In this document: piece after piece, positions 1 through 64,000 of the stretch | How positions within the stretch are numbered: position 1 is the first letter of the stretch | Layout of the letters: each line of letters starts with the position of its first letter | Origin: Aneurinibacillus uraniidurans | GTDB lineage: Bacteria; Bacillota; Bacilli; Aneurinibacillales; Aneurinibacillaceae | Assembly (NCBI RefSeq): GCF_028471905.1 | Contig: NZ_CP116902.1 | Coordinates: 1,214,501-1,278,500, forward strand | DNA: 64,000 nucleotides | Direction of reading: 5' to 3' | The notes under the pieces: generated by a model | The model's input: the letters and a program-made list of their open reading frames with translations, nothing else | What the model was told of the DNA's origin: nothing | Database searches by the model: none | Translations under genes and position numbers: made by a program

Positions 1-258
1 GATAGCTCGATTGGCGGACTTGGCGGTTGTCCGTATGCACCGGGAGCATCGGGCAACATCTCGACAGAAGATGTTGTTTATATGCTGCAAGGGATGGGAC
101 TCGAAACGGGCGTATCGCTTGAGAAGCTAATCGAAGTTGGGATGTTTATGGAAGAAGTGCTTGGACGCCCGTTACCATCGCGCGTGCTTGCGGCAATGAA
201 ACATACTGTGAAAGGGGAATGCGACAATGGATACACAGCAGGCAAAGCAAACGCTTGA
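1..258 (+). CDS. mvaB: Hydroxymethylglutaryl-CoA lyase, C-terminal part (5' end outside window)
   Basis: Frame 1 is open from the first base to TGA at 256-258 and encodes the last 85 residues of the protein. The segment [15 protein letters not shown] is the HMG-CoA lyase signature; its Cys is the catalytic loop cysteine of this family. The enzyme cleaves 3-hydroxy-3-methylglutaryl-CoA to acetoacetate and acetyl-CoA, the last step of leucine breakdown. The coding end overlaps the start of the following carboxyltransferase gene by 32 bases in another frame, so the two are probably translated from one message. Together they suggest the tail of a leucine/isovalerate degradation operon. The rest of the gene and the promoter lie upstream of the window. 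Confidence 0.9.
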
Positions 259-1780
259 GCAGGCGCTACATACGCGCATCGAACAGATTCAGAAAGGTGG
301 AGCGGAGAAATACCACGCCAAGAACAAAGAGCAGAACAAACTATTTGTCCGCGACCGCCTGCAGCTGTTGTTCGATGATGAATACCAGATTGAAGATGCA
401 CTATTTGCGAATAGTCTAGCAGGCGATCTGCCAGCAGATGGTGTTGTGACCGCAATCGGGCGTGTAAACGGTCAGAAAGTATGTGTCATGGCTAACGATT
501 CAACGGTTAAAGCAGGTTCGTGGGGTTCACGCACGGTTGAAAAAATCATTCGCATTCAGGAAACGGCGATGAAGCTGCGTATACCAATGATCTACCTGGT
601 TGATTCCGCTGGCGCACGCATTACCGATCAGATCGAGATGTTTCCAGGCCGCCGTGGTGCCGGACGTATTTTTTACAACCAGGTGAAAATGTCCGGCATG
701 GTGCCGCAAGTATGTGTGCTGTTTGGACCGTCTGCGGCAGGTGGTGCTTATATTCCGGCATTTTGTGATATCGTCATTATGGTAGAAGGAAACGCGAGCA
801 TGTATCTTGGCTCGCCACGCATGGCCGAGATGGTAATAGGTGAGAAAGTTACACTCGAAGAAATGGGCGGTGCCCGCATGCATTGTACAGTGAGCGGCTG
901 TGGGGATGTACTTGCGTCGTCTGAACAGGAAGCGATTGCGTCGGCCCGCCAGTATTTGTCGTATTTCCCGGCGAACTGTCAGCAGAAGCCGCCAGTTGTA
1001 GAGGCAAAAGTGCCAAAAGCAGATAGTCGTACAGTTGAAGCGATTGTACCGACGAATCAGAATGCTCCGTTTGATATGTATGAACTGATCCATGCGATCA
1101 TTGATGAAGATTCCTTTTATGAAATCAAAAAACTGTTCGCTGCTGAGCTTGTAACGGGATTTGCCCGCATGGATGGTAAGCCAGTGGGCATTATTGCCAA
1201 TCAGCCGCGTGTCAAAGGGGGCGTACTGTTTGTCGATTCCGCTGATAAATCGGCGCGCTTCATGACGCTGTGTGACGCATTTGGTATTCCGCTCGTATTC
1301 CTTGCCGACGTTCCGGGCTTTATGATCGGAACAAAAGTAGAACGTGCGGGCATTATCCGTCATGGTGCGAAGATGATCTCGGCAATGTCAGAAGCTACTG
1401 TTCCGCGAATTTCTGTTATTGTTCGCAAAGCATATGGAGCTGGGCTGTATGCGATGTCGGGCCCGGCATTTGAACCGGATTGCTGTCTGGCTCTTCCAAC
1501 TGCTCAGATAGCGGTTATGGGGCCAGAAGCAGCTGTAAATGCGGTGTATAGTAACAAAATTAACGCGATTGAAGATCCGAAAGAGCGCCAGGCATTCATT
1601 ATGGAGAAACGCAAAGAATATCAGGAAGACATCGATATTTATCGTCTTGCATCCGAAATGATCATTGACGGCATTATCGAGGGAAGCCGACTGCGTGCCG
1701 AGTTGATTGACCGTCTTGAGGCGTATAGTAGTAAGCAAATGACGTTCTCTGAACGGAAGCATCCGGTTTATCCTGTGTAA
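227..1780 (+). CDS. Acyl-CoA carboxylase carboxyltransferase subunit (methylcrotonyl-CoA type)
   Basis: A 517-residue biotin-dependent carboxyltransferase. The two oxyanion-forming motifs of the family are present: GPSAAGGAY at about residues 167-175 and [10 protein letters not shown] at about 400-409. It transfers CO2 from carboxybiotin to an acyl-CoA. Because HMG-CoA lyase lies directly upstream and overlaps it, 3-methylcrotonyl-CoA is the likeliest substrate (inference), as for B. subtilis yngE; propionyl-CoA is the alternative. The ATG at 227 follows an AAAGGGGA ribosome site. No biotin carboxylase or carrier gene is visible, so they would lie upstream of the window. Length is normal for the family. 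Confidence 0.88.
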
Positions 1781-1869
1781 GCGCCTCAATATTTTGCGGG
1801 GTCGCTTTTCGCAACCGCTTCGGATATGCTATGATGAAGCATATTGTAGCAAACGGGGAGTCTAATGAT

Positions 1870-2439
1870 ATGAGCGTCTCTTATCAGCAGCGGATCTTAG
1901 CAGCTGCGAATAAAATTTTTGTTGAAAATGGCTATCGCCAGGCTGACATGCGGTCCATTGCTAAAGAGGCAGGGATTGCGGTTGGAACGATCTATAATTA
2001 TTATCCGAATAAGGCTGTGCTGTATCAGGCGATTCTAAATCAGCAGTGGGAAGAGTTTGACCGCCGCATTCATCAGGTAGTGAATGATCTGTCATCTTCA
2101 GCCCGCGAGAAGTTGCAGCGTATTACGGAGCATTTATTTAGCTTTGTAGCACACCATATGAGCATGTGGCGTGAGATTATCAATGATCCACAGCGTGATG
2201 AGTTCCAACTGCTTGACGAAGGGCATAAGGCACAGCAGAAGGCACATAATCAGCTAAAAGAGCATTTGCGTCGCGTATTTAACGAGCATACATCGGAGCC
2301 ATCGTGGATTGTGGAGCGGCATATTTTAGCTTATATGGCTGCTGTTACGCATATCGGCATGTTATTTCCAGCTGAAACCGAGCAGAATATTAACTATATT
2401 ATGAGCTTGATTGATAACATGCCTCGTCTGTCCAAATAA
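1870..2439 (+). CDS. TetR/AcrR family transcriptional regulator
   Basis: A 189-residue regulator with an N-terminal TetR helix-turn-helix at about residues 27-46 (DMRSIAKEAG followed by GTIYNYYPNK). The remaining all-helical part is the ligand-binding and dimer domain. The reading frame runs further upstream to 1831, but the ATG at 1870 is preferred because a GGGGAG ribosome site sits just before it and the TetR homology begins here. It follows the carboxyltransferase by 89 bases and may control fatty-acid or branched-chain acyl-CoA genes; this is inference from position only. A weak promoter-like TATGAT at about 1830 precedes it. Confidence 0.85.
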   Translation: MSVSYQQRILAAANKIFVENGYRQADMRSIAKEAGIAVGTIYNYYPNKAVLYQAILNQQWEEFDRRIHQVVNDLSSSAREKLQRITEHLFSFVAHHMSMWREIINDPQRDEFQLLDEGHKAQQKAHNQLKEHLRRVFNEHTSEPSWIVERHILAYMAAVTHIGMLFPAETEQNINYIMSLIDNMPRLSK

Positions 2440-2441
2440 AG

Positions 2442-2480
2442 GGCAGCTAGCATCGGAGAGATGCTGGCTGCTTTTGTTTT
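2442..2480 (+). terminator. Intrinsic terminator after the TetR gene
   Basis: GGCAGCTAGCATC pairs with GATGCTGGCTGCT (one G-U step) around a short loop and is followed by TTTTGTTTT. It separates the TetR gene from bshC. Confidence 0.85.
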
Positions 2481-2508
2481 TGGCATTTGGTATCGAGAAT
2501 GGTATACT
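2480..2508 (+). promoter_or_regulatory. Sigma-A type promoter for bshC-ahcY
   Basis: TTGGCA at 2480-2485 and TATACT at 2503-2508 are separated by exactly 17 bases. The site lies directly behind the upstream terminator and 36 bases before the bshC start. Confidence 0.75.
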
Positions 2509-2543
2509 TCCCTTTAGTAAGCAGTTAGCTGTGAGATGAGAGG

Positions 2544-4184
2544 ATGAACAACGTGCAAATCGAGTCGGTTATGCTTCCATTTGGACAAAAAATTGTCCAT
2601 GATTATATAAATGAGTATTCAAAAACGGCGGAGTTATATCCGTATCATCCGTATGAACAAGAAAGTTACGAGCGTCGCCTGCGCTGGCTTTCTGAACATC
2701 CCCACGCAAACCGTGCTGCGCTTGCAGACGGGCTTCTCGCCTGGAACACAAGTGTGGGAAACACGCACGAGCGTGTGAGAGAAAATATTGAGGCGTTGCG
2801 CCAGCCTGACACATACGCAGTCGTTACCGGGCAGCAGGCGGGGGTTCTGACTGGACCGCTGTATACGATTCACAAGGCGATTACTGCGCTTCGGATGGCA
2901 GAAGAACAGCAGAAACGACTGGGTGTACGTGTTGTTCCGATCTTCTGGATTGCCGGGGAAGATCATGATTATGAGGAAGCCAATCATGTATATGTACAGA
3001 CGAAAGGCGGAGATGTCGAGAAGCAGCGTCTGAACCATGAGGCAGCAGGACGAACGTCGGTTACGCACTTAGTTATTCCACAGGATGCATTACACGAGTA
3101 TATTGATGCGTTTTTTGCTGAACAGATCGAAACCGAATTTACAGGTGATCTGAAAGCACACTTGCATACATTTGCTAAAGAATCAGCTACACTGACAGAC
3201 TTTTTTGCCCGGACGCTTGTCTGGCTGTTCGGAGAGGCAGGGCTCATTCTGATCGATTCGGCAGCTCCGTTCGTCCGTGTGCTGGAACAAGATGGATTCG
3301 CCCAGGTTATTCGTCGAAATGAGGAATTGAATGAAGCGGTAGCGGTGCAGGGACAGAAGCTTACAACACTCGGTTATCATCGCCAGGTGGAGACGGAGCG
3401 TTCCTCTGCCCAGTTTTTTCTGTATCGAAACGGGGAGCGTAGTGGTGTAGAGCGGCTCGTAGACGGTACATTCCGTACGCGGGATGGCGCCGTGTATACG
3501 GAAGAAGAACTTCTCACTTTGCTTGCACACGACCCGGAATCGTTTAGTGCTAATGTGGTGACACGGCCGCTGATGCAGGAATGGTTACTGCCGGTACTTG
3601 CGTTTGTCGGTGGGCCGGGTGAAGTTGCCTACTGGGGACTGTATGCCCGCATGTTTGCTGTGTTCGGACTTGCAATGCCGCCAGTTGTGCCGCGTTTATC
3701 GTTTAGCTTGCTGGAAGGTGCTGTACAGAAGAATATGCGTAAGTTTGACCTTAGTACGCATGATGTATTGACTAAGCTTACAGAGAAGCGGGATGCGTAT
3801 CTAGCAGCGCAGGATACGCTGCATCTGGATGAAAAATTCGCCGAGGTAAAGCAGCAGATGAAGGAGTTGTATATGCCGCTCATCGAAGAAGCGTCCGGAA
3901 TTGAGCAGGGGTTGCGTGTACTTGGTGAAAAAAATCTCGACAAAATTTTGGAGCAGGTCGACTTTTATGCCAAACGCAGTCAGTCAGCGTTCGTCAAAAA
4001 GCACGAATCATCCCTGCGCCAGTTCGACCGTATTCGTACAGCGCTGTTTCCGATGGACAAACCACAGGAACGCGTTTACAATATATTTGGTTATCTTAAT
4101 AAATATGGGGTGGAGTGGTTCCGTGAATTCCGCTCGTATCCATACGATGTAACATCTGAACACCTCGCTGTACGCGTAGAATAA
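2544..4184 (+). CDS. bshC: Bacillithiol biosynthesis cysteine-adding enzyme BshC
   Basis: A 546-residue protein that reads as BshC/YllA: HANRAALADGLLAWN near the N-terminus, the motif VTGQQAGVLTGPLYTIHKA, and IFWIAGEDHDYEEANH in the nucleotide-binding-like core, then a long C-terminal coiled-coil region around residues 390-500. BshC joins cysteine to glucosaminyl-malate in the last step of bacillithiol synthesis. The ATG at 2544 is the longest start, but the GAGAGG ribosome site is better placed for the in-frame GTG at 2553, so the true protein may be three residues shorter. It keeps its normal place upstream of rsmH. It is followed after only 18 bases by ahcY rather than mraZ, so the two genes form an operon. 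Confidence 0.93.
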   Translation: MNNVQIESVMLPFGQKIVHDYINEYSKTAELYPYHPYEQESYERRLRWLSEHPHANRAALADGLLAWNTSVGNTHERVRENIEALRQPDTYAVVTGQQAGVLTGPLYTIHKAITALRMAEEQQKRLGVRVVPIFWIAGEDHDYEEANHVYVQTKGGDVEKQRLNHEAAGRTSVTHLVIPQDALHEYIDAFFAEQIETEFTGDLKAHLHTFAKESATLTDFFARTLVWLFGEAGLILIDSAAPFVRVLEQDGFAQVIRRNEELNEAVAVQGQKLTTLGYHRQVETERSSAQFFLYRNGERSGVERLVDGTFRTRDGAVYTEEELLTLLAHDPESFSANVVTRPLMQEWLLPVLAFVGGPGEVAYWGLYARMFAVFGLAMPPVVPRLSFSLLEGAVQKNMRKFDLSTHDVLTKLTEKRDAYLAAQDTLHLDEKFAEVKQQMKELYMPLIEEASGIEQGLRVLGEKNLDKILEQVDFYAKRSQSAFVKKHESSLRQFDRIRTALFPMDKPQERVYNIFGYLNKYGVEWFREFRSYPYDVTSEHLAVRVE

Positions 4185-4202
4185 GAAATAGGGGGACCTA
4201 CC

Positions 4203-5465
4203 ATGAACACAACGAATAAGAGCATTGTGCGCGACATGAGTCTTGCGCCAAGCGGTCATTTGAAAATTGACTGGGTTAAAGAACACATGCCGGTATTAAA
4301 CCGCATTCGTGAACAATTCGAGAAAGACCAGCCGTTCAAAGGATTGAAAGTGGCGATTTCCCTTCACCTTGAGGCGAAAACAGCTTACCTGGCGAAAGTA
4401 GTTCAGGCAGGTGGAGCAGAAGTGGCGATTACAGGCAGTAACCCGCTTTCTACACAGGATGATGTAGCAGCTGCACTCGTTGAAGATGGTATTACAGTAT
4501 TTGCTAAATACAATCCGGACCCAGTTGAGTACAAAGAGCATTTCATCAAAACACTGGAAACAAAACCAGATCTGATCATTGATGACGGTGGCGATCTTGT
4601 AACAATCCTGCATGCTGAGCGTCCAGACTTGCTTGCGCAAGTGCGCGGCGGCTGCGAAGAAACAACAACAGGGGTAATTCGCAACCGTGCGCTTGAGAAA
4701 TCAGGCGAGCTGAAATTCCCAATGATCGCTGTAAACGATGCGTTCTGCAAATACTTGTTTGATAACCGTTACGGCACAGGCCAATCCGTATGGGATGGCA
4801 TTAACCGTACAACAAACCTTGTGGTAGCAGGAAAAACAGTTGTCGTAGTTGGCTACGGCTGGTGCGGACGCGGCGTGGCGATGCGTGCGAAAGGCCTTGG
4901 CGCGAAAGTAATCGTAACAGAAATCGATGGCATCAAGGCGATTGAAGCTTATATGGACGGCTTTGAAGTAATGCCGATGATCGAAGCGGCGAAGCATGGA
5001 GATTACTTCGTAACAGTAACAGGAAATCGCGATGTAATTCGTGGTGAACATATCGCCGTGATGAAAGACGGTGCTATTCTGTCTAACGCAGGTCACTTCG
5101 ATGTAGAAATCAATAAACCGGAACTAGAAGCACTTTCAACATCAAGTCGTGTTGTGCGCAAAGATATTGAAGAATATGTGATGAAAGACGGCCGCAAGAT
5201 CTACCTGCTTGCAGAAGGACGTCTTGTAAACCTCGCAGCAGGTGACGGGCACCCGGCAGAAATTATGGATATGACATTTGCTCTACAGGCGATCTCACTT
5301 GCTTATGTAAACGAGCAATATAAAGAAATCGGTGCGCGTGTTCTTAATGTACCGTATGAGCTTGATGAGAAAGTGGCACGTCTGAAACTAGAAGCGCTTG
5401 GCCTTGGCGTAGATACACTGACAGAGGAACAAAAGTCATACCTCGACAGCTGGAAAGAAGAATAA
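4203..5465 (+). CDS. ahcY: S-adenosylhomocysteine hydrolase (adenosylhomocysteinase)
   Basis: A 420-residue enzyme that splits S-adenosylhomocysteine reversibly into adenosine and homocysteine. Visible family features are DDGGD at 127-131, EETTTG at 152-157, the [18 protein letters not shown] block at 178-195, the Rossmann GYGWCG (217-222) for NAD, and NAGHFDVEI further on. It is the short form: it lacks the insert of about 40 residues and the KPDHYRY-like tail of most bacterial enzymes, resembling archaeal and Thermotoga-type proteins (family knowledge). The ribosome site AGGGGG precedes ATG. It sits 18 bases after bshC, where Bacillales normally carry mraZ, and is closed by a strong terminator. 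Many Bacilli handle this metabolite with Pfs/LuxS instead. Confidence 0.93.
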
Positions 5466-5482
5466 AATAGGTAAGAAAGCAC

Positions 5483-5523
5483 AAATGTCGAACGGTCTTT
5501 GGACCTGTTCGACATTTTTTTTC
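5483..5523 (+). terminator. Strong intrinsic terminator after ahcY
   Basis: ATGTCGAAC pairs perfectly with GTTCGACAT, with an inner GGTC/GACC pairing, followed by a run of eight T. It closes the bshC-ahcY unit and insulates it from rsmH. Confidence 0.93.
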
Positions 5524-5607
5524 GTATTTTAGTGGCAAATCAGCAAAAAATCCTATTTTTTTATAGAAGGAAATCATTTTCTAAGCTAGAATTACGTATG
5601 TGCATGA

Positions 5608-5635
5608 TTGTGTCGTGTTTCGTACAGGATAGGAT
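5608..5635 (+). promoter_or_regulatory. Possible sigma-A promoter for rsmH and the dcw cluster
   Basis: TTGTGT at 5608-5613 and TAGGAT at 5630-5635 are 16 bases apart, downstream of the ahcY terminator. The match is weak. No repeated TGGG-type MraZ binding boxes were seen in 5524-5682, which fits the absence of mraZ. Confidence 0.35.
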
Positions 5636-5682
5636 ACAGCATGATTTTGATTTGGTTTCGAACCACGTTGGGAGGAAGCAGG

Positions 5683-6621
5683 ATGTTTCATCACATCACA
5701 GTGCTGCATGAAGAAGCAGTGGACGGGCTTAACATCAAACCGGGCGGCATTTATGTTGACTGCACGCTTGGTGGTGCAGGTCACAGTTCGCTTATTGCGT
5801 CACGGCTGACAGAGGGGGCTAGGCTTATCTCAATCGACCAGGACGATACAGCACTTGCCGCTGCACGCGAGCGTCTTGCTCCATATATGGATCACGTTAC
5901 ACTCGTAAAAAGCAATTTTCGCCGTATCAAGCAGATCCTTCACGATTTACATATTACGCAGGTGGATGGCGTGTTATTTGACCTTGGTGTATCATCGCCG
6001 CAGCTTGATGAAGCAGAGCGCGGGTTTAGTTATAATGCAGAAGCAACACTTGATATGCGCATGGATCAGCAGCAGGAACTTACCGCTTACAGCATTGTAA
6101 ACGAATGGGAAGAAAGTGAAATTGCGTCGATTATTTTCAAATATGGGGAAGAGAAGTTTGCCCGTCGCATTGCGCGGGAGATTTGTCTTGCGCGTGCTAA
6201 TAAGCCGATCGAGACGACAGAGGAGCTGGTGGAGTTAATTAAGCGCGGCATCCCGGCACCAGCCCGCCGTACAGGGGGGCATCCGGCTAAACGTACCTTC
6301 CAGGCGATTCGAATCGCAGTTAACGACGAATTGAATGCCTTTCAGGAAGCGCTCGAAGACAGCATTGAGATGCTGGCACCGGGCGGGAGAACAAGCGTGA
6401 TTACGTTCCATTCGCTTGAAGATCGGATTTGTAAACAGACGTATCAGGAATACAGCAAGGGCTGCATCTGTCCACCAGGGCTACCGCAGTGTGCATGCGG
6501 ACAGAAACCTACGCTGAAAATTATTACTCGTAAGCCTATTATTCCGACAGATGTTGAGCAGGAAGCAAATCGCAGGGCGCGTTCCGCCAAGCTGCGAATC
6601 GCTGAGAAGCTGGCGAAATAG
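5683..6621 (+). CDS. rsmH: 16S rRNA (cytosine(1402)-N(4))-methyltransferase RsmH (MraW)
   Basis: A 312-residue SAM-dependent methyltransferase. [11 protein letters not shown] at about residues 25-35 is the SAM-binding loop, and [21 protein letters not shown] follows as the family signature. It methylates N4 of C1402 in the ribosomal P site. The frame extends upstream to 5608, but the ATG at 5683 has a GGAGGAAG ribosome site and matches the usual N-terminus. It opens the dcw cluster and is followed by ftsL after 18 bases. Its by-product is S-adenosylhomocysteine, the substrate of the ahcY enzyme encoded just upstream; whether that adjacency matters is unknown. Confidence 0.95.
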
Positions 6622-6639
6622 AAACGGAGGAGAGGAAAC

Positions 6640-7014
6640 GTGCGGCCTTATAATCAGGGGAATCTCGCAACAAAAATTCGGCAGGAAGCTGAAAACACAG
6701 CCCAGAAGAAGCGTGTTACAACCGTTCGCTACGGAATTAGCGGCTCAGAGAAAGTAATGTATTTCTTTACTGTTGTTGCTCTTGTTATGGTGTCCTCGTT
6801 TTTAGTTGCTCGCTATGCAGACATTTCTCATTACAATTACGAGACCATTAAGCTGAAGACCGAGATTAAAAAGCTGAACGAGCAGAACGCAGACATGAGT
6901 GCAAAAATCGATGAATTAAGCAAGCCGGAGCGCATTCGTACAATTGCAGAAAAAATGGGACTCACCCGGCAGGACGATACGGTGCGTGTGTTTAACGGTG
7001 GCAAGGCGAATTAG
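6640..7014 (+). CDS. ftsL: Cell division protein FtsL
   Basis: A 124-residue bitopic membrane protein starting with GTG behind a GGAGGAGAGG site. It has a basic cytoplasmic N-terminus, one membrane helix at about residues 39-58, and an extracytoplasmic coiled coil (about 66-100) with regularly spaced Leu and Ile. FtsL works with DivIC and DivIB in the septal complex. Sequence conservation in this family is low, so the call rests on size, topology and its position between rsmH and pbpB. Confidence 0.88.
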   Translation: MRPYNQGNLATKIRQEAENTAQKKRVTTVRYGISGSEKVMYFFTVVALVMVSSFLVARYADISHYNYETIKLKTEIKKLNEQNADMSAKIDELSKPERIRTIAEKMGLTRQDDTVRVFNGGKAN

Positions 7015-7028
7015 GAGGATAGGCGCAC

Positions 7029-9239
7029 ATGAAGATTCAAGATAAAATCAAATGGCGCACATATGCACTAGGAGGGCTGTTTACGGTCCTCCTTTTTGTG
7101 GTTATTGGGCGAATGTTTTGGCTGCAAAACGTCCAAAGCGCAGAACTTCTGGTGAAAGCGCGGAAGACATGGGAGAAAAGTAACGTCATTAACCCGAAGC
7201 GCGGTGATATTCTTGATCGCAATGGTCAGCAGCTTGCCTACACAGGTAAAGCGTATACCGTTATCGCCCGAATTGCGCCATATGAAAATGACAAAAAAAA
7301 CAAAGACTATGTACAGGACAAGCAAGGGACAGCAGCTAAACTTGCACCGATTCTTGGTATGACATCTGCAGATATTCTGGCCAAGTTGGATAAAAAGGCA
7401 GATCAGGTGGAGCTTCGTCCGGGTGGCTGGAAGATTCCAAAAGAAAAAGCTGACCAGATCAAGGCGTTGAATCTGCCAGGCATCTCGCTATATGAAGAAA
7501 CGCGGCGATACTACCCGTACGGCGTGTTTGCATCCAGTGTACTTGGCTATGTAAATCTTGATGGTCAGGCACAGATGGGCATCGAGCTATCGCAAGATGA
7601 GCAGCTGCGTGGCGAGAAAGGTAGCTTTACGTTCAAAAAAGACGGCAAAGGTAATCAGCTGCCGGATGGACTTGAATCGTATAAGCCAGCTATTGATGGC
7701 AATCAGATTACCATAACGCTTGACCACAACATTCAATCGTACGTGGAGGACGCGCTAAATCAGGCGGCAGCCCAGTACAAAATGAAAGGGATCACGGCAA
7801 TTGTAGCCGATCCTAATACCGGGGAGATCCTTGGGATGGGAAGTCGACCATCTTTTGACCCGAATTCACCGACTGGCATTGAGAATTATCGTAATGTAAT
7901 GGTTGGAACAAACTTCGAGCCGGGCTCGACATTTAAGATTGCAACACTCGCCGCAGCGATTGAAGAAGGTGTATTTAATCCGAATGAGCTGTACATGTCC
8001 GGTACGTATAACAAGATCAAAGGCAGTAAAGAAATTCGCGATCATAATGGCGGACAGGGCTGGGGCATGATTTCTTTTAAAGAAGGGGTTAAGCATTCTA
8101 GTAATGTAGCTTTTGTTATTTTGGGATATGAACGGTTGTATAAGCAACAAGCGACGAATAAGTTGTTTGAGTACCTGCAGAAGTTCGGGTTTGGGGAGAA
8201 GACCGGGATTGATCTACCAGGTGAAGAACGTGGTCTTTTCGATGTAAATCGCCACTATTATCCCCGTGATATTGCGTCTATCTCATTCGGACAAGGGGTC
8301 GGCGTAACAGCTATTCAACAGGTAGCCGCTGTAGGGGCGGTTGCCAATGGTGGTAAACTGATGAAGCCGTATGTCATTAAAGAAATTCGTGATCCGAAAA
8401 CAGGTGCTATTGTGGTTCAGAAAAAGCCGCAGATGGTGCGTCGTGTTGTATCAGAAAACACAGCCAAACAGGTACGGGATCTGCTCGACGCGGTTGTAAA
8501 TGAGAAAAATGGTACCGGGCAGCCGTTCGCTCTTCCAGGCTATCATGTAGCCGGAAAAACCGGGACTGCGCAGGTGTCACGCAATGGTCGCTATGTACCA
8601 GGTAAATACATTAATTCATTTATTGGGTTTGCTCCGAAAGATAATCCAAAGCTTTTGATTTATGTGCTTGTAGATGAACCGAACATCGAAAATCCATCTG
8701 CAGGTGGTAAAATTATTGCCGCTCCTGTATTCAAATCGATTATGGAGCGCAGTTTGCAATATATGAAATTGTCACCGGATAAGACAGCACCTGTTGTGGC
8801 GGTGCAAGATGAAACAGCTATGATGCCACAGCTTGTCGGTACATCGATTAGTCAAGGAAAGGGACTTGCAGCACAGGCCGGACTCAAGGCAGAAATACTC
8901 GGGAATGGTGCCAAAGTTGTTGCGCAGTATCCGGAAGCTTCTGCCGAGCTGACAAAAGGTTCGACCGTATATGCACTAACAACTAAGACAGGTATTGCCC
9001 TGCCGAATCTAGCAGGAAAAACGCTGCGCGACGTCATGGAGATCGGTGCGTTACTAAATCTGAATGTGACAGGTGTAACCGGCGAAGGATACGTCACATC
9101 GCAGAGCATCCCGCCGGGGACGGTCGTGAAGCCGGGAGATAAGCTTGCTGTGACCTTGACGCCAAAATCATCCGGACCTCCTGCTGTACCGGAGACAGAG
9201 AAAAAAGCGGGTACGAAAGACAAGTCGGCCGCGAACTAA
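7029..9239 (+). CDS. pbpB: Penicillin-binding protein 2B, septal transpeptidase with two PASTA domains
   Basis: A 736-residue class B PBP. One N-terminal membrane helix (about 13-33) is followed by the PBP dimer domain (about 55-215) and the transpeptidase domain with STFK (Ser300), SSN (357-359) and KTG (510-512). Two C-terminal PASTA repeats cover about 597-720, ending in a Lys-rich tail. It cross-links septal peptidoglycan. The first of two tandem class B PBPs here is taken as the vegetative PBP2B because it has two PASTA domains, as in B. subtilis; spoVD follows with one. ATG at 7029 has a TAGGAGGAT site. Confidence 0.93.
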   Translation: MKIQDKIKWRTYALGGLFTVLLFVVIGRMFWLQNVQSAELLVKARKTWEKSNVINPKRGDILDRNGQQLAYTGKAYTVIARIAPYENDKKNKDYVQDKQGTAAKLAPILGMTSADILAKLDKKADQVELRPGGWKIPKEKADQIKALNLPGISLYEETRRYYPYGVFASSVLGYVNLDGQAQMGIELSQDEQLRGEKGSFTFKKDGKGNQLPDGLESYKPAIDGNQITITLDHNIQSYVEDALNQAAAQYKMKGITAIVADPNTGEILGMGSRPSFDPNSPTGIENYRNVMVGTNFEPGSTFKIATLAAAIEEGVFNPNELYMSGTYNKIKGSKEIRDHNGGQGWGMISFKEGVKHSSNVAFVILGYERLYKQQATNKLFEYLQKFGFGEKTGIDLPGEERGLFDVNRHYYPRDIASISFGQGVGVTAIQQVAAVGAVANGGKLMKPYVIKEIRDPKTGAIVVQKKPQMVRRVVSENTAKQVRDLLDAVVNEKNGTGQPFALPGYHVAGKTGTAQVSRNGRYVPGKYINSFIGFAPKDNPKLLIYVLVDEPNIENPSAGGKIIAAPVFKSIMERSLQYMKLSPDKTAPVVAVQDETAMMPQLVGTSISQGKGLAAQAGLKAEILGNGAKVVAQYPEASAELTKGSTVYALTTKTGIALPNLAGKTLRDVMEIGALLNLNVTGVTGEGYVTSQSIPPGTVVKPGDKLAVTLTPKSSGPPAVPETEKKAGTKDKSAAN

Positions 9240-9270
9240 AGGAAAGCCTGTTCTATCTCTATCCTTCATC

Positions 9271-9298
9271 GAATAGGGTTATGGTGAGACCGTAGACT
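9271..9298 (+). promoter_or_regulatory. Possible sigma-E type promoter for spoVD
   Basis: GAATAGG (9271-9277) and CGTAGACT (9291-9298) resemble the sigma-E -35 and -10 elements at about the right spacing (13). It lies in the 102-base gap before spoVD, a sigma-E gene in B. subtilis. The match is imperfect. A CCCGG/CCGGG hairpin (9301-9316) lies between it and the spoVD ribosome site. Confidence 0.35.
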
Positions 9299-9341
9299 GT
9301 TCCCGGGCAGCCGGGACTATTTCGATGAGGAGGAGAAAGCG

Positions 9342-11255
9342 TTGCGTGTATCTGGAGTAACGGTTCGCCGCCGTATATTTATTTCATTGATGATCGGGTT
9401 CTTCTTGTTTTTACTGCTCATTACACGCCTTGGGTATGTGCAGATCTGGAGGGGAAACTGGCTGATGGGAGAAGCACAAAATTTGTGGAGCCGTGATATT
9501 CCGTTTGAAGCGAAGCGGGGACGGATTCTTGACCGTAATGGTGAGGTGCTCGCGTATAACATTAGTGTCCCTTCCCTAATGGCGATTCCAGTCCAGATCA
9601 AGGATAAAGAAGGAACCGCACGCAAGCTTGCACCGATCTTAAAACAGGATGAAAAGGTCATTCTAAAGGCGATTAGCAAGCGTACGTCTATGAACCGCAT
9701 TCCAGGGGGACGGCGTATTGCGCCGGAAGTAGCCAAGCAGGTGCAGGCGCTTAATCTCCCAGGCATTCATGTGACGGAAGACAGCCAGCGCTATTACCCA
9801 CACGGCAAGCTCGCCGCTCATATTCTTGGCTTTACTGGCGTAGATAATCAAGGATTGACGGGAATTGAGCGGGTATACAATAAGCAGCTGAGTGGAGAGG
9901 ATGGAAGTATTTCGTATTATTCCAACGTGAAAGGCGAGCCAATGCCAGGGCAGTCTGACGTATTCACTCCACCAAAAGACGGGCAGGATTTGTATTTAAC
10001 AATTGATGCTAACATCCAGGCGATTATTGAGCGGGAGCTAGATCAGGCAATGACGGTATACCAGCCGGATGATGCCATTACGATTGCGTTTTCTCCAAAG
10101 ACAGGAGAAGTGCTTGGGATGGCGAGCAGGCCGGACTTCGATCCAGGCAACTACAAGCAGTATCCGGTTGAAACATATAACCGCAATCTACCGATCTGGA
10201 AAACATATGAGCCAGGTTCCACATTCAAAATCATTACACTGGCGGCAGCACTGGAAGATAAAAAAGTGAATCTCGATAAAGATACGTTCAATGATCCAGG
10301 TTCGATTAAAGTGGCAGGTGCGACATTGCGCTGCTGGAAGCGCGGGGGACATGGGCATCAAACCTTCCTTGAGGGGGTACAGAACTCCTGCAACCCGGGA
10401 TTCGTTCTACTTGGCCAGCGCCTGGGCAAGGAGCGCCTGTTCCACTACATTAAAGAGTTCGGATTTGGAAAACGGACGGGCATTGACTTGCTCGGAGAAG
10501 AGAACGGGGTACTATTTTCACTGAACCGTGTCGGTCCCGTAGAGCTTGCGACGACAGCATTCGGGCAAGGGGTATCGGTGACACCAATTCAGCAGGTACA
10601 GGCAGTAGGCGCAGCTGTGAATGGCGGCAAGCTTATGAAGCCGTATCTTGCCAAAGAGTGGCATGATCCGAAAACAGGAGAGCAGCTGTCTGTAAATGCG
10701 CCTAAGATGGTGCGCCAGGTCATCTCCCCGGAAACATCAGCGGAAGTGCGACGTGCATTAGAAAGCGTAGTTGCGAATGGAACGGGTCGTAATGCCTATA
10801 TTGATGGCTATCGGGTCGGCGGTAAGACAGGTACAGCACAGATTGTTGAGAATGGTGTATACTCCAAAAGCAAGCACATTGTATCGTTCATTGGGTTTGC
10901 TCCGGCCGATGATCCGCAGGTTATCGTATATACCGCGATTAACAATCCGAAGAGCATCCAGTTCGGTGGACTTGTCGCAGCGCCGATTGTGCGCAACATT
11001 ATGGATTCGACATTGCGCTATATGAAAGTGCCGCCGCGTACAAATCAGATGGAGAAAAAATATCAGTATCCCGACAAAAAAATCATTGAGGTTCCGAATC
11101 TTATCGGGATGAAACGTGATGAGATCAAACAGGCGTACTATGGATTTCCACTTGATATTGCAGGTGACGGCCAAAGTGTTTCCTATCAGTCGCCGCAGCC
11201 AGGAGTGCGTTTGGAAGAAGGGGCAACAATTCGCGTGTATCTGGGTGACAAATAG
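9342..11255 (+). CDS. spoVD: Stage V sporulation protein D (class B PBP, one PASTA domain)
   Basis: A 637-residue class B PBP with an N-terminal membrane helix (about 11-31), dimer domain, transpeptidase motifs STFK (Ser293), SCN (349-351) and KTG (495-497), and a single C-terminal PASTA domain (about 575-636). SpoVD makes spore cortex peptidoglycan in the mother cell with the SEDS protein SpoVE encoded downstream. The start is a TTG at 9342 behind a strong GAGGAGGAG site; no better ATG exists nearby. It is separated from pbpB by about 100 bases holding a possible sigma-E promoter, consistent with independent expression in sporulation. Confidence 0.92.
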   Translation: MRVSGVTVRRRIFISLMIGFFLFLLLITRLGYVQIWRGNWLMGEAQNLWSRDIPFEAKRGRILDRNGEVLAYNISVPSLMAIPVQIKDKEGTARKLAPILKQDEKVILKAISKRTSMNRIPGGRRIAPEVAKQVQALNLPGIHVTEDSQRYYPHGKLAAHILGFTGVDNQGLTGIERVYNKQLSGEDGSISYYSNVKGEPMPGQSDVFTPPKDGQDLYLTIDANIQAIIERELDQAMTVYQPDDAITIAFSPKTGEVLGMASRPDFDPGNYKQYPVETYNRNLPIWKTYEPGSTFKIITLAAALEDKKVNLDKDTFNDPGSIKVAGATLRCWKRGGHGHQTFLEGVQNSCNPGFVLLGQRLGKERLFHYIKEFGFGKRTGIDLLGEENGVLFSLNRVGPVELATTAFGQGVSVTPIQQVQAVGAAVNGGKLMKPYLAKEWHDPKTGEQLSVNAPKMVRQVISPETSAEVRRALESVVANGTGRNAYIDGYRVGGKTGTAQIVENGVYSKSKHIVSFIGFAPADDPQVIVYTAINNPKSIQFGGLVAAPIVRNIMDSTLRYMKVPPRTNQMEKKYQYPDKKIIEVPNLIGMKRDEIKQAYYGFPLDIAGDGQSVSYQSPQPGVRLEEGATIRVYLGDK

Positions 11256-11339
11256 AACAAAGACCTTTAAAATAGATGCGGGTATGAATTCATCAAGGAA
11301 AGCGAGATACTCGCTGAACAAGAAAGAAGGAGAAAGAAC

Positions 11340-12821
11340 ATGCAGGCAGACGACCTACTGGCCGCCCTCACATTGTGGCGCGCGGCAGGGGAAGTATCCA
11401 TGGAGATTACAGGAATTGAAATTGATTCACGCCGGGTAAAGCCGGGAGACTTGTTCGTATGTCTTCCTGGTTTTACTGTGGATGGACATGATTTTGCAGC
11501 GAAAGCTGTGGCCAATGGAGCCGTAGCGGTACTCGCGCAGCGTCCGCTTGATGTTTCCGTTCCGGTTATATATGTACCGGACACGAAACGGGCGCTGGCG
11601 GTGCTTGCTGACCGTTTTTACGGGCAGCCGTCCCATGCGCTGCGCGTGATCGGGGTAACAGGAACGAACGGCAAAACGACGACGACGAATTTGATTGAGC
11701 GTATTTTGACAGAAGCAGGGCATCAATGTGGTCTGATCGGTACGATTGAGATGCGGCTTGGCGATGACGTGCATGAGGTGAAAAACACAACACCGGAAGT
11801 ACTTGAGCTGCATCGGGCGTTCCGCTGGATGAAAGATGGCGGTGCTGACTATGCGGCGATTGAAGTCTCCTCTCATGCGCTTGACATGGGGCGAGTACGC
11901 GGTGTACGGTTCGTTACAGGTATCTTCACGAATTTGACACAGGATCACCTTGATTATCATAAAACAATGGAGAACTATCGGCAGGCAAAAGGGCTTCTTT
12001 TCTCGCAGTTGGGCAATGACTATGCAGATGGGCAGATGAAGCATGCAGTGTTGAATGCGGACGATCCGGCAAGTGTTGAATTTGCTCGCATAACACCAGC
12101 TCAGGTGATTACATACGGCATTAACAGTGAGGCAGACGTACGGGCGCGTGAGATTCATATCACGGCACAAGGCACGAAGCTTGTGATGGATACGTGGAAG
12201 GGCAGTATCGATTTGACGCTGAAGCTCATTGGTAATTTTAATGTGTATAATGTGTTGGCTGCTGCCGCCGCCTGCCTTGTAGAAGGTATTACGCTTGCGC
12301 AGTTGAAAGAAACACTTGAACGGGTAGACGGTGTGCGCGGACGGTTTGAGCCGGTTGTGGCAGGTCAGCCTTTTTCGGTTATTGTTGATTATGCGCATAC
12401 ACCGGATAGTCTGGAGAATGTGCTCAAAACGATTCGGGAATTTGCGGAAGGTCACGTTTATTGTCTTGTCGGATGCGGTGGCGATCGTGACCGGACAAAG
12501 CGGCCGATTATGGCACGTATTGCAGCGCAATATGCTGACAGAGTCGTGATTACATCGGATAATCCACGCTCAGAAGACCCAAAACAGATTATCGATGATA
12601 TGATTGCTGGACTGGACGAAGCAGGAGTACGTGAAGAAACGTACATGACCATCATGGATCGCAGGGATGCCATCCGTGAGGCGATCAAGCGTGCACAGCC
12701 TGGGGATGTCGTGCTGATCGCGGGTAAGGGACATGAAACCTATCAGATTATTGGCGATCAAACGATTCATTTCGATGATAAAGAAGAGGCCTATCAAGCC
12801 ATACTAGATAAAGAAAAATAG
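11340..12821 (+). CDS. murE: UDP-MurNAc-L-Ala-D-Glu:meso-diaminopimelate ligase
   Basis: A 493-residue Mur ligase. The P-loop GTNGKTTTT has its Lys at about 112, and the DNPR motif at 407-410 is the diagnostic for meso-diaminopimelate rather than lysine, so the wall is of the DAP type. The C-terminal IAGKGHE motif is also present. It acts in the cytoplasm, adding the third amino acid of the stem peptide. ATG at 11340 follows AAGGAGAAAG. dapF, which makes the substrate, is encoded elsewhere in this window (57.9 kb). Confidence 0.95.
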   Translation: MQADDLLAALTLWRAAGEVSMEITGIEIDSRRVKPGDLFVCLPGFTVDGHDFAAKAVANGAVAVLAQRPLDVSVPVIYVPDTKRALAVLADRFYGQPSHALRVIGVTGTNGKTTTTNLIERILTEAGHQCGLIGTIEMRLGDDVHEVKNTTPEVLELHRAFRWMKDGGADYAAIEVSSHALDMGRVRGVRFVTGIFTNLTQDHLDYHKTMENYRQAKGLLFSQLGNDYADGQMKHAVLNADDPASVEFARITPAQVITYGINSEADVRAREIHITAQGTKLVMDTWKGSIDLTLKLIGNFNVYNVLAAAAACLVEGITLAQLKETLERVDGVRGRFEPVVAGQPFSVIVDYAHTPDSLENVLKTIREFAEGHVYCLVGCGGDRDRTKRPIMARIAAQYADRVVITSDNPRSEDPKQIIDDMIAGLDEAGVREETYMTIMDRRDAIREAIKRAQPGDVVLIAGKGHETYQIIGDQTIHFDDKEEAYQAILDKEK

Positions 12822-12851
12822 GATGAGGAGAAAAAGAAAGGAGGATGCGGA

Positions 12852-13814
12852 ATGCTTGAACGTGTTTTGTTTTTTTCCATTGCCGCAGCTTTTCTCATAG
12901 CCGTTTTACTTGCTCCGCTCTTCATCCCTGTACTTAGACGATTGAAGTTCGGCCAAACAATTCGGGAAGAGGGTCCGAAGGGGCATCAGAAAAAGGCGGG
13001 AACGCCAACGATGGGCGGCATTATTATTTTGCTTGCTCTTGCTTTTACAGTTATAAAATTTTCTAACTGGTCTGTAGAGACGATGTTGCTTCTGCTGATT
13101 ACACTCGGTTATGGACTGATTGGTTTTCTAGATGATTTCATTAAGATTGTCCTAAAGCGTAATCTAGGTTTAACAGCAAAGCAGAAACTGCTTGGTCAGT
13201 TTGTGATCGGCGCCGTATTTTATTATGTCTTGACCCGAATTGGCTACGACACATCGGTGTCGGTTCCTGGAACGAGCATTAAAGTAGAGCTTGGTTGGCT
13301 GTACTTGCCGCTTGTGCTCATTATGACAATTGGAACATCTAATGCCGTGAATTTAACAGACGGCCTGGATGGTTTGTTAGCAGGTACAAGTGCGATTGCA
13401 TTTGGTGCATATGCGATTATTGCCTGGATGAGCAGCCAGATGAACATCGCTATTTTCTCAGCGGCTGTTGTCGGTGCGGTACTTGGATTCCTTGTCTTTA
13501 ACGCGAATCCGGCTAAAGTGTTCATGGGGGACACTGGATCACTCGCGCTCGGCGGAGCGCTTGCCGGGGTGGCTATTCTAACGAAAACAGAAATTTTATT
13601 AATCGTCATTGGCGGTGTCTTCGTTATGGAGGCGCTGTCCGTTATTATTCAAGTTTTTTCATTTAAAACGCGCAAAAAACGGGTATTTCGCATGAGTCCG
13701 CTCCACCACCATTACGAACTGGGTGGCTGGTCAGAATGGCGGGTCGTAATGGTATTCTGGTTTGTAGGACTTATCTGCGCTGGCCTAGGCGTATACATTG
13801 GGGTGTGGAGCTAA
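12852..13814 (+). CDS. mraY: Phospho-N-acetylmuramoyl-pentapeptide-transferase
   Basis: A 320-residue polytopic membrane enzyme with about ten helices. Family motifs visible are the PTMGG block near residue 55, the FLDDFIK block near 95, NLTDGLDGL near 170, FMGDTGS near 225, and the [12 protein letters not shown] loop near 280. It moves phospho-MurNAc-pentapeptide to undecaprenyl phosphate to form lipid I. GGAGG precedes the ATG. Its stop codon overlaps the ATG of murD by one base (TAATG), suggesting translational coupling. Confidence 0.96.
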
Positions 13815-15235
13815 TGGGGATAGAGAGAGGCAAACAGCAGTATAAAGGAAAACAAATCGTCGTGCTTGGTATGGCGAAAAGCGGCGCAGCAGCGGCACGG
13901 GTATTAGCAGAATGTGGCGCAACGGTAACGTTGAATGATCGCAAGCCAGAAGAAGAATGCGAGGGTGTGGCAGAACTGCGTGCAGCTGGCATTACCGTAA
14001 TTTGCGGTGGACATCCGGATGACCTCATTCATGCAGGCATTGACCTTGTTGTGAAAAATCCGGGTATTCCGTATGAAGCACCGCCCGTACAGGCGGCCCT
14101 TGCAGCCGACGTTCCGGTTGTGACGGAAGTGGAGATTGCTTACCAGTTGTCGGATGCGCCAATCATTGGCATTACCGGCTCCAATGGAAAAACAACCACA
14201 ACAACCCTAATCGGTGAGATTCTCGATGCGGCTGGCTTGTCTCCTGTTGTGGCGGGTAATATTGGTACACCGTTGAGCGAACAGGCAGCACATATCACAT
14301 CTGAACAGAAACTCGTAGCAGAGCTGAGCAGCTTCCAGCTCAAAGGAACAAAGACGTTCCGTCCCGAGATTGGCTGCTTGCTGAATGTGTATGATGCGCA
14401 CCTCGACTATCATAAAACGAAAGAGGATTACATACAGAGCAAGCAGCACCTGTTCAATAATCAGGATGCATCCAACATTGCGGTACTCAATTATGATAAT
14501 TCGTTCTGCCGCGAGATGGCAGAGCGGATCGAATCAAGCGTTCTTTGGTTCAGTTCGGTAGAAGAAGTAACACAAGGTAGCTTCGTTCGGGATGGTGCAG
14601 TCGTGTTCAAGCGTCCGGTTGCTGGACCATCTGCCGCCCGATTTGCGGATGCTCCAACAGAAGAAGAGATTATTCGCCTGGATGAAATCGCGCTTCCGGG
14701 TGCGCACAATCTGGAGAACGTGCTGGCGGCTGTATGCGTGGCGCGTGCGGCCGGCGCATCTGTGGAGGCGCTGCGTCGTGTTCTTTGCACATTTTCTGGT
14801 GTAGAGCATCGCCTTGAATTCGTAGCTGAGATTGATGGAGTCAAATACTACAACGATTCAAAGGCAACGAATCCAGAAGCGGCTAGCCGGGCGCTCACCT
14901 CGTTTACAGCGCCGATCGTCTGGATTGGCGGTGGACTGGATCGAGGCATTGACTTTAAGGAGCTGGTGCCGATTTTGCGCCAGCATGTAAAAGCGGCAAT
15001 CGTCTATGGCCAGACCGCTGAAAAATTATTGGACCGGGCAAAAGATGCAGGAATTATTCGGGCGGAGCGCGTCGATACTGTTACGGACGCGGTTAATGAG
15101 GCCCACTGTATCGCACATCCGGGAGACATCGTCCTGCTTTCGCCAGCGTGCGCGAGCTGGGACATGTACAAATCGTTTGAAGAGCGGGGGGTCTTGTTTA
15201 AGCAGTCCGTGCATAAGCTTAAAACAAGCCCGTAA
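13814..15235 (+). CDS. murD: UDP-N-acetylmuramoylalanine:D-glutamate ligase
   Basis: A 473-residue Mur ligase that adds D-glutamate. The N-terminal Rossmann-like part contains VLGMAKSGAAAARVL, the P-loop GSNGKTTTT has its Lys at about 126, and HRLEFV and NDSKATNP follow in the C-terminal half. The frame is open back to 13736 inside mraY, but the ATG at 13814 overlapping the mraY stop is the expected start and gives the normal length, with GTGGAG as a modest ribosome site. Confidence 0.95.
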   Translation: MGIERGKQQYKGKQIVVLGMAKSGAAAARVLAECGATVTLNDRKPEEECEGVAELRAAGITVICGGHPDDLIHAGIDLVVKNPGIPYEAPPVQAALAADVPVVTEVEIAYQLSDAPIIGITGSNGKTTTTTLIGEILDAAGLSPVVAGNIGTPLSEQAAHITSEQKLVAELSSFQLKGTKTFRPEIGCLLNVYDAHLDYHKTKEDYIQSKQHLFNNQDASNIAVLNYDNSFCREMAERIESSVLWFSSVEEVTQGSFVRDGAVVFKRPVAGPSAARFADAPTEEEIIRLDEIALPGAHNLENVLAAVCVARAAGASVEALRRVLCTFSGVEHRLEFVAEIDGVKYYNDSKATNPEAASRALTSFTAPIVWIGGGLDRGIDFKELVPILRQHVKAAIVYGQTAEKLLDRAKDAGIIRAERVDTVTDAVNEAHCIAHPGDIVLLSPACASWDMYKSFEERGVLFKQSVHKLKTSP

Positions 15236-15289
15236 CCGCTGTTCGTTCTGAAGGTTTCCTTATAAAATCAGGAGGTAGAACGGACAGGC

Positions 15290-15334
15290 ATGGTAGGGCA
15301 AAATCCTGTGCTGGTTAAGAGGTGTTTTGCATGA
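15290..15334 (+). CDS. Possible 14-codon leader peptide overlapping the spoVE start
   Basis: An ATG at 15290 opens a 14-codon frame (MVGQNPVLVKRCFA) whose TGA at 15332-15334 overlaps the spoVE ATG as ATGA. A strong AGGAGGT lies upstream at 15270-15276, 13 bases before the ATG, which is a little long. spoVE also has its own weaker AAGAGGTG at 15317-15324. The arrangement would allow coupled translation of spoVE. Nothing shows that the peptide itself is functional. Confidence 0.4.
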   Translation: MVGQNPVLVKRCFA

Positions 15335-16422
15335 CCAAGGCCCGTTCCACTCCTGATTTTATTATTATTGTTGTGACATTTGTCCTGCTTGCTGTCGGTG
15401 TCATTATGGTGTACAGTTCAAGTGCTGTCGTAGCGGCTCAAAAAGGGGACGCGTTCTTTTTTACAAAGCGACAGCTTATTTTTGCCATACTCGGTGTTGC
15501 TGCCATGTTTGTTACGATGAATGTGGATTACTGGGTGTGGAAAAAATGGGCGAAACCCGGTTTGTTCTTCTGTTTCTTCCTGCTCGTGATCGTGCTAATT
15601 ATTGGTCGGGAAGTAAACGGTGCCAAGTCCTGGCTGGGTATTGGCGCATTTGGCATCCAGCCTGCTGAGTTTACGAAGTTGGGAATGGCTGCGTTTCTTG
15701 CGAAATGGCTATCAGATAACCAGAAGGACATTGGTTCTTTCACAAAAGGGCTGGTACCGACATTAGGAATTGTATGTGTAGCGTTCGGTTTGATTATGCT
15801 CCAGCCCGATCTAGGAACAGGAACTGTACTGCTTGGTACATCGGTTTTGATGATTTTTATAGCGGGAGCACGTTTGCAGCATCTGTTTGGGCTGGCTTTT
15901 CTCGGATTGATCGGATTTGCGGGACTGATTGCGGTTGCCCCGTATCGAATGAAGCGGATTACCGCCTTTATTGATCCATGGCAGGACCCGCTTGGTGCAG
16001 GTTATCAGCTCATTCAATCCTTGTATGCGATTGGTCCTGGTGGCTTGATGGGACTTGGCCTTGGAATGAGCCGACAGAAGTTTTTGTATTTGCCAGAGCC
16101 ATATAATGATTTTATTTTCTCCATCCTGGCCGAGGAACTAGGATTTATCGGCGGGGCCACCGTTCTACTTTTGTTCCTGTTGCTGCTGTGGCGGGGGATG
16201 CGGATTGCGGTGACGGCTCCCGATTTATTTGGTAGTTTGCTAGCCACCGGGATTATCGGGATGGTGGCCATTCAAGTTATTATCAATGTCGGGGTTGTTA
16301 CCGGGCTTTTTCCGGTCACGGGAATTACCCTTCCGTTTTTAAGCTATGGAGGCTCCTCACTTACGCTGATGCTGACCGGGATCGGCGTCCTGCTAAATAT
16401 CTCGCGTTATTCGCGTGCGTAG
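15331..16422 (+). CDS. spoVE: Stage V sporulation protein E, SEDS peptidoglycan glycosyltransferase (FtsW/RodA family)
   Basis: A 363-residue SEDS family protein with about ten membrane helices. Recognisable blocks are VMVYSSSAVVA in the first helix, GAKSWLGIGAFGIQPAEFTKLG, LMLQPDLGTG, GGLMGLGLGMSRQKFLYLPE and ITLPFLSYGGSSL. These proteins polymerise lipid II together with a class B PBP; SpoVE pairs with SpoVD in cortex synthesis. It is called SpoVE rather than FtsW because it lies between murD and murG, as in B. subtilis, and because spoVD is in the cluster. The GTG at 15322 overlaps the ribosome site, so the ATG at 15331 is used. Confidence 0.9.
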   Translation: MTKARSTPDFIIIVVTFVLLAVGVIMVYSSSAVVAAQKGDAFFFTKRQLIFAILGVAAMFVTMNVDYWVWKKWAKPGLFFCFFLLVIVLIIGREVNGAKSWLGIGAFGIQPAEFTKLGMAAFLAKWLSDNQKDIGSFTKGLVPTLGIVCVAFGLIMLQPDLGTGTVLLGTSVLMIFIAGARLQHLFGLAFLGLIGFAGLIAVAPYRMKRITAFIDPWQDPLGAGYQLIQSLYAIGPGGLMGLGLGMSRQKFLYLPEPYNDFIFSILAEELGFIGGATVLLLFLLLLWRGMRIAVTAPDLFGSLLATGIIGMVAIQVIINVGVVTGLFPVTGITLPFLSYGGSSLTLMLTGIGVLLNISRYSRA

Positions 16423-16469
16423 CGGGGAAAATTGCGAAGAGAGAAATGGAGTAAAGAGGAGAGGTTTTT

Positions 16470-17567
16470 ATGAACATCGTCATTAGCGGAGGAGGGACGG
16501 GAGGGCATATCTACCCGGCCCTCGCTCTCATTCAGGAAATAAAACGGCATGAGCCGGATTCGCGTGTGCTCTACATTGGCACCGAGCGCGGACTTGAGGC
16601 TACACTTGTTCCGAAAGAAGGCGTTCCGTTTGAATCCGTTTATATTACCGGATTTAAACGGAGCCTTTCGTTTGAGAACGTCAAAACGGTTATGCGCTTT
16701 TTGAAAGCGACAAGTCGGGCAAAGAAGCTGATTCGAGACTTTAAGCCGGATGTAGTAGTCGGCACAGGTGGGTATGTGTGTGGTCCGGTTGTCTATGCAG
16801 GTCATGCGCTTGGCATCCCGACACTTATCCACGAGCAGAATGTCATTCCAGGGCTGACCAACAAGTTTCTATCTCGCTATACCGAGCGTGTGGCAGTCAC
16901 ATTTGAAGGGTCTGCGCCTTATTTTCCAGCAGAGAAAACAGTTGTTACCGGCAATCCGCGTGCGAGTGAAGTGGTGCGGGCAAATGGTGAGGCGGGGCTT
17001 GCTTCGCTTGGCGTTCCGGCAGGCAAAAAGTATGTGCTCATCGTCGGAGGAAGTCGGGGGGCGAAAGCGATTAATGATGCGGTGATTCAGCTCGTTCCGC
17101 ATCTTCATGAACATGCTGATTATCATATTATATATGTAACGGGAGAGGTACATTACGAGCAGACTATAAAGGCAATTGGAGATGTGCCGCCGAATATGAC
17201 GATTCGCCCGTTTATTTATAACATGCCAGAAGTGCTGGCAGGGATTGATCTAATCGTAAATCGTGCCGGAGCGTCGTTCCTTGCTGAGATTACAGCTCTT
17301 GGTTTGCCCTCGATCCTTATTCCATCGCCGTATGTAACAAACAATCATCAGGAGAAAAATGGGCGCTGGTTGGAAGAGCAAGGTGCGGCCCGCGTTATTT
17401 TGGAATCTGAACTGAGTGGCAAAACACTACTAGAATCGATTGATCATATTCTAAAAGATGAGAGTCTTACGCAAACGATGAGTACCGCCTCACGTTCGCT
17501 CGGCCAGACGGATGCGGCAACGCTCGTATACAACGAATTAAAAGCAATTATAAAGGCGCCAAAGTAA
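16470..17567 (+). CDS. murG: UDP-GlcNAc:undecaprenyl-PP-MurNAc-pentapeptide GlcNAc transferase
   Basis: A 365-residue GT-B glycosyltransferase that turns lipid I into lipid II at the inner membrane face. The N-terminal [13 protein letters not shown] loop is at residues 7-19. The second domain has [42 protein letters not shown] (the UDP-GlcNAc site) and the usual C-terminal helix. ATG at 16470 follows AAGAGGAGAGG. Confidence 0.96.
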
Positions 17568-17655
17568 CACAGTAGGCGCAGTGGGCATACAGTATTCTAG
17601 GCGCGTGGCCAACGGGCAAACGCGCATTACGCAGCAAGGAGGAGAGGTTCGATCA

Positions 17656-18561
17656 ATGCAGAAGTTGATGGGAGAGCTTATAGAAGCTAATGTCGGAGCT
17701 GTACTTATGAATGAGCCGCTAGCCAATCACACCACATGGAAGATTGGCGGGCCGGCAGATCTACTCATTGAACCGACCGATAGAGAGGCGCTTGCACGCA
17801 GTATGAAACTCGTATATAAACATGGCATGCCATGGCGTGTACTTGGAAGAGGGTCTAATCTGCTTGTACGGGACGGGGGAATCCGTGGGGTTGTTTTTAA
17901 ACTGAATGAAGGGTTTGAACACCTTCATTTTAACGGGGAAGAAGTCGAGGTGGGAGCCGGTTATTCTTTTATTCGCTTAGCGGTAATGGCAGGAAAAGAG
18001 GGACTGACTGGACTTGAATTCGCCGGTGGCATTCCTGGTACTGTAGGTGGCGCTATCTATATGAATGCGGGTGCGCATGGCTCGGATGTGTCACGTATTT
18101 TGCAAGTTGCTGACGTGTTGCTTGAGAACGGGGAGCAGGTACGCTGGACGAAAGAAGAACTGGGCTTCGGTTATCGCAAATCGATTTTGCAAACACAGCA
18201 GGCAATCGTAACAGGTGCTGTGTTCAAGTTGGCCCATGGTGATCGGAAAACAATCGCCGGACAGATGGCATCTTATAAAGATCGTCGTCGTCAAACACAA
18301 CCGCTCTCGATGCCGTGTGCGGGCAGTGTATTCCGTAATCCACCTGGAGATCATGCAGGGCGTCTAATCGAGAGTGCGGGCCTAAAAGGGATGACTGTGG
18401 GAGGAGCTCAGATTTCGGAGAAGCATGCCAACTTTATCGTCAACCTCGGCAACGCCAAAGCACAGGACGTCCTTGATCTGATGCAGCAGGCAAAAGCGAT
18501 TGTAGCAGAGCGCACAGGTTTTGAACTTGTGCCGGAAGTGCTTGTTATTGGCGAGGCGTAA
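17656..18561 (+). CDS. murB: UDP-N-acetylenolpyruvoylglucosamine reductase
   Basis: A 301-residue FAD enzyme that reduces enolpyruvyl-UDP-GlcNAc to UDP-MurNAc. It has NHTTWKIGGPADLL near the N-terminus, GRGSNLLVRDGGIRGVV, GLEFAGGIPGTVGGAIYMNAGAHG in the FAD domain, and CAGSVFRNP with the catalytic Ser. The frame is open from 17581, but the ATG at 17656 has an AAGGAGGAGAGG site and matches the family start. murA, for the preceding step, follows after 14 bases. Confidence 0.95.
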   Translation: MQKLMGELIEANVGAVLMNEPLANHTTWKIGGPADLLIEPTDREALARSMKLVYKHGMPWRVLGRGSNLLVRDGGIRGVVFKLNEGFEHLHFNGEEVEVGAGYSFIRLAVMAGKEGLTGLEFAGGIPGTVGGAIYMNAGAHGSDVSRILQVADVLLENGEQVRWTKEELGFGYRKSILQTQQAIVTGAVFKLAHGDRKTIAGQMASYKDRRRQTQPLSMPCAGSVFRNPPGDHAGRLIESAGLKGMTVGGAQISEKHANFIVNLGNAKAQDVLDLMQQAKAIVAERTGFELVPEVLVIGEA

Positions 18562-18575
18562 ACGGAGGTGAAATC

Positions 18576-19829
18576 TTGGAGGCATTCGTAATTGAAGGAG
18601 GAGTTCCACTTACGGGAGAATTGCGCATGCAAGGCGCAAAAAATGCTGCGCTGCCGATCCTGGCGGCTACAGTACTCGCCGGTGGCTCATATACCATTTA
18701 CGATGTTCCTCATCTCTCAGACATTGAAGTAATGCTCAAAATTTTGACTGAACTCGGTGCGGTCTGTCGCCATGAGGCGACGACTGTACATGTAGATACG
18801 ACAGGACTTACATCATTTGCTGTACCGGAAGAGTTGATGGGGCAGATGCGGTCTTCGATTTTTCTGATGGGGCCGCTTCTTGCACGCTTTGGGGAAGTGA
18901 TTTTATCACATCCAGGAGGGTGTGCGATCGGCGAAAGAAGGATCAACTTGCATCTGAAAGGGCTCGAAGCGCTCGGCGCTACGATTACGAACCATGACGG
19001 ATTTATTCGTTGTTCAGCTCAACAACTGCACGGCGGTATGATTTTTCTGGATTATCCAAGTGTCGGAGCAACAGAAAATATCATGATGGCCGCTGTGCTG
19101 GCAAAAGGGGAGACGATTCTCTCCAACGCAGCCCGTGAACCGGAGATCATCGATCTACAGAATTTCCTCAATCGGCTCGGTGCGCGTGTACGTGGAGCTG
19201 GCACTGATAAAATTATCATTGAAGGGGTAGCGGCACTTCACGCTGCTGATTATCAAGTAATCCCAGATCGTATCGCCGCAGGTACGATGATGTTAGCAGC
19301 AGCCATTACCGGTGGGAACATCACCTTGCGCAATGTCAATCCGATGCATATGGTAGCGTTGTTAGATGTTGTAAAACAAAGTGGTGTTGAAATCAAGTAT
19401 GAGCATGATATAATTACCGTTAAGGGGAAGCGTCCGTTTCATGCTGTAGAGCGCATTATAACCGCACCGTATCCAGGATTTCCAACGGATATGCAGGCGC
19501 AGATGATGGCATTTCTTTCGCTTGCTGACGGTTGTAGTATTATGAAGGAAACTGTCTTTGACGGACGGTTTAAGCATGTGAATGAATTATGCCGGCTAGG
19601 TGCGAACCTTTATGTAGACTTAAATAATGCGTTTATTCGGGGGGTGCCACACCTTTCGGGCGCCGTTGTGGAAGCAACGGATTTACGTGCCGGTGCGGCG
19701 CTTTTGATTGCCGGGCTGGCTGCGGAAGGAGAAACGATTGTCACTCGTATCCATCACATTGACCGTGGATATGACCGAATTGAAGTGCAGCTTGCAAGTC
19801 TTGGAGCTCGCATTCGGCGCCAGTCGTAA
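18576..19829 (+). CDS. murA: UDP-N-acetylglucosamine 1-carboxyvinyltransferase
   Basis: A 417-residue enolpyruvyl transferase, the first committed step of peptidoglycan synthesis. The active-site loop SHPGGCAIGERRIN puts the catalytic Cys at 116, the residue alkylated by fosfomycin in this family, so the sequence predicts a drug-sensitive form. QGAKNAALPILAA at 19-31 is the substrate-binding start. Translation begins at a TTG at 18576 behind ACGGAGGTG. In B. subtilis murA genes lie elsewhere; a dcw location next to murB is seen in other Bacillales. Confidence 0.95.
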   Translation: MEAFVIEGGVPLTGELRMQGAKNAALPILAATVLAGGSYTIYDVPHLSDIEVMLKILTELGAVCRHEATTVHVDTTGLTSFAVPEELMGQMRSSIFLMGPLLARFGEVILSHPGGCAIGERRINLHLKGLEALGATITNHDGFIRCSAQQLHGGMIFLDYPSVGATENIMMAAVLAKGETILSNAAREPEIIDLQNFLNRLGARVRGAGTDKIIIEGVAALHAADYQVIPDRIAAGTMMLAAAITGGNITLRNVNPMHMVALLDVVKQSGVEIKYEHDIITVKGKRPFHAVERIITAPYPGFPTDMQAQMMAFLSLADGCSIMKETVFDGRFKHVNELCRLGANLYVDLNNAFIRGVPHLSGAVVEATDLRAGAALLIAGLAAEGETIVTRIHHIDRGYDRIEVQLASLGARIRRQS

Positions 19830-19848
19830 ACCATATACTGACAAATGA

Positions 19849-19880
19849 AGCGGCATATGTATCGTATGCCGCTTTTGTAA
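19849..19880 (+). terminator. Hairpin terminator between murA and divIB
   Basis: AGCGGCATA pairs with TATGCCGCT over a short loop, followed by TTTTGT. The T run is short, so partial readthrough into divIB is likely. Confidence 0.7.
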
Positions 19881-19912
19881 GTTTAAGAGGAGAGAAAAGC
19901 GAGGGATGGTGA

Positions 19913-20698
19913 ATGGCCAAGCTTGAAAAAGTGCCGCATTTGCGGCAGGAGAAGCGAAAGAAAAACACGAACCGCCAGCTGCTTGGGCTGATGCTATTGT
20001 TTTTTCTTGTTGTATTGCTCGTACTTTTCTTTCGCTCATCCATGAGCCGAGTGCAGGATATTTCGGTAACCGGCACGGAAATCGTTAAAGCTGATGAGGT
20101 AGTGCAGCAATCGCAGGTCAAATTGAATATGCAGTATTTATTTGTGGACACAGATAAGGTGGCGGCTTCTATTAAAAACAGTATACCGGCGATCGATACA
20201 GTTCGTGTCGAGAAATCGTTTCCCGGGAAAGTACGAATTATCGTAAAAGAAAAGCAGCGTGTCGCACTGTGGATGGATGGGCGTGGAACGCTTTATCCTG
20301 TCACAGCCATGGGTGATATTTTAAAAGAATATGCGAATCCGAGAGACTCTGTGGACAAGCCTATCATTCGCCAGTGGCAGACCGCAGCGCTTCTGCCGAA
20401 GTTTGCGGTGGAACTAGCAAAAATGGATCAGGGAATTAGACAGCAGATCTCAGAGATTAGTCATCAGCCGTCCGCAAGTGATCCTGAAAGAGTTATTCTA
20501 TTTATGAAAGATGGTTACGAAGTACATACGACTGTTACTGATTTTGCCCGAAATATGGCCTGGTATCCCTCCTTTGTTCAAAGCTTGAAGCGGGAAGGGC
20601 GCGTGGAAGGGATTATCAATCTTTCAGAGGTGAAGTGGTTTGAGCCTTACAAACAGCAGCAGCAGCAAAAGCAGGGAGAAAGTGACAAAAAGTCTTAA
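19913..20698 (+). CDS. divIB: Cell division protein DivIB (FtsQ)
   Basis: A 261-residue bitopic protein. A strongly basic N-terminal tail precedes a membrane helix at about residues 22-41 and a POTRA domain (about 45-115, starting VQDISVTGTEIV). It then has the FtsQ beta domain and a Gln/Lys-rich end. It stabilises the FtsL-DivIC complex at the septum. The C-terminal coding end overlaps the next gene by 17 bases. Confidence 0.9.
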   Translation: MAKLEKVPHLRQEKRKKNTNRQLLGLMLLFFLVVLLVLFFRSSMSRVQDISVTGTEIVKADEVVQQSQVKLNMQYLFVDTDKVAASIKNSIPAIDTVRVEKSFPGKVRIIVKEKQRVALWMDGRGTLYPVTAMGDILKEYANPRDSVDKPIIRQWQTAALLPKFAVELAKMDQGIRQQISEISHQPSASDPERVILFMKDGYEVHTTVTDFARNMAWYPSFVQSLKREGRVEGIINLSEVKWFEPYKQQQQQKQGESDKKS

Positions 20699-21458
20699 AG
20701 TGCGGCGGATTCATGTGTATTTAAGTAGTGTGCTGCTTATGTTCGGGTTTATCGTTGCCTATTCTGTGCAGGTAACAGACCGGAACAACCATGAAGTAGG
20801 AGATCGGTCAGACAGTGAATGGAAACAAAAAGTCCGACTGAATGAGAAAATCATTCATGAGAAAGAAACAAATGAAATGCTGCAGGAGCGTCTGCAAAAG
20901 CTACGTACAGAAGTAAATACAAAAGAAAAAGATCTGTCGGAGCGCCAGGCGATTTCTCAGCAGGTCGTGCATGAGCTTGAAATGCTGCGGATGCAGGCAG
21001 GTCTAACCCCAGTTTTTGGGCAGGGTGTGACGGTTACGCTTGAAGACAGCAAAACTGCCCGTGATTTCCAAAACATTGCAGATGGCATTGTACACGACCA
21101 AAATTTGCGCGATGTAGTGAATGAACTGTTTGCGGCAGGGGCGGAAGGCATCGCGATTAATGATCAACGCCTCGTTAGTGGATCAAGTGTCCGCTGCGTT
21201 GGTCCGACGATTATCGTCAATGACATTAAGTTGGCGCCGCCGTTCGTCATCCGAGCAATCGGGGAGAAGGAAACACTCGTAGCAGCGCTGAAAATGCCGG
21301 GCGGGATTATTGATGGATTAAAACAGCGGACCATCGGTGTGACGATTAGCGATTCCAATCGAATCGAGCTACCGGCCTATGTCGGAGAGAATAACGATAA
21401 GAAAGTGATTAACCTGCGGGAAGAAAGTAATGGGGGGGAGGGAAAGAATGAAAAATAA
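20682..21458 (+). CDS. ylxW: DUF881 family protein, YlxW-like
   Basis: A 258-residue protein starting with GTG at 20682 behind AGGGAGAAA. It has one N-terminal membrane helix (about 9-28), a long coiled coil (about 45-95) and a C-terminal DUF881 domain with VTLEDSK, the INDQRLVSGSSVRCVGPTI block and a PPFVIRAIGE segment. Its biochemical role is not established. Two adjacent DUF881 genes followed by sbp and ftsA is the conserved Bacillales order. It overlaps divIB upstream and the next gene by 11 bases, so the set is one tightly coupled unit. Confidence 0.87.
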   Translation: MTKSLKVRRIHVYLSSVLLMFGFIVAYSVQVTDRNNHEVGDRSDSEWKQKVRLNEKIIHEKETNEMLQERLQKLRTEVNTKEKDLSERQAISQQVVHELEMLRMQAGLTPVFGQGVTVTLEDSKTARDFQNIADGIVHDQNLRDVVNELFAAGAEGIAINDQRLVSGSSVRCVGPTIIVNDIKLAPPFVIRAIGEKETLVAALKMPGGIIDGLKQRTIGVTISDSNRIELPAYVGENNDKKVINLREESNGGEGKNEK

Positions 21459-22179
21459 TCGGCAGGTCCCATTCATAATTACTGGCGTAAGTATTATTAT
21501 TGGAGTCATGCTAGCGATCCAATTTCGTTCTAACCAGCCCTCTCTTACTATGCAGAAGCAAGACGTTTTTCAGCTTCGGCAAAATCTTCAGAAAGAGATG
21601 GAAACTCATCAGAAACTTCTTGGGGACATCTCTAAATATAGTACGCTTCTTTCTGAATACAATACTTCTATGGATGAGGGAAGCAGCCCAAAAGTGATTG
21701 CGGACGAGCTGGCACGTATCAAAAAAGAGAATGGTTTTACAGAAGTGAATGGGAAAGGAATCATCCTAACAATTGCTGAAAATGGGTCTGCGGAACTAAC
21801 GCCGGAGAAGCTGCAGTCTCCTGTTATTGATCAGGATTTGACAGATCTGACAAGTTTATTGTTTGCGAATGGAGCGAAAGCGATCTCCATAAACGGCCAT
21901 CGTCTTATTGTGAATAGTTCGATTCGCACAGTCGGAGAAGGGATTCAGGTTGATACGCATTCAATTAGTATGCCATATGTATTGCATGTATTAGGTGATC
22001 CGCAGAGCCTTGAAGCGGCTGTACGCTTGCCAGGAGCAGATCGACAGTCGATGGAGGACTGGTTTCATTTTCTCAATAAGAAATTTATTCTTGAAAAAAA
22101 AGATAATCTAATCGTTCCTGCTTACACAGGAAACAGTAAGGTTCGATATATGAAATTACTTGAAAACAAAGGAGCGTAA
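21448..22179 (+). CDS. ylxX: DUF881 family protein, YlxX-like
   Basis: A second, shorter DUF881 paralogue of 243 residues: membrane helix at about 8-24, coiled coil at about 35-70, then the DUF881 core with ILTIAENG, AISINGHRLIVNSSIRTVGEGI and the PYVLHVLGDPQSLEAAV segment. The ATG at 21448 with GGGGGAGGG is preferred over the upstream in-frame codon at 21430. Function is unknown; the tandem pairing suggests hetero-oligomers (inference). Confidence 0.87.
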   Translation: MKNNRQVPFIITGVSIIIGVMLAIQFRSNQPSLTMQKQDVFQLRQNLQKEMETHQKLLGDISKYSTLLSEYNTSMDEGSSPKVIADELARIKKENGFTEVNGKGIILTIAENGSAELTPEKLQSPVIDQDLTDLTSLLFANGAKAISINGHRLIVNSSIRTVGEGIQVDTHSISMPYVLHVLGDPQSLEAAVRLPGADRQSMEDWFHFLNKKFILEKKDNLIVPAYTGNSKVRYMKLLENKGA

Positions 22180-22185
22180 TAAACG

Positions 22186-22557
22186 ATGTGGCTACCTGTA
22201 CTCGGTTTAGTAATCGGGGTCATTCTTGGCCTCTCGTTTGAAGTTCGCGTTCCGGAAGAATACAGCAGCTACCTATCGATTGCGTTGCTTGCTGGTCTGG
22301 ATACGATATTTGGCGGAATTCGCGCCTATCTGGAAGACTTTTTTGATATTAAAGTTTTCATGTCTGGCTTCTTTTTTAATACTCTTTTAGCGGCAGGCCT
22401 GGCCTTTTTAGGTGTATATATGGGAGTAGACTTATATTTAGCTGCGATCTTCGCTTTTGGTGTTCGTTTATTTAATAACATTGCGGTAATTCGCCGAATT
22501 CTGATTGGTCGTTGGTTTAAGGATAAGGAGAAAAAAGATATGAATGGGTCTTTGTAA
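22186..22557 (+). CDS. sbp: Small basic protein Sbp (DUF1290)
   Basis: A 123-residue membrane protein with three or four helices and the family block LDTIFGGIRAYLEDFFDIKVF followed by FNTLLAAGLAFLGVYMGVDLYLAA. It ends in a basic, charged tail. The function is not known. It keeps its conserved place between the DUF881 pair and ftsA. The gap that follows (22558-22678) is AT-rich, with A and T runs near 22558-22597; no clear promoter was recognised in it. Confidence 0.87.
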   Translation: MWLPVLGLVIGVILGLSFEVRVPEEYSSYLSIALLAGLDTIFGGIRAYLEDFFDIKVFMSGFFFNTLLAAGLAFLGVYMGVDLYLAAIFAFGVRLFNNIAVIRRILIGRWFKDKEKKDMNGSL

Positions 22558-22678
22558 TTTTTTTGCTTTTTTCTTGCCGAAAAAAAAGGGGAAAAAACAT
22601 AGTGTGTGGAAGTAGATTAGGTGAATTAATTTTAACGACAAATTTGAGCGAATTTAACGCAAAGAGGAGGTGCCAAAT

Positions 22679-23956
22679 ATGAACAACAACGAATACATCG
22701 TAAGCTTAGATATTGGTACATCCAAAGTCAGAGTAATCATTGGAGAGATTAATAGCGGAAGTATTAATATTATCGGAGTCGGAACGGCGGATTCGCATGG
22801 AATTAAGAAGGGTGCGATTGTGGATATTGATGAAACGGTTCAGGCCATTCGTGAAGCTGTAGAAAAAGCGGAACGCATGGTCGATTTGCCAATTCATCAC
22901 GTTGTAGTCGGAATTTCCGGTAATCATATACAACTTCAGGCGAGTCAGGGAGTAGTTGCCGTATCGAGCGAAAATCGCGAGATCGGTGATGACGACATTG
23001 AGCGTGTTATGAAAGCAGCACAGGTGGTTGCGATTCCGCCGGAGCGAGAGATTATCGACGTTGTTCCTGTTCAATATATCGTAGATGGACTCGGAGAAAT
23101 CAGTGATCCGAGGGGCATGCTTGGCGTGCGTCTGGAGATGGAAGGAACGATTATTACCGGGTCAAAGACGGTTATACATAACATTATGCGCTGTGTAGAA
23201 CGAGCAGGTTTATCAATTGTCGGAATGTATCTAATGCCGCTTGCGTCCAGTGAAATTGCCTTGACGAAGGATGAGAAAAATCTTGGAGTGGTTCTCGTAG
23301 ATATTGGTGCTGGTTCTACTACGGTATCGGTATTTGAACTTGGTACATTAAGTGCTTTTTCTGTACTTCCGATTGGTGGAGAATACATCACGAATGATAT
23401 CGCGATTGGGCTTAGAACGACGACAGAGGAAGCAAAGCAAATCCAGATGAAGAGTGGCTGTGCACTTGTGGAGGAAGCGAGTGAGGACGAGCGTTTCCAT
23501 GTGAAGCGAATTGGCAGTGATGTAGATAAGGAGTTTACACAGATCGAGCTTGCCAGTATTATCGAGCCACGTGCGGCAGAGATTTTTGAACTTGTGGAAG
23601 ACGAACTTGAAGCTCTTGGATATGATGCGACGATTCCTAACGGTTTTGTTTTAACCGGAGGAGTGGCCAGTATCCCAGGACTGTTGGAGTTAGCACGCTA
23701 TGAGCTTCAGGCGCCTGTGCGTATTGCCATTCCGGATTATATCGGAGTGCGTGACCCTGGATTTACAGCGGGAGTGGGATTGATCAAATACGCTTCCAGA
23801 TACTATATGAATCAGATGCCGCAACAGTTAGAGACGAAGCAAAGTCAACCGAAAGCGGTACGCAAGCAGCCAGCTGTACCGAAAGCTTCGAAAGAGCATA
23901 AGGAGCAAGGCGGACTCGTCCGAAAAATGAAAGATTGGTTCAGCGAATTTATTTAG
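22679..23956 (+). CDS. ftsA: Cell division protein FtsA
   Basis: A 425-residue actin-like ATPase. SLDIGTSKVRVIIGE is the phosphate-1 loop near the N-terminus, VLVDIGAGSTTVSVFE the phosphate-2 motif, and LTGGVASIPGLLELA the adenosine motif. The C-terminal KMKDWFSEFI is the amphipathic membrane-targeting helix. It tethers FtsZ filaments to the membrane. The ATG at 22679 is preferred over the in-frame GTG at 22670, which falls inside the AAAGAGGAGGTG ribosome site. Confidence 0.96.
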   Translation: MNNNEYIVSLDIGTSKVRVIIGEINSGSINIIGVGTADSHGIKKGAIVDIDETVQAIREAVEKAERMVDLPIHHVVVGISGNHIQLQASQGVVAVSSENREIGDDDIERVMKAAQVVAIPPEREIIDVVPVQYIVDGLGEISDPRGMLGVRLEMEGTIITGSKTVIHNIMRCVERAGLSIVGMYLMPLASSEIALTKDEKNLGVVLVDIGAGSTTVSVFELGTLSAFSVLPIGGEYITNDIAIGLRTTTEEAKQIQMKSGCALVEEASEDERFHVKRIGSDVDKEFTQIELASIIEPRAAEIFELVEDELEALGYDATIPNGFVLTGGVASIPGLLELARYELQAPVRIAIPDYIGVRDPGFTAGVGLIKYASRYYMNQMPQQLETKQSQPKAVRKQPAVPKASKEHKEQGGLVRKMKDWFSEFI

Positions 23957-23992
23957 AACGGTTTGCATGATAAGTGGGGGGGACTTTATTAC

Positions 23993-25183
23993 ATGTTGGA
24001 ATTCGACCTTGAAATGGATACACTAGCACAAATAAAAGTAATTGGGGTTGGGGGCGGCGGAAGTAACGCTGTAAACCGAATGATTGAAGGTGGTATTCAG
24101 GGCGTTGAATTCATCTCAGTCAATACAGATTATCAGGCTTTAAATCTGTCCAAAGCACAGCATAAGCTGCAGATTGGTGGGAAGCTTACACGTGGTCTTG
24201 GAGCCGGAGCGAATCCAGAAGTCGGTAAGAAAGCAGCGGAAGAAAGCCGTGAACAATTGGAGCAGGCGCTGCGCGGAGCGGATCTCGTGTTTGTGACAGC
24301 CGGTATGGGCGGCGGTACAGGTACGGGAGCCGCGCCGGTTATTGCAGAGATCGCCAAGGAAATTGGGGCGCTTACAGTAGGCGTAGTAACACGACCATTC
24401 ACATTTGAAGGACGCAAGCGTTCCACGCAAGCAGATAGCGGGATTGCTTGTCTAAAAGAGAAAGTAGACACACTTATCGTTATTCCAAATGACCGTCTGC
24501 TTGAAATTGTAGATAAGAATACACCGATGCTCGAAGCATTCCGTCAAGCAGATAATGTGCTGAGTCAGGGTGTACAGGGGATCTCAGACTTGATTGCCGT
24601 TCCGGGCTTGATTAACCTCGATTTCGCAGATGTCAAAACGATTATGACGGAGCGTGGTTCTGCCTTGATGGGAATCGGGATTGGAACAGGTGAGAACCGT
24701 GCAGCAGAAGCGGCACGACGTGCAATCTGCAGTCCGCTTCTTGAAACATCAATTGACGGCGCACGTGGTGTGTTGTTGAATATTACAGGCGGTACAAACT
24801 TAAGCTTGTATGAAGTAAACGAAGCGGCGGATATTGTAGCATCTGCTTCTGATCCAGAAGTGAACATGATTTTTGGTTCAGTAATTAATGAGAATCTGAA
24901 AGATGAGATCATTGTAACTGTAATTGCAACTGGCTTTGAAGAGGCTCAACAGGCAAACTTGCGCCGTGCACAGGCGGATGCGAGTCAGAAAGGTACGGCG
25001 CAAGCTGGAAACTTAAAGCCAATGCGTCGCCAGCGCGCTGTTGAGGTGGATGTAGAAGAGGAAGAAGTGCAGCAGGCTCCAGCAGCTCGCATGGAGCCGC
25101 GGACAGGTGGTTCTTCGCTAAACAATCTCGATAATCTCGACATTCCAACGTTCCTGCGCAACCGCCGGAGTCGAAAGAAGTAG
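23993..25183 (+). CDS. ftsZ: Cell division protein FtsZ
   Basis: A 396-residue tubulin-like GTPase that forms the Z ring. [18 protein letters not shown] is at 14-31 and the tubulin signature GGGTGTG at 106-112. A variable linker (about 320-375) precedes the C-terminal peptide [15 protein letters not shown], which binds FtsA, SepF and others. The start at 23993 gives the conserved MLEF N-terminus and has a GGGGGGAC site; the upstream in-frame ATG at 23963 does not. A bidirectional terminator follows at once. Confidence 0.97.
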
Positions 25184-25199
25184 TTTATAAGAAAATAGA

Positions 25200-25247
25200 A
25201 GAGGCTGTCTCGAAGCCGTAACATGGCGATTGAGACAGCCTCTTTCT
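25200..25247. terminator. Bidirectional terminator between ftsZ and the convergent membrane protein gene
   Basis: AGAGGCTGTCTC pairs perfectly with GAGACAGCCTCT, then TTTCTT. Converging genes end on both sides. The sequence, including the loop, resembles the terminator at 49491-49544. Confidence 0.9.
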
Positions 25248-25257
25248 TATGTCGATT

Positions 25258-25872
25258 TCACCTGAAAAAACGAAGCTGTCGATCATGAATACGTGCAAGC
25301 AACAACTGGGAAATAATCGCTCCCATAAGCGCAAACAGCATATCCCACTGTGAATCCCATACATCGCCTTGGGTGCCAAGGAACGCGTCTGCAGCCGTCC
25401 CGGTAGCTAAGGCCATTCCAAACTCAAGCAGCTCGTAAAAGGCACTAAAAGCGAGACAAATGCTTACGACAAGAAAGAAAAGCCAACCGTAACCTCTGAC
25501 AACTTGTTTACGTATCAAAATCTCTCTCGCTAGTATCGCCGGAACGAATCCTTGTGCCAAGTGGCCGAGCCGGTCATAATAATTCCGATCCAGATCATAC
25601 GCATCACGCAGCCAGTTAAATAGCGGCACCTCAGCATATGTATAATGTCCACCTATTACTAGAATAAGTGCATGTACCCAGATCAGCCCATATAAAAGCG
25701 GCGTAAGTCGAAACGTATGGTATGTTCGCACAAGAATCAGCCCCCCAATCACTGCAGGAGCCACTTCTAAATACCACGTAAAACGATCTTTGGGAGCAAT
25801 CCCGGACCAGATGAAGATAAGCAGAAAACTTGCCAGGAGCAGAAGAGGCAAGCGTGCATGGATTTGCTTCAT
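25258..25872 (-). CDS. DUF2238 (YjdF-like) integral membrane protein
   Basis: A 204-residue protein with about six membrane helices and the DUF2238 signature: GGHYTYAEVPLFNWL, then RNYYDRLGHLAQGFVPA and ELLEFGMALATG with GTQGDVWDSQWDM near the C-terminus. The conserved His, Asp and Glu of this family suggest an enzyme or metal site in the membrane, but no function is established. Orientation is opposite to all neighbours. It sits between ftsZ and spoIIGA, where B. subtilis carries bpr, so this is a variable slot. A TATAAT-like element lies at 25901-25906 on the minus strand, without a good -35. Confidence 0.8.
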   Translation of the reverse strand: MKQIHARLPLLLLASFLLIFIWSGIAPKDRFTWYLEVAPAVIGGLILVRTYHTFRLTPLLYGLIWVHALILVIGGHYTYAEVPLFNWLRDAYDLDRNYYDRLGHLAQGFVPAILAREILIRKQVVRGYGWLFFLVVSICLAFSAFYELLEFGMALATGTAADAFLGTQGDVWDSQWDMLFALMGAIISQLLLARIHDRQLRFFR

Positions 25873-25947
25873 AAGAGCCCCCTTTTAACTAGTTTTCTCT
25901 ATTATACAAAAACTTGCAGGTGGAATAGTTATTTCGTTTTATCGTTT

Positions 25948-26036
25948 TTTGTCGGATTCCCCCTAAATTCTCCTCATAATTTGTCTGAATTTTTCATACG
26001 ATTTAGGGACAATGCTATTGTCTTCTATGTGATAAT
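25948..26036 (+). promoter_or_regulatory. spoIIG promoter region with Spo0A-box-like sites
   Basis: TTTGTCGGA (25948-25956) and TTTGTCTGAA (25980-25989) each resemble the Spo0A box TTTGTCGAA, and a -10-like GATAAT preceded by TGT lies at 26031-26036. No good -35 is present at 17 bases. This fits the B. subtilis spoIIG promoter, where Spo0A activates a badly spaced sigma-A promoter (established for that organism). Assignment here is by resemblance. Confidence 0.45.
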
Positions 26037-26077
26037 GAAAGCGTACAGGGTTACCCGTGAAAGGAGGACGGGATGGG

Positions 26078-26992
26078 ATGGTGATGTATGCCGACATTGT
26101 GTTTGTCACCAATGCTGTGATTGACTATACACTACTTGTTGCGACTGGAACGGTATGTCGGCAACCGATGCGTCGGAGGCGTCTGTTGCTTGCCTCTTTC
26201 ATAGGAGCTGTGTATACTATTTTTTTATTTTTTCCGCCTTTATCGTTTGCGTTTACTTTAATAGCTAAGTGGTTATTTTCTTGCCTGATGCTTTTTATCG
26301 CATTTGGCTGGACAAATGCGTGGACAATGCTGCGCTTGCTTGCCGCGTTGTATGGAGCTTCTTTTTTCATCGGAGGTGGCCTGTTTGCACTTCATTATTA
26401 CATGGAGCAGCAAAGTGAGATCGTTAACGGAATTATTGTGACGCATACCGGAATGAAACCGGCTCTCTGGTTGCTTGTTCTTGGATTCCCCGTTCTCTGG
26501 TGGGGGGTACAAAGTGGATATCGGGCGTTGAAGGCAAGTCGCCAGACAGATGTACAGCATGTTAGGCTTGAAATCGAGTTGTTTACACATACCGTTTCCT
26601 GTATAGGGTTTATTGACACGGGCAACCGGCTGCACGATCCACTTACTCGTGCGCCGGTTACCATTACGGAGCTTGCTATCTGGGATGAGGCCATTCCGGA
26701 AGCGCTTATGGCTCAGATTGCAGCGGGCATGCCAGATGCAGTGCAATTATCTGATGAGGAATATCACTGGTTTGAACGCATTCGCTTTATTCCATATCGG
26801 ACAGTGTCGAGTGAGACGAATTTGCTTATCGCACTTCGACCAGATGCCGTGAGGGTGTACACCGAAAGTGAAGTCTATCAACCGGAAGGCATGTTAATTG
26901 GTCTGCGCAAAGGCGCCTTGTCATCAGGTGGCACGTATCAGGCGATTGTTCATCCACAGGCGTTCGCAGGAGAACATCATCTTGCGTCGTAA
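26078..26992 (+). CDS. spoIIGA: Sigma-E processing peptidase SpoIIGA
   Basis: A 304-residue protein with five membrane helices in the first 155 residues and a cytoplasmic aspartic-protease domain after them. The motif [14 protein letters not shown] holds the catalytic Asp of the DTG type, and IPYRTVSSE follows. SpoIIGA cleaves the pro-sequence from sigma-E after a signal from the forespore protein SpoIIR. The ATG at 26078 has AAGGAGGA nine bases upstream; the longer GTG start at 26057 would overlap that site. sigE follows after 19 bases. Confidence 0.95.
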
Positions 26993-27011
26993 TAAAAAAG
27001 GGGGAAGCATA

Positions 27012-27734
27012 ATGATGGTCAAGCTGCGACTTGTTGTTCAATTGTGGTGGTACCGCCTGCTTATACGGCTTGGTACTCGCACAGAAGAAGTACATTATAT
27101 CGGAGGTAGCGAAGCGCTGCCACCACCTTTAAATCGGGAAGAAGAAGAATATTTGCTGGGTCGTCTGCATACGAATGATCCGGCGATTCGTTCGATACTC
27201 ATTGAGCGTAATTTACGACTTGTTGTGTACATTGCTCGTAAATTTGAGAACACAGGCATTAATATTGAAGATCTGGTCAGCATTGGTACAATCGGCTTAA
27301 TTAAAGCGGTCAATACTTTCGATCCTGAGAAGAAAATCAAGCTGGCTACGTATGCATCGCGCTGTATTGAAAATGAGATTTTGATGTTTTTGCGTCGCAA
27401 CAGCAAAATAAAATCAGAAGTATCGTTTGACGAGCCGCTAAATATTGACTGGGACGGCAATGAATTATTGCTCTCTGATGTGCTAGGAACAGAGAATGAT
27501 ATTATTTACCGTGATCTTGAGGAGCAGGTAGACAAGAAGCTGCTGTATAAGGCGCTTAATAAGCTGAGTGCGCGTGAGCGTGTGATTATGGAGATGAGAT
27601 TCGGGCTAAATGGAGAAGAGGAGAAAACGCAGAAAGATGTAGCTGATATTCTTGGAATTTCTCAGTCATACATCTCACGTCTTGAGAAGCGTATTATCAA
27701 ACGGCTGCAAAAAGAGTTTAATAAGATGCTGTAA
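27012..27734 (+). CDS. sigE: RNA polymerase sporulation sigma factor sigma-E (pro-form)
   Basis: A 240-residue sigma-70 factor. The N-terminal pro-region (about 27-29 residues, [15 protein letters not shown]...) is removed by SpoIIGA. Region 2 contains [38 protein letters not shown], and region 4 contains the helix-turn-helix [20 protein letters not shown]. It directs early mother-cell transcription. The start at 27012 is chosen because the ribosome site AAAAAAGGGGG lies just before it and the upstream frame overlaps spoIIGA. Confidence 0.97.
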
Positions 27735-27783
27735 ACGTGTGAATTGCAGGGCAATTCGGAAGCGACAGTCTCACGATTGTCCT

Positions 27784-27812
27784 GCATAATTTTTCCCCTG
27801 GCGGAGATACTT
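27784..27812 (+). promoter_or_regulatory. Forespore (sigma-F/sigma-G type) promoter for sigG
   Basis: GCATA at 27784-27788 and GGAGATACTT at 27803-27812 match the sigma-F consensus (GYWTA and GGnrAnAnTw) in every fixed position, with a 14-base spacer, one short of usual. It lies 37 bases before the sigG start. Confidence 0.7.
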
Positions 27813-27848
27813 ATCTGTAACGCTGGCTCCATCAGGAGGGAAACATAC

Positions 27849-28625
27849 GTGACACGTAACAAGGTAGAAATCTGCGGCGTAGATACAGCTAAGCTTCCCG
27901 TACTGACGAATGTGCAGATGAGGGATTTGTTTGCGAGGCTGCAGAGCGGAGAATACACAGCAAGAGAGCAATTAGTAAATGGCAACTTACGCCTGGTGTT
28001 AAGCGTGATCCAGCGCTTCAACAATCGTGGAGAATACGTTGATGACTTGTTTCAGGTTGGCTGTATTGGGCTAATGAAAGCCATTGATAACTTTGATTTG
28101 AGCCAGAATGTCAAGTTTTCAACGTATGCGGTTCCGATGATTATTGGAGAGATTCGCCGGTATTTGCGGGACAACAATCCTATTCGCGTCTCCCGCTCAC
28201 TGCGCGACATTGCGTACAAGGCATTGCAAGTACGTGATACGTTGACTAACAAAAATTCACGCGAACCAACCATTCATGAAATATCGGAAGTGCTCAATGT
28301 GCCAAAGGAAGATGTGGTGTTTGCACTTGATGCCATTCAAGACCCGGTATCATTGTTTGAGCCGATTTATCAGGATGGTGGTGATCCGATTTTTGTCATG
28401 GATCAGATTAGTGACGAGCGGAACAAGGACAGCCAGTGGACAGAAGAGATTGCCCTTCGTGAGGCGATGCGTCGTCTAAGTGAGCGGGAGAAAATGATTT
28501 TATCGATGCGCTTCTTTGAAGGAAAAACCCAGATGGAAGTCGCGGACGAAATCGGCATCTCGCAAGCACAAGTGTCGCGCTTGGAGAAAGCAGCAATTTC
28601 ACAAATGCATAAGCATGTACAGTAA
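27849..28625 (+). CDS. sigG: RNA polymerase sporulation sigma factor sigma-G
   Basis: A 258-residue sigma factor with the exact N-terminal signature RNKVEICGVDTAKLPVL. Region 2 has NLRLVLSVIQRFNNRGEYVDDLFQVGCIGLMKAIDNFD and region 4 has MEVADEIGISQAQVSRLEK. It drives late forespore genes. The GTG at 27849 is used although the frame opens at 27744. Its AGGAGGG site is preceded by CTCC four bases before GGAG, so a small hairpin could cover it. A perfect GAATTGC/GCAATTC inverted repeat lies further upstream at about 27741-27757. Its own forespore-type promoter lies between it and sigE. Confidence 0.97.
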   Translation: MTRNKVEICGVDTAKLPVLTNVQMRDLFARLQSGEYTAREQLVNGNLRLVLSVIQRFNNRGEYVDDLFQVGCIGLMKAIDNFDLSQNVKFSTYAVPMIIGEIRRYLRDNNPIRVSRSLRDIAYKALQVRDTLTNKNSREPTIHEISEVLNVPKEDVVFALDAIQDPVSLFEPIYQDGGDPIFVMDQISDERNKDSQWTEEIALREAMRRLSEREKMILSMRFFEGKTQMEVADEIGISQAQVSRLEKAAISQMHKHVQ

Positions 28626-28639
28626 AAATAACATACGTA

Positions 28640-28694
28640 AATAAGTGAAAAGAGTCCGCTCCCTTTGAGGGAATACGGACTCTTTTCACTTATT
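28640..28694. terminator. Long bidirectional terminator between sigG and the binding-protein gene
   Basis: A perfect 19-bp stem (AATAAGTGAAAAGAGTCCG and its complement) with an inner CCCT/AGGG pairing. The A and T runs serve both strands. Its last base belongs to the stop codon of the minus-strand gene. Confidence 0.93.
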
Positions 28695-29461
28695 TATTTG
28701 AAGTATTTTGCATAAATCTTGTCATATGTGCCATCTGCTTTTACAGCTTTAAGACCTTGGTTGAGTTTATCAAGCAACTCTTTGTTACCTTTTTTAACTG
28801 CGATGCCGTATTGTTCTTGATTGATTGTTTTATCTTCTACGATTTTTACATCATCGAGATGAAGCTGTTCTTTAAACTTTTTAATTACCGCGTTATCAGC
28901 TACAACTGCATCAATACGTCCATTTTTCATATCATCAATTGCGCTGGCAATATCATCGAAGCCTTTTAATCCTGTGTATCCTTTACCAAACTTATCTTCC
29001 ACAACTGTTTGACCAGTTGTACCGGATTGAACGCCGATTTTTTTGCCTTTCAGGTCAGCAATTGTATTTACATTTGTTACTGAATTTTTGATGAGGATAG
29101 ATTGCTTAGCTGTAAAATACGGATCTGTGAAATCAAATTGTTTTTTTCGATCGTCGTTCATTGTAATGCCCGCAATACCTGCTTTGATTGAATCATTCTC
29201 AAGGCCAGCCATCATTGGGTCCCAGCCAACGTGCTTCACTTCAATATCGAGTTTTTGTGACTTGGCGATAGCGTTGATGAGATCAATATCGAAGCCTTCC
29301 GGTTTACCGTCTGGAGTGAGAGATTCAAACGGAGGGAAGGATGCGTCTGTACCTACGACAATTTTGTTAGCTGCCTGGCCGTCTCCCTTGCTGCCACAGC
29401 CAACAGCGAATACTGTCAGGGCGAGCATAGCGATGAGAAGGGCCGTCCATTTTTTCTTCAT
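28694..29461 (-). CDS. Amino-acid ABC transporter substrate-binding lipoprotein
   Basis: A 255-residue periplasmic-binding-protein-like lipoprotein. Lys-rich start, hydrophobic stretch and lipobox ending at Cys22 (VFAVGC) predict lipid anchoring. VVGTDASFPPFESLTPDGKP is the start of the SBP family 3 fold, and GFDIDLINAIAK and GQTVVEDKF follow; the sequence is closest to polar or basic amino-acid binders of the GlnH/ArtP type. No permease or ATPase gene is adjacent, so it is an orphan here and its partner must be elsewhere. It is monocistronic with its own good promoter and a terminator, and it is inserted between sigG and ylmC. Confidence 0.9.
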   Translation of the reverse strand: MKKKWTALLIAMLALTVFAVGCGSKGDGQAANKIVVGTDASFPPFESLTPDGKPEGFDIDLINAIAKSQKLDIEVKHVGWDPMMAGLENDSIKAGIAGITMNDDRKKQFDFTDPYFTAKQSILIKNSVTNVNTIADLKGKKIGVQSGTTGQTVVEDKFGKGYTGLKGFDDIASAIDDMKNGRIDAVVADNAVIKKFKEQLHLDDVKIVEDKTINQEQYGIAVKKGNKELLDKLNQGLKAVKADGTYDKIYAKYFK

Positions 29462-29511
29462 CTATGAGTTCCTCCTGCTTTACATTGTTTATTTATAAAC
29501 GTATGTCGATA

Positions 29512-29540
29512 AGTATACAAATCGAATTTTATTCTGACAA
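29512..29540 (-). promoter_or_regulatory. Sigma-A type promoter for the binding-protein gene
   Basis: On the minus strand TTGTCA (29540-29535) and TATACT (29517-29512) are separated by exactly 17 bases, about 50 bases before the start codon, which follows a GGAGGAA ribosome site. Confidence 0.8.
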
Positions 29541-29638
29541 GGGATTTGGGACAAAACGCACTTTTAGGACATTTCGTAAAATTTGAACATATACTAGCAG
29601 TACAAAATAGGCTGAAGACGAAGAATGGGGTGGAGCAG

Positions 29639-29917
29639 ATGATTAAGATTTCTGAGTTCCAGGAAAAGGATGTCGTGAACGTGGTAGACGGCAAAAACCT
29701 GGGCCAGGTAACGGATCTTGAAATTAACTTGCAGGTTGGGCGGGTCGAAGCGATTGTTGTACCGGGCAAGGGAAATGGAAAATTTTTCGGCTTTTTTGGC
29801 GGAGGTGAGGACATTACGATTCCATGGCGCAATATTGTAAAAATCGGGCGTGATGTTATTCTAGTACGAATGGATGATGTACCAATTGCAGCCAAACCGG
29901 GGGAACATTTGTCATAA
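29639..29917 (+). CDS. ylmC: YlmC/YmxH family sporulation-associated protein (PRC-barrel)
   Basis: A 92-residue protein made of one PRC-barrel: ISEFQEKDVVNVVDGKNLGQVTDLEI at the N-terminus and a C-terminal DITIPWRNIVKIGRDVILV strand set, with a GKFFGFFGGGED loop between. Its function is not known; the family is common in endospore formers. The frame opens upstream at 29546, but the ATG at 29639 with GGGTGGAG is the family start. Upstream, CATATACT at 29588-29595 resembles a sigma-E -10 element, with a poor -35. Confidence 0.88.
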   Translation: MIKISEFQEKDVVNVVDGKNLGQVTDLEINLQVGRVEAIVVPGKGNGKFFGFFGGGEDITIPWRNIVKIGRDVILVRMDDVPIAAKPGEHLS

Positions 29918-29975
29918 CCTTTCCTTTTCTTATACATCACACAATGATAAGATTCAGTATATAAGGAGGGAGACG

Positions 29976-30800
29976 ATGGAACCGTTCGGTTTACAGGATG
30001 AGGAAACCGCTCTCCGCTTGATCAATTGGGAAGCAAGGTGGCCGGAGCTGGTCGCAGGGTTTTCTACGCGAAATGGTGGAACGAGCAGCGGATATTATAC
30101 AAGTTTGAACTGTGGTTTGCATGTTGGGGATGATGGAGATGCTGTAAGAGAGAATCGTCGTCTGCTGGCAGAAGCCAATGGGTTTGACTTTGCAGCATGG
30201 ACGTGCGCCGAGCAGGTGCATGGCGGTGCGGTGCATATTGTGGAGGCAGAGACACGCGGTACGGGGCGTCTTGCACATGACGAGGCGATCAAGGACACAG
30301 ATGGACTGCTAACGGAGCATGCGGGTATATTTCTGGCGTCGTTTTATGCAGATTGTGTGCCGTTGTTTTTTTATGCGCCGAGCCACCGTGTGATCGGGGT
30401 TGCACATGCGGGCTGGAAGGGAACGGTAGCAAACATTGGCGCTGAGATGGTGCGGCAGATGGGTGAGCGATGGCAGATTGCACCGGAAGAGATTTATGCA
30501 GCGATTGGTCCGTCAATCAGGTCATGTTGTTATGAAGTAAATGATGTAGTGGCAAATCGGGTACAGGATGTCCTAGCATCGCGTGCGGAACAGGTGCTAA
30601 AGGCGAAAGATGACGGGAAATATATGTTGAATTTACAAGAAACAAATCGAATTTTACTTCTCGCAGCAGGAATTTTGCCAGAGCATATCGAAGTCAGTCA
30701 TTTATGTACGAGTTGTCGCACGGACTTGTTCTTCTCGCATCGAAAAGAAGCAGGGAAAACAGGGCGAATGACCGCGTTCATTGCGTTGAAAGAGGGGTAA
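29976..30800 (+). CDS. pgeF: Peptidoglycan editing factor / multicopper polyphenol oxidoreductase family protein (PgeF, YlmD)
   Basis: A 274-residue Cu-oxidase_4 family protein. FSTRNGGTSSGYYTSLNCG near the N-terminus, DGLLTEHAGIFLASFYADCVPLFFY, and VAHAGWKGTVANI with CYEV further on supply the conserved His and Cys metal ligands. Homologues remove wrongly inserted L-Ser from wall precursors in E. coli (YfiH) or act as purine nucleosidases; which applies here cannot be read from sequence. ATG at 29976 follows AAGGAGGG. ylmE follows after 9 bases. Confidence 0.9.
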   Translation: MEPFGLQDEETALRLINWEARWPELVAGFSTRNGGTSSGYYTSLNCGLHVGDDGDAVRENRRLLAEANGFDFAAWTCAEQVHGGAVHIVEAETRGTGRLAHDEAIKDTDGLLTEHAGIFLASFYADCVPLFFYAPSHRVIGVAHAGWKGTVANIGAEMVRQMGERWQIAPEEIYAAIGPSIRSCCYEVNDVVANRVQDVLASRAEQVLKAKDDGKYMLNLQETNRILLLAAGILPEHIEVSHLCTSCRTDLFFSHRKEAGKTGRMTAFIALKEG

Positions 30801-30809
30801 GGAAGTACG

Positions 30810-31511
30810 TTGGCATATATGGATATCGAATGCAATCTCCGGCATGTTCGTGAACGCATTGCACAGGCGTGTGTACGCGTCAATCGTTCACCGGAAGACG
30901 TAGAAATTGTAGCAGTAACGAAGTATGTGTCGCTTGCGACAACGCAGGCGGCAGTAAAAGCAGGAATTCGTCATCTTGGCGAAAGCCGGACGCAGGATGC
31001 TATTCCGAAGTGGAACGCGCTTGGCGCAGATGCGGCAGTGTGGCATTTTATCGGTCATCTACAGACGAATAAGGTGCGGGAGATGATCGGACGCTTTCCA
31101 TATGTCCATTCCCTGGATCGTCTGTCACTTGCACAAGAACTCAATAAGCGTGGGTCGGCAGCAGGCGTAACAACGAAATGCTTTTTGCAGGTGAATATTT
31201 CAGGAGAAGAGTCTAAAAATGGACTCTCTCCAGAGGAAGCGTCTGACTTTTTGCATGCTGTACAAGATCTTACACATCTTGAAGTAATTGGCCTCATGAC
31301 GATGGCACCTTATACGGAAAATCCTGAAGAGACTAGGCCTGTATTTCGGGGCTTACGTGAACTGCGTGACCGCTTGCAGGAACAAAATATTCCAAATGCG
31401 TCGCTTACGCATCTAAGTATGGGAATGTCTAATGATTATGAGATCGCCGTGGAAGAAGGCGCGACATTCATTCGACTCGGTTCCACGCTTGTCGGTGATG
31501 AACGTGAATAA
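30810..31511 (+). CDS. ylmE: YggS/PLPBP family pyridoxal-phosphate homeostasis protein
   Basis: A 233-residue single-domain PLP-binding barrel. Lys38 in EIVAVTKYV is the residue that binds PLP; HFIGHLQTNKVR and LSMGMSNDYEIAVEEGATFIRLGS are the other family blocks. It buffers PLP and affects amino-acid pools rather than catalysing a defined reaction. The start is a TTG at 30810 shortly behind GGGGTAAGGAAG; an ATG nine bases further (30819) is a possible alternative. It sits in the ylmC-pgeF-ylmE-sepF block. Confidence 0.92.
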   Translation: MAYMDIECNLRHVRERIAQACVRVNRSPEDVEIVAVTKYVSLATTQAAVKAGIRHLGESRTQDAIPKWNALGADAAVWHFIGHLQTNKVREMIGRFPYVHSLDRLSLAQELNKRGSAAGVTTKCFLQVNISGEESKNGLSPEEASDFLHAVQDLTHLEVIGLMTMAPYTENPEETRPVFRGLRELRDRLQEQNIPNASLTHLSMGMSNDYEIAVEEGATFIRLGSTLVGDERE

Positions 31512-31538
31512 ATGCTAAGCAAAGGAGAGCGATGAACG

Positions 31539-31982
31539 ATGGGCGTTGTAAACAAGCTTAAAGAGTTTTTCGGACTGAACGGCGAACCGGAAGTGTATGA
31601 GGAGATTATCGAGGAGCCGGACTACGAAGACGAAGAAGAATATGCTAAGCCAGCGCGTAAATCCCGTGCGGCGAGCGGAAACAATGTTGTCAGCCTGCAC
31701 GCCGTCAAAGAGCAGTCGCCTCGCCTCGTGCTGGTAGAGCCGAAGTCATATGAAGAAGTGCAGGACATTTCTGATCACTTATGTTCGCGCCGTGGGGTTG
31801 TGATTAACTTGCAGCGAGTGCCGAATGAACAAGCGAAGCGGATTATTGATTTTCTTGGAGGAACCGTCTACGCCATTAATGGCACCATTCAGCGTGTTGG
31901 ACATAAAACGTTTTTATGTCTTCCGGAAAATATGGAGATGCAAGGGAATATTACAGAAATGATGTTTGATGAACGTACGTAG
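31539..31982 (+). CDS. sepF: Cell division protein SepF
   Basis: A 147-residue protein with the N-terminal amphipathic membrane helix MGVVNKLKEFFGL, an acidic then basic linker, and the SepF core (about 60-140) with VLVEPKSYEEVQDISDHL and VINLQRVPNEQAKRIIDFLGG. It binds the C-terminal peptide of FtsZ and forms rings that organise FtsZ filaments and can partly replace FtsA. ATG at 31539 follows AAAGGAGAG. Confidence 0.95.
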   Translation: MGVVNKLKEFFGLNGEPEVYEEIIEEPDYEDEEEYAKPARKSRAASGNNVVSLHAVKEQSPRLVLVEPKSYEEVQDISDHLCSRRGVVINLQRVPNEQAKRIIDFLGGTVYAINGTIQRVGHKTFLCLPENMEMQGNITEMMFDERT

Positions 31983-31995
31983 TTGAGGTGAGAAA

Positions 31996-32265
31996 ATGGA
32001 GCAGGTTTTAAATTTTATACCGCTAGCTTTTAAGATTTACTATTTCATGATCATTGTGTATATTTTGATGTCATGGGTTCCGCAGGTACGGGAGACATCG
32101 TTGGGAGAAATATTAGGCAAACTTGTTGAGCCATATTTAGAGATTTTCCGACGATTTATTCCACCGCTTGGTGTGATTGATATCTCACCGATTGTTGCGC
32201 TTATTGCACTTCAATTTGCCCAGAGTGGGTTGATGAGCATCATTGATAAGTTTGTGACATTATGA
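31996..32265 (+). CDS. ylmG: YggT family membrane protein YlmG
   Basis: An 89-residue protein with two membrane helices and the YggT motif SWVPQVRETSLGEILGKLVEPYLEIFRRFIPPLGVIDISPIVA, in which the ends are recognised and the middle is typical. The function is unclear; homologues affect division and envelope organisation. The stop codon overlaps the ylmH ATG (ATGA), indicating coupled translation. Confidence 0.9.
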   Translation: MEQVLNFIPLAFKIYYFMIIVYILMSWVPQVRETSLGEILGKLVEPYLEIFRRFIPPLGVIDISPIVALIALQFAQSGLMSIIDKFVTL

Positions 32266-33035
32266 GTTTATATGATCATTTTCGGCCGGAAGAGCGCCCG
32301 TTTGCAGAAAGGGTGGAGGAGTGGGCCGCGCGTGTGCGGGATCGGTATGAACGAATCCATACCGACTTTCTTGACCCGCGGCAGGCGTTTATTGTCCGCT
32401 CCCTTGCCGGGCGAGAGCCGGGTGTATACATAGCAGAAGATGGTGGATATGAAGGAGCAGAGCGGACGCGTATCGTTTTGCACCCGGAATATATGGAACC
32501 AGAACCGGATGAATTCGGAGTCGCAGTCTTGCAGGTTCAGGGAACGAACCAGTTCCTTACACTTGCACATCGTGATTATCTGGGGGCGCTCATTGGGCTT
32601 GGCATTAAGCGGGACAAGTTTGGAGATATTCTCGTACATGAAGAGGGTGCTCAGCTTATCGTGGCCCGTGAGATTGTCGATTATATACGAATACATATGA
32701 CGCAGGTACACCGCATTCATGTGCGGATCGAAGAAGTGCCGATCACCGCTGTACGTGTGCCACCACAAACATTTCGTCGGACCACGTTTACGGTACAGTC
32801 GCCGCGCCTTGATGCGATTATCGGAGATGTATATCGGCTCTCACGTGCGAAGGTACTGACCCCGATTCAAAACGGGCGTGCTCGCGTCAATTGGCGTGAA
32901 GTAAATGACCCTTCGTTTCGGCTTGTCGCAGGAGATGTTGTTTCTTTCAAAGGATTTGGCCGCTTTCGCGTAGCAGAAGTGGGTGGCGAGACGAAAAAAG
33001 GGCGTATTCGAATTGAAATCGATATTGTTGAATAA
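32262..33035 (+). CDS. ylmH: S4-domain RNA-binding protein YlmH
   Basis: A 257-residue protein with an N-terminal YlmH-specific domain, including LTLAHRDYLGALIGLGIKRDKFGDI, and a C-terminal S4 RNA-binding domain (about 180-250) with LSRAKVLTPIQNGRARVNW and DVVSFKGFGRFRV. In B. subtilis YlmH binds ribosomes and helps rescue stalled 50S-nascent-chain complexes together with RqcH (established there); an rqcH gene is also in this window. It overlaps ylmG by four bases. Confidence 0.92.
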   Translation: MSLYDHFRPEERPFAERVEEWAARVRDRYERIHTDFLDPRQAFIVRSLAGREPGVYIAEDGGYEGAERTRIVLHPEYMEPEPDEFGVAVLQVQGTNQFLTLAHRDYLGALIGLGIKRDKFGDILVHEEGAQLIVAREIVDYIRIHMTQVHRIHVRIEEVPITAVRVPPQTFRRTTFTVQSPRLDAIIGDVYRLSRAKVLTPIQNGRARVNWREVNDPSFRLVAGDVVSFKGFGRFRVAEVGGETKKGRIRIEIDIVE

Positions 33036-33054
33036 GAAGAAGGAGGTGCCTGTT

Positions 33055-33549
33055 GTGTCACTGACACCACTAGATATCCATAATAAAGAGTTTAGTCGGG
33101 TATTCCGCGGGTATGATGAAGATCAGGTAAATGAATTTCTCGATCAAATTATTAAAGAGTTTGATATGCTGCTCAAGGAAAAACGACAGTTGGAAGAGCG
33201 CGTGGGAACGCTAAATGAGAAGCTGTCCCAGTTTGCTAATATTGAAGAGACGTTAAAGAAATCACTTGTTATGGCCCAAGAAGCAGCTGACGAACTGAAA
33301 GTGAATGCGCGTAAGGAAGCACAGCTAATTGTGAAGGAAGCAGAAAAGAATGCGGATCGTCTCATTAATGACGCCCTGGCTAAATCCCGCAAGCTTGTAT
33401 CCGAGATTGATGAACTGAAGCGCCGCGCCTCTGTTTATCGGATGCGTTTTCGTTCCATGCTGGAAGCACAGCTTGAGATGCTGGACGCGGGTGATTGGGA
33501 GAATTTCGAGAAGATCGAAGACGAACTGGTAAGCCCGGTAGAGGAGTAA
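33055..33549 (+). CDS. divIVA: Cell-pole and division site protein DivIVA
   Basis: A 164-residue coiled-coil protein. The membrane-binding N-terminal domain reads LTPLDIHNKEFSRVFRGYDEDQVNEFLDQI, followed by a long coiled coil rich in Lys, Glu and Ala (about 35-150). It marks negatively curved membrane at poles and septa. The start is the GTG at 33055 behind AAGGAGGTG; the frame continues upstream into ylmH but has no ribosome site there. Confidence 0.95.
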   Translation: MSLTPLDIHNKEFSRVFRGYDEDQVNEFLDQIIKEFDMLLKEKRQLEERVGTLNEKLSQFANIEETLKKSLVMAQEAADELKVNARKEAQLIVKEAEKNADRLINDALAKSRKLVSEIDELKRRASVYRMRFRSMLEAQLEMLDAGDWENFEKIEDELVSPVEE

Positions 33550-33567
33550 ACCGCGGTACGACACAGG

Positions 33568-33596
33568 TTGACGCGAGGGTATGACTGTTCTATACT
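33568..33596 (+). promoter_or_regulatory. Sigma-A type promoter upstream of ileS, inside a hairpin
   Basis: TTGACG (33568-33573) and TATACT (33591-33596) are 17 bases apart. The same bases lie in an imperfect hairpin (about 33571-33615, CGCG arms) followed by CTTTTTC, which could also end the divIVA transcript. A second terminator lies downstream, before ileS. Confidence 0.6.
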
Positions 33597-33635
33597 TTGG
33601 AACATACACCGCGCTTTTTCAGGGATTGTATTAAA

Positions 33636-33679
33636 AGGCCTTCTCGTCCCGTCTTGCCGGACTTGAGAAGGCTCTTTTT
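33636..33679 (+). terminator. Intrinsic terminator or attenuator in the ileS leader
   Basis: CCTTCTCGTCC pairs with GGAC and GAGAAGG, followed by CTCTTTTTG. It sits between the promoter at 33568 and ileS. No T-box sequence (AGGGTGGNACCGCG) was found in the 171-base gap. Confidence 0.85.
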
Positions 33680-33720
33680 GATAGAGTAAGACACTATATA
33701 GCCTAGGAGTTGAACGAAAG

Positions 33721-36489
33721 ATGGATTATAGCAAGACGCTGAATCTGCCGAAAACGGAGTTCCCGATGCGCGGCAATTTGCCAACACGAGAGCCACAGGT
33801 GCAGGCATGGTGGGACGAACAGGATATGTATGCGAAAGTGCAGGAGCGTACAAAAGGCCGTCCGAAATTTATTCTGCATGACGGACCTCCGTATGCGAAC
33901 GGCGATATTCATATCGGTCACGCACTGAATAAAGTTATTAAAGATATGATTGTTCGCTACAAATCAATGGCCGGTTTTGATGCACCGTACGTGCCAGGCT
34001 GGGATACACACGGCCTGCCGATTGAGCATGCGATCATTAAAAATGAAAAAATTGACCGTCATAAAGTCGGCGTCGTCGAATTCCGTGAGCGCTGCACCGA
34101 GTATGCATATAGCTATGTAGAAAAGCAAAAAGGTCAGTTCCAGCGTCTTGGTATTCGTGGCGACTGGGCAAATCCATATATCACGCTGAAGCCAGAATAT
34201 GAAGCGCGTCAAATTAAAATATTCGGCGAAATGGCGAAAAAAGGCTATATTTATAAAGGATTGAAAGCTGTTTACTGGTCGCCGTCTTCTGAAACTGCAC
34301 TGGCAGAAGCAGAAATTGAATACAAAGACAAACAATCAACTTCGATCTATGTGGCATTTCCGGTTGTAGAAGGAAACGGGAAGCTTGCAGAAGGCGACAA
34401 GGTAGTCATCTGGACAACAACCCCGTGGACGATTCCGGCTAACCTGGCAATCGCGATTCATCCGGATTTAGAATATTCACTCGTTCAAACAGAGGCGGGT
34501 CGCTTCCTTGTGGCATCCGGCTTGCTGGATACTGTAGCGAAAACAATCGGCTGGGAAAATGTTGAGACTGTTCACACGTTTACGGGCGCAGAACTGCAAG
34601 GTGTTGTTTGCCGTCATCCGTTATACGACCGCAAATCCCCGCTTCTGCCGGGTGAACACGTAACACTTGATGCTGGTACGGGTTGTGTACATACTGCACC
34701 AGGACATGGGGAAGATGACTTTAACATTGGTCAGAAGTACGGTCTGGATGTATTATGTCCGGTTGATGAGCGCGGTATGATGACGAAAGAAGCACCGGGC
34801 TTTGAAGGTATGTTCTATGAGAAAGCTAATCCGGTTGTACTGGAGAAGCTGACAGAAGCAGGTGCGCTGCTTCATAAAAATACGATTACCCACTCGTACC
34901 CGCATGACTGGCGTTCGAAGCAGCCGATCATTTTCCGGGCGACAGAGCAGTGGTTCGCATCGATTGATGGCTTCCGTGAGCAGATGCTTGAAGCAATCAA
35001 ACAGGTGAAATGGGTACCGCACTGGGGCGAACAACGCCTGCACAACATGATCGCAGACCGGGGAGACTGGTGTATTTCCCGTCAGCGTGTATGGGGTGTG
35101 CCGATTCCGATCTTCTACTGCCGTGATTGTAATGAGCCGATCATTAATGATACAACGATTGACCATATCTCTGACTTATTCCGCCGCGAAGGTTCATCTG
35201 CATGGTTCGCACGCGAAGTGGAAGAGTTAATGCCGCAAGGAACTGCGTGTCCGAAATGCGGAGGTGCACATTTCCGCAAAGAAACAGACATTATGGATGT
35301 ATGGTTTGACTCCGGTTCAAGCCATGAAGCGGTTCTGCGTGAGCGTGAAGAACTGGCCTGGCCAGCGGATCTGTATCTTGAGGGTTCTGACCAATACCGT
35401 GGCTGGTTCAACTCGTCACTGTCTACATCAGTAGCTGTATACGGGCAGGCTCCGTACAAAGGCGTATTAAGCCACGGCTTTACCCTTGATGGCGAAGGCC
35501 GCAAAATGTCGAAATCGGTTGGAAATGTAATTGCACCGCAAAAAATCGCGGATCAGCTTGGTGCCGATATCCTCCGTCTTTGGGTATCGTCAGCGGATTA
35601 TCAGGCGGACGTGCGGATTTCTGATGGAATTCTGAAGCAAATTGCGGAAACATACCGCAAAATCCGTAACACATTCCGCTTCCTGTTGAGCAATCTGGAA
35701 GGTTTCGATCCAGCAACAGATCTTGTGCCGATTGCTGACATGGACGAGTTGGATCGTTATATGATGATTAAAAACCAACATGTCATTGAAAAAGTGCGCA
35801 AAGCGTATGATGAATACCAGTTCCATACGGTGTACCATACGATTCATAATTTCTGCACAGTGCAGTTGAGTGCACTCTATCTTGATATTTCTAAAGATCG
35901 TCTGTATGCAGATGCGAGTAAGGATGTGCGCCGCCGCTCAGCGCAGACGGTTATGTATACGATCCTGTTTGATCTTGTTCGTCTGCTTACGCCGATCATC
36001 CCACATACAGCGGATGAGGTGTGGAAATACATTCCGGGCACTGATGTGATCAGTGTACAACTGACAGACATGCCGGATGTACAAACAAACGTATTCGATG
36101 ATGCGCTCGAAGCGAAATGGGACCGCATTGTCGAGATTCGTGATGAGATACTCAAGGCGCTTGAAGAAGCACGCCGTGATAAAGTAATCGGTCAGTCGCT
36201 TGCGGCGTCGGTTGCCATTTATCCAGATGCATCTGTAGCGGAAGCACTTGCACCAGTAGCGGGAGCACTGCCTGAACTACTCATTGCATCTCATGTAGAA
36301 CTGCATACAGCAGGTGAGGCAGCACCGGATCATGCAGTAGCACTTGAAGGATTGAAAGTTGTGGTTCAACCAGCAGACGGTGAGAAATGCGAACGCTGCT
36401 GGATCATCACACCGGAAGTTGGCCAGGACGCGGAGCACCCAACATTGTGCCCACGTTGTGCGACGGTTGTAGCGGATGAACACGCATAA
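33721..36489 (+). CDS. ileS: Isoleucyl-tRNA synthetase
   Basis: A 922-residue class I synthetase. HIGH reads HIGH exactly at 64-67 and KMSKS at 595-599; the editing domain lies between (about 190-400, with [19 protein letters not shown] and [16 protein letters not shown]). The C-terminal zinc finger CERCW...CPRC is present at about 894-914. This is the short bacterial type with a C-terminal zinc knuckle. ATG at 33721 follows TAGGAG at a rather long spacing of about 12 bases. Confidence 0.97.
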
Positions 36490-36506
36490 TAAATAAAGAG
36501 AGAAAC

Positions 36507-36539
36507 GAGGGGGAAAAGACGTTTTTTTCCTCCTTTTTT
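36507..36539 (+). terminator. Intrinsic terminator after ileS
   Basis: AGGGGGAAAA folds on TTTTTTTCCTCCT around GACG and runs into TTTTTT. Confidence 0.75.
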
Positions 36540-36568
36540 CTGCACATAAAGTGAAGGAGTGTGCGAGA

Positions 36569-37036
36569 ATGTTATATTATATGATCGCGCTAGTGGTCTT
36601 TCTTATTGACCAGGGAACGAAGTGGCTGATTGTCAAAAGCATGAACATCGGTGAGTCCATTCCGATTTGGGAAGGTGTGTTTAATTTGACTTCACACCGC
36701 AATCGGGGAGCAGCCTTTGGGATTTTGCAGAATCGGCGAGTGTTTTTTATCGTTATTACGATAGTGATTATTATCGGTATTATTTGGTATATGCGTAAGA
36801 TAATGCAAGAAAGCAAACTGCTTGCATTGGCACTTGCGCTAATTTTAGGTGGGGCGGTCGGTAATTTTTATGATCGTCTGCTGACAGGTGAAGTCGTTGA
36901 TTTCTTTGATTTCACGCTGATTCACTACCCAATCTTTAACGTGGCGGATTCAGCGATTGTGATTGGGGTTGGATTGTTTATTCTGGATGTAATACGCGAT
37001 ATGATAGGACAGCGACAGGAGAGAATGAATGGATAA
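36569..37036 (+). CDS. lspA: Lipoprotein signal peptidase II
   Basis: A 155-residue membrane aspartic protease with four helices. The catalytic Asp residues are D102 in VGNFYDRL and D127 in FNVADSAI. LIDQGTKWLIV and the NRGAAFGIL block are also conserved. It removes signal peptides from diacylglyceryl lipoproteins such as the binding protein encoded at 29 kb. The ATG at 36569 with GAAGGAGTG is preferred over the GTG at 36551. It overlaps the next gene by eight bases. Confidence 0.95.
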   Translation: MLYYMIALVVFLIDQGTKWLIVKSMNIGESIPIWEGVFNLTSHRNRGAAFGILQNRRVFFIVITIVIIIGIIWYMRKIMQESKLLALALALILGGAVGNFYDRLLTGEVVDFFDFTLIHYPIFNVADSAIVIGVGLFILDVIRDMIGQRQERMNG

Positions 37037-37961
37037 CAAACAGCGTTATGAGTTGTATGATTGGACGGTAGACCCAGCAGATACCGGGGAGCGGATTGAT
37101 AAATTTCTAACCGGGGTTCAGGAGGAAGGCTGGTCGCGCAGTCAACTACAAGGCTGGCTTAAAGACGGCCTCGTTTCTGTAAATGGAAAGGCTGTGAAAG
37201 GCAGCTACCGTTTAAAAGAAGATGATGAGGTTGTGCTGCGGGTACCACCTGCTCGCGAGATGGATATTGCGGGTGAGCCGATGGATCTTGACATTGTTTA
37301 TGAAGACAGTGATGTAGTCGTCGTGAACAAACCGCGTGGCCTCGTGGTTCACCCTGCACCAGGGCATTACAGCGGCACGCTAGTGAACGGATTGCTTGCA
37401 CACTGCAAAGACCTATCCGGCATTAACGGTGTAATGCGTCCGGGGATTGTCCACCGGATCGATAAAGATACGTCCGGTTTATTAATGGTGGCGAAAAATG
37501 ATAAAGCGCATGAGTCACTCGCCCAGCAGTTGAAAGACCATACAGTAACTCGCCGCTATGTGGCACTTGTACACGGTGTGATCGGTCATGAAAAAGGAAC
37601 CATTGATGCACCAATTGGTCGCGATCCAAAAAATCGCCAGCAGATGGCGGTCGTATTTGAGAACAGCAAACCTGCTGTATCCCATTTTGTGGTGCTGGAG
37701 CGTATGAAAGACCATACGCTCGTTGAGTTGAAACTAGAGACAGGCCGCACGCATCAAATTCGTGTGCATATGAAGTACATTGGCTATCCACTTGTCGGTG
37801 ATCCAAAATACGGCCCGAAAAGCGAACTGCCAATCGACGGCCAGGCTCTGCACGCCCGTGCCCTTGGCTTCACTCACCCAACAACCGGCGAGCGCCTCGA
37901 ATTCGAAGCGCTGCTTCCAGAAGACATGGAGCAGCTTTTAGCACACGTTCGGCAGTTATAA
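37029..37961 (+). CDS. RluA/RluD family 23S rRNA pseudouridine synthase (YlyB)
   Basis: A 310-residue pseudouridine synthase. An N-terminal S4 domain (about 17-75) is followed by the catalytic domain with HRIDKDTSGLL at 142-152, where D145 is the catalytic Asp, and GRTHQIRVHMKYIGYPLVGDP near 240. By family it should modify uridines of 23S rRNA helix 69 (RluD) but the exact target is not readable. lspA and this gene are an overlapping pair, as in B. subtilis. Confidence 0.93.
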   Translation: MDNKQRYELYDWTVDPADTGERIDKFLTGVQEEGWSRSQLQGWLKDGLVSVNGKAVKGSYRLKEDDEVVLRVPPAREMDIAGEPMDLDIVYEDSDVVVVNKPRGLVVHPAPGHYSGTLVNGLLAHCKDLSGINGVMRPGIVHRIDKDTSGLLMVAKNDKAHESLAQQLKDHTVTRRYVALVHGVIGHEKGTIDAPIGRDPKNRQQMAVVFENSKPAVSHFVVLERMKDHTLVELKLETGRTHQIRVHMKYIGYPLVGDPKYGPKSELPIDGQALHARALGFTHPTTGERLEFEALLPEDMEQLLAHVRQL

Positions 37962-37977
37962 TAGATAAGAATCGGTA

Positions 37978-38839
<862 letters not shown>

Positions 38840-38852
38840 GATTAACAGAACA

Positions 38853-38890
38853 CCTTTAAGCGGATTCTGTGAGATCCGTAAGGGAAGGAG
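38853..38890 (+). promoter_or_regulatory. PyrR binding loop 2, at the pyrP ribosome binding site, without a terminator
   Basis: CCTTTAA (from 38853), CGGAT, the loop TCTGTGAG, ATCCG and AAGG (38880-38883) repeat the architecture of the other two loops with a less perfect consensus. The pyrP ribosome site GAAGGAG (38884-38890) starts at the very next base. The 64-base gap has no terminator, so PyrR may act here on translation rather than transcription (inference). Confidence 0.75.
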
Positions 38891-38903
38891 CAAATGAAAC
38901 AAT

Positions 38904-40271
38904 ATGAAAAAAGATTTTGTAGATGTACATGAGACACCGGCACTGCACAAGCTGTTGCCACTTAGTTTGCAGCACTTGTTCGCCATGTTTGGCGCAACAG
39001 TACTTGTCCCGCTGATTACGGGCCTGGATGTATCTGTAGCCCTGTTGACCAGCGGACTTGGAACGTTATTGTTCCTGTTCATTACGAAAGGAAAACTGCC
39101 GAACTATCTCGGTTCTTCCTTCGCCTTTATCGGACCGATCATGACGGTGATGAAAAGTCAGGGAATTGGAGCTGCCATGCTAGGCTGTATGCTCGCAGGC
39201 GTCCTCTATCTGATCGTGGCCCTAATTGTCAAAGTATCCGGGGTTAACTGGTTGAACCGCTTGCTTCCACCGGTTGTTATTGCTTCGATTATTGTGGTGA
39301 TCGGGTTAAGTCTTTCCGGTGTTGCGATTGGCTGGGCCGTTAACGATCCGGTTCTATCAACAGCTGCCAAACCGGTTTACTCGCTTAAAGCGATTGAAAT
39401 TGCAGCCGTTACGATGTTTACAACTGTTATTGCGATGATTTTCTTTCGAGGATTTTTATCAGTAATCCCGATTCTTACCGGGATGATTGTTGGATATGCT
39501 TATGCAGCACTGCGCACTCCAGAGTGGATCGATATGACAAAAGTTCATGAAGCACCATGGTTTGTGACACCGAGTATGTGGATGAATAAGCACTTTGTGA
39601 CCGGGCAGGTACTTGATGCCTTCACATCATCTTCTGCCTGGCTTGCCGCACTGATTGTTGCACCAGTTGCATTTGTAACACTGGCCGAGCATCTTGGTCA
39701 CCTACTTGTTACATCAAACATCATGAAGCGTGACCTAATGCGTGATCCAGGTTTGCACCGCTCCCTGCTTGGGGATGGGGTTGCGATCATGCTGGCTTCT
39801 TTCCTTGGTGGACCACCGAGCACCACATATGGCGAAAATATGGGTGTACTGGCGATCACGAAAGTGTACAGCCGCGTAGTAATCGGTGGGGCAGCCGTAC
39901 TGGCGATCATCTTCGCCTTCGTTGGTAAGATTGGCGCATTCCTTATGACAATTCCTCATCCGGTACTCGGTGGGGTAACGGTTGTACTGTTCGGGATTAT
40001 TGCCGCACAAGGGATGCGGATGTATGTCGAGCATAAAATCGATTTTGCTCACAAACGAAACATGGTCATCTCAGCGATTGTGCTAGTAACTGGAATTGGT
40101 GGGTTTAGAATGGACTTCCATGAAATTCAATTCAGCAATTTCTTGGCTCACCTGACCATTGATAATATTGCGATGGCGACTATTCTTGGTATATTCCTGC
40201 ATGCGATTCTGCCGAATAAAGAAGTGGCATTCGGTGAATCTGTTGCCGAACTTCATAAGCAAGTGTCATAA
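38904..40271 (+). CDS. pyrP: Uracil permease (nucleobase:cation symporter 2 family)
   Basis: A 455-residue membrane transporter with about 14 helices. LSLQHLFAMFGATVLVP near the N-terminus and FLGGPPSTTYGENMGVLAITK in the substrate-binding region are NCS2/UraA signatures; VAFVTLAEHLGHL supplies the conserved Glu. It imports uracil. The ATG at 38904 is 13 bases from GAAGGAG. A second ATG at 38894, closer to that site, opens only a 12-codon frame that overlaps the real start. Confidence 0.95.
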   Translation: MKKDFVDVHETPALHKLLPLSLQHLFAMFGATVLVPLITGLDVSVALLTSGLGTLLFLFITKGKLPNYLGSSFAFIGPIMTVMKSQGIGAAMLGCMLAGVLYLIVALIVKVSGVNWLNRLLPPVVIASIIVVIGLSLSGVAIGWAVNDPVLSTAAKPVYSLKAIEIAAVTMFTTVIAMIFFRGFLSVIPILTGMIVGYAYAALRTPEWIDMTKVHEAPWFVTPSMWMNKHFVTGQVLDAFTSSSAWLAALIVAPVAFVTLAEHLGHLLVTSNIMKRDLMRDPGLHRSLLGDGVAIMLASFLGGPPSTTYGENMGVLAITKVYSRVVIGGAAVLAIIFAFVGKIGAFLMTIPHPVLGGVTVVLFGIIAAQGMRMYVEHKIDFAHKRNMVISAIVLVTGIGGFRMDFHEIQFSNFLAHLTIDNIAMATILGIFLHAILPNKEVAFGESVAELHKQVS

Positions 40272-40278
40272 ATGTAAT

Positions 40279-40442
40279 CCTTTAAAACAGTCCTGTGAGT
40301 CTGGTAAGGATGCCGTGAACGATGAAATGCAAAACTGCAAGCAAGCCACAGCCCTCCTGTCTGGTAGGATAGAAGAGCTATGCAATGCTTGCCTCATCAC
40401 ACAGGGCTTCTTACCTTCGCACAGGTAGGAAGCCCTGTTTTG
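40279..40442 (+). promoter_or_regulatory. PyrR-dependent attenuator 3 (before pyrC)
   Basis: PyrR loop at 40279-40309 (CCTT...CAGTCCTGTGAGTCTG...AAGG). A terminator follows at 40401-40442: ACAGGGCTTCTTACC pairs with GGTAGGAAGCCCTGT (one G-U) before TTTT. Between them GCAAGC and GCTTGC could form part of the antiterminator. In B. subtilis this position precedes pyrB; here it precedes pyrC. Confidence 0.92.
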
Positions 40443-40473
40443 CTGCATACTAACATTTAGGAGAGTGATCGAT

Positions 40474-41772
40474 ATGGGAACCATTCTAAAAAACGGAAAG
40501 CTGTTAGTTAACGGAGAAATCGTAGCGTTGGACGTTCTGGTAGCAGGAAATAAAATCATCAAAATTGCGCCTCAGATTGAAGAGGCAGAGTACAAAGTTA
40601 TAGACGTATCCGGCAAGCTTATTACACCAGGCTTCATCGATATGCATGTCCATCTGCGTGAACCAGGTTTTGAGGCGAAAGAAACGATTGCGACTGGAAC
40701 CGCAGCGGCGGCACGCGGCGGTTTCACAACAGTAGCGTGCATGCCAAACACGCGCCCGGTTATCGATACACCGGATACGGTTGAACTCATCCTCAAAAAA
40801 GCAGAAGAGGAAGGCAGCGTTCGCGTACTGCCGATGGGTGCGATCTCCGTGCGTGAGCTTGGTAAAGAGCTGACAGATATGGCGGCATTAAAAGAGGCGG
40901 GTGTAGTTGCCCTCTCTGATGACGGAGTAGGCGTACAGTCAAGCAAAATGATGAAAGATGCGATGCACATCGCAGTCGAACTCGGCCTGCCAATCGTGGC
41001 GCATTGTGAAGATGATAGCCTGATTGAAGGCGGCTGTGTTCACGAAGGCGTGTTCAGCGAGAAGCAAGGGCTAAAAGGAATTCCGTCTGAAGCAGAAACG
41101 ATTCACATCGGTCGCGATATTATCCTCGCGGAAGCAACGGGTGCTCACTATCATATTTGCCACATCAGTACAGCAGATGGTGTACGCCTTGTGCGCGATG
41201 CGAAGCAGCGCGGCGTAAAAGTAACAGCAGAAGTATGTCCGCACCACTTAATTCTGTGTGATGAAGACATTCCGGGCGATGATGCGAACTACAAAATGAA
41301 CCCGCCGCTTCGCTCACAGCGTGACCGTGATGCGCTCGTGGCAGGATTGAAAGACGGCACGATCGATATGATCGTAACGGACCATGCACCGCATACAACG
41401 GAAGAGAAACAACGCGGCATGGCACTTGCTCCGTTCGGCATCGTCGGACTGGAAACAGCGTTCCCGCTTATGTATACAAAGTTTGTGAAGACCGGAGCGT
41501 TCACACTTCAGGAAGTGGTCGATCGGATGACAAAAGTGCCAGCAGACGTATTCAACTTGCCATATGGCACAATCGAAGAAGGAGCCATTGCTGATCTTAC
41601 CGTCATTGATCTGGAGACAGAAAAAGAAGTTGATCCGCAAACATTTGCAAGTAAAGGACATAACACACCATTTACAGGCTGGAAGCTTGCAGGCTGGCCG
41701 GTTCTTACGATGGTAGACGGCAACATTGCCTGGCAGGCAGATGATCTGAACGGAAAAGGAGAGGTTCACTAA
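40474..41772 (+). CDS. pyrC: Dihydroorotase
   Basis: A 432-residue type I dihydroorotase. HVHLRE at 58-63 gives the first metal ligands, and NTRP, the HCED ligand block and DHAPHT follow in order. It closes carbamoyl-aspartate to dihydroorotate. The ATG at 40474 with TAGGAGAG is used; the GTG at 40465 lies inside that site. It is the first enzyme gene of the operon, because pyrB is absent. Its stop overlaps the carA start by one base. Confidence 0.95.
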   Translation: MGTILKNGKLLVNGEIVALDVLVAGNKIIKIAPQIEEAEYKVIDVSGKLITPGFIDMHVHLREPGFEAKETIATGTAAAARGGFTTVACMPNTRPVIDTPDTVELILKKAEEEGSVRVLPMGAISVRELGKELTDMAALKEAGVVALSDDGVGVQSSKMMKDAMHIAVELGLPIVAHCEDDSLIEGGCVHEGVFSEKQGLKGIPSEAETIHIGRDIILAEATGAHYHICHISTADGVRLVRDAKQRGVKVTAEVCPHHLILCDEDIPGDDANYKMNPPLRSQRDRDALVAGLKDGTIDMIVTDHAPHTTEEKQRGMALAPFGIVGLETAFPLMYTKFVKTGAFTLQEVVDRMTKVPADVFNLPYGTIEEGAIADLTVIDLETEKEVDPQTFASKGHNTPFTGWKLAGWPVLTMVDGNIAWQADDLNGKGEVH

Positions 41773-42872
41773 TGACAGTAAAAGCGCGACTCATACTTGA
41801 AGACGGAACCGTATTTGAAGGAAAATCATTCGGTGCAACGAGCGAATCGTTCGGTGAAGTTGTATTCAATACAGGAATTACAGGCTATCAGGAAGTACTA
41901 TCTGACCCGTCTTATTGCGGACAAATCGTAACGATGACATACCCGATGATTGGTAACTATGGCATCATCCGTGACGATTTTGAATCCATTCGTCCGTTCG
42001 TTCATGGCTTCGTTGTTCGTGAGCATTGCGAAGTGCCGAATAACTGGCGCAGTGAGCAGACGATTGACGATCTGCTTAAAGAATACAACATTCCAGGTAT
42101 CTCCGAAGTGGATACTCGCAAGCTGACTCGCATCATCCGTCAGCACGGTACACTGAAAGGAATCATCACAACATCTGAAGAATCAGTGGAAGCCATTCTT
42201 GCAAAAATGAACCAGCCGTTAATGGAAGATCAAGTGGCTCGCGTATCAACGAAAAACATGTTTCCAGTTCCGGGACGCGGTCCACGCATCGCGCTCGTTG
42301 ACTTCGGTGCTAAATACGGCATTCTGCGTGAACTGACAAATCGCGGCTGCGATGTGATCGTCGTGCCATATAACGTTACAGCTGATGAAATTCGCCGCAT
42401 TCGTCCAGACGGCATTCTGCTTTCAAACGGACCTGGAGATCCGAAAAGCGTACCACAGGCAATTGAGATGATTCAAAATATCTTAGGGGAATACCCGCTG
42501 TTCGGTATCTGCTTAGGTCATCAGCTGTTCGCACTCGCTTGCGGTGCGGATACAGAGAAACTGAAATTTGGTCATCGCGGCGGCAACCATCCGGTAAAAG
42601 AACTAGCAACAGGCCGTACGCACATTACATCGCAAAACCATGGCTACACCGTAAACATTGAGTCAGTAGCCAATACAGACCTTGAAATTAGTCATGTCGC
42701 CCTCAATGACGGCACCGTCGAAGGGCTTTCTCATAAAACACACAGTGCCTTCTCGGTGCAGTACCACCCGGAAGCAGCACCGGGCCCATATGATTCGAAC
42801 TATCTGTTTGACCGTTTCTTAGAGAACGTAGCAACATTCGTGAAGGAGGACAAAAAATCATGCCGCGCTTAA
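41772..42872 (+). CDS. carA: Carbamoyl-phosphate synthase small subunit (glutaminase)
   Basis: A 366-residue subunit (pyrAA in Bacillus). The N-terminal CPSase domain contains [20 protein letters not shown], and the C-terminal class I amidotransferase has the nucleophile C247 in [10 protein letters not shown] and a HPEA block for the His/Glu dyad. It supplies ammonia to the large subunit. Start and stop overlap its neighbours by 1 and 13 bases. Confidence 0.96.
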
Positions 42873-45800
42873 CAGACGTTAAAAAAATCCTCGTAATTGG
42901 TTCTGGTCCGATCGTAATCGGCCAGGCCGCTGAATTTGACTATGCAGGCACACAGGCGTGCCAGGCCCTGAAAGAAGAAGGCTTTGAAGTTATTCTCGTA
43001 AACAGCAACCCGGCAACGATTATGACCGACACGAATATGGCAGACAAAGTATACATCGAGCCATTAACAAAAGATGTTCTCGCTCGTATCATCCGTCAAG
43101 AGAAGCCGGATGGTCTGCTGGCAACACTCGGCGGTCAGACAGGTTTGAACCTTGCGATCGAGCTTGATGAAGCAGGCATTTTGCAAGAAGAAAATGTGAA
43201 ATTGCTTGGTACAGACTTAACTGCCATTAAAAAAGCAGAAGACCGTGAACTGTTCCGTTCACTTATGCAAGAAATTAATGAACCGGTTCCACCGAGCGAC
43301 ATTATTCATACCATTGAAGAGGCGGTTGCATTCGCGAAAACGATTGGCTACCCAATTATCGTACGTCCCGCTTACACACTTGGCGGAACAGGCGGCGGGA
43401 TCGCAGCTAGTGAAGAAGAGCTACGTGAGATTGTGGCAAGTGGCTTGAAATACAGCCCGATCACACAGTGCCTGGTTGAGAAAAGCATCGCTGGTTTTAA
43501 AGAAATTGAATACGAAGTAATGCGTGACGCTAACGACAATGCGATTGTTGTATGTAACATGGAAAACATCGACCCGGTTGGGATTCATACAGGCGACAGT
43601 ATCGTTGTCGCGCCAAGCCAGACGATTTCAGACCGTGAGTATCAAATGCTGCGCTCTGCATCGCTTAAAATCATTCGTGCGTTGAACATTCAGGGTGGAT
43701 GTAACGTCCAGCTTGCTCTTGACCCGGATAGCTTCCAGTACTACATCATCGAAGTAAATCCGCGCGTTAGCCGTTCATCAGCACTCGCGTCTAAAGCAAC
43801 AGGCTACCCGATTGCCAAAATGGCGGCAAAAATCGCAGTTGGCTACAATCTGGACGAGCTGAAAAATCCGGTTACCCAGCAAACATACGCTTGCTTTGAG
43901 CCGACACTTGACTATATCGTATCGAAAATCCCACGCTGGCCATTCGATAAATTCATCTCAGCTAATCGCAAGCTTGGCACACAGATGAAAGCAACAGGTG
44001 AAGTTATGGCCATCGGTCGTACACTCGAAGAATCGCTCCACAAAGCGGTGCGCTCTCTTGAAATTGGACTGCACAGCCTTGACCTGCCCGAAGCAAAAGA
44101 ATTGGAACAAGAAGAACTCGAACGCCGTCTCGTGAAAGCGGACGACGAGCGTCTGTTCCTCGTCGTGGAAGGCATGCGTCGTGGCATGACAGACGAGCAA
44201 ATTCATGCGTTAACAAAAATCGATTACTTCTTCCTTGCTAAATTCCGCAACGTCGTGAATTTTGAAGCAAGCTTACAAAAAGAAGCGAAGATCCCAGGCT
44301 ATGAAACACTTCGTCAGGCGAAGCGTATCGGTTTAACGGATCGCCGCATCGCGGAGTTAACAGGTACGGTTGAAGCAGACGTGACAGCAGCTCGCAAAGA
44401 AGCGGGACTTGTACCGGTATACAAAATGGTAGATACATGTGCCGCTGAGTTCGAAGCTGCAACACCGTACTACTACTCCACATACGAAGAAGAAGATGAG
44501 CGTGAAGAAACAAACAAAAAGCGTGTTATCGTACTTGGCTCTGGTCCAATCCGGATTGGACAAGGGATCGAATTCGACTACTCGACTGTACATGCAGTAT
44601 GGGCGCTCAAAGAAATGGGCTATGAAGCGGTTATCGTAAACAATAACCCGGAGACTGTATCGACAGACTTCAGTACATCAGACCGTCTGTATTTCGAGCC
44701 GCTGTATTTGGAAGATGTACTGCACATTATTGAAAAAGAAAAACCAGAAGGCGTTATCGTACAATTCGGCGGTCAAACAGCGATCAACCTTGCTGCTGGA
44801 CTGGAAGCTGCTGGCGTCAAAATTCTTGGTACAGACCTGGAAAGCATCGACACGGCGGAAGACCGTGAGAAGTTCGAGAAATTGCTGCGCTCGCTCGATA
44901 TTGCACAACCACCGGGCAAAACGGTTACGTCCGTGGAAGCAGCAGTCACAGCTGCGAACGAACTCGGCTATCCGGTACTCGTTCGTCCGTCCTACGTACT
45001 TGGCGGTCGCGCGATGGAAATCGTGTATAATGAAAGTGAACTGCTGACATATATGAAAGAAGCGGTTAAAATCAACCCAGATCATCCGGTACTGGTTGAT
45101 ACGTACTTGATGGGTGCAGAGGTAGAAGTAGACGGCATTAGCGATGGAGAAAATGTTCTCATCCCAGGTATTATGGAGCACATCGAACGCGCAGGTGTAC
45201 ACTCCGGTGACTCGATTGCGGTCTATCCGACGCAGACAGTTGCTCAGGAATTGAAGGACGAGCTGATTGATATGACAACTCGCATTGCACGCGGCTTGAA
45301 CATCAAAGGCTTGCTGAATATCCAGTTCGTTATTCATAAGAACAAAGCATATGTGCTGGAAGTAAACCCTCGTTCTTCACGTACCGTACCGTTCTTAAGT
45401 AAAATTACGAATCTGCCAATGGCAAACATCGCAACGAAAATTATTTTAGGGTCTACGATCCCAGAACTCGGCTACACACCAGGCTACCATCCAGAGTCTG
45501 ACTATGTATCAGTAAAAGTACCGGTGTTCTCGTTTGCGAAACTGCGCCGAGTTGATACAACGCTCGGACCGGAAATGAAATCGACCGGGGAAGTAATGGG
45601 CCGCGATAAAAATCTTGCCAAAGCATTGTACAAAGGTTTGATCGCATCCGGCATGAAAATCCCGACACACGGCTCACTGCTTGTAACGGTAGCGGATAAA
45701 GACAAAGAAGAAGCATGTGACATCATCAAAGGCTTCAGCGTACTTGGCTTTAAAATCATGGCGACAGAAGGTACGGCTAATTACCTGGAGCAAGCAGGAA

Positions 45801-46063
45801 TGAACGTCACTCACGTTCGCAAAGTAACTGAAGATGCTCCGAACATGCTCGATATCATTCGTGAAGGGGAAGCAAGCTTCGTCCTGAACACACTGACGAA
45901 AGGCAAACTACCTGCACGTGATGGCTTCCGCATCCGTCGTGAAGCAGCAGAGAACGGTGTGGTGTGCTTCACATCACTCGACACTGCACGCGCACTTCTC
46001 AAAGTGCTCGAAACGATCACATTTACAGCAGAAGCAATGCCGCATTTTGAAGACGCGAAGTAA
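42860..46063 (+). CDS. carB: Carbamoyl-phosphate synthase large subunit
   Basis: A 1067-residue protein (pyrAB) with the two duplicated ATP-grasp halves. Each starts with a similar block: [21 protein letters not shown] is represented at residue 9 onward and [18 protein letters not shown] at about 555. The C-terminal MGS-like domain (about 930-1060) is where UMP inhibits and PRPP activates in Bacillus. It makes carbamoyl phosphate from bicarbonate, ammonia and two ATP. The length is complete, with no frame interruption. Confidence 0.96.
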
Positions 46064-46080
46064 AAAGGGGGCGTACGCGC

Positions 46081-47803
<1,723 letters not shown>

Positions 47804-47804
<1 letters not shown>

Positions 47805-48529
47805 TGAAAAGTATAAATGAACGGATTATGGTCGCGCTCGATTATCCGGGTGCCAAGGAGGCGGATCATTGTGTCCGTCTGCTTGAAGGAACAGGTGTTT
47901 ATGTGAAAATTGGCATGCAGCTGTATTACGCAGCTGGCCCGGACTATATTCGGCAGATGAAAGAAAAAGGCTATTCGGTATTCCTTGATCTCAAGGTGCA
48001 TGACATTCCGAACACAGCGCGTGGTGCGATGCAAAGTCTTGCTTCCCTTGGTGTCGACATGGTAAACGTTCATGCGGCCGGAGGCGTGAAAATGATGGAG
48101 GCTGCGCGAGAAGGACTGGAAAAAGGTACGCCGGCTGGTCAGAAGCGTCCATTACTCATTGCGGTTACGCAGCTGACAAGCACTACAGAGGCGATGATGA
48201 ATAATGAACTCGGCATTGCTGGCTCAGTGGAAGACTGTGTCGTTCAGTATGCCAAGCTGGCGAAGCAAGCGGGTCTTGATGGTGTCGTTGCTTCTCCGAA
48301 AGAAGTGCCGCTTATTAAAGAAGCATGCGGCTCATCATTTTTAACGGTAACACCAGGCATTCGTCCGAAAGGTACAGATGCTGGCGATCAGCACCGCATT
48401 ACAACACCGTCGGATGCGTTTAAGCTAGGTTCTGATTACATTGTAATCGGACGTGCGATTACACAGGCAGCCGATCCGAAACAGGCGCTGCATACGATTC
48501 TGGAAGAAGTAAAGGGGAGTGCGAACTAA
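47804..48529 (+). CDS. pyrF: Orotidine 5'-phosphate decarboxylase
   Basis: A 241-residue barrel enzyme. ALDYPG near the start, [13 protein letters not shown] with the catalytic Lys-Asp set, and a final TPGIRP and VIGRAIT block for phosphate are present. It converts OMP to UMP. The ATG at 47804 overlaps the pyrD stop, giving the normal length; a GTG at 47795 is in frame but has no separate site. Confidence 0.96.
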
Positions 48530-49167
48530 TGGGACAAACGGAACTGGCAAAACAAATTGCAGGCAAACTGCTCGACATTGATGCGGTATCTCTCCGCCCG
48601 GATGAGCCATTCACATGGACATCTGGCATTAAAAGCCCAATCTACTGTGATAATCGGATGACAATGTCATTCCCAGAGGTGCGCCGTCTGATCTATAAAG
48701 GCTTCGCACAAAAAATTCGGGAGCAGTATCCAGAAGCTCAGGTGATCGCGGGAACTGCGACAGCGGGCATTCCGCATGCGGCATGGGTGTCGGAAGAACT
48801 TGGCCTTCCAATGACGTATGTACGCTCGAAGCCGAAAGGACACGGCAAAGGCAACCAAATCGAAGGCAAGCTTGATGCAGGCGCAAAAGTGATCGTAATC
48901 GAAGATTTGATTTCGACAGGCGGCAGCTCGATTGAAGCGGCGCAAGCGATTAAAGAAGCGGGTGGAGAAGTGCTAGCTGTGCTTGCCATCTTCTCGTATC
49001 AGTTCCCGAAAGCGGAAGCGGCGTTTGCGGAAGCAGGCTTCGCTTTTGATACACTGAGCAACTATACAGCTCTGCTGGAAGTGGCGCAGGAAAAAGGAAC
49101 GATTCGGGCAGACCAGCTCGATGCACTTGCTTCATGGCGGCAGAATCCGGCTGAATGGCAAGCGTAA
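48529..49167 (+). CDS. pyrE: Orotate phosphoribosyltransferase
   Basis: A 212-residue PRTase. [12 protein letters not shown] near the N-terminus binds orotate, [17 protein letters not shown] is the flexible catalytic loop and [14 protein letters not shown] the PRPP loop. It makes OMP from orotate. It is the last gene of the pyr operon and starts in the pyrF stop codon. The message then runs through the palindromic repeat at 49178 before the terminator at 49491. Confidence 0.96.
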
Positions 49168-49177
49168 GGCATTATCG

Positions 49178-49462
49178 GAAGTTTATTTGAGGAGATAGAG
49201 GTCAGCAAAGTTGGGGGCGGAGAGCGAAAAAGAGAGAAGTGCGTCGCGGTTTTATGCGTGGCAGGGAAGAGGGGGCTGTCCGCTCCAGGAGACTGGTAGA
49301 CTCGCCCACAAAGCGCTTCCGAAGCATTGCTGAAGGAGCAGATTGCGGGCAAAGGCCCGTCTGCCAGTCTCCTTCCGCTGGGTACGCGCATAAAAAAGCT
49401 CCTTACTTTCTCTTTTCTTCGCTTCCGACATACTTTGCTGATTATCTGTCAAACAAACTTTG
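49178..49462 (+). repeat. Palindromic dispersed repeat, copy 1 (about 285 bp)
   Basis: The whole stretch folds on itself. Outer arms GAAGTTTATTTG (49178) and the complement of CAAACAAACTT (end) pair, and inner arms GTCAGCAAAGT, GCGAA/TTCGC, AAAGAGA and TTTTATGCG continue the pairing. A core at about 49274-49393 is closely similar to copy 2 (60927-61049), including CCGCTCCAG, AAAGCGCTT, the apical GAAGGAG (49332-49338), TTGCGGGCAAAGGC and TTCCGCTGGGTA. It lies 10 bases after pyrE and ahead of that operon's terminator, so it would be in the 3' end of the pyr message. No gene, transposase or clear target duplication was found. The gap 49168-49658 holds only this, the terminator and an AT-rich spacer. 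Confidence 0.85.
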
Positions 49463-49490
49463 ACTATTGTAGTTATATATGTAAATGCGT

Positions 49491-49544
49491 AAAAGAGATT
49501 GTCTCAAAAGCTGTAATACAGCGACTGAGGCAGTCTCTTTTTTC
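49491..49544 (+). terminator. Terminator of the pyr operon
   Basis: AGAGATTGTCTCA pairs with TGAGGCAGTCTCT using two G-U steps, with an inner GCTG/CAGC hairpin, then TTTTTTC. Similar in stem and loop to the ftsZ terminator. Confidence 0.9.
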
Positions 49545-49658
49545 TTATTCAATTCTATAACAAAAAGCTATTCCATCCGATTTTACTCCTCCACCAAGAA
49601 AACACGCCCATTTTTGTGATAAAATAAGAAAAATATCCCATAGATAGAGGTGAATGGT

Positions 49659-49820
49659 ATGAGTGTACCGGAATTCGGTCTGAAGCGGAAATACACGTAT
49701 CAGGATTATCTCAGGTGGTCGGATGATGAACGATGGGAACTGATTGACGGTGTACCATACGCAATAAGTCTCGCACCTTTTGATGTTTGCTCAATTAAAA
49801 TTTATAGTAAGAGGGTATAA
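49659..49820 (+). pseudogene. Uma2-family (DUF820) endonuclease remnant, N-terminal fragment
   Basis: A 53-codon frame behind AGAGGTGAATGGT. Its first 40 residues read YTYQDYLRWSDDERWELIDGVPYA, whose ends match the Uma2 family start (YTYEDYL...ERWELIDGVPY). After LAP the family sequence stops and 13 unrelated residues lead to TAA. Intact Uma2 proteins are about 180-190 residues with a PD-(D/E)XK core, so the catalytic part is missing. Two bases after the stop, the next gene starts. A deletion or insertion joined the fragment to foreign DNA at about 49780 (inference). Confidence 0.75.
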
Positions 49821-49822
49821 AA

Positions 49823-50692
49823 ATGTCTGAAGATAGAAGAGTTGATAATACAACGGCTAAAAAAATTAGAGAGAGTCTACAAGCGGATTGTATAAACTGT
49901 TTTGGCCTATGTTGTACGGCGCTTAATATTGTTGCATCAAGTGACTTTGCAATGAATAAAGAAGCTGGCACACCGTGCTCTAATTTACAGTCTGATTTTC
50001 GCTGTCAAATTCACAGTCAGCTTAGAGAAAAAGGATGTAAGGGATGTACAGTATTTGATTGCTTAGGAGCTGGGCAAATGGTTTCCCAAGTTACGTTTAA
50101 TGGACAAGACTGGCGAGAAAATTCTGAGGTTGCCGAGAAAATGTTTCGTGTATTTCCAATTATGGAGCAGCTGTACGAAATGACTGCGTATATTGCAGAG
50201 GCATTATCCTATAAGGTTTCACGTTCGTTATATGACAAACTGAATGCACAGTTAGAACAATTACAGAGTGTAACGAAGCTTGACGCTGATGCGCTATTAT
50301 CATTAGATATAACCACTTATCGACTGCCTGTAAATGAATTGCTTTTAGAAACAAGTGAGCATATTCGCAATGACGTAATGGTAAAGACTTTCTCCGCTAA
50401 AAATACGCAAAAACGTAACTATAGAGGAATCGATTGGATTGGGAAAAAGCTAACTGGCAAAGATTTAAGAGCAGCTGATTTGAGAGGGGCATGTTTAATT
50501 GCTGCTAATATGCAAAATACGGACGTAAGAGGGGCCGATTTTATTGGCGCTGATTTACGTGATGCTGATTTAAGTGGGGCAAACCTTTCTACGAGTATGT
50601 TTCTAACTCAAATGCAAGTTAACTCAGCTAAAGGTGACAAACAAACAAGATTACCATCATACTTGCAACGACCATCTCATTGGACTGAATAA
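49823..50692 (+). CDS. Cys-cluster plus pentapeptide-repeat protein of unknown function
   Basis: A 289-residue protein in two parts. The N-terminal 85 residues hold nine Cys (23, 26, 30, 31, 52, 61, 72, 75, 80) in a CX2CX3CC...CX2CX4C layout like the YkgJ/UPF0153 metal-cluster type. The middle (about 90-200) is helical. Residues about 208-255 are pentapeptide repeats (ADLRGA, ADFIGA, ADLRDA, ADLSGA, ANLS), which should form a short quadrilateral beta helix. Base composition is visibly more AT-rich than that of neighbours and it follows a gene remnant, so transfer is likely. The function cannot be named. The ATG follows AAGAGGG. Confidence 0.8.
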   Translation: MSEDRRVDNTTAKKIRESLQADCINCFGLCCTALNIVASSDFAMNKEAGTPCSNLQSDFRCQIHSQLREKGCKGCTVFDCLGAGQMVSQVTFNGQDWRENSEVAEKMFRVFPIMEQLYEMTAYIAEALSYKVSRSLYDKLNAQLEQLQSVTKLDADALLSLDITTYRLPVNELLLETSEHIRNDVMVKTFSAKNTQKRNYRGIDWIGKKLTGKDLRAADLRGACLIAANMQNTDVRGADFIGADLRDADLSGANLSTSMFLTQMQVNSAKGDKQTRLPSYLQRPSHWTE

Positions 50693-50739
50693 TGCTGTGG
50701 GACATTCTTACAGGATGAAAATTATGAGTGAAAACAAGG

Positions 50740-50780
50740 AAAAAGCGCATGGATGTAGATCCACACGCTTTTTTATTTTT
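50740..50780 (+). terminator. Terminator after the pentapeptide gene
   Basis: AAAAAGCG...TGGAT pairs with ATCCA...CGCTTTTTT. Being A/T-flanked on both sides it may also serve the converging flippase gene. Confidence 0.8.
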
Positions 50781-50840
50781 TTAGTTAGTGTTTCAATCTT
50801 GGGTACGGAGTGTGCGAGGTTCCTGAAGCCAAGCACAGTG

Positions 50841-52820
50841 CTAATTCACATGACTTTTCTGCTCCTCCACATACGCCGGAACAATCCGGTAGCGGGACAG
50901 CATGCGATACACTTTCTGTGCCACGTTCGGGAAATAGCGAATATCATGTACATCAATGCCGCCAAGCCAGAATAAGGCTAGCGCATAGGCGGTCAGCGAA
51001 CATGCACCGATAACTGCCGCTTCGAGTCCAAAGAACAGGCGCTCTGGGATCGGGAGATGTGGTTGAACCGTAAACCCAAGCCAGATGATGCCGAGTCCGA
51101 TCACGGACAGAAGAAGCGAGGACAGCAGAAAACCGCGCCAGCGTTCCCCAAGAATCGCCAGCTTTGTATACTGATTAATCGCCCGAATATTGAGCGACAT
51201 AACAGCAATAAAGCAAAGTGATGTTGCCAGGATGATGCCGTAAATGCCGAACAGCGGAGCAAATACATAGTTACCCGCCAGCTTGACAAGCACGCCGATA
51301 ATGACATGGCGCATCGGCAAATCCGTGCGGCCAAGTCCTTGCAGAATGCCGGACGATGTCATCATCATGATCTGGAAAATCGTACCGATACATAAAGACC
51401 CGATAATAAATGCCGCTTTCAAGTAGGTAGCATCCGTATTTTTAAATAGCAGCCCGTTAATCGGATACGCTGCTACTGTCAAATACAGCGCCGCCGGAAC
51501 GCCCGTAATGAGCGCTACCCGCAGTGCCATCGAACTCATGCGCTGCACTTCCGCATGGTCGCGTCGCGAATACGCAGCCGATACGACCGGAATGATCGAT
51601 GAACTAAGCGCAATGGCGAGAATAATCGGCAGTCCAGCAAGCGACTGGGCGCTTCCGCCGAGAATCCCCACTGTATCCACCGCTTCATTGTACGCATGCA
51701 GCTGTTCTGTAAAGAAACGGAGCGGCACACAAGGTACATCCGTACCGGCAGCGAGTTGGAGTGGGCCGCCGAACGTTTTTCCGTTTAGTACAACGGGCTG
51801 GTTCATGACAAGAGTTGCTTTGACCGGACCACGCTCATAAAAGGCTCGCTGGTGGTTTTTATCCCAGACAAGATCGGCGCCCATCGCGACGCTCGCTTCC
51901 TCAAGCGGAATCATCGTCGTGTTGTTCTTGTACAAATACGGCGCGATTGGCAGTGTAATCTCTTTACCACCGATTATGGCATCCGTATGTTTTAACGTCA
52001 CCGATATGCGCTCGTTCTGCGGGGTTAGAAGCCGCAGGGACGTAGACGAATCGATAAAGTATAAAAGCGGTACCGCCATCGCAGAAATCGTGATAGGCAG
52101 GGACAGACGCAGCATCTTGCCATAAATTTGGCGGTATGTGAGTTTTTTATAGTTTTTTTGTTCGGACACTCTTTTCTTCTGATCCGGGCGGTGTTTTTTA
52201 TAGAAATATATCATGACCGCTACCGCTGCGACACTTCCCATCACAGCACCGAATGAAGCACCTGCTACGGCTACATCTTTGTTATATCCATAATGCAGCA
52301 GAATAAGCGGCAGGGCGACAGCCGTTGCCACGCGGAGGATTTGCTCCATCACCTGGGAAAGCCCGGTCGGCTGCATGAATTGCTGACCCTGGAAATATCC
52401 GCGCATAATCGCAATGAGTGGGAAGAGAAGCATCGCCGGGGCAATTGCTTTGATTGCCAGCTCTGCCTGCGGTGCTAAGGCATATTCCGCATAATACGGT
52501 GCGATTACGATCATAAATAGAAACATCACGACACCGGTAACGAGCGCAAAATTTCGCGCCGCCTTATACGTCTGATGTGCTTCATGATACTGGCCAACCG
52601 CCGTATATTCCGAAATCTGCTTGCTCAGTGCGCTCGGAACGCCCAATGTTGCAATGATCAGGAGCATACTGTAGACGTTATAGGAGATCGTGTACAGTGT
52701 CATCCCATCGTTGCCCATAATGTGCTGTAATGGTACGCGCTGTCCAACACCGAGCACACGCGATACAATCGCTGCTACCGTTAGAATGAGTGTTCCTTTC
52801 AAAAATGAGTTTTTTGACAT
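50841..52820 (-). CDS. MurJ/YtgP-type lipid flippase with an inserted extracytoplasmic stalk-like domain
   Basis: A 659-residue MOP superfamily protein. The N-lobe (about 1-210) matches MurJ/YtgP: SRVLGVGQRVP, ATLGVPSALSKQISEY and MRGYFQGQQFMQPTGLSQVMEQILRV are represented. The C-lobe resumes with GGSAQSLAGLPIILAIALSSSIIPVVSAAYSRRD. Between them, after the seventh helix (PLLYFIDSSTSLRLL), about 110 residues (270-382) are inserted. These read as two copper-amine-oxidase-N/stalk half repeats: IPLEEASVAMGADLVWD and VPLRFFTEQL are the hallmark segments. With an inside N-terminus this loop faces outward. The usual length is about 540. It lies 10 bases after rqcH and is probably co-transcribed. It should flip lipid II or a related polyprenyl lipid (inference). 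Confidence 0.85.
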   Translation of the reverse strand: MSKNSFLKGTLILTVAAIVSRVLGVGQRVPLQHIMGNDGMTLYTISYNVYSMLLIIATLGVPSALSKQISEYTAVGQYHEAHQTYKAARNFALVTGVVMFLFMIVIAPYYAEYALAPQAELAIKAIAPAMLLFPLIAIMRGYFQGQQFMQPTGLSQVMEQILRVATAVALPLILLHYGYNKDVAVAGASFGAVMGSVAAVAVMIYFYKKHRPDQKKRVSEQKNYKKLTYRQIYGKMLRLSLPITISAMAVPLLYFIDSSTSLRLLTPQNERISVTLKHTDAIIGGKEITLPIAPYLYKNNTTMIPLEEASVAMGADLVWDKNHQRAFYERGPVKATLVMNQPVVLNGKTFGGPLQLAAGTDVPCVPLRFFTEQLHAYNEAVDTVGILGGSAQSLAGLPIILAIALSSSIIPVVSAAYSRRDHAEVQRMSSMALRVALITGVPAALYLTVAAYPINGLLFKNTDATYLKAAFIIGSLCIGTIFQIMMMTSSGILQGLGRTDLPMRHVIIGVLVKLAGNYVFAPLFGIYGIILATSLCFIAVMSLNIRAINQYTKLAILGERWRGFLLSSLLLSVIGLGIIWLGFTVQPHLPIPERLFFGLEAAVIGACSLTAYALALFWLGGIDVHDIRYFPNVAQKVYRMLSRYRIVPAYVEEQKSHVN

Positions 52821-52830
52821 TGTTTATTCC

Positions 52831-54555
52831 TCAAGACGTTGTAGTTTTCGTACGGGTTAGATCGCGCAGCACAGTATCATCTGGCGTAATGAACAGCGTT
52901 TTTTGCTGTTCATAAATGACAAAGCCCGGCTTTGAGCCTTTTGGTTTTTTGACGTGGCGCACAAGCGTATAGTCAACGGGCACCTGGCTTGATTGCCGTG
53001 CTTTGCTGTGGTACGCCGCAAGCATCGCTGCTTCGGCAAGTGTGGCATCTCCGAACTCGGTGCTGCGAATGACGACATGAGAACCTGGAATATCTTTCGT
53101 ATGCAGCCATGTATCAGTTGGCGCTGCAAGTCGGTTCGTCAAGTACTCGTTTTGCTTGTTGTTTTTGCCAAGGTATATCTCAATGCCCTCACTGGATGTA
53201 TACCGTTCGAGTATCGGATGTTTCGTTTTTGGCTTCCGATTACGACTTGGACGAGCACGGAGATAACCTTCCTCAGTCAACTCGTCACGAATTTCTTCAA
53301 TATCCGCTAATCCTGCACTTTCCACCTGCTGGATGATCATATCCAGATAGCGGACTTCTTCTTCGGCACTTGCGATTTGTTCATCCAGGATTGCCAGACT
53401 GTTTTTAGCCTTTGTGTATTTTTTGAAATACATCTGGGCATTCTCGGACGGTGTCAGTCTTGGGTCAAGTGAAATCGTTAGCTCTGGTGAACCATCCTCA
53501 TAGTAATTCAACACCGTCACGTCTGTTTGCCCGCGTTCCATCTGATAAATGTTGGCGGTAATCAGCTCGCCGTACCGCTGATACACATGCGCATCTTCCG
53601 CCTGACGCTTCGTTTCTTTCAGCTTTTCGATCTTTTTCACATTTTTATCGCGTTCATTGCTTACGAGTCGCAGCAAATCGTGCATGCGCTGTTTGACCGT
53701 ATCGCGCTCAGCTTTGCCATGATAGAAAGCTTCGAGGCAGGTACTCATAGAATCAAACGTTTCTGCCATACCTTGCAGATGGGTAAGCGGGACGGCCGAG
53801 AAGTACTCTTTTGTTTCTGTTCGGACAATCGTTGGCGTGTACAGATGTGCATCTACATCCTTCATGACAGAGCGAAACGCATTCCAAAGTGCGTCTGCGG
53901 TTGGCAACCCTGTGCGGTGCAGGATTTCAGTTGCAACAAGCGGACTCATACCGGCGAAGGAGCTGATAAGCTGTTTGTCCAGCTTTCCCTCATTAAATTT
54001 CATGCGTACAAGAAACTCATGTTCAGATGCTTCAAGAGGATTGAGTTTATCTTGCGGCGGCGGTGGCAAATAGGGCCGACCCGGAAGAACGACCCGGTAA
54101 CGGCTGACGGAAGGTGTGACATGATGCAGTCCATCATGGATGAGCCCTGTTTCCGGGTCCAGGAGGATCAGGTTACTATGCCGCCCCATAATTTCGAGCA
54201 CAATACGTTTGGCGCGATCATCACCTAATTCGTCGCGGCCGCGCACATCGATATGTACAATCCGTTCCATGTCCACCTGACGGATGGACTCAATGACGGC
54301 TCCTTCACAATATTTGCGGAGCAGCATGCAGAACATTGGCGCTTCAAGCGGATTCTGATACGCTGCGGTTGTCAGATGAAGACGGGGAAAACTCAGGCTC
54401 GCCGACAGCAGAAGGCGGACGCTGCCGCTGCGCGTGCGAATTTGCATCACGATGTCTGTATCGGTCGGCTGGTGGATTTTTGCGATCCGCGAGCCAGCCA
54501 GCTTCTCATTCAGCTCGTGTGTCACTGCACGCGTGACAATGCCGTCAAAAGCCAT
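52831..54555 (-). CDS. rqcH: Ribosome quality control factor RqcH (NFACT family, FbpA/YloA)
   Basis: A 574-residue NFACT protein: NFACT-N (about 1-170, starting MAFDGIVTRAVTHELNEKL), a helix-hairpin-helix part, a long coiled coil (about 285-430) and the C-terminal NFACT-R domain (about 450-555) with GSHVVIRSTEFGD. RqcH binds 60S/50S-peptidyl-tRNA complexes and recruits Ala-tRNA to add alanine tails. At the position of the Asp-Arg pair needed for tailing in B. subtilis (97-98) this protein has Glu97-Arg98 in VDMERIV. Fibronectin binding, the older name, is a side property in some species. It is divergent from the winged-helix gene at 54696. Confidence 0.92.
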   Translation of the reverse strand: MAFDGIVTRAVTHELNEKLAGSRIAKIHQPTDTDIVMQIRTRSGSVRLLLSASLSFPRLHLTTAAYQNPLEAPMFCMLLRKYCEGAVIESIRQVDMERIVHIDVRGRDELGDDRAKRIVLEIMGRHSNLILLDPETGLIHDGLHHVTPSVSRYRVVLPGRPYLPPPPQDKLNPLEASEHEFLVRMKFNEGKLDKQLISSFAGMSPLVATEILHRTGLPTADALWNAFRSVMKDVDAHLYTPTIVRTETKEYFSAVPLTHLQGMAETFDSMSTCLEAFYHGKAERDTVKQRMHDLLRLVSNERDKNVKKIEKLKETKRQAEDAHVYQRYGELITANIYQMERGQTDVTVLNYYEDGSPELTISLDPRLTPSENAQMYFKKYTKAKNSLAILDEQIASAEEEVRYLDMIIQQVESAGLADIEEIRDELTEEGYLRARPSRNRKPKTKHPILERYTSSEGIEIYLGKNNKQNEYLTNRLAAPTDTWLHTKDIPGSHVVIRSTEFGDATLAEAAMLAAYHSKARQSSQVPVDYTLVRHVKKPKGSKPGFVIYEQQKTLFITPDDTVLRDLTRTKTTTS

Positions 54556-54695
54556 GTGATCACCTCATTAATGATTATAAAATTGCCATCTCTTTATTGT
54601 GCCAAGAGCGGCGCGAACATGCAAGGCGCGATTTGGAAAAAATGCTGGATAGGGAGTGCAATGTTAGCTCATGCTTCTAGCAAGGAGGGATTTTG

Positions 54696-54941
54696 ATGAG
54701 CAGGCAGCTTAAAAAACGGATTTTACAGCATTTTATGCGGGGACGCATCCCAGATAGTAAAGCAGTCGGAGTGGATGATGTCGAATTCGGGCAGGCCATT
54801 GAAGATCTAGCGGAAGAGAGACTGCTATCTGACGTTGTAGTGCAACGGGGCGGGAGCGGGAACCGCGTACTTCAGACGTTTCTGGATGAAGCATCTATAA
54901 CAGAGGCGGGCGAGAAGTACGCGCAGAATGAAATAGAATAA
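54696..54941 (+). CDS. Small YjcQ-like winged-helix protein
   Basis: An 81-residue protein with an N-terminal helical region (LKKRILQHFMRG), a middle part DDVEFGQAIEDLAEERLL and a C-terminal ASITEAGEKYAQNE. The last segment, an Ile-Thr-x-x-Gly-x-x-Tyr pattern, resembles the end of YjcQ-type winged helices from Bacilli and their phages. Family assignment is tentative. The ATG at 54696 has AAGGAGGG eight bases upstream; the TTG three bases earlier is less likely. The gene is alone between divergent rqcH and its own terminator. Confidence 0.65.
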   Translation: MSRQLKKRILQHFMRGRIPDSKAVGVDDVEFGQAIEDLAEERLLSDVVVQRGGSGNRVLQTFLDEASITEAGEKYAQNEIE

Positions 54942-54950
54942 CGAAGCAGT

Positions 54951-54991
54951 AAGGGGCTATCTCTACAACGTATAGAGACTAGCCTTTTTTG
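54951..54991 (+). terminator. Terminator after the small winged-helix gene
   Basis: GGGCTATCTCTA pairs with TAGAGACTAGCC around CAACG-TA, followed by TTTTTTG. The stem shares the GCTnTCTC pattern with two other terminators in the window. Confidence 0.85.
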
Positions 54992-55120
54992 TTTGCTGAA
55001 ACAGGACGATTCACTTCGAATCTTTAAGAGGAAAGAAAGAGATAGCCTGTCATTTTTTAGAGCTTGTCAGAATATAGTAGGGTTGAATACTACACCGGAC
55101 GGAGCAAAGGAGGCGCTTGA

Positions 55121-57865
55121 ATGAGTGGGCAGCATTATTGGTTCAGTTATACAGACGAAGAATTGGCCGGGATTCTCAAGACAGATACCCGGCAAGGACT
55201 AACAAGCACAGAAGCGCAGGAGAGACTTGCAACGATTGGGGTAAACGAACTAGCAGATAAGGAGAAACCATCCCTGCTATTGTTGTTCCTCGGACAGTTT
55301 AAAGACTTTATGGTACTTGTGCTGCTGGCAGCAACATTAATTTCGGGCTTCCTCGGGGAATACGTAGACGCCATTGCCATTATTTCGATTGTGTTGATTA
55401 ACGGGATTCTCGGATTTATCCAGGAGTTTCGAGCCGAACGTTCGCTTTCTGCACTTAAAGAATTGACCGCTCCGATGGCGTATTGCATCCGGGATGGGGA
55501 GCTAGCACATATTCCGGCACGAGAGCTGGTGCCGGGCGATATTATTTATCTGGAAAGCGGAGATCGTATTCCGGCCGATGTTCGTTTTTTATCTGCCAAT
55601 GGGCTGCACATCGAAGAATCTACCTTAACCGGGGAGTCAGTACCGGTTATGAAACGAGCGACTGTCCTGCGGCACGAAGCTCTTCCGCTTGGCGATCAGG
55701 AGAATATCGGTTTTATGGGGACGATGGTGACGGCTGGAACCGGATATGCGGTCGTGTTAACAACTGGAATGATGACAGAAATGGGGAAAATCGCTCATCT
55801 TATCCAGACGACTGAATCGCTGCAGACTCCCCTGCAGTTGAAGCTTGAGCAGCTAGGCAAAGTGCTTATCGTAGTCGCGCTGCTTCTGACGGCTGTTGTA
55901 GTTGGGACGGGCATTCTGCACGGACAGAATGCGTATGATATGTTCCTGGCGGGTGTGAGCCTGGCGGTAGCGGCGATTCCAGAAGGATTGCCTGCGATTG
56001 TGACCGTAGCGCTCGCGCTTGGGGTACAGCGGATGATTAAACGTCGGGCGATTGTCCGCAAGCTGCCATCGGTTGAGACACTGGGTAGTGCGAGTGTAAT
56101 CTGTTCCGATAAAACGGGAACCTTGACGCAGAACAAAATGACGGTGACACATATCTGGATGGAAGATGGCGTAGTCGAAATAAGTGGGACCGGATACGAA
56201 CCACAGGGCGAATTTCTTACTGGACAGCGGGCGATGCGGGCACAGGCGAATCCGACGTTGTATAAGCTCCTTCAGTTCGGAGTTTTATGCAACAACGCGA
56301 GGCTTGCGCAGGAGAAAGCAGAAAAGAAGGGAATTCTTCGTCGTGCGACAGAAGAGTGGGTGGTGAACGGAGACCCGACAGAAGGGGCATTACTCGTTGT
56401 GGGCGGCAAGGCCGGGCTTACGCAGGATTCGCTTGCGCAAACATGGACACGCATCAAGGAGTTCCCGTTTGATTCTACGCGAAAAATGATGTCGGTTGTC
56501 GTTGAGGATGCGTACCGCAAGCGTGTTGTCATTACGAAAGGGGCGCCGGATGTTCTGCTATCACGCTGTACGCATATTTTATGGAAAGGGCAGGCGGTAG
56601 CACTTACGCCAGCGCTGCGCCGGCAAATCTCATATGCGAATGAAGCTTTGGCCAAGCAGGCGCTTCGTGTGCTAGCGCTCGCGTATCGAGATGTGCACGG
56701 CAAGGAAATACCGGCAACCGATACGTCAGCGGAACGTCAGCTTGTGTTTGTTGGATTGACAGGCATGATTGATCCGCCACGAGAAGAGGTACGGGACGCG
56801 ATCCAGAAGTGCCGTCAGGCTGGAATCAAAACGGTTATGATTACAGGCGACCATCAGACGACAGCGGAAGCCATTGCTGGACAGCTCGGTATCCTTCCGG
56901 CGGGCGGGTTGACAGTAAATGGACAGGATTTATATAATATGTCCGATAGTGAGTTCGATTCAATTGCAGACAATGTATATGTGTATGCACGCGTATCGCC
57001 GGAGCATAAGCTTAGAATCGTCAAGGCGCTTCAGAAGAGAGGGCATGTAGTGGCGATGACAGGCGACGGAGTGAACGATGCCCCGGCAATTAAGGCGGCA
57101 GACATCGGCATTGCAATGGGGATAACGGGAACGGATGTAACGAAAGAAGCGGCTGCACTCGTGCTTGCCGACGACAATTTTGCCACGATCGAAGCGGCCA
57201 TTGAAGAAGGAAGGACGATTTACGATAACATTCGCAAATTCATTCGGTATCTGCTGGCCTCAAATGTCGGTGAGATCATGGTTATGTTTTTTGCGATGCT
57301 CGCCGGACTTCCGCTACCGCTTGTGCCGGTACAAATTTTGTGGGTCAATCTCGTAACCGATGGGCTTCCCGCGTTAGCACTCGGTGTCGATCAGCCGGAA
57401 GAAGCGACGATGAAGCGTCCACCGCGCTCGCGGACGGAGAACGTGTTTGCCCGTGGCTTAGCGTGGAAAATCATCTCACGTGGTGTATTGATTGGTGCAT
57501 CCACGCTGGCGGCTTTCTGGATCACGCTGCTTGCACATCCAGATGAGCTGATCCGTGCCCAGACGGTAGGATTTGCTACACTTGTTATGGCGCAGCTGAT
57601 TCATGTGTTTGACTGCCGGAGCGAGATTTCGATCTTTAGTCGCAACCCGTTGCAAAACAAATACCTGGTGTTGGCAGTTCTGTCATCTGTCCTGCTTGTG
57701 CTTCCGGTGATATATCTTCCGGCGCTGCAGCCGATTTTTAGCACGGTGGCACTTACGGGCACAGAATGGGGGCTTGTTCTTCTGCTTGGCGGACTTCCGA
57801 CATTTGCAACCGGCATATTTTCGCTGATGTTTGTCCGTTCCGGTAAACAGAGAAGGGTGAGATAA
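55121..57865 (+). CDS. P-type Ca2+-transporting ATPase (YloB-like)
   Basis: A 914-residue P2A ATPase. It has an N-terminal cation-ATPase domain, LTGESVPV in the actuator domain, PEGLPAIVTVALALG in helix M4, DKTGTLTQNK with the phosphorylated Asp330, TGDGVNDAPA in the hinge, and a C-terminal block of six helices containing the NLVTDGLPALALGVD segment of M6. These residues match SERCA-type calcium pumps, and B. subtilis YloB at the same locus is a sporulation-linked calcium ATPase. ATG at 55121 follows AAAGGAGG. dapF begins two bases after the stop. Confidence 0.94.
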   Translation: MSGQHYWFSYTDEELAGILKTDTRQGLTSTEAQERLATIGVNELADKEKPSLLLLFLGQFKDFMVLVLLAATLISGFLGEYVDAIAIISIVLINGILGFIQEFRAERSLSALKELTAPMAYCIRDGELAHIPARELVPGDIIYLESGDRIPADVRFLSANGLHIEESTLTGESVPVMKRATVLRHEALPLGDQENIGFMGTMVTAGTGYAVVLTTGMMTEMGKIAHLIQTTESLQTPLQLKLEQLGKVLIVVALLLTAVVVGTGILHGQNAYDMFLAGVSLAVAAIPEGLPAIVTVALALGVQRMIKRRAIVRKLPSVETLGSASVICSDKTGTLTQNKMTVTHIWMEDGVVEISGTGYEPQGEFLTGQRAMRAQANPTLYKLLQFGVLCNNARLAQEKAEKKGILRRATEEWVVNGDPTEGALLVVGGKAGLTQDSLAQTWTRIKEFPFDSTRKMMSVVVEDAYRKRVVITKGAPDVLLSRCTHILWKGQAVALTPALRRQISYANEALAKQALRVLALAYRDVHGKEIPATDTSAERQLVFVGLTGMIDPPREEVRDAIQKCRQAGIKTVMITGDHQTTAEAIAGQLGILPAGGLTVNGQDLYNMSDSEFDSIADNVYVYARVSPEHKLRIVKALQKRGHVVAMTGDGVNDAPAIKAADIGIAMGITGTDVTKEAAALVLADDNFATIEAAIEEGRTIYDNIRKFIRYLLASNVGEIMVMFFAMLAGLPLPLVPVQILWVNLVTDGLPALALGVDQPEEATMKRPPRSRTENVFARGLAWKIISRGVLIGASTLAAFWITLLAHPDELIRAQTVGFATLVMAQLIHVFDCRSEISIFSRNPLQNKYLVLAVLSSVLLVLPVIYLPALQPIFSTVALTGTEWGLVLLLGGLPTFATGIFSLMFVRSGKQRRVR

Positions 57866-57867
57866 AC

Positions 57868-58704
57868 GTGAATTTCACGAAGATGAATGGACTGGGCAAT
57901 GACTTTATCGTCGTTGCCCATTTTGAAACGTTACCGCTTGAGGCGGCTGAGATGGCGAAGCGCATGTGCGATCGCCATTTTGGCGTTGGAGCGGATGGAT
58001 TGGTTTTTATTCTGCCGTCTGAGCAGGCAGACGTACGGATGCGTATTATGAATGCCGATGGTTCGGAAGCCGAGCAGTGCGGTAATGCGGTGCGTTGTGT
58101 CGCAAAATATGCGTTCGATAACGGTCTTGTGTCTGGTACAGAGTTGACAGTAGAGACAGGTGCTGGCCTGCAGCGCGTCTGGATTGAAGCCAAAGAAGGA
58201 CGAGCACGCCGTGTGAAAGTAGATATGGGAGCACCGATTCTTAACGGGCAGATCATTCCGCTCGCGGTGGATGGGGAGCCGGTTGTTGAGCATCCTATTC
58301 AGGCGAATGGACGCGATTTCCGCTTTACAGGTGTATCGATGGGAAATCCGCATGCGGTCATTTTTGTCGATGATGCCGCTGCCTTTGAGGTAGACGTATG
58401 GGGACCACCGCTTGAAGTGCATGAGATGTTTCCGAACAAAGCCAACATTGAATTCGCTTCGGTCGTTTCACCAGAAGAGATGACAATGCGGGTGTGGGAA
58501 CGCGGCTGCGGTCAGACGTATGCATGCGGCACAGGAGCATGTGCAACTGTGGTAGCTGGTGCATTAACGGGTCGAACCAGCCGTGCAGCACTTGTGCATC
58601 TGAAGGGTGGCGACTTGCACATTGAATGGAGCGAAGTGGACGGACATGTTTATATGACAGGTCCTGCAGAAGAAGTATTTACGGGACATTGGAGCGTTCG
58701 ATAA
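57868..58704 (+). CDS. dapF: Diaminopimelate epimerase
   Basis: A 278-residue two-domain racemase. The catalytic pair is C71 in EQCGNAVRC and C220 in YACGTGAC. It turns LL-DAP into meso-DAP for lysine and for MurE, whose DAP motif is seen at 12.6 kb. The start is a GTG at 57868 behind AAGGGTGAG, two bases past the ATPase stop, so the two are coupled. In B. subtilis dapF is at another locus, so its place between yloB and yloC is a local rearrangement. Confidence 0.95.
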   Translation: MNFTKMNGLGNDFIVVAHFETLPLEAAEMAKRMCDRHFGVGADGLVFILPSEQADVRMRIMNADGSEAEQCGNAVRCVAKYAFDNGLVSGTELTVETGAGLQRVWIEAKEGRARRVKVDMGAPILNGQIIPLAVDGEPVVEHPIQANGRDFRFTGVSMGNPHAVIFVDDAAAFEVDVWGPPLEVHEMFPNKANIEFASVVSPEEMTMRVWERGCGQTYACGTGACATVVAGALTGRTSRAALVHLKGGDLHIEWSEVDGHVYMTGPAEEVFTGHWSVR

Positions 58705-58738
58705 ATTCCGGTTCCCATAGATGGCTGGAGGGAAACGT

Positions 58739-59617
58739 ATGGTATACAGCATGACCGGATATGGGCGGGGCGAAGCCCGCACACAGGCAAGTAGTGTTAC
58801 TGTGGAAATGCGCTCGGTAAATCATCGTTTTAGTGAAGTGGCGATTCGCATGCCGCGTGAGATTGCAGCTCTTGAAGACGCCGTTCGTCGTGCGGTGCTT
58901 ACTCGGATTAAGCGTGGGCGAATCGATGTATTCATTACGCTGGTAGCGGATGAAACATCGTCTTCCCTGCAGATTAATTGGGAGCTTGCCCGTCAGTATA
59001 AGGAAGCGGCCGAGCAGATGGCAGAGCGTCTTGGTGTAGCGGGTGAGTTGACAACGAAAGATATGTTACTTCTCCCGGATGTCGTCCATGTTGGAGAAGA
59101 TCGGCCAGATGCGGAGGCGTATCGGGAGACGGTGCTTGCTGCGGTGCAAGAGGCAGTGGATGCACTTGTAGATATGCGTGGGCGTGAGGGAGCTGCACTG
59201 CGTGAAGATGTACTGGCACGTATTGCGGCTATGGAGAGCATAGCAACGGAGCTAGCCGCATTTGCTCCGGCTGTGGCAGGGGCATACCGGGAGCGGATTT
59301 TTGCCCGGATCGAAGAATACATACAAGGGCGGGTCGAGATTGACGAGAGCCGCCTGCTTCACGAAGTAGCGCTGTTTGCCGAACGGGCTGATATTACCGA
59401 AGAGCTTACCCGGCTCACTAGCCATTTTACACAGTTCCGCTCGATTGTAGATGAAACGGATGCGATTGGACGTAAGCTGGATTTCCTTGTGCAGGAATGC
59501 CATCGGGAAATTAATACAATGGGTGCAAAGGCGAATCATCTCGAAATCAGCCAAAAAGTGGTGATTTTGAAAGCTGAGCTAGAAAAAGTGAAAGAACAGG
59601 TGCAAAATATAGAGTAA
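58739..59617 (+). CDS. yloC: YicC family endoribonuclease YloC
   Basis: A 292-residue protein with the N-terminal MTGYGRGE signature and VEMRSVNHRFSEVAIRMPREI, and a C-terminal DUF1732 domain ending HREINTMGAKANHLEISQKVVILKAELEKVKEQVQNIE, of which the first part is diagnostic. YicC proteins are metal-dependent RNases that affect small RNAs in E. coli. The ATG at 58739 has GGAGGG; the ATG at 58721 is in frame but lies ahead of that site. remA, gmk and rpoZ follow as in B. subtilis. Confidence 0.93.
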   Translation: MVYSMTGYGRGEARTQASSVTVEMRSVNHRFSEVAIRMPREIAALEDAVRRAVLTRIKRGRIDVFITLVADETSSSLQINWELARQYKEAAEQMAERLGVAGELTTKDMLLLPDVVHVGEDRPDAEAYRETVLAAVQEAVDALVDMRGREGAALREDVLARIAAMESIATELAAFAPAVAGAYRERIFARIEEYIQGRVEIDESRLLHEVALFAERADITEELTRLTSHFTQFRSIVDETDAIGRKLDFLVQECHREINTMGAKANHLEISQKVVILKAELEKVKEQVQNIE

Positions 59618-59670
59618 AGCAGTAAAATAGAAGATAACTCTATATCCCGCTAGAATAGGGAGGCATATGC

Positions 59671-59931
59671 ATGGCTATTAAGCTGATTAATATCGGATTC
59701 GGCAATATTGTATCCGCTAATCGCATCATTTCTATTGTGAGTCCCGAATCTGCTCCCATTAAGCGGATCATTCAGGAAGCGCGGGATCGCAGCATGCTCA
59801 TTGATGCGACATACGGCCGCCGTACGCGTGCGGTTATTGTTACGGATAGTGATCATGTTATTTTATCGGCGGTACAGCCTGAAACAGTGGCGCATCGCTT
59901 GACAAGTAAGGATGACGATTCAGACGAATAA
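59671..59931 (+). CDS. remA: Extracellular matrix regulator RemA
   Basis: An 86-residue DUF370 protein with [27 protein letters not shown] at the N-terminus and [25 protein letters not shown], ends of which match RemA closely. RemA is a DNA-binding ring protein that activates matrix and osmoprotection operons in B. subtilis. ATG at 59671 follows ATAGGGAGG. It is immediately followed by gmk. Confidence 0.95.
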
Positions 59932-59948
59932 GCTAAACGGGGGATTGT

Positions 59949-60566
59949 ATGAAGCACGACAGAGGGTTATTGATTGTGTTGTCAGGGCCGTCCGGCGTAG
60001 GAAAAGGCACGGTATGTGCTGCTCTGCGTCCGCGTATGAAGGACCTGGTTTATTCGGTGTCTGCGACAACGCGTACACCGCGTGCAGGTGAAGTAGACGG
60101 TGTGAATTATTTCTTCAAAACGAAGGAACAATTCAAGCACATGATCGAGAATGACCAGCTGCTTGAATGGGCAGAATATGTTGGTAATTTCTATGGTACA
60201 CCGCGCGGATTTGTAGAAGATACACTCGCAAGTGGACGCGATGTAATTCTAGAGATTGAGGTGCAGGGAGCGCTTCAGGTGAAAGAGAAGTTCCCAGAAG
60301 GAATTTTTGTATTTCTCGCGCCGCCGGATCTGAAAGAACTCCGCTCACGAATCACAGGTCGCGGAACGGAGACAGAAGAAAGCATTCATAATCGCATGAT
60401 GATGGCTAAAGCTGAAATTGAGCTGATGGACCATTACAATTACGTTGTTGTCAACGATGAAGTGGACAAGGCATGCGAACGTATTCAGGCCATTGTGGTG
60501 GCAGAACATTGTAAGAAGGAACGTCAGATTGCGAAATATCGCAACTGTATCGAGGAGGTTTTTTAA
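59949..60566 (+). CDS. gmk: Guanylate kinase
   Basis: A 205-residue P-loop kinase. [13 protein letters not shown] is the Walker A loop near residue 12, [19 protein letters not shown] the GMP-binding block, and [16 protein letters not shown] follows. It phosphorylates GMP to GDP and is a target of (p)ppGpp in Firmicutes. Start ATG at 59949 has ACGGGGG. rpoZ begins one base after its stop codon. Confidence 0.96.
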
Positions 60567-60567
60567 G

Positions 60568-60765
60568 ATGATTTATCCATCAATTGATAAGCTGCTTGAG
60601 AATGTGGACAGCAAATATACACTTGTTACAATCGCGTCAAAGCGTGCTCGCCAGATGCGGGAATCAAACGAATTTTTGATTGAGAAGCCGGTTTCCTACA
60701 AACATGTAGGTACAGCGCTTGAAGAACTGTATGCGGGTAAGATTGAGTTTGAACGATTGAAATAA
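60568..60765 (+). CDS. rpoZ: RNA polymerase omega subunit
   Basis: A 65-residue protein with the omega signature [27 protein letters not shown], whose start and end are typical, and a short C-terminal helix. It helps assemble the beta' subunit. The ATG at 60568 has CGAGGAGG; the longer frame back to 60445 overlaps gmk. A terminator follows within 15 bases. Confidence 0.95.
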
Positions 60766-60777
60766 TTACGCAAGGAG

Positions 60778-60816
60778 GCGCATATCCGAACCGGAAGGGG
60801 ACGATGGCGCTTTTTT
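60778..60816 (+). terminator. Terminator after rpoZ
   Basis: GCGC-AT-TCC pairs with GGA-AT-GCGC with small bulges, followed by TTTTTT. It precedes repeat copy 2. Confidence 0.6.
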
Positions 60817-60830
60817 CATGACTTGTGCGA

Positions 60831-61117
60831 GAAAGCTTACTTGAGAAGTGGGAGCACGAACTGGCCAGTGGGGGAGATGGGAAGAGAAAAAACACGTCAC
60901 TTTGTTGCGCACGGCATGGAAGTGCAGGCTGGCCGCTCCAGAAGTCTGGCGGACTGGCCCGCAAAGCGCTTTCGTAGCATAACCTGAAGGAGTAGGTTGC
61001 GGGCAAAGGCACGTCCGCCTGACGTCTTCCGCTGGGTAGGTGCGCAAAGGCGTTCCGGTGTTTTCTCTCTTCCCATCTCCCACGGCAGTTTGGTGGTCCA
61101 CGTTCAATTATGCTTTT
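60831..61117 (+). repeat. Palindromic dispersed repeat, copy 2 (about 287 bp)
   Basis: Same orientation and architecture as copy 1. The arms GAGATGGGAAGAGA and TCTCTTCCCATCTC match over 14 bases within a longer imperfect pairing (about 60868-60912 with 61038-61082), and outer arms AAGCTTACTTGA and TCAATTATGCTT extend it. The core (about 60927-61049) carries CCGCTCCAGAAG, CCCGCAAAGCGCTT, AACCTGAAGGAGTAGGTT at the apex, and GGCACGTCCGCCTGACGTCTTCCG. Arms differ almost completely from copy 1 yet stay self-complementary. It fills the 396-base gap between rpoZ and coaBC, apart from the terminator; long frames on the minus strand through it are by-products. Confidence 0.85.
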
Positions 61118-61162
61118 TGTTGATAAGAAAAACGTTATAAATATAAAGAAGGAGGCAAGGCA

Positions 61163-62365
61163 GTGAAGGGGAAGACGATTGTAATAGGAGTAACGGGCGG
61201 AATCGCCATTTATAAGATTGCGGATTTGTGTAGTAAGTTGACGCAGAAGGGTGCGAATGTGTGGGTGCTGATGACGGAGTCTGCGACACGATTTGTGCAG
61301 CCGATTACATTTCAGTCGCTTGTGCGTAACCCTGTTCTGACCGATACGTTTCAGGAGCCGAATCCGCAGGTGATTTCCCATATTCATGTAGCGGATATGG
61401 CCGATTTGTTCCTTGTTGCACCAGCGACTGCGAATACGATTGGCAAAATGGCGAATGGGATCGCGGATGATATTGTGACAACGGCGTATCTGGCAACGAA
61501 AGCGCCGGTGTGGATTGCTCCGGCGATGAATGTGAATATGTATAACCATCCGGCGGTCCAGCACAATCTTACGCGTCTTACAGAATACGGTCATCGTTTG
61601 GTAGAGCCAGCGGAAGGCTATCTCGCCTGTGGCTGGATCGGTAAAGGACGTCTGGCAGAACCCATTGATATTCTCAGTGAAATCGAAGCGTACTTCGCGG
61701 GTGAGACACGTCGCGATCTCGTGGGCCAAAAACTGCTCGTAACCGCAGGGGCGACACGAGAATCGGTTGATCCGGTCCGCTTTTTCACGAATCATTCATC
61801 CGGCAAGATGGGCTACGCGATTGCGGAAGCGGCGGTGAAACGTGGAGCGGAGGTTGTACTCGTGAGTGGCCGAACGAACCTTACGCCGCCAGCGGGTGTG
61901 GAATTCGTACAAATTGATTCGGCAGAAGAGATGTATCAAGCGGTAATGGCCCGCTATGATGAGATGGACATCGTAGTGAAATCAGCAGCCGTAGCCGATT
62001 ATCGCCCAAAAGTCGTACATACAAATAAAATGAAAAAGAAGTCCGGTGATCTGGTTATCGAGCTGGAGCGGACACGTGATATTTTAGCTGAACTTGGTGC
62101 GCGTAAGACGCATCAATTCCTCGTTGGATTTGCTGCCGAAACGGAAAATGTTGAAGAAAATGCGCGCGGTAAAATGGAGCGTAAACGGGCCGATATGATT
62201 GTGGCGAATAATGTAGCCGAAGAAGGGGCTGGATTCGGTGTCGATACGAACATAGTGACGATCTACACGCGTGACGGAGAGGCACAACAGCTCCCACAGA
62301 TGAGCAAAGCTGATATTGCAGACTGTATTCTTGATGAAGTAGTAGCCCGGAAGAAGGAGGCGTAA
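61163..62365 (+). CDS. coaBC: Bifunctional phosphopantothenoylcysteine decarboxylase / synthase
   Basis: A 400-residue fusion. The N-terminal CoaC flavoprotein half (about 1-185) has GVTGGIAIYKIADL, APAMNVNMYNHPAVQ and the LACGWIGKGRLAEP lid with its Cys. The C-terminal CoaB half has LVTAGATRESVDPVRFFTNHSSGKMGYAIAEA, of which the ends are diagnostic, and later KMKKKSGDLVIEL. It makes 4'-phosphopantetheine for coenzyme A. The start is a GTG at 61163 behind AAGGAGGC. Its stop overlaps the priA ATG by one base. Confidence 0.95.
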   Translation: MKGKTIVIGVTGGIAIYKIADLCSKLTQKGANVWVLMTESATRFVQPITFQSLVRNPVLTDTFQEPNPQVISHIHVADMADLFLVAPATANTIGKMANGIADDIVTTAYLATKAPVWIAPAMNVNMYNHPAVQHNLTRLTEYGHRLVEPAEGYLACGWIGKGRLAEPIDILSEIEAYFAGETRRDLVGQKLLVTAGATRESVDPVRFFTNHSSGKMGYAIAEAAVKRGAEVVLVSGRTNLTPPAGVEFVQIDSAEEMYQAVMARYDEMDIVVKSAAVADYRPKVVHTNKMKKKSGDLVIELERTRDILAELGARKTHQFLVGFAAETENVEENARGKMERKRADMIVANNVAEEGAGFGVDTNIVTIYTRDGEAQQLPQMSKADIADCILDEVVARKKEA

Positions 62366-64000
62366 TGATGTACGCCCGCGTGATTGTCGATGTGCCGGTC
62401 GTAGATACAGACCGCCCGTTCGACTATGCCGTTCCAGCGGCTCTTCTGCCATTTGTGCAAGTAGGCAGCCGTGTTTCTGTTCCGTTCGGCCCACGCAAGC
62501 TACAAGGTTTTGTTATTGAACTTGTGGAGCAAACAGAAGTCGAGCGGGTAAAACCATTGCTTGACGTAATGGATATCGAGCCGCCATTAACAGAAGAAAT
62601 GGTCGAGCTGGCTCAGAAGATGAGTGCACGTTATATGTGTACGCAATATGCAGCGCTTCAATCGATGATTCCGGCTGCGCTCCGTTCTAGCTATGAGAAG
62701 CAAGTATCGCTTACAGTATCAGGGATGGAATTCGAGTCGGTGTTAATGGATGAGCAAGCCTTTTATCAATATATAAAAAATCGTCAGCCCATTGCGTGGG
62801 ATGTATTGAGTAAGCAGTTTCCAATGGCTGCTTCCTGGCTTACAGATGGCATAAAAGCAGGTCGCATTATGGTGGAGCAAATCGTGGGTGACCGCGTGAC
62901 GAAAAAGACGGTCACTGTAATCGAACCGGCTGTTTCAGTTGAGCAGCTTACAGCCGCTCAGGCAGAGTTGCCGAAATCGGCAGCTCGGCAAAAGGAAGTG
63001 CTGTCACATTTTATCCATCATTATGCAGCGATTGATCAACCCCAGCTGTTGGCGCTGTTGCGCGTATCGAACCAGACGGTGAAGGCGCTTGTAGACAAAG
63101 GGCTTTTGCGCCGGGAAGAAGTGGAGAACTATCGAGATCCGTTCGCTGGACGCACATTTTCTCCGGTTGAAAAACATTCGTTTACCAAACAACAGCAGAC
63201 TGTGATTGACGGAATTAGCGTAGGTATGAATCCGCCTCAATATTATCCCTGCCTGATTCACGGGGTTACGGGAAGCGGCAAGACGGAAGTGTATCTTGAA
63301 ATCATGGAGCGAACGATTGAGCAGGGGCGGGAGGCGATATTGCTTGTTCCAGAAATTTCGCTGACACCGCAGATGGTGAACCGTTTTAAAGGGCGATTCG
63401 GAGATCAGGTAGCCGTGATGCACAGCCGTCTTTCGCAGGGTGAGCGGTATGACGAATGGCGCAAAATTCGGCGTGGTCAGGTGAAAGTAGCGATTGGAGC
63501 ACGTTCCGCGATTTTTGCTCCGTTCCGCAATCTAGGATTAATCATTCTGGATGAAGAGCATGAAGGGTCGTATAAACAGGAAGAAACGCCGCGTTATCAT
63601 GCGCGGACGATCGCGCAGTATCGTGGGTTGTATCATCAGGCGGTCGTATTATTCGGCAGTGCAACTCCGTCGATGGAGTCATATCATGAAGCACAGCGGG
63701 GGCGAATTCATCTGTTTACGATGGACGAGCGAGTGAATAACCGACCGATGCCTGTAGTTAATATTGTCGATATGCGGGATGAGCTGCGGGAAGGCAATCG
63801 AACGATGTTTAGCAAGGTGCTTATGGAGGCGATTGAGGACAGACTGGCAAAACAGGAGCAGATGGTAATGTTCCTGAATCGGCGCGGTTTTTCCACGTTC
63901 GTGATGTGCCGTTCGTGCGGGTATGTGGCGGGCTGTCCGCATTGTGATATCTCGCTTACGTATCATCGGAGTAATCGGACGCTGCGCTGCCATTACTGCG
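62365..64000 (+). CDS. priA: Primosomal protein N' (replication restart helicase PriA), 5' part
   Basis: The first 545 residues; the gene continues past the window. The N-terminal 3'-DNA-binding domain (about 1-105) reads ARVIVDVPVVDTDRPFDYAVP. The helicase core has a Walker A with Lys306 in GVTGSGKTEVYLE and DEEH at 396-399. The last part begins the zinc-binding cluster CRSCGYVAGCPHC...CHYC. PriA reloads the replisome at stalled forks. Either ATG at 62365 or 62368 can start it; GAAGGAGG lies upstream. The frame is open to the edge, with no interruption. Confidence 0.95.
   Translation, partial: MMYARVIVDVPVVDTDRPFDYAVPAALLPFVQVGSRVSVPFGPRKLQGFVIELVEQTEVERVKPLLDVMDIEPPLTEEMVELAQKMSARYMCTQYAALQSMIPAALRSSYEKQVSLTVSGMEFESVLMDEQAFYQYIKNRQPIAWDVLSKQFPMAASWLTDGIKAGRIMVEQIVGDRVTKKTVTVIEPAVSVEQLTAAQAELPKSAARQKEVLSHFIHHYAAIDQPQLLALLRVSNQTVKALVDKGLLRREEVENYRDPFAGRTFSPVEKHSFTKQQQTVIDGISVGMNPPQYYPCLIHGVTGSGKTEVYLEIMERTIEQGREAILLVPEISLTPQMVNRFKGRFGDQVAVMHSRLSQGERYDEWRKIRRGQVKVAIGARSAIFAPFRNLGLIILDEEHEGSYKQEETPRYHARTIAQYRGLYHQAVVLFGSATPSMESYHEAQRGRIHLFTMDERVNNRPMPVVNIVDMRDELREGNRTMFSKVLMEAIEDRLAKQEQMVMFLNRRGFSTFVMCRSCGYVAGCPHCDISLTYHRSNRTLRCHYC

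Follow-up and report, generated by a model that had tools for sequence, protein, structure and literature searches.

The two long hairpins in the 64,000-nucleotide stretch of the Aneurinibacillus uraniidurans genome analysed here (the window) are two of about a hundred copies of a dispersed, previously undescribed family of folded RNAs. The explanation that we favour, and regard as probable on balance, is a structured RNA of the mobile-repeat type, made from the minus strand and recognised by a putative trans-acting protein.

Two hairpins with a conserved core

An earlier note on this DNA had described a sequence folding back on itself at positions 49178-49462 and a second copy in the same orientation at 60831-61117. 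The coordinates of the first hairpin are right: the interval 49160-49480 folds with -131.3 kcal/mol (z -6.3), a stability equalled by none of 100 shuffled sequences. The second copy is real as well, and covariance model R2 places both hairpins on the minus strand, with 150.2 bits over the conserved core of copy 1 (49235-49403) and 146.3 bits over that of copy 2 (60888-61057). The two cores are closely similar (81% by blastn). The outer arms were said to pair within each copy while sharing almost no sequence; the pairing holds, and the lack of shared sequence does not, since the arms of 19 subtypes conform to a shared purine-rich pattern, approximately AAAGTGTGGTGG.GGG.GGAG..GGAGAAG.GAG, in which both sides changed together. 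Each element consists of a long outer stem, relatively free in sequence while remaining paired, that encloses a core comprising stems P1a, P2 and P3, an apical loop and purine-rich (GA-rich) internal loops. Aligned element length is near-constant, mostly 243-252 bases (about 245 bp when the outermost arms are not counted), and a motif, AGCGGA, is repeated on the RNA strand.

Copy 1 starts 12 bases past the pyrE stop codon and is followed on the pyrE (plus) strand by a terminator-like hairpin (49491-49543), which was read from the sequence and seen in part in a scan; hairpins of this type are common where paired copies end on the outside. Copy 2 lies between a small open reading frame that is presumably rpoZ and what we take to be a coaBC-like gene, both named from their protein sequences. 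Elsewhere in the window, a PyrR binding site at the start of the pyr operon region (38089-38236, plus strand, 64 bits) is as expected near pyrE, and a short reading frame starting from MSVPEFGLKRKYTYQDY (about 49659-49822) resembles a truncated relative of a longer frame in the sister species, presumably Uma2/DUF820-like.

Size and spread of the family

Judged by pyrE, the five nearest named relatives of the window's genome (G000) all belong to Aneurinibacillus, in agreement with its placement in that genus. A 141-base query from the core has 43 matches in this genome. With covariance model R1 there are 94 matching sites here and at least 150 in the sister species (G005), six in G006 and four in G003, two other members of the genus, and none in three further members. 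The 75 near-full copies retained from 88 hits fall into 19 subtypes, of which A has 31 copies, B has 23 and 17 are smaller (one from G006); a set of 91 further copies was likewise freed of weak or truncated hits. Of the 75 copies, 34 are included in alignments A1, A2 and A3, which cover 18 of the 19 subtypes and lack subtype 16 (L020).

In a survey of the class with the minus-strand model R2 (E <=1e-5), 41 of the 398 genomes sampled, from 17 of 145 genera, contained relatives; seven candidates were scored per genome, and several genomes were still multi-copy. In a phylum-wide draw of 398 genomes, model R3 matched the window's own genome alone. The family was thus not detected outside its class, with the stricter filters and different model of the phylum-wide draw. 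An exact-pattern scan over contigs of 84,980 species gave no match; the pattern was too strict, since R2 found relatives elsewhere. A phage or plasmid origin was considered and rejected, as blastn gave no match and the exact pattern occurred on no viral contig. L216, L218, L220, L222 (G008), L205 (G003) and L214 and L215 (G007) share another apical loop, which in the orientation first read is approximately AACATCTGGGTA..TC.A.GA.GGAGACA; this suggests that lineages outside the two main genomes have a loop of their own.

The element downstream of pyrE is present in the sister species and absent in five other genus members searched, and copies in general adjoin many unrelated genes; a role specific to pyrE was rejected on these grounds. 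In the sister species, the pyrE copy is followed by a second, tandem and internally deleted copy (L146 2528-2707).

Covariation of the paired positions

Paired positions in the alignments change together. Of 37 predicted pairs, 27 remain paired although both sides have changed, as judged from 34 sequences that represent 18 of the 19 subtypes. Within a 28-pair core structure, 95.6% of cells pair (86.0% when shuffled) and 20 of the 28 pairs show both-sided change (10.7 when shuffled); the covariation score of 0.351 compares with a shuffled value of 0.173, was reached in none of 500 shuffles and falls to at most 0.116 when the register is slid. More distant copies behave in the same way: 30 matches from other genera score 0.791 versus 0.210, with both-sided change at 30 of 34 pairs, and 43 matches from G003, G006, G007 and G008 score 0.496 versus 0.172, both alignments having been built to the model and leaning towards its structure. 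Covarying pairs in an alignment of many copies, which the earlier note had asked for, support its claim that the structure is under selection and exceed both shuffled and slid controls.

Both-sided changes also exceed the expectation of independence within subtypes (23 versus 6.1 in A; 27 versus 7.1 in B). Template switching, described as a palindrome-correction mechanism in the available text of PMC8794818, could help to explain this excess.

The strand of the RNA

In the core stems P1a, P2 and P3 of 166 copies, read in the first orientation, A.C combinations outnumber G.U by 112 to 21 (59 versus 10 in the set of 75 copies and 53 versus 11 in the 91 further copies). One P2 column contributes 26 A.C and 7 G.U, leaving 86 versus 14; the cells are partly non-independent, and the bias extends over most columns of the core and reappears in the second set. 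As a control, the same script applied to the SRP RNAs of 30 relatives, on their own strand, counted 76 G.U and 17 A.C. Because an A.C on one strand is a G.U on the other, the selected RNA would be the reverse complement of the strand first read. Among relatives, G.U exceeds A.C on this RNA strand by 28 to 11 and by 51 to 18, in alignments fitted to that strand.

Folding points the same way. For one alignment, the consensus fold reaches -43.34 kcal/mol on the minus strand (-43.45 for the tool's own minus-strand fold) versus -20.75 kcal/mol on the plus strand, and individual copies are more stable as the minus strand in 105 cases and as the plus strand in 60 of the 166. By our own reading of the consensus, the conserved internal loops GGAAC/GUGAC and GCGGAAGG/CCUGGAGC on the minus strand could form G.A pairs, while on the plus strand the same loops are pyrimidine mismatches. 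Core wobble asymmetry and consensus fold together indicate that the selected RNA is probably the minus strand: that of copy 1, a family member with a marked fold z, would run from 49462 to 49178, antisense to pyrE, and the same two lines of evidence assign copy 2 to the minus strand. The proposal that copy 1 works within the pyrE transcript is not supported by this assignment.

Several observations count against the favoured explanation. Over whole hairpins, G.U and A.C are about equally frequent (38 versus 37 with one copy per subtype; 127 versus 154 in all 75), and the outer arms lack any wobble asymmetry. A DNA element had at first been inferred from the whole-hairpin counts; the separate count of the core stems overturned that inference, which stands for the outer arms. 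In distant genera the consensus energies of the two strands are close. No promoter signal is enriched beside copies on either strand across the family; at copy 1, a promoter-like site (TTTACG-16-TACAAT, 49466-49493, minus strand) reads into the element on the RNA strand, and the scan found this one site against a shuffle mean of 1.1, no more than chance.

Divergent pairs and neighbouring genes

Copies occur singly or in pairs about 93 bp apart, with the RNA strands facing away from each other. Neighbours within 250 bp are divergent in 67 of 68 cases, the remaining one being tandem. In a first set of 51 stretches, 28 of 29 pairs run plus-then-minus in the orientation first read, with a median gap of 94 bases; in a second set of 60 stretches, a few of which overlap the first, all 39 do so, with a median gap of 93 bases. 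A pair usually combines one A copy and one B copy. Divergent pairs recur in other genera, in three of five double-match stretches among 25 and in one of two among 41 (L221). Terminator-like hairpins, as read from the sequence, are frequent at both outer ends of pairs, with their T runs inward. These hairpins have similar loops and differing yet complementary stems (for example C1 741147-741784 and 2222348-2222987 of G000), and at one pair-end site the sister species instead has an unrelated simple terminator.

At ten single copies, two of them orthologues, a gene lies no more than 70 bp away on the 5' side (first-read orientation), and in all ten cases it reads toward the element, so that the RNA points at the 3' end of the gene. 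Exceptions to this rule occur at larger gene distances, and in other genera, with crude gene calls, orientation relative to neighbouring genes varies.

Constraint on individual copies

Ten orthologous copies were compared between the window's genome and its sister species, with sites classed as conserved when 90% or more of the other subtypes keep them and as variable when fewer than 50% do. Conserved sites differ at 29 of 596 positions (4.9%), variable sites at 71 of 320 (22%) and flanks at 217 of 1243 (17.5%); for reference, 33 of 211 third codon positions of pyrE differ between the two genomes. Each orthologous pair has about 60 conserved sites, of which 0 to 5 differ. This low divergence implies that individual copies are constrained in their core, and gene conversion among copies could contribute to its conservation. 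A purely selfish repeat would not be expected to have old copies under selection, and in this respect the constraint weighs against the favoured explanation. So does the comparison of the whole hairpin over 11 pairs, in which paired and unpaired sites changed alike (214 of 1600 versus 260 of 1825), implying that the outer stem is looser.

The eleventh pair comes from an orthologous intergenic site (L011 1436-1692, L157 360-633) that was excluded from the ten-pair comparisons, since the copies found there differ between the two species and have opposite orientations. The flanks of this site align directly, as though a pair had been reduced to a single member in each species.

Mobility and partner genes

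Of 14 loci, nine have both flanks in the sister species; the element is whole or partial at seven of these and missing at two, its place being taken by a simple terminator or by a remnant. The combination that the earlier note had held against a selected structure, many copies per genome with a fixed transposon end and target duplications, is seen in its first part (94 and at least 150 copies) and not in its second: no fixed transposon end, target duplication or clean empty site was seen at the nine flank-matched loci of the two species. In one divergent pair of the sister species the spacer holds a transposase-like insertion (L155 about 664-1531), which we take by eye to be IS1595-like; the orthologous pair in the window's genome is without it.

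No partner gene turned up beside copies, with Y1_Tnp as the family searched for and crude gene calls for the copies in other genera; inspection by eye of five regions dense in copies revealed no transposase. The Y1 transposase genes of the two species (one in G000, two in G005) have no hairpin in the neighbourhoods fetched. A Y1/RAYT partner identifiable by adjacency was rejected, as no Y1 gene lies beside copies.

Comparison with known systems

The earlier note had recognised no known RNA family, and Rfam 15 likewise gives no match at gathering score over the element in the window, in 20 diverse loci or in 5 distant loci; a permissive Rfam search gave no credible match. HEARO and the omega RNAs of IscB-type elements are structured RNAs of similar size, present in many copies and carried by mobile DNA. 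The present family resembles them in structure, size and copy number; unlike them, it has no Rfam 15 match, and no nuclease gene was noticed beside copies. REP/BIME sequences with RAYT transposases are high-copy intergenic palindromes in opposite-orientation pairs. The family is alike in these properties and differs in its units of about 245 bp, compared with 20-40 bp for REP units as given in the consulted part of PMC3733652, and in having no Y1 transposase gene beside copies.

Closer in description is the mobile/repeat sequence candidate MRSC-65-2, which the accessible sections of PMC11109978 portray as one long covarying stem that is present dozens of times per genome in no consistent orientation to genes, has a conserved UYCCGG repeat and occurs in diverse phyla. 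Compared by description, not alignment, the family shares the long covarying stem, the many copies and the varying gene orientation. It differs in its AGCGGA repeat on the RNA strand, its several conserved internal loops and its having been seen in one class only, and by eye the UYCCGG repeat is absent from the 34-sequence consensus. By analogy, we propose that the family works like the candidates presented in that text (PMC11109978). The bcr1-bcr18 repeats of the Bacillus cereus group, as far as the text available from PMC3446304 goes, are many-copy and intergenic, several of them MITE-like, some with conserved RNA structure and about half transcribed. The family is like them in distribution, a likeness of description and not of sequence, and unlike them in that the bcr repeats are restricted, as described, to the B. 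cereus group (PMC3446304). The open-access literature in the parts available, PMC8632094 and PMC6429828 among it and subscription papers and supplementary tables aside, yielded no earlier description of the family.

Discussion

In the favoured explanation, the RNA would be made outward from the spacer side of a pair and its fold would be recognised by a protein acting in trans. Dispersal would be that of a non-autonomous repeat, with subtypes A and B mostly moving as one unit, and selection would maintain the copies.

A distinct, if not likely, possibility is that the copies are host-serving non-coding RNA genes that do not move, a large family, such as protein-binding or sponge RNAs, often arranged as divergent pairs and kept at many loci for dose. 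Purifying selection at orthologous copies, fixed divergent pairing and the sharing of most tested sites with the sister species (whole or partial at seven of nine) all speak for it; a copy number ranging from 0 to at least 150 within one genus, the amplification of two subtypes, the failure to find a promoter signal beside copies and the variable orientation to neighbouring genes in other genera speak against it. Much less probable is that copy 1 acts as an RNA within the pyrE transcript. Its position, 12 bases past the stop codon and ahead of a terminator-like hairpin, would suit such a role, which we nonetheless find barely credible given the opposite strand evidence, the many unrelated genes beside other copies and the absence of the element after pyrE in all genus members searched except the sister species.

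Two further alternatives make the RNA or its selection unnecessary. A hairpin or cruciform acting at the DNA level, like REP/BIME units and with the RNA irrelevant, would account for long near-perfect palindromes in inverted pairs at intergenic sites near gene ends and for outer arms free of wobble asymmetry. We consider it quite improbable, because the strand bias of the core stems is as strong as that of SRP RNA, the conserved internal loops, as read from the consensus, allow G.A pairs on the minus strand only, the minus-strand consensus fold is twice as strong and no Y1 transposase lies beside copies. Palindrome correction by template switching might alone have produced the covariation, with no selection on structure: the mechanism is on record (PMC8794818, as far as its available text goes), both-sided changes exceed independence in subtypes A and B, and G.U and A.C are equal over whole hairpins. 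This reading is very improbable, as non-complementary internal loops persist across subtypes, the core has a wobble bias and sites are constrained at orthologous copies.

We raise tentatively, as a rather unlikely possibility, that the family represents a new kind of RNA-dependent genetic element. Such elements would consist of divergent structured-RNA pairs that steer their own dispersal through their fold, with a host or partner protein providing reverse transcription or RNA guidance; they would be kept at 100 or more selected loci per genome and occur in several families of the bacterial class.

The working strand of a near-palindromic RNA can be told from the wobble asymmetry of its copies in the genome, for which SRP RNA serves as yardstick. 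Multi-copy structured repeats are usually dismissed as selfish debris; this family instead shows constraint on single copies, near-fixed divergent pairing and a core conserved across genera, properties that make the question of junk versus function directly testable for it.

Follow-up and report, generated by a model that had tools for sequence, protein, structure and literature searches.

The flippase gene occupies positions 50841-52820 on the minus strand of the 64,000-nt window (the whole stretch of DNA analysed here), which comes from a 3.85-Mb genome whose closest named relatives are Aneurinibacillus species. It encodes a 659-residue protein, in the reading frame and at the coordinates given by an earlier sequence-only reading of the window, and the product is assigned from Pfam, AlphaFold2 and PDB matches to the MOP superfamily, in the SpoVB/YabM/YtgP-like clade. 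An additional domain, hereafter the insert, lies between its two lobes. Directly upstream, across a gap of 10 bp, is rqcH (52831-54555, minus strand; NFACT, PF05833, 529 bits), and the two genes are probably co-transcribed. The family members with the insert whose flanks were inspected (L009, L016-L021 and L041-L044) also have an rqcH-like frame in this position, and no rqcH-like gene is among the listed flanking frames of the sister-family loci L045-L048. Near the 3′ end of the flippase gene is a convergent gene on the plus strand (49823-50692), whose product is rich in cysteine in its N-terminal part and has pentapeptide repeats (PF00805) towards the C terminus.

The host protein is a MOP-superfamily lipid-linked-glycan flippase, and an undecaprenyl-linked glycan is the cargo expected from its family. 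Alignment and the AlphaFold2 model divide it into an N-lobe with TM1-TM7 (residues 1-266; 52023-52820, minus strand) and a second part that comprises the native remainder of the TM7-8 loop, the C-lobe and TM13-14 (residues 376-659; 50844-51695, minus strand). Polysacc_synt (PF01943) covers residues 7-264 with 97 bits, and MurJ and MatE profiles match the C-lobe from approximately residue 390 (PF03023, 61.4 bits; PF01554, 53.2 bits). The full-length model, built from an alignment of 31 sequences (pLDDT 84.9, pTM 0.82), is a MurJ-like bundle, and the PDB entries that match it best are structures of MurJ (TMt 0.81 for 7wax, the highest, and 0.73 for 6nc6). These share the fold and the TM7-8 outer loop with the host protein, but only about 13% of its residues.

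The limits of the insert are set by orthologues that lack it. Proteins of the sister family (531-545 aa) match the flippase from residue 1 to approximately 267 and from approximately 377 onward, with nothing between. In the alignment of insert-free orthologues, '...YFIDSSTVIPLL' is followed by the short native loop '...G...A...LGILTGRAQ', and in the sister-family proteins '...SSTVIPLL' runs almost directly into '...GY..A...LGILTGRAQ'. Because members of the Aneurinibacillus family have about 107 additional residues between the LL and the Y..A, we place the insert at residues 269-375 (51696-52016, minus strand). The sequence-only reading had given residues 270-382, correctly positioned in the 659-residue frame at 52013-51675; its start is refined here to approximately 269, but residues 376-382 belong to the native flippase loop in the orthologue alignment.

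The insert is a member of the Cu_amine_oxidN1 (stalk) family. PF07833 matches residues 283-376 (profile positions 2-95 of 108) with 60.6 bits against a curated gathering score of 24.2 (E = 1.6e-16), and PF07833 run against the entire genome recovered the same site independently (rank 12 of 18 matches, 43.4 bits). In the full-length model the region between TM7, whose helix ends at residue 265, and TM8, which starts at 375, consists of strands and two short helices, forming a beta domain at residues 272-366 (pLDDT mostly 81-91); the insert modelled alone reaches a pLDDT of 89.3, with both half repeats and both of their helices in one chain. The hydropathy of a membrane helix was not found in the insert (maximum 0.75; Kyte-Doolittle, window 19). 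Foldseek returned E. coli amine oxidase in all of its top 18 rows for the insert, but with an E value of only 0.016, and so VIA-align was used as a second look. It superposes the insert on residues 6-82 of the E. coli copper amine oxidase with Z = 8.0 (rmsd 2.7, 73 aligned residues), the next unrelated fold scoring 3.4. A PDB sequence search with a TM7-insert-TM8 profile gave nothing relevant. The stalk-domain identity and the position right after the seventh helix, both read earlier from the letters, are thus borne out, and the predicted structure of the 659-residue protein forms a beta domain, rather than membrane helices, at residues 272-366. That this is a flippase with a PF07833 domain in its TM7-TM8 loop is, in our judgement, close to certain. 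The identical architecture in 11 genomes rules out a sequencing, assembly or frame artefact and a gene fusion.

The domain is not a complete copy of the Pfam model. Its last beta hairpin, with the terminal V.W, is missing in all 10 aligned family members, and the last helix (VPLRFFTEQL) runs directly into the native entry to TM8. Of the two half repeats in the sequence-only reading, both are therefore present, each with its helix, but the pair lacks the final hairpin. The second-half VPLRFFTEQL is retained, the three most distant members showing slight changes. In the first half (residues 304-312; 51885-51910), the VPLR...E motif has become VPLE, and the later E is lost in most members. The missing hairpin and this change suggest that any ligand site of the secreted versions of the domain may be lost in the insert. 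The corresponding E. coli domain (D1) has the same fold but forms the N terminus of a secreted enzyme, whereas the insert lies inside a membrane transporter and is without the last hairpin.

The closest experimentally studied PF07833 domain that we found in Bacillales is that of Paenibacillus lautus PaSOD, a protein with relatives reported in Aneurinibacillus. It is a homodimerisation domain, and the protein melts at 50.5 °C when full-length and at 38.0 °C without it (PMC10432803). The insert could accordingly be an oligomerisation module, pairing with the like domain of a second flippase copy or of a secreted stalk-domain protein; PaSOD makes this the proposal with the best experimental precedent, and without its last hairpin the insert may have an unpaired edge. 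The two domains differ, though, in that PaSOD has one half repeat, and it is the dimer that looks like the two-repeat fold (8imd aligns to the insert with a Z of only 2.4 in VIA-align), while the insert holds both half repeats and both helices in one chain. It may therefore be self-satisfied, the need to dimerise being gone, and we regard oligomerisation as fairly unlikely.

The insert probably faces the outside of the cell, as the sequence-only reading had expected of this loop. It follows TM7 of a MurJ-fold protein, and the adjoining loops carry the positive charges typical of the inside: K/R make up 12 of the 34 residues of TM6-7 and 4 of the 21 of TM8-9, against 0-1 in each of the other predicted outer loops. 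Its location also bears on the transport cycle. In Thermosipho MurJ, straightening of TM7 is the fulcrum of the switch from inward- to outward-facing states (PMC6465408), which makes it plausible that a domain beginning a few residues past TM7 restrains or biases the movement of this helix and of the outer gate, thereby adjusting the cycle. The strongly conserved last helix of the insert (VP.RFFT.QL), which leads into the native TM8 entry, fits such a gate modulator. However, nearness to TM7 would hold for anything inserted in the TM7-8 loop, and orthologues without the insert are kept, so the domain is dispensable for the cycle; modulation of the gate seems to us unlikely.

The earlier description of the protein as MurJ-type holds for its fold, but not in the sense of its being the MurJ of the cell. 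It scores 54.6 bits on the MurJ equivalog TIGR01695 (cut-off 235.55) and 241.7 bits on the SpoVB equivalog TIGR02900 (cut-off 372.3). These low scores are not due to the insert, since insert-free orthologues fall below the SpoVB cut-off as well (238-242 bits) and two of them, L045 and L048, below that for MurJ too. The same genome encodes a canonical MurJ elsewhere (C1:704558-706156, that is, L174:1402-3000; TIGR01695, 294.6 bits), and the insert-bearing protein is therefore not supported as the vegetative MurJ. That gene sits between glycosyltransferase-like and sugar-epimerase-like frames, and it has relatives in 14 of the 15 genomes of the order. The canonical SpoVB (L011, 505.5 bits) is beside a secD-like gene, and a YabM-like protein (L010) is encoded between spoVT-like and mazG-like genes; gene names in these neighbourhoods are our reading of the flanking translations.

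SpoVB, YabM and Bacillus YtgP-like flippases are the closest sequence relatives of the insert-bearing protein, yet it appears to fall in a clade apart from SpoVB, from YabM and from the putative YtgP proteins, and none of the SpoVB/YabM/YtgP-like paralogues and orthologues examined outside the family has the insert. Nor does it come out, by a small margin, as a reciprocal-best match of the Bacillus-type protein taken as YtgP/MurJ: the putative YtgP proteins (L158-L160), so called only by elimination and from an rsuA-like neighbour, score slightly better against the YabM-like L010 than against it, and the tree support bearing on a common clade is 0.689. Amj is absent from the source genome by a search whose B. 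subtilis control was positive, and it is patchy in the order (4 of 11 family genomes, 0 of 4 in the sister family). The set of candidate flippases is thus mixed, with relatives of the canonical MurJ in most of the order and no Amj in 7 of the 11 family genomes. Loss of murJ is synthetically lethal with loss of amj in B. subtilis, an effect that UppS overproduction relieves (PMC12096821), and the SpoVB/YabM/YtgP-like homologues of this species have been tied to wall or cortex metabolism (PMC4790310, PMC12096821).

The insert is present in all 11 sampled genomes of the Aneurinibacillus family, a group of soil bacteria (seven of the genus and four of other genera), and absent from the four genomes of the sister family within the order and from 40 of 40 further close orthologues, judged by alignments or frame lengths. 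Searches for further cases covered samples of 399 genomes from the class, queried with the insert and the N-lobe, and of 398 genomes from the phylum, queried with the TM7-insert-TM8 profile and the N-lobe. A close orthologue occurs in 55 of the 399 class genomes: the 11 of the family have frames of 658-668 aa, and the other 44 have frames of 535-603 aa. Among the class and phylum matches listed or fetched, no flippase inspected outside the family has the insert, and the 48 insert-like matches fetched that did not belong to the family's flippases were stalk domains in other kinds of protein (0 of 48 flippases). Frames of 643, 616 and 608 aa, the longest for any flippase in the list from the phylum N-lobe search, owe their length to an upstream reading-frame extension or a masked run. 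Stalk domains within flippases, whose spread the sequence-only reading had proposed to survey, were thus found in one family only, and independent insertions elsewhere are set aside among the matches listed or fetched. In a tree built on the flippase body, the proteins with the insert form a monophyletic group (support 0.951), which clusters with the sister-family proteins that lack it (0.999). The simplest reading, within the sampled genomes, is a single gain in the ancestor of the Aneurinibacillus family.

Since that putative gain the insert has been kept under purifying selection while evolving faster than the flippase body, as judged from sequence comparison within the family. Two close pairs without dS saturation give dN/dS values of about 0.05 (dS 0.34) and 0.03 (dS 0.71) for the insert. 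Among distant members, where synonymous sites are saturated, its amino-acid-changing rate is approximately 2-4 times that of the lobes. It is the fastest-changing part of the protein, with a mean identity of 0.53 against 0.80 and 0.74 for the two lobes. This pattern bears on a near-neutral origin, in which the exposed loop could accommodate a folded domain, now maintained only because misfolding has to be avoided. Near-neutrality is compatible with the fast change, with the restriction to one family and with the incompleteness relative to the Pfam model, but less so with retention in 11 of 11 genomes: at the greatest divergence in the family, identity is only about 58-67% for the lobes and 32% for the insert, and still the insert, under purifying selection, is never lost. 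We consider this account rather improbable.

The most likely role, which we propose tentatively, is that of an outer-face docking domain. It is suggested by the company that the domain keeps: PF07833 is often found in wall hydrolases, according to a surfaceome study (PMC4137172), and in the same genome it is joined to two N-acetylmuramoyl-L-alanine amidases (Amidase_3+AMIN) and to one 'Cell Wall Hydrolase' protein (Hydrolase_2), as expected from the link to secreted wall proteins that had been drawn from the window's sequence. These proteins and PaSOD are soluble and carry the domain at the N-terminal end, outside the cell, whereas the insert is within a membrane transporter. An ancestor of the Aneurinibacillus family would have gained, once, a near-complete PF07833 domain of the secreted-wall-protein kind in a MOP flippase. 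Projecting from the outer face at the TM7-TM8 loop, the domain would hold the flippase near a wall polymer or near a wall-building or wall-cleaving partner, so that cargo may be delivered at its site of use; for the transport cycle we assume, from the fold, the ordinary MurJ-like rocking mechanism. It is possible, but a more doubtful step, that docking would couple the outward transport of a lipid-linked precursor of the wall to one particular partner in wall building or remodelling. Against docking, the insert is the fastest-changing part of the protein, as would be expected of a weakly constrained loop domain, and the missing hairpin and altered first-half motif may have cost it any ligand site.

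The finding is a new domain combination on a known kind of transporter, which is real, well bounded, undescribed in the literature searched and found in one bacterial family only. No MurJ with such an inserted domain is reported in that literature, and the view that no flippase with a stalk-domain insert had been described agrees with our finding none in open-licence publications. The actinobacterial MviN, a MurJ-family protein, has added pseudokinase and extracellular domains; these follow the flippase core and are unrelated to PF07833, whereas the insert is in the TM7-8 loop. Flippases of the MurJ-like kind usually have very little mass outside the membrane, and the handover of lipid-linked precursors from flippases to polymerases there is largely an open question. 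The insert could be a physical tether between the flippase and the wall, or between the flippase and a partner protein, and if it docks or dimerises it would be, to our knowledge, the first such module in the TM7-8 loop. If it does nothing, the finding still has a use, in showing that this loop can accommodate a domain of 107 residues. A compact and removable outer domain on a natural flippase offers a handle for partner pull-down with the isolated domain and a clean deletion test.
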